From the NCBI GenBank assembly GCA_013153455.1, contig JAADEK010000005.1:1-12355 (forward strand): a stretch of DNA of 12,355 bases, read 5' to 3'. The translations under genes were made by a program, and so were the position numbers. The stretch is from Aquificota bacterium. GTDB lineage: Bacteria > Aquificota > Aquificia > Aquificales > Aquificaceae. This document shows, in pieces, positions 1 to 12,355 of this stretch. Numbering within the stretch: position 1 is the stretch's first letter; the number at the start of each line of letters is the position of its first letter. A model generated the notes under the pieces. The model did not search any database, was not told the DNA's origin, and worked only from the letters and a program-made list of their open reading frames with translations.

Positions 1-413
1 AACTTGACGCAGTTCACACACTCTCCCCAGACCTTGTGGGGTAACTCTCGTTTGTCTATGAGCCTAAAGGAGAAGTTCCTTATGAAGAAGTCCTTCACGT
101 ATGTGAGTGAAAATACGCGCGAAACGCCGAGCTCCCAAGCCTCAAGTATCGCGGAGCGCACGAGAAGCGTCCCTATGCCCTCGTTCCTGAACTCCTTCCT
201 GACCGCGAGGCTCCTTATCTCCGCGAGGTCTTCCCAAAGGACGTGAAGGGCTACACAGCCCGCGACCCTCCCCTCCTTTTCGTATACCCAAAAATCCCTT
301 ATGTTTTCGTAGATGGAGTTAAGACTCCTCGGAAGGAGGAGCCCCTCACGGGCATACTCCGAGAGAAGCTCCCATATCTGGCGCGCGTCGCGGACCGTAG
401 CCTTCCTGAGCAT
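1..413 (-). CDS. argA: ArgA-like N-acetylglutamate synthase (short GNAT type), 3' end cut by window edge
   Basis: GNAT-fold acetyltransferase of the short, single-domain amino-acid N-acetyltransferase group, which makes N-acetylglutamate from acetyl-CoA and glutamate, the first step of arginine synthesis. About 137 residues are visible; the C-terminus lies outside the window. An N-terminal LLLPRS motif (26-30) is followed by IYENIRDF (34-41). The central WEDLAEIRSLAV (60-71) leads into the acetyl-CoA loop RNEGIG (76-81). ELPHKVWGECVNC (123-135) is the typical C-terminal signature of this group. The ATG at 413 lies 7 nt after the rseP stop, so it is the last visible gene of the yjbQ-rseP operon; no strong ribosome site is close to it. 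Another GNAT substrate is possible, but the LLPRS and ELPHKVW signatures make the arginine role likely. Confidence 0.8.
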   Translation of the reverse strand, partial: MLRKATVRDARQIWELLSEYAREGLLLPRSLNSIYENIRDFWVYEKEGRVAGCVALHVLWEDLAEIRSLAVRKEFRNEGIGTLLVRSAILEAWELGVSRVFSLTYVKDFFIRNFSFRLIDKRELPHKVWGECVNCVK

Positions 414-420
414 AGTAGGT

Positions 421-1716
421 TTAATTTACTCCCAAGAGCCTGAGTATGTCATTTATGAAGACAAAGAGGGTGAGGGCTATTATGAGCGCAAAGCCCACCC
501 TCTGCCACGCTTCCTTAAACTTGTCCGGAAGTGGCTCACCCCTTATCCACTCAATGAGGAAAAGGAGAACGAGCCCGCCGTCAAGGACGGGCAAGGGGAG
601 GAGGTTAAATATGGCGAGCTGGAGTGAGATGAAAGCCATCATGGAAAGGAAGGGTATAAAACCGCTTTGCGCAGCTTGACCCGCGAACTGGGCTATGGCT
701 ATCGGTCCCCCGAGCGTCTTTAGTGAAACCTTTCCCGTTATGAGACCCCATAGGGTTTTAAACGTGAGAACGGTAAGCTCGTATGTTCTCTCAACCGCGA
801 GTTCAAAAGCTTCGGGCAACGGGTGCCTTTCCTTTATCGTTTCTATCTTCGGGTATATACCGAGGTATACCTTTCCGGTTTTGGGGTCTTTTGCGGGAAC
901 GACGGTCTTCTCTATTATCTTGTCCCCCCTCTTTATCGTTAACTTTACGGGTTTTGTCCCGTTTTTCCTGATTAGTTCAACGAGCTCATACCAGCTCCTC
1001 ACGGGCTTCCCGTTTACCGCTATTATTACGTCCCCCTCCTTTATGCCGACCTGATGGGCTGGTGAGCCTTCCTTTACCTTCCCCACAACCGGAGGAAGAG
1101 GGGGAGCTATCCCGAGCGTGATACCCTCACCCTTTTGGGGAAGGGTAAGCTCAAGCTCAAGTATCTTGTCTCCCCTCTTTACGTAAATCTTCGTCTTCTT
1201 TACCCCCTTTAGTGAAAGCTCAAGGAGGGCTTTTCTTAGGTCTTCCCACGTTTTTATCTCGTATCCGTTTATGCGGACTATCTTGTCCCCGGGCTTTATC
1301 CCGAGCTTGCTCGCGAGGGAGTTTTCCTCAACGTATCCTACGACTACCTCGCTCTTTACGTATTTGGGGACTTCCGTCCCTATCGCGTATATAACCGTAA
1401 AGAGGAAAATCGTGAAAAGAACGTTAAAGAGGGGTCCCCCGAGAGCTATAAGGATTTTCTGCCAAGGCTTTTTTGAGGAGAAAGCCCTCGGGTCGTTCAG
1501 GTTTTCCTCCTCACCGTATAGCTTCACGTAACCCCCGAGGGGTAGGAGGGCTATCTGGTATACGGTCTCACCTATCTGTTTCCGAACTACGGGGGGTCCG
1601 AAGCCGATTGAGAATACCTCAACGCGAACCCTGAAGAGCTTAGCCATAAGGAAGTGCCCAAACTCGTGAACCCAGACGAGAATACCTACGAGTATGAGGA
1701 AGGCTATCAGCGTCAT
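421..1716 (-). CDS. rseP: RseP-type site-2 intramembrane zinc metalloprotease with tandem PDZ domains
   Basis: Membrane-embedded M50 protease of 431 residues, the usual length for RseP/RasP. The zinc-binding HEFGH (17-21) sits in the first transmembrane helix. GGYVKLYGEE (61-70) follows, as in the family. Two PDZ domains occupy about 124-190 and 208-275, each with a GI-K-GD turn (139-144 and 224-229). The third zinc ligand lies in NLLPLPVLDGG (371-381), with further membrane helices to the C-terminus. In other bacteria it cuts membrane substrates such as anti-sigma factors after a first periplasmic cut; no anti-sigma or sigma gene is seen here, so its substrate is unknown. Its ATG overlaps the yjbQ stop (ATGA) and a GGAGAGG ribosome site lies within the end of yjbQ at 1721-1727, indicating translational coupling. 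Confidence 0.95.
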   Translation of the reverse strand: MTLIAFLILVGILVWVHEFGHFLMAKLFRVRVEVFSIGFGPPVVRKQIGETVYQIALLPLGGYVKLYGEEENLNDPRAFSSKKPWQKILIALGGPLFNVLFTIFLFTVIYAIGTEVPKYVKSEVVVGYVEENSLASKLGIKPGDKIVRINGYEIKTWEDLRKALLELSLKGVKKTKIYVKRGDKILELELTLPQKGEGITLGIAPPLPPVVGKVKEGSPAHQVGIKEGDVIIAVNGKPVRSWYELVELIRKNGTKPVKLTIKRGDKIIEKTVVPAKDPKTGKVYLGIYPKIETIKERHPLPEAFELAVERTYELTVLTFKTLWGLITGKVSLKTLGGPIAIAQFAGQAAQSGFIPFLSMMAFISLQLAIFNLLPLPVLDGGLVLLFLIEWIRGEPLPDKFKEAWQRVGFALIIALTLFVFINDILRLLGVN

Positions 1717-2120
1717 GTTCCCTCTCCCAGAACCTGAACGATTACCTTTCTCTCCCTCGGACCGTCAAAGTCCGCGAGGAATATAGACTCCCACGTCCCG
1801 AGCGCAAGCTCACCCCCTATGACGGGGATAACGCGAGAGTTTCCGATTATAGCGCTCCTTATGTGCGCTGCGGAGTTGCCCTCCGCGTGCGCGTAGTTGG
1901 GGTCGTTCCAAGGAATGAGCTTCTCAAGCGCGTAGACGATATCCCTAACGACGTCGGGGTCCGCGCCTTCGTTTATGAAGATACAGGCGGTCGTGTGGGG
2001 TGTGTAGACGACGCATATCCCGTCAACGACACCCGAGCGCTTCACGACCTCCCTTACCTGATGGGTGATGTTTACGATGCTCGTGTGTTTCGTAGTCCTT
2101 ACCCTCAGTATCTCTCCCAT
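1713..2120 (-). CDS. yjbQ: YjbQ/UPF0047 family protein
   Basis: A 135-residue protein filling the whole YjbQ (UPF0047) family length. YTPHTTACIFINEG (39-52) carries H42. WNDPNYAHAEGNSAAH (71-86) carries H78, E80 and H86, probably metal or phosphate ligands. The family signature ends with LGTWESIFLADFDGP (107-121). Some members show weak thiamine-phosphate synthase activity, but the physiological role of the family is not settled. It is the first gene of a minus-strand operon with rseP and the acetyltransferase. The ATG at 2120 has no Shine-Dalgarno sequence in front of it, and a TATAAT hexamer (minus strand, 2134-2129) ends only 8 nt before it, so the mRNA may be leaderless. No alternative start fits the family length better. 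Confidence 0.9.
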   Translation of the reverse strand: MGEILRVRTTKHTSIVNITHQVREVVKRSGVVDGICVVYTPHTTACIFINEGADPDVVRDIVYALEKLIPWNDPNYAHAEGNSAAHIRSAIIGNSRVIPVIGGELALGTWESIFLADFDGPRERKVIVQVLGEGT

Positions 2121-2156
2121 TTTAAGAGATTATAGCGCTACTATAATATCTTTCAG
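2121..2156. promoter_or_regulatory. Divergent promoter region between yjbQ and mscS
   Basis: A 36-bp spacer between two outward-reading genes. ATTATAG (2129-2135) and CTATAAT (2141-2147) form a perfect 7-bp inverted repeat around a 5-bp centre. Each arm holds a TATAAT consensus -10 box for the gene on its side: 2142-2147 for mscS and, on the minus strand, 2134-2129 for yjbQ. The start codons lie 9 and 8 nt beyond the boxes, so both transcripts would begin at or within a few bases of their ATG. No good TTGACA -35 box is seen at the usual distance for either gene. The inverted repeat could also be an operator. Promoter function is inferred from sequence only. Confidence 0.65.
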
Positions 2157-3254
2157 ATGAACGAACTCCTCAAAGAGATTGAGAAGTTCACGGAGCATCT
2201 CAACGTAGTCATACTCGGGTATCCCCTCTACAAGCTCGCGATAGCTATAGGTATATTTTTGCTCTTTTTGCTTCTTCGGAAGCTCTTTCTCGTTTTCGTT
2301 ATAAGGAGCGTAAGGAGGCTCCTCGCAAAAACCCAAACCACGTGGGACGACAAACTCCTTCAGGCTCTCCGCTCACCCGTGAGCTTTCTCTTTGTCATAC
2401 TCGGTGTATACTTCTCGCTCAAATACCTACGCATAGGTGAGGAAGCCCTTGACAAGACGATATCCGTCCTCGTGATATTTACATTCTTCTGGGCGGTATA
2501 CAACCTCGTTAGCGTATTTGAGGAGGTATTCATAGCGGTCGGGGAGAAGTTCGGGAAGGAGTTCTCGCGGGAGATAGGCTCCTTTATTACGAAGCTCGTT
2601 AAGTTCTTCGTCGTCTCGGTTGGCTTTATCGCCATCTTGCAAGAGCTCGGCGTAAACGTAAGCGCCTTCATAGCTTCGCTCGGGATAGGCGGTCTTGCGG
2701 TTGCGCTCGCAGCGCGGGACACCGTCGCGAACTTCTTCGGCGGGCTTACGATTCTCCTTGACAAAACCTTTAAGATAGGCGACTGGATAAAGGTCGGGGA
2801 CGTTGAGGGTATCGTTGAAGACCTCGGTCTCAGAACTACGAAGGTGAGAACCTTTGAAAAGAGCCTGATAACGGTTCCGAACCAGATACTCTCCACAAAG
2901 CCCGTTGAGAACTTCTCAAGACGGCGTGTTCGGAGGATAAAACTGAACATAGGACTCACATACGACACACCCCGCGAGAAACTCCTCAAGATAGTCCAAG
3001 AGATAAGGAAGATGCTTGAAGAGCACCCCCGAATAGCAAAAGACCAGCTGAGGATGGTATACTTCAACGACTTTGGCGACAGCGCCCTCATTATCTTCGT
3101 CTACTGCTTTACGGATACCGCAAACTGGGAAGAATACCTGAAAATCCGTCAAGACGTCCTCTTTAGGATAATGAAAATCGTGGAGGAAAACGGCTCGTCC
3201 TTCGCATTTCCGAGCCTTTCGGTATACGTTGAAAAACTTCCCCAAAAAGATTAA
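2157..3254 (+). CDS. mscS: MscS-family small-conductance mechanosensitive channel
   Basis: Homo-oligomeric membrane channel that opens on membrane tension and releases solutes on osmotic downshift. The 365-residue protein has four predicted membrane helices (about 22-48, 72-90, 103-125, 143-165), then the Gly/Ala-rich pore helix with ASLGIGGLAVALAARDTVANF (173-193), the family hallmark. The beta domain contains FKIGDWIKVGDVEGIVEDLGLRTT (205-228) and VPNQILS (240-246). A cytoplasmic alpha/beta domain follows and ends in FPSLSVYVE (351-359). Two helices before the usual MscS core make it somewhat longer than the 286-residue E. coli protein. It is transcribed alone from the divergent promoter and closed by a terminator directly after the stop. 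There is no Shine-Dalgarno sequence before the ATG. The ion preference cannot be read from sequence. Confidence 0.95.
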   Translation: MNELLKEIEKFTEHLNVVILGYPLYKLAIAIGIFLLFLLLRKLFLVFVIRSVRRLLAKTQTTWDDKLLQALRSPVSFLFVILGVYFSLKYLRIGEEALDKTISVLVIFTFFWAVYNLVSVFEEVFIAVGEKFGKEFSREIGSFITKLVKFFVVSVGFIAILQELGVNVSAFIASLGIGGLAVALAARDTVANFFGGLTILLDKTFKIGDWIKVGDVEGIVEDLGLRTTKVRTFEKSLITVPNQILSTKPVENFSRRRVRRIKLNIGLTYDTPREKLLKIVQEIRKMLEEHPRIAKDQLRMVYFNDFGDSALIIFVYCFTDTANWEEYLKIRQDVLFRIMKIVEENGSSFAFPSLSVYVEKLPQKD

Positions 3255-3256
3255 AA

Positions 3257-3286
3257 GACCCCGCCGAAGGCGGGGTAATTTTCTTT
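3257..3286. terminator. Bidirectional intrinsic terminator between mscS and sco
   Basis: A perfect 7-bp GC stem CCCCGCC (3259-3265) / GGCGGGG (3269-3275) with a GAA triloop lies between two convergent genes. On the plus strand it is followed by TAATTTTCTTT. On the minus strand the stem is followed by TCTTTTAATCTTTTT. T-rich tracts on both sides fit termination of mscS rightwards and of the sco operon leftwards. Confidence 0.85.
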
Positions 3287-3923
3287 AATCAAGAATCTTC
3301 TTTATGTCCTTTGCTATGAGTTCGGGCTTTTGTTTGCTCGTTGTGTAGATGAGCTTAATCCTTCCGTCCTTTGTGATTAGGTAGATGAGGGCGGAGTGGT
3401 CAACGAGGTAGTCCTCGGAGCCTTCTCTTTCAATCTTTTTGTAAAAGACCTTGTAGTCCTTTGCGACCTTCTTTATCTCCTCGGGGCTTGCGGTGAGTCC
3501 TATGAAGCTCTTGTCAAAGTATTTCGCATACTCGGAGACGGTTTTGGGGTCGTCGCGCTCGGGGTCAACGCTCACAAAGAGGACACCAACGCGCTTTTTC
3601 TCGTCCTCGTCAAGCTTTTTCATTGCTCTCTTGAGAACCATCATAGCAGCGGGGCAAACGTCGGGGCAGTGGGTGTATCCGAAAAATACGAGGACGACGT
3701 CCTTTTCCTTGAGTAGCTCATCAAGGCACACGGTCTTCTCCTTTCCCCCTTCGTAGGTCTTTAGGCAAAAGTTCGGGGCGGGCTTGTCGTAGTAAACCCC
3801 GTTGTATTCGCTCCTTATAGGTTTCCCGCTCGCGTCGTATATCACTACCCCCTCTTGCTTCTTCTCCTCACACCCCGCGAGAAAAAGCGCACCCGCGAGC
3901 AAAAGAGGGATAACCTTCCTCAT
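3285..3923 (-). CDS. Sco1/SenC/PrrC-family copper-binding lipoprotein
   Basis: Thioredoxin-fold protein anchored on the outer face of the cytoplasmic membrane; Sco proteins deliver copper to the CuA site of cytochrome c oxidase or act as thiol reductants in its assembly. From the ATG at 3923 the product is 212 residues. The signal peptide ends in the lipobox LAGC with C18 as the lipid-bearing cysteine. The copper motif GYTHCPDVCP (82-91) gives C86 and C90, and the third ligand is H175 in LVDHSA. FVSVDPERDD (116-125) is typical. A further pair, C53 and C66, is not part of the family core and might form a disulfide. An upstream in-frame ATG at 3974 would add 17 residues before the signal peptide and overlap the previous gene. 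The inner ATG has a GGAGGG site (3931-3936) 7 nt away, so it was preferred. Confidence 0.93.
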   Translation of the reverse strand: MRKVIPLLLAGALFLAGCEEKKQEGVVIYDASGKPIRSEYNGVYYDKPAPNFCLKTYEGGKEKTVCLDELLKEKDVVLVFFGYTHCPDVCPAAMMVLKRAMKKLDEDEKKRVGVLFVSVDPERDDPKTVSEYAKYFDKSFIGLTASPEEIKKVAKDYKVFYKKIEREGSEDYLVDHSALIYLITKDGRIKLIYTTSKQKPELIAKDIKKILD

Positions 3924-3927
3924 AACA

Positions 3928-4689
3928 TCACCCTCCGGGTATAGAGTATACACCCTCGTCCATGAGGTCCACACCGCAGGGCAGTTCCCTTGCCCAGTTT
4001 ATGAACCTCTCCACCATCCCTTTACCCTTAAAGACCGCCCCGTGCTGGGGTGCTATCATCTCTATATCAAGCTCGCTCACCATATCCGCCCATAGGTTCA
4101 TGACCTTCCTTGAAGCCATGTAGCGCTTGTGAAAGGGTTCCATGTATCTTAGGTGAGCGTCAAAGTCTTCAACAAATACGTAAGGAGAGCCGAGGGACGC
4201 CCCGAGGTCACCGCTGAAGAGGGTCTTTGAGCAGGGGTCGTAAACCTGAAAGTTTCCCGGTGAGTGGAGGAAGTGGGCGGGGAGGATAATAAGCTCACAG
4301 TCCCCGAGCTTTACCCTCATCCCTCTGTCTTCTATAGGGATGACCCTGTTCTCAAGTTGGCTGTCAAGACCGAAGTGCGGAAGGAAGCGAATCCAGAGAC
4401 GCGAGATAAGCGCTTGGGCGTTTGTCGTGAGGAGCCACCCGTTTATGGACGCGACAACGTCGGGGTCTTGGTGCGAGAGGAATATATACTTTATCTGGCT
4501 GGGGGGAAAGAAGCGGGATATATCGCGCTGGAGTTGTGAAAAGACCTTGTGCCCCCCGGGGTCAAGGAGCATAGCCTCCCCTTTGTGAACGATGAGGTAT
4601 TGGTTCGCCTGAACCGCGCTCGCGGGTGTAAGCTCTTCAAATAATACGATTTTATGGTCATTTTCTTCAAATAGAACGCGCCCGCTCAT
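3928..4689 (-). CDS. MBL-fold diiron protein of the flavodiiron/ODP type
   Basis: A stand-alone metallo-beta-lactamase-fold protein of 253 residues resembling the diiron half of flavodiiron (FprA/Rbo) proteins and the oxygen-binding ODP domains; no flavodoxin domain is attached. Likely metal ligands are H73, D75 and D77 in LSHQDPDV, H142 in AHFLHSPGN, D161 in FSGDLGAS, and H216 in PQHG. Classical flavodiiron enzymes have H-x-E-x-D-H at the first site; here the glutamate is an aspartate and the following His is a valine, as expected for a divergent ODP-like subgroup. An oxygen-sensing, oxygen-binding or reductase role is inferred. It sits 4 nt before sco and 9 nt after a small membrane protein gene. 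The ATG at 4689 lacks a clear ribosome site; the sequence before it is very AT-rich. Confidence 0.85.
   Translation of the reverse strand: MSGRVLFEENDHKIVLFEELTPASAVQANQYLIVHKGEAMLLDPGGHKVFSQLQRDISRFFPPSQIKYIFLSHQDPDVVASINGWLLTTNAQALISRLWIRFLPHFGLDSQLENRVIPIEDRGMRVKLGDCELIILPAHFLHSPGNFQVYDPCSKTLFSGDLGASLGSPYVFVEDFDAHLRYMEPFHKRYMASRKVMNLWADMVSELDIEMIAPQHGAVFKGKGMVERFINWARELPCGVDLMDEGVYSIPGG
3931..3936 (-). promoter_or_regulatory. Ribosome binding site that fixes the sco start
   Basis: GGAGGG on the minus strand, 7 nt before the ATG at 3923. It is made from the last two glycine codons of the upstream MBL-fold gene, right before that gene's TGA, so the two genes are probably translationally coupled. 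It supports the 212-residue Sco start over the upstream ATG. Confidence 0.8.
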
Positions 4690-4698
4690 ATATTAAAA

Positions 4699-4995
4699 TT
4701 AAGCGAATGCAGAGAAAAGGGTAATAAAAAACCCGAAAAGTAAGGCGATTTTACCCTCCCGCGTCTTTAAACCCTTGAAGGCGAGCAGGGAAAACCCCCC
4801 GTAAAGGGGCAAAAGGACGAAAAGACCGAAAAGGGGTTGGGAGAGGAGTTTAAGGGCAAGAGCGGTGGGGACGAGCTTGTGAAACTCCTCGGAGCTGATG
4901 AGTCCGAGAACGTAGAGCACGAGGGCAAGGAGCCAAAGCGTGAGCGGGAAAAAGCCGAGTGAGCAAAAAAGGACTAAGAAACGCTCCGACATCAT
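4699..4995 (-). CDS. Small hydrophobic membrane protein of unknown function
   Basis: A 98-residue protein that I do not recognise. It has three likely membrane segments (about 6-33, 45-73 with P54, and 82-98), a short polar link (SSEEFHK, 34-40) and a basic loop (KGLKTREGK, 74-82) that should face the cytoplasm. The frame stays open to a GTG at 5064, but that start would run 51 bp into trpS on the other strand, so the ATG at 4995 was chosen; the next codon is also ATG. It is the first gene of the operon with the ODP-like protein and Sco, which hints at respiratory oxidase assembly or oxygen handling in the membrane. No Shine-Dalgarno sequence is properly placed: AGGAAG lies 12 nt from the ATG. 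Confidence 0.75.
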   Translation of the reverse strand: MMSERFLVLFCSLGFFPLTLWLLALVLYVLGLISSEEFHKLVPTALALKLLSQPLFGLFVLLPLYGGFSLLAFKGLKTREGKIALLFGFFITLFSAFA

Positions 4996-5013
4996 TCTCT
5001 TAAAATACTTCCT
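4996..5013. promoter_or_regulatory. Very short divergent promoter region between the membrane-protein operon and trpS
   Basis: Only 18 bp separate two outward-reading start codons. TAAAAT (5001-5006) is a -10-like box for trpS, ending 7 nt before its ATG. Read on the other strand, the same bases give TATTTT (5007-5002), ending 6 nt before the ATG of the membrane protein gene. The two putative -10 boxes therefore overlap, and one polymerase would block the other. No clear -35 box is seen. Promoter activity is inferred. Confidence 0.5.
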
Positions 5014-6195
5014 ATGCGCGTAGTTAGCGGAATGAGACCCACGGGGAAGCTCCACCTCGGGCACTACTTCGGCGTCATAAGGAACTGGGTGGAACTACAA
5101 AACAAGCACGAGTGTTTTTTTTTCATAGCGGATTGGCACGCGCTCACGACCGCATACAAGAACACAAAGGAGCTGAGGAAGAACGTAAGGGAACTTATGA
5201 TAGATTGGCTCGCCCTCGGTCTTGACCCCGAAAAGAGCACCCTCTTTATCCAGTCCAAGGTTCCCGAACATGCGGAGCTGTTTTTGCTCCTCGGTATGCT
5301 TACACCGAAAAGCTGGCTTGAGCTGAATCCCACATACAAAGACCTAAAATACAACCTCCTTCGCCTTACGGAGCTACAAAGGGAGCTGAGAAAGCGCGTA
5401 GAAGACCGCGTGAGCGATATCGTCTCGCTCTTACCCGTTGAGATAAAGGATAAAGAGAGGTTCAGGGAGCACATCCTTGAGAGCCTTACCGAGACGCTGA
5501 TAGAGGCGGTTTTTGAAGGAGAGATTGAGCCCCAACTCCTTAAGAAGCTAAACGTATCAAAGCGCGACTACTACGAGACCGACACCTTCGGGTTTCTCGG
5601 ATACCCGGTCTTACAAAGCGCGGACATACTCATATACAAAGGTGAAGCGGTTCCGGTGGGAGAAGACCAGCTCCCGCACATAGAGCTTTCGCGGGAGATA
5701 GCGAGGCGCTTTAACCGCCTTTACCGCGAGATATTCCCCGAGCCAAAAGCCCTCCTCACCGAGACCCCGAAGATTCCCGGAACGGACGGGAGGAAGATGT
5801 CAAAGTCTTACAACAACGCGGTATACTTCTCCGACACACCCGAGGAGGTGAGGAACAAGGTGATGAAGATGTTCACCGACCCTCAAAAGATAAGGAAGAA
5901 CGACCCCGGACACCCGGAACGCTGTCCCGTATTCGCTTGGCACAAGCTCTTTACAAAGGAAGGGCTTGAGGAGATAAAGAGCGCATGCAAAACCGGAAAG
6001 CTCGGTTGCGTTGAGTGCAAGCGCCTCCTCCTTGAGAACCTTGAGAGATTCCTCTCCCCCATTCGTGAGAAAAGAAGGGAGCTAAAAGAGAGGGAAAAAG
6101 AGATAGAGGAACTCTTTTACGAAAGCTCAAAAAAAGCGAGGGCTATAGCGAAGGAAACCATGGAACAAGTCCGAGAGGCTATGAACCTCCCCTGA
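5014..6195 (+). CDS. trpS: Tryptophanyl-tRNA synthetase with apparent 4Fe-4S motif
   Basis: Class I synthetase charging tRNA-Trp. The HIGH-type motif is HLGH (14-17) and the second signature is KMSKS (261-265). FFFIADWHALTT (35-46), LGYPVLQSADIL (195-206) and VGEDQLPHIELSR (215-227) are typical of bacterial TrpRS. At 393 residues it is about 60 longer than the common 330-residue form. The excess lies mainly at about 110-190, a charged helical insertion between LNPTYKD and the FLGYPVLQ motif. C304, C325, C332 and C335 form C-x20-C-x6-C-x2-C, close to the 4Fe-4S site known in Thermotoga maritima TrpRS. The long C-terminal helix is rich in Lys and Glu. The ATG at 5014 has no Shine-Dalgarno sequence. 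The stop overlaps the next start (TGATG), so translation of the two genes is probably coupled. Confidence 0.96.
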   Translation: MRVVSGMRPTGKLHLGHYFGVIRNWVELQNKHECFFFIADWHALTTAYKNTKELRKNVRELMIDWLALGLDPEKSTLFIQSKVPEHAELFLLLGMLTPKSWLELNPTYKDLKYNLLRLTELQRELRKRVEDRVSDIVSLLPVEIKDKERFREHILESLTETLIEAVFEGEIEPQLLKKLNVSKRDYYETDTFGFLGYPVLQSADILIYKGEAVPVGEDQLPHIELSREIARRFNRLYREIFPEPKALLTETPKIPGTDGRKMSKSYNNAVYFSDTPEEVRNKVMKMFTDPQKIRKNDPGHPERCPVFAWHKLFTKEGLEEIKSACKTGKLGCVECKRLLLENLERFLSPIREKRRELKEREKEIEELFYESSKKARAIAKETMEQVREAMNLP

Positions 6196-7265
6196 TGCTT
6201 GAGATTCTTCTCCTTTTTCTCCTCATACCGCTCGCGTATGCCCTCCTGCCCCTGAAGCTCGCAAGGGCAAAAAGGAGCGACGCCCTCCTCACACCCCCGA
6301 AGCTCTACCTCTACTCCTTTGCCTTTCATATACACACGCAGTTTTCATACGACAGCCTCGGAAAGCCCGAGGACGTCTTTCGCGCCCGCGACCAAGAAGG
6401 CATAGACTACGTCGTGATTACGGACCACGAGGTTGAGCACTTCAAACACTTCGCGGACGAAAGGACTATAGTGGGAAGGGAGGAAAAGATAAACGACGAG
6501 GGGGGGAGGCTTCTCGGGAACGTTATAAGGTTGGGTGAGCTTTCCGTAATCACCCACCACTTTAAGCGAAAATACAGGTGGAGACTGAGGAGGGAACCCT
6601 CATACATATTTGAGCTTCTGAACCTGAAGGACGCCCTCCTTGAGAACAAGAAAGCCTTAGCGCTTTACATCCTCGCATTTCCCCTCCTTTGGCTCATCCT
6701 TCGGGACAGATACATCAAAGGAATACTGAAGCTCGTTGACCCCGAGCGCTACGCGAGGCGCTACCTGAGCGAGGGGTGGGAGAACAAACTACTTTCGGGA
6801 CTTGACCACCACGTTAAGGTATACATACGGGAGGTAGGTATTCGCTTCCTCTTTCCCTCCTACCGCTTTTCCTTTTCCCTCCTCAGGAACTACGTCCTCT
6901 CACAAAAGCCGGTCAAGAACAAAAAGGAACTCCTTGACGCGATAAAAAGCGAAAGGCTCGTTTCCGTTTTCGGGAACAAGCCGGTCCTTTACTGGAACGA
7001 GGGGAAAACCATCTACGTTTACAGCCCGTTTCCCAATACGCTCGTTAAGGTAATCTCAAAAGATAAAACCTTAAACTTTTTCGGTTCAAATATAAAGACC
7101 GCCCTTTCGGGCGGTAATTATATAATTTGCGGTTATACGTATCTTTTCAGGCTCGGACCCCTATTTTTCGGCGTAAAGCCCCTCTTTTTCTCGGATTTAA
7201 TAATAATGAAGGAGGAAGGAGATGAGGATAAAGCTCACCGACAGGGACGCTCTTATAGTCGTTGA
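6195..7265 (+). CDS. Membrane-anchored PHP-domain putative phosphoesterase
   Basis: A 356-residue protein with an N-terminal membrane segment (2-20) followed by a PHP metal-dependent phosphoesterase fold. Metal-binding motifs seen are HIHT (45-48), DYVVITDHE (71-79, H78), an acidic stretch GREEKINDEG (94-103), H121/H122 and DHH (204-206). A second hydrophobic stretch (155-169) sits between the early and late motifs, so the catalytic domain may be interrupted by a membrane loop or buried helix. PHP enzymes hydrolyse phosphate esters; the substrate is unknown. It shares TGATG with trpS. The last 44 bp overlap pncA, and the final residues (about 338-356) read as pncA out of frame. Deleting one base from the T5 run at 7185-7189 would instead end the gene at TAA 7198-7200, just before the pncA ribosome site, so the true 3' end is uncertain. 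Confidence 0.8.
   Translation: MLEILLLFLLIPLAYALLPLKLARAKRSDALLTPPKLYLYSFAFHIHTQFSYDSLGKPEDVFRARDQEGIDYVVITDHEVEHFKHFADERTIVGREEKINDEGGRLLGNVIRLGELSVITHHFKRKYRWRLRREPSYIFELLNLKDALLENKKALALYILAFPLLWLILRDRYIKGILKLVDPERYARRYLSEGWENKLLSGLDHHVKVYIREVGIRFLFPSYRFSFSLLRNYVLSQKPVKNKKELLDAIKSERLVSVFGNKPVLYWNEGKTIYVYSPFPNTLVKVISKDKTLNFFGSNIKTALSGGNYIICGYTYLFRLGPLFFGVKPLFFSDLIIMKEEGDEDKAHRQGRSYSR
7098..7115. repeat. Terminator-like hairpin inside the PHP gene
   Basis: A perfect 7-bp stem ACCGCCC (7098-7104) / GGGCGGT (7109-7115) with a TTTC loop, followed on the plus strand by AATTATATAATTT. It is coding (TALSGGN in the PHP protein) and lies about 107 nt before pncA. Because the following tract is not a pure T run, termination would be partial at best. 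An attenuating role for pncA is only a possibility. Confidence 0.5.
7211..7215 (+). promoter_or_regulatory. Strong ribosome binding site of pncA
   Basis: GGAGG, 6 nt before the ATG at 7222. It fixes the pncA start and lies inside the annotated end of the PHP gene, directly after a stretch with four stop codons in a row in another frame (TAA TAA TAA TGA, 7198-7209). Confidence 0.85.
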
Positions 7266-7806
7266 TATGCAAAACGACTTTATGCCCGGGGGTGCCCTCC
7301 CCGTTCCCGACGCGGACAAGATAATACCCCGTCTTAACGAATACATAAAGCTCTTTGAAAGTAAGGGGCTTCCGGTGTTTTTTACGCGCGACTGGCACCC
7401 GCCCGACCACATATCCTTTAAGGGGCACGGCGGGATATGGCCTCCCCACTGCGTTCAGGACACACCCGGTGCACAATTCCACCCCGAGCTATACATCCCC
7501 CCCGACAACAAGTTCATAATCTCAAAGGGAACCTCCCGCGACTTTGACGCATACTCGGGCTTTCAGGGAACGATACTTGACGACCTGCTGAAAGAGAGGG
7601 GAGTCAGGCGTATATTCGTTGGGGGAGTTGCGACGGATTACTGCGTGAAGAACACCGTTCTCGGAGGGCTTTCCTTGGGGTATGAGGCTTTCGTCCTCGG
7701 GGACGCGATAAAGGGCGTTGACCTAAAGCCCGGGGACGTTGAGAGGGCGATAGACCAAATGCTCACAAAGGGAGCAGTCCTTACGGAGATATCGGAGATA
7801 AGGTAG
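7222..7806 (+). CDS. pncA: Nicotinamidase (isochorismatase-like hydrolase)
   Basis: Cytoplasmic enzyme that deamidates nicotinamide to nicotinate for NAD salvage. The 194-residue length is normal. The catalytic triad is visible: D15 in VVDMQNDF, K102 in ISKGT, and the nucleophile C141 in GVATDYCVKNT (135-145). Metal ligands are likely D57 and H59 in TRDWHPPDH, with H63 or H76 (WPPHC) completing the site. The ATG at 7222 follows a strong ribosome site. It is the third gene of the trpS operon and overlaps the PHP gene by 44 bp. Its TAG is separated by a single base from the stop of the convergent gene, with no terminator between them. The related pyrazinamidase activity is common for this family. 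Confidence 0.95.
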   Translation: MRIKLTDRDALIVVDMQNDFMPGGALPVPDADKIIPRLNEYIKLFESKGLPVFFTRDWHPPDHISFKGHGGIWPPHCVQDTPGAQFHPELYIPPDNKFIISKGTSRDFDAYSGFQGTILDDLLKERGVRRIFVGGVATDYCVKNTVLGGLSLGYEAFVLGDAIKGVDLKPGDVERAIDQMLTKGAVLTEISEIR

Positions 7807-7807
7807 T

Positions 7808-8440
7808 TTACCTGTAGTAGCACTTCCTGTGGGTCTTCATCGCGTAGCGGAGGAGCTCCTCCGCCATCGTAAGGCTCTCAAGGAGCTTTTCCTTGAAGGT
7901 GAGGAGCTTCTCCTCGCTCGGCTTTTGTCTCATAAGCTCCCAAGAGATTAGGTTAAAGAAAGCCTCGCTCCTCCCAAAGTGCTCGGGTGCGCAGTAAAGG
8001 GCGTTGTTCCTCCTCAGGAACTCAACCCTCTTTTTCAGGGAAAAGTAATCAAGGAGTTCTAAAAGCTCCTGCTTTTCGTATCTTCGCTCGTAAAAACACT
8101 CGTCCATTATCCCGTCGCAGTGTTCCTCAAAAAAGAGCCTCGGCTCAAAGACGATAAGCTCCGTCATAGGCTCGCGGTTCGTGTATGCTCCCCTTATCGC
8201 CTTCCTCGCGTTTCTCTCAAAGAGGTTAAAGGCGCTCTTTGCCCCCTCCCTGTCCGCGTCGGAGATGTAAACGAGCATACCCTCGTAGTAGCCGAGAGCC
8301 TTTGAGTAGAGGTAAGGTGTGTCGCTCTGGGCGTTTGCCCCCTTCATCTGTTTTATGAGCCTTTCCGCGGACATGAGGTAATCGCTCAGCGAAGCCCCGA
8401 AGGCTAAAAAGACGAGCAAAAGGAGAGCAAAAACTCTCAT
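7808..8440 (-). CDS. Exported protein of unknown function with four cysteines
   Basis: A 210-residue protein that I cannot assign. The N-terminus is a clean signal peptide (hydrophobic 3-15, likely cut near FGA-SL at 16-17) without a lipobox cysteine, so the mature protein should be periplasmic. The rest looks almost wholly helical. The stretch 40-85, with its YLYSKALGYYE segment and alternating Ala, resembles the short helical-hairpin repeats of DUF4398-type periplasmic proteins, but this is only a resemblance. Cysteines 108, 115, 150 and 207 are even in number and could form two disulfides or bind a metal; C108 and C115 flank an acidic segment (DGIMDE). The start at 8440 is set by AGGAGG (8449-8454) 8 nt upstream. 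It lies 15 nt after rlmI and is likely co-transcribed with it. Confidence 0.8.
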   Translation of the reverse strand: MRVFALLLLVFLAFGASLSDYLMSAERLIKQMKGANAQSDTPYLYSKALGYYEGMLVYISDADREGAKSAFNLFERNARKAIRGAYTNREPMTELIVFEPRLFFEEHCDGIMDECFYERRYEKQELLELLDYFSLKKRVEFLRRNNALYCAPEHFGRSEAFFNLISWELMRQKPSEEKLLTFKEKLLESLTMAEELLRYAMKTHRKCYYR

Positions 8441-8455
8441 CTTCTCCCCCTCCTT

Positions 8456-9598
8456 TTAGTCTATCACAACCGCGTCAAGACACTTAAGATACAAGCTCTC
8501 GGGAAAGGTGGGAACGAAAGGGTGGTCCTGGGGCTGGAGGTTTACCTCCTTTATAAGGATGCGCCTCCTTACGTCCGTTGAGGCGAGCCTCACCTGCCTT
8601 ATCATCTCTTGGGCGCTTATCTGGTATGTGCAAGAGCAGATAAAGAGCCTACCGAATCTCTTCAGCTTCAGAAAGGAGCGGTGAGCGAGCTTCCATATAG
8701 CCCAAAGGACGCTTTCTTTTTCCCTTTTGGTCTTCGCTATGGCTGGGGGGTCCGCTATTATCAGGTCGTAGGTCTCGTTTGTGCTCTCAAGGAAGTCAAA
8801 GGCGTTCGCGCGGACGAACTCCGCGCTCAGGTTGTTGAGGCGCACATTTTGGCGCGCAAGCTCAAGCGCGGACTCGTTTACGTCAACGCCCACAACGCGC
8901 GCTCCCCTTGATGCGCAATAGACGGAAAAGCCTCCCGTATAACAAAACAGGTCAAGAACCCTCTCCCCTCCCCGAAGCAGACCCGCGACGTAAGCCCTGT
9001 TATCCCTCTGGTCAAGGTAAAACCCCGTCTTTAGCCCTCCCTTTACATCAACGAGGAACTTAAACTCCCTCTCGTGTATAAGGACGGGGTTCTCAAGCTC
9101 ACCCATCAAAAGCCCCGAAAAGGGCTCAAGCCCCTCCTCGCTCCTTCCCTTAAAGTCGCTCCTCTCGTATATAAACCTCGGGGAAAAGTCGGAGAGAGCG
9201 GAGAGAACCCTTTCTTTCAGAACCTCCATAGGGTAGCTCCTTACCTGAATCACGAACCCCTCCGCGTATCTGTCAACTATAAGACCGCTCAGAAGGTCGC
9301 TCTCCGAAAAGGCGAGCCTGTATGCATCCGAGGGTATGCCTTCCCTCAGGGCGAGGGCTTGGGAGAACCTCTTTCTGAAGAAACCCTCGTCTATTGGCTC
9401 GTCCTCGTAAGAAAGGACTCGGAAGGCTATACGCGAATGGGGGGAGTATGTGCCCTTTGCGAGGAACTCCCCGTCCGAGGAGTAGAGGGAAGCGATTACT
9501 CCCTCACCCTCTTGTGAGAGTATCTCGTCCCTGAAGACCCAAGGGTAGAAGTGCTTTATCTTCTTCTCCTTTCCGGGTTTTAGGATAATCCTTTTCAT
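8456..9598 (-). CDS. rlmI: RlmI-like 23S rRNA (cytosine-C5) methyltransferase
   Basis: A 380-residue SAM-dependent methyltransferase of the PUA-Rossmann RlmI family; E. coli RlmI makes m5C1962 in 23S rRNA. The N-terminal PUA domain (about 1-75) carries KHFYPWVFRDEI (15-26). A central linker domain ends in KTGFYLDQR (190-198). The SAM site is LDLFCYTGGFS (215-225), followed by VGVDVNESALELA (237-249). DPPA (283-286) is the motif near the target base, and CSCTYQ (321-326) contains the presumed catalytic cysteine. The C-terminal PESLYLKCL is normal. E. coli-type target specificity is assumed, not shown. The ATG at 9598 has no Shine-Dalgarno sequence, and a stem-loop lies 9 nt upstream. It is the first gene of a two-gene operon with the exported protein. 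Confidence 0.93.
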   Translation of the reverse strand: MKRIILKPGKEKKIKHFYPWVFRDEILSQEGEGVIASLYSSDGEFLAKGTYSPHSRIAFRVLSYEDEPIDEGFFRKRFSQALALREGIPSDAYRLAFSESDLLSGLIVDRYAEGFVIQVRSYPMEVLKERVLSALSDFSPRFIYERSDFKGRSEEGLEPFSGLLMGELENPVLIHEREFKFLVDVKGGLKTGFYLDQRDNRAYVAGLLRGGERVLDLFCYTGGFSVYCASRGARVVGVDVNESALELARQNVRLNNLSAEFVRANAFDFLESTNETYDLIIADPPAIAKTKREKESVLWAIWKLAHRSFLKLKRFGRLFICSCTYQISAQEMIRQVRLASTDVRRRILIKEVNLQPQDHPFVPTFPESLYLKCLDAVVID

Positions 9599-9642
9599 CT
9601 TAAAGAACGCCCGAAGGGCGTCTTTATTATATCTTAAGAAGT
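9599..9642. promoter_or_regulatory. Divergent promoter region with hairpin between rlmI and the KaiC-like gene
   Basis: A 44-bp spacer between outward-reading genes. The minus strand has TATAAT (9631-9626) as the -10 box for rlmI. Overlapping it on the plus strand, TATTAT (9625-9630) or TTATAT (9627-9632) could serve the KaiC-like gene, ending 12 or 10 nt before its ATG. A 5-bp GC stem at 9608-9620 (CGCCC-GAA-GGGCG on the plus strand) is extended by AAAGA (9602-9606) / TCTTT (9621-9625) with one bulged A. A transcript from the rlmI -10 box would start inside this stem, so the rlmI mRNA may begin with a shortened hairpin. No clear -35 boxes are seen. Confidence 0.6.
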
Positions 9643-10530
9643 ATGGATAAGGAATTCAGGAAGCACGAAGAGTATGAAAAGCCCCGCGTTGTTGAGGAGG
9701 GTATATGGCTCGCGGAGGAAGCCCTCAAGAAAGCCCCCAAGCTTGAGGGTGTCCCTTCGGGGGTTGAGGGGCTTGATGAGCTCTTTTTCAAGGCGGAGAT
9801 AAAGGACGGGAAGGTGGTTAAGGTTCCGCTGGGAGGGATTCCCCGCTACGCGGTTGTGAACATAACGGGTGTCTCGGACACGGGAAAGTCCCTTATGGCG
9901 GAGCAGTTTACGGTAAAGCAGGCGGACAGGGGTGAGGCGGTAGCCTTTGTCACGGTTGAAAGCCCCGCTCCCTTCGTGACGCTGGGGCTAAAACAGCGCG
10001 CGACCGCCATGGGTATAGACTTTGAGAAGATAAAGGACAAGATAGTCCTCATAGACGCTGCGTCTCACGCGTCCCTGAGGGAAAACATACCGAACCTGTT
10101 GGCTACGCTCGCCTTTGCGATAAAGCAATACAAGATAAAGCACACCGTCATAGACTCAATCACGGGGCTGTATGAGGCGAGGGAGATGATGGCGCGCGTT
10201 ATAGTGCGCCAGCTCTTTAACTTTATGAAAAAGTGGTATCAGACCGCCCTCTTTGTCTCACAAAAGAGAAGCTCACACGAGGAGCTCTCCGCGGAAGCTG
10301 CGGGAGGGTTCGCGATAAGCCACATCGTTGACTGCACCTTCGTCCTCGCAAAGGAACTCATAATGACCAAGTATCAGGCTCAGATATACAAAAAGGAGAT
10401 AGGGGATATCGTGAGGCTCTTCCGTATAGACGGGTGCAGGCTCTGCGGGCACGACACGAAAACCCACTTTATGGAGATTACCGAGACGGGGCTCGTAAAG
10501 ATAGGACCCCCGATAAGAGGCTCCTCTTGA
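9643..10530 (+). CDS. KaiC-domain ATPase, archaeal-type single domain
   Basis: A RecA/KaiC-superfamily ATPase of 295 residues with one KaiC domain; clock KaiC has two. After a charged N-terminal helix (1-30) comes VPSGVEGLDELFF (37-49), the usual KaiC-domain entry. Walker A is GVSDTGKS (76-83). E106 in VTVESPAPF is in the place of the catalytic glutamate, and Walker B ends in D171 of HTVIDSITG. Q207-K208 in VSQKRSSHEE and the segment EAAGGFAISHIVDCTFVL (218-235) match the later KaiC core. The C-terminal CRLCGHDTKTH (265-275) gives C265, C268, H270 and H275, a possible zinc knuckle. Such proteins occur mainly in archaea and deep-branching thermophiles, with unknown roles; no KaiA or KaiB is present. 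The ATG lacks a clear ribosome site. The 3' end overlaps the convergent gene by 53 bp. Confidence 0.9.
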   Translation: MDKEFRKHEEYEKPRVVEEGIWLAEEALKKAPKLEGVPSGVEGLDELFFKAEIKDGKVVKVPLGGIPRYAVVNITGVSDTGKSLMAEQFTVKQADRGEAVAFVTVESPAPFVTLGLKQRATAMGIDFEKIKDKIVLIDAASHASLRENIPNLLATLAFAIKQYKIKHTVIDSITGLYEAREMMARVIVRQLFNFMKKWYQTALFVSQKRSSHEELSAEAAGGFAISHIVDCTFVLAKELIMTKYQAQIYKKEIGDIVRLFRIDGCRLCGHDTKTHFMEITETGLVKIGPPIRGSS

Positions 10531-11671
10531 GCTCCTCAAGGTAGTGCTCAAGACTAAAGTCGTAAACCTCGTTTTGTGAGACAAGCCTAAAGCCCAAAAG
10601 ACCCTCAACAACCCTCACCTCCCTCACGCTTACCCTCTTTCTCACCTCACCGATTAGGAACTCCCTCAAGCGGGGCTCAACGACGCTCCCCACCTCAAGG
10701 ACGAAACCCTCCTGTTTTAGGTCTCTGAACCTCTCCTCCTCAAACGCCAAAAGCGCAAAGACTATATCCTGAAGCTCCCTGTTTATCCTCTCTTGGCGCT
10801 CCTTGTTGAGCAAAACCCTCAGGCGCTTTAGAGCTCTAAGGACGTTGTCCCGCATACGCTTTGCGCTCCTAAAGCGGTAAAGGTTGAGAGCGGTGTAGTG
10901 CTCAAAACCCAAGAAAGGCGCACCCAACTGAACGTAAAGCCTCATAACCTCCCCCAGAAGAACCTCCTCCGGAACCTCCGTATTTAGAACCTCATCACCC
11001 CTGTAGCGACCCCTCACACTCGGGGGAAGGAACCGAACCAAACGAGGCTCCCAGCTCCCAGCCTCACCCAAGGAAACAGCGCCCGCACCGCCCAGTGAAG
11101 CACCCGAGTAAAACCTTTCCCTCCTTTCTTCTTTTTGTGAAATGACCGCCTTCGGCGGTGAGTATGAGCGCTCAACAAAGGACGAACCGAGGAGCGGACT
11201 CGCGTAAAGCACCCAAACGCTCCCGAGCTCCCCCCTCTCGTAGCGCTCAAAGAGCTTACCGAACAGTCGCACCAATTCCGACTCTAAGAACACCTTCCCG
11301 AAAACACCCTCCACAACGTTTGTGGCGTCTTTTGGGACGCACTTTGAGCCCACCGCTATAAGCTCTTTCGCACCGAAACCCTCAAGCCTCTTCAAGAGCT
11401 TCCCGCAAAGACCCCGCGTGAAAGAAAGGTCGGACAAGAACACAACGAGAGCCTTCCGAGCCTTCCTTTCCCTGAAGAGCGGGTGTGAGGGAAGAAGGAC
11501 GTAAAGGTGCTCAAGGACTTCCTCAAGCCTCCTAAAGTAAGGGAGTTTCCTTATAACGGAGGGCTTTGCCCTCCTGAAGCGGTTAAGGGATATTACAGAG
11601 ATTACGTTGAAGACCTCACCGAGGAGTTCATACGCCTTTATCTTCTCAGAAAGCTTCCTCACACCTTTCAA
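10478..11671 (-). CDS. Degenerate F1-ATPase gamma-like protein with delta-like C-terminal domain
   Basis: A 397-residue protein (usual gamma about 290). Residues 8-60 match the gamma N-terminal helix (EKIKAYELLGEVFNVISV, then LNRFRRAKPSV). Residues 63-91 (HPLFRERKARKALVVFLS, then FTRGLCGK) match the gamma beta-strand entry. The C-terminal gamma helix is clear at 261-312, including NKERQERINRELQDIVFALL (289-308), where the family has ITxEL-EIV-GA; the Thr is Asn and the Gly-Ala is lost. About 176-207 is a Gly/Ser-rich insertion. Residues 325-386 resemble the C-terminal domain of subunit delta: VEGLLGFRLVSQNEVYDFSLEHYLEELKRSLL (355-386, quoted in part as LLGF, DFSL and LxxLxxxL). The start is TTG at 11671 or GTG at 11662, both overlapping rdgB. 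ATP synthase function is doubtful; role unknown. Confidence 0.65.
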   Translation of the reverse strand: MKGVRKLSEKIKAYELLGEVFNVISVISLNRFRRAKPSVIRKLPYFRRLEEVLEHLYVLLPSHPLFRERKARKALVVFLSDLSFTRGLCGKLLKRLEGFGAKELIAVGSKCVPKDATNVVEGVFGKVFLESELVRLFGKLFERYERGELGSVWVLYASPLLGSSFVERSYSPPKAVISQKEERRERFYSGASLGGAGAVSLGEAGSWEPRLVRFLPPSVRGRYRGDEVLNTEVPEEVLLGEVMRLYVQLGAPFLGFEHYTALNLYRFRSAKRMRDNVLRALKRLRVLLNKERQERINRELQDIVFALLAFEEERFRDLKQEGFVLEVGSVVEPRLREFLIGEVRKRVSVREVRVVEGLLGFRLVSQNEVYDFSLEHYLEELKRSLLSGVLSLRAPSR

Positions 11672-12251
11672 GTATACGCGCCAAAGCCCTCAGAGCCTTA
11701 CCCCTGTGGGAAATCCTGTCCTTTTCCTCGGGTGAAAGCTCAGCCATAGTCCTCGTCTCGCCCTCGGGTATAAACACGGGGTCATAACCAAAACCCCCGC
11801 TCCCGCGCGGTGATTCCGCTATCCTTCCCCTCACCTCTCCCTCAGCCCACAGACCCTTTCCGTTCGCATACAAAACGACGAAAGCAACAAACCTCGCACC
11901 CCTCTCCCTTTTGCCCCTAAGAACCCTTAGGAGCTTTTTTATATTCGCCTCATCCGGGCTTTTCCCCTCTTCCTTGCCGAAAAGCTCAAGCTCGTGGAAC
12001 CTGCTTGAGTAAACCCCGGGGTAGGGTGCGATTGCGTCAACTATAAGACCGCTGTCGTCCGCCACGGAAGGAATACCGAACTCCTCCCAGTAGGCTTTAG
12101 CCTTTATGTATGCGTTTTCAAGAAATGAACTCCCCGTCTCCTCCACCTTTAATTTTTTGTGCGGGGGAACGACGCTTATACCCAGAGGTTCAAGTATGCG
12201 ACGGAACTCCTCAAGCTTTCCCGGGTTTGAGGTCGCAACGAGGAGCTTCAT
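11646..12251 (-). CDS. rdgB: RdgB/HAM1 XTP/dITP diphosphatase
   Basis: Cytoplasmic house-cleaning enzyme that hydrolyses ITP, dITP and XTP to the monophosphate plus pyrophosphate, keeping deaminated purines out of DNA and RNA. The 201-residue length is standard. SNPGK (8-12) opens the substrate pocket. FLENAYIKAKAY (43-54) and ADDSGL (64-69) hold the metal and catalytic acids. GFGYDPVF (153-160), MAELSPEEKDRISHRGKA (169-186) and the SHRGKA base-recognition loop (181-186) are complete. The ATG overlaps the stop of the preceding minus-strand gene (ATGA), and its own end overlaps the gamma-like gene by 26 bp, so all three are probably translated as one operon. No Shine-Dalgarno sequence is close to the ATG; coupling to the upstream gene likely supplies ribosomes. 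Confidence 0.96.
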   Translation of the reverse strand: MKLLVATSNPGKLEEFRRILEPLGISVVPPHKKLKVEETGSSFLENAYIKAKAYWEEFGIPSVADDSGLIVDAIAPYPGVYSSRFHELELFGKEEGKSPDEANIKKLLRVLRGKRERGARFVAFVVLYANGKGLWAEGEVRGRIAESPRGSGGFGYDPVFIPEGETRTMAELSPEEKDRISHRGKALRALARILERCEEAF

Positions 12252-12355
12252 GAGCTAAAGAATGATTTTATCCTCTCCCAAAGACTCCTTTCCTCTTTCG
12301 GTTGCGTTTCTTCCTGCTTTTGCTGCTTTTCGGGCTGTTTTTCCTTCATAACGAA
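12248..12355 (-). CDS. C-terminal end of an unidentified gene (or a 33-residue small protein)
   Basis: An open frame enters from the right edge and ends in TGA overlapping the rdgB ATG. The visible tail is rich in Lys, Glu and Gln (residues from the ATG at 12349: KEKQPEKQQKQEETQPKEE) and closes with SLWERIKSFFSS, a short amphipathic or membrane-binding helix. The frame stays open to the window end, so this is probably the last part of a larger protein, with the ATG at 12349 being internal. Low-complexity linkers of this kind often join a folded domain to a terminal helix, but no domain is visible here and no function can be given. Confidence 0.6.
   Translation of the reverse strand, partial: FVMKEKQPEKQQKQEETQPKEERSLWERIKSFFSS

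Follow-up and report, generated by a model that had tools for sequence, protein, structure and literature searches.

How could a single polypeptide join a rotor-type subunit of the ATP synthase to a domain that belongs to its stator, a merger difficult to reconcile with an enzyme that works in the ordinary way? The 12,355-nt stretch of DNA analysed here (hereafter the window) encodes such a protein, which we refer to as γ′. The first-pass annotation had described it as a γ-like protein with a δ-like C-terminal domain, and the composite is confirmed across its family, as all 24 members match the γ family PF00231 and the δ-like tail is found in all 24 sequences of the alignment (A3). Its orthologues and the selection acting on it rule out an artefactual open reading frame. 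We favour a GTG over the listed TTG as its start codon, since the gene starts of relatives point there: the GTG-encoded residue is the start in P0001 and in 9/9 relatives (Table 1). The γ′ gene shares 17 bases with rdgB, and its 3′ end overlaps that of the convergent KaiC-like gene by 53 bases (10478–10530), and overlapping 3′ ends recur in the other five loci of the same genus group. The source genome (G000) is incomplete, at 83% completeness and in 126 contigs, and belongs to g1, the genus group that contains Aquifex. No α or β gene was seen beside γ′, whether in the window or in the flanking genes displayed for 14 loci; in the flanks inspected the gene lies outside any atp operon. Elsewhere in the window, two minus-strand open reading frames have no Pfam match at E 0.01 (4699–5064, 121 aa; 7808–8440, 210 aa).

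Table 1. Features of the γ′ locus, in window coordinates; residues are those of γ′.
Feature	Coordinates	Strand	Details
γ–δ composite gene (γ′)	10478..11662	−	Likely GTG start at 11662; listed TTG start 11671 (open reading frame as listed, 10478–11671)
rdgB/Ham1 pyrophosphatase	11646..12251	−	PF01725, 9.9e-59; directly upstream of γ′
KaiC-like ATPase (TIGR03878)	9643..10530	+	Convergent; not thought part of the system
γ-like part, residues ~1–318	10718..11671	−	N helix 2–59, α/β foot 60–230, C helix 235–318
Insertion in foot, residues 163–196	11084..11185	−	Predicted disordered, pLDDT under 50
Retained catch-loop tether segment, residues 286–303	10763..10816	−	K290, R292, Q293, E294, I296, E299, D302
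δ C-terminal-like domain, residues 323–386	10514..10705	−	β-α-β-β-β-α

The first part of γ′ is a paralogue of F1 γ that retains the γ fold. The window protein matches PF00231 at 66.6 bits, above the cut-off of 39.9, over profile positions 3–279 of 285, and the structure predicted by AF2 from a shallow alignment of 24 rows contains N and C helices around an α/β foot. γ′ thereby shares with canonical F1 γ (atpG, PF00231) the fold from end to end as well as the catch-loop tether motif, but differs from it in carrying an extra insert and the δ-like tail, in not lying beside atp genes and in falling far below the NCBIfam γ equivalog cut-offs used for scoring (best 44.6 of 445 bits; TIGR01146, 35.0 of 194.45). 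The insert lies within the foot and has no counterpart in the canonical γ rows shown in the alignment. Among columns that are 95% conserved in 29 canonical Aquificota γ subunits, γ′ keeps 3/36 in the N helix, 7/37 in the foot and 14/40 in the C helix. A repurposed γ paralogue, one of the possibilities raised by the first-pass annotation, is a likely description of this protein.

The tail is homologous to the C-terminal domain of δ/OSCP (atpH, PF00213) by five routes, namely Pfam, a PDB profile search, hhalign, fold and HMM ranking. For the window protein alone the match to PF00213 is not significant; the match is reached at the level of the family, where the earlier assignment of the tail to δ is upheld, and the copy in G013 covers profile positions 125–171 of 172. 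The N-terminal domain of δ was not detected in the tail (hhalign probability 1.6). The recurring tail pattern is (L/I)(L/G)GF...D-S...L..L, and the distance from R292 to the first tail strand is 33 residues in 21/24 members; of the other three, two have 34 and the last has 31. Canonical A. aeolicus γ ends about 21 residues after the equivalent Arg, so the δ-like domain starts some ten residues beyond the canonical γ end, at a near-constant distance past it. In the ATP synthase, subunit δ is located at the crown of α3β3, where its C-terminal domain binds the b subunits. By analogy, the δ-like domain of γ′ would start on the crown-facing side, where δ itself sits; its orientation is left unfixed by the model because the underlying alignment is shallow and the hinge block (311–320) has a pLDDT of 57.

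Is γ′ simply the γ subunit of its hosts? A search of 136 genomes (query A2) found it in 21/64 Aquificaceae and 0/72 other Aquificota, distributed over four genus groups (g1, 6/7; g5, 10/17; g6, 4/5; g8, 1/2) and no other genera. In this search γ′ scored at least 238.8 bits, below which scores dropped to 112 for canonical γ subunits, with the second pieces of two split γ′ genes at 165 (G071) and 137 bits (G003). Among 5.8 billion proteins, the long matches that carried a name were all from Aquifex, Hydrogenobacter or Aquificota, several others being nameless; the γ′ of G032 (g6) agrees with Hydrogenobacter thermophilus P0013 at 398/399 positions. Spread on plasmids was rejected, as a plasmid search gave no match. 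A canonical γ is also present in 19/21 genomes with γ′ and a canonical δ (atpH) in all 15 scanned for it, which answers the check, proposed in the first-pass annotation, of whether atpG and atpH occur in the same genomes. The two missing canonical γ genes look like assembly gaps: G000 lacks atpG together with the neighbouring atpD, which is why we read its loss as a gap (its PF00006 matches leave α and a Rho-like protein), and the G005 contig breaks off within atpD, the gene that adjoins canonical γ in the complete A. aeolicus genome (G001). The possibility raised at the outset, that γ′ is a divergent sole γ, is therefore ruled out by the canonical copies, with the atpG loss in the window's own genome best explained by the gap. 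γ′ is instead kept beside the canonical genes in Aquifex and Hydrogenobacter, genera that include cultured hyperthermophiles, and this means that some database entries labelled just ‘F0F1 ATP synthase subunit gamma’ probably represent something other than the working γ. In G018 (L037:4410–6956), γ′ runs in frame, with no stop between, into an aminotransferase that we call BioA-like by eye, giving 848 aa that may be a real fusion or an assembly error.

γ′ evolves quickly, with a mean between-species identity of 35% vs 77% for canonical γ over the same 28 pairs from 8 genomes (a ninth, G032, was dropped because the set lacked its canonical γ frame). Together with its patchy presence and a broken copy in G003, this fast divergence could be taken to mean that γ′ is a duplicate in decay that no longer has a function. 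A stop and a frame change split the G003 gene (L044) into two frames, with no N in the stretch, and the near-complete relatives G019 and G020 yielded no γ′; γ′ is therefore dispensable. We nevertheless consider decay very unlikely, as the frame is full length and uninterrupted in 18/21 carriers and G003 is the only one broken without a contig end or a run of N, the other two being split at such a run (G071, L100) or cut by a contig end (G025). The nearly fixed spacing of the domains also speaks against decay, as does ω, which was computable in three of six pairs, two of them at dS above 1.2, the other three being saturated over the whole γ′ gene. The closest pair (G026/G011) gives an ω of 0.127 for γ′, compared with 0.059 for canonical γ, and shows purifying selection on both the γ part (0.137) and the tail (0.087); in the two other computable pairs ω is 0.105 (dS 1.3) and 0.109 (dS 2.2). 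Once the closest pair is set aside, the remaining five have a pN/pS of 0.35–0.54 in the tail vs 0.17–0.26 in the γ part, and the tail is therefore the less constrained of the two in these pairs.

The best-kept segment of γ′ is the catch-loop tether, most of the shaft and foot having diverged. Residues 286–303 keep 8/13 canonical-invariant columns vs 16/100 elsewhere (Fisher p 9e-4, to be read in light of the segment having been picked after inspection of the data), and R292 and Q293 are conserved in 24/24 γ′ sequences. In the alignment these two residues are the equivalents of E. coli γR268 and γQ269, which, according to excerpts of a study of that enzyme, contact the catch loop of βE, with γQ269L reducing F1-ATPase activity about a hundredfold and γR268L tenfold (PMC9447477). 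The same excerpts describe a hydrophobic sleeve that surrounds the γ tip as it passes through (PMC9447477). The corresponding catch loop of A. aeolicus β reads PADDITDP.

These features suggest how γ′ might act. It would enter or cap an ordinary α3β3 head through the tether contacts retained at the top of its shaft, its δ-like domain would then lie on the crown and bind the b subunits as the δ C-terminal domain does, and its coupling to ε and the c-ring would be lost or changed. With a single chain occupying the rotor position and providing the stator link as well, such a head would be unable to rotate freely, and the diverged lower shaft and disordered foot insert fit a protein no longer normally coupled to ε and the c-ring. 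We infer the placement in α3β3 from the fold and a few residues, and binding to the head may have been lost too, given that most canonical-invariant positions are gone. Our leading, if tentative, interpretation, to which we would give slightly less than an even chance, is that γ′ is a regulatory or assembly paralogue (a brake, storage form or placeholder) and not a working rotor. The retention of canonical γ and δ and the purifying selection in the closest pair favour this view, whereas the faster-changing tail in five of six pairs, the location outside atp operons and the dispensability of the gene count against it. A more specific proposal, which we regard as rather doubtful, is a built-in lock in which γ′ fills the α3β3 shaft by way of the tether and its tail anchors the crown on the b stalk, leaving a non-rotating, hydrolysis-silent head; if true, this would be a dormancy brake or assembly intermediate with a mechanism unlike those of IF1, ε or ζ.

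The same retained features could also belong to a true alternative rotor that serves a subset of enzymes or some growth condition, with the extra domain free atop the head. The γ fold, the conserved torque contact at R292/Q293 and purifying selection are all compatible with such a rotor, and no second α/β gene set was seen. We find this improbable, as the foot needed for ε and c-ring binding has diverged and carries an insert, γ′ is far less conserved than canonical γ, and a δ domain at the rotor tip would, given the geometry of the enzyme, meet the δ of the stator.

We also asked whether the genomic neighborhood points to a role outside the ATP synthase, with γ′ serving another hexameric ATPase or process and its neighbours as context. 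The gene order release-factor-like (baeRF family 12), NYN, rdgB, γ′ recurs in g1 and g5 loci, the first two identified by Pfam in the G001 copies only (1.1e-18 and 8.9e-35). Among the g1 and g5 loci whose upstream flank is visible, an rdgB-like gene, recognized by eye, precedes γ′ in 6/6 and 4/4, respectively. The recurring order and the strong overall divergence of γ′ favour an outside role, but the neighbours differ in g6, where a tyrosyl-tRNA synthetase-like gene (tyrS-like, by eye) is upstream, and differ again in g8. As neighbours vary among genus groups, no firm partner emerges from the neighborhood. The best-kept segment being an F1 tether also counts against this role, which we consider unlikely while still taking it seriously. 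The baeRF family 12 and NYN genes (L041:3629–5475 and equivalents) hint at ribosome or RNA quality control.

Individual candidate partners fared no better. The first-pass annotation had placed γ′ beside rdgB and a KaiC-like ATPase; both are adjacent in the window, but KaiC does not stand as a relevant partner, as it adjoins γ′ in 6/6 g1 loci and 0/9 others and occurs in 32/43 family genomes without γ′. We reject it as a partner, and its proximity is probably irrelevant. A link to the flagellar export ATPase (FliI/FliJ/FliH) was likewise rejected, since 4/5 g6 genomes carry γ′ whereas FliH, when searched for, was found in 0/5, with three PF00006 matches in each; γ′ differs from FliH in this distribution. 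The complete A. aeolicus genome has four PF00006 matches, read as α, β, FliI and Rho (three of them among the matches listed), with no sign of extra α/β genes. With these four matches and no α or β gene beside γ′, a subunit of an N-type ATPase was also rejected.

The preferred reading of γ′ as a regulatory or assembly paralogue can be set beside known fusions. In mycobacteria a b–δ fusion is known, and both this and the N-type-like second b of family f3 (L046, with PF00430 and PF00213 by Pfam) place a δ C-terminal domain on another ATP synthase subunit, as γ′ does. These fusions unite two stator parts, whereas γ′ combines a stator domain with a subunit of the rotor type. It provides a case, open to experiment, in which an ATP synthase subunit may have become a regulator or an assembly factor.

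One member of the family has been noticed before, in a study that we take to be that of Koumandou and Kossida (2014). Its text, as excerpted, reports that ATPF1G of A. aeolicus is ectopically duplicated, with one copy very divergent and bearing an 80-aa C-terminal extension (PMC4154653). By species, length and divergence this duplicate is almost certainly the G001 protein (P0007). The excerpted text leaves the extension unassigned and names A. aeolicus alone for it, and three points were not found there, namely the δ identity of the extension, its recurrence in four genus groups and the fact that the tether has been selectively kept (PMC4154653).

Second γ subunits also occur in family f3, where the four that were fetched form a clade separate from γ′ in the tree, and the two whose flanks were inspected lie inside ATPase operons; this, too, led us to reject γ′ as an N-type ATPase subunit. 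The f3 loci (L046 in G054, L047 in G040, L048 in G046, L049 in G052) represent a second ATPase operon without a separate δ gene. Its order in L046 and L049, with roles assigned partly by eye, is a, c, b–δ fusion, α, γ, β, ε and an AtpI-like gene, an arrangement that resembles the description of N-ATPases, but with β and ε coming after γ.
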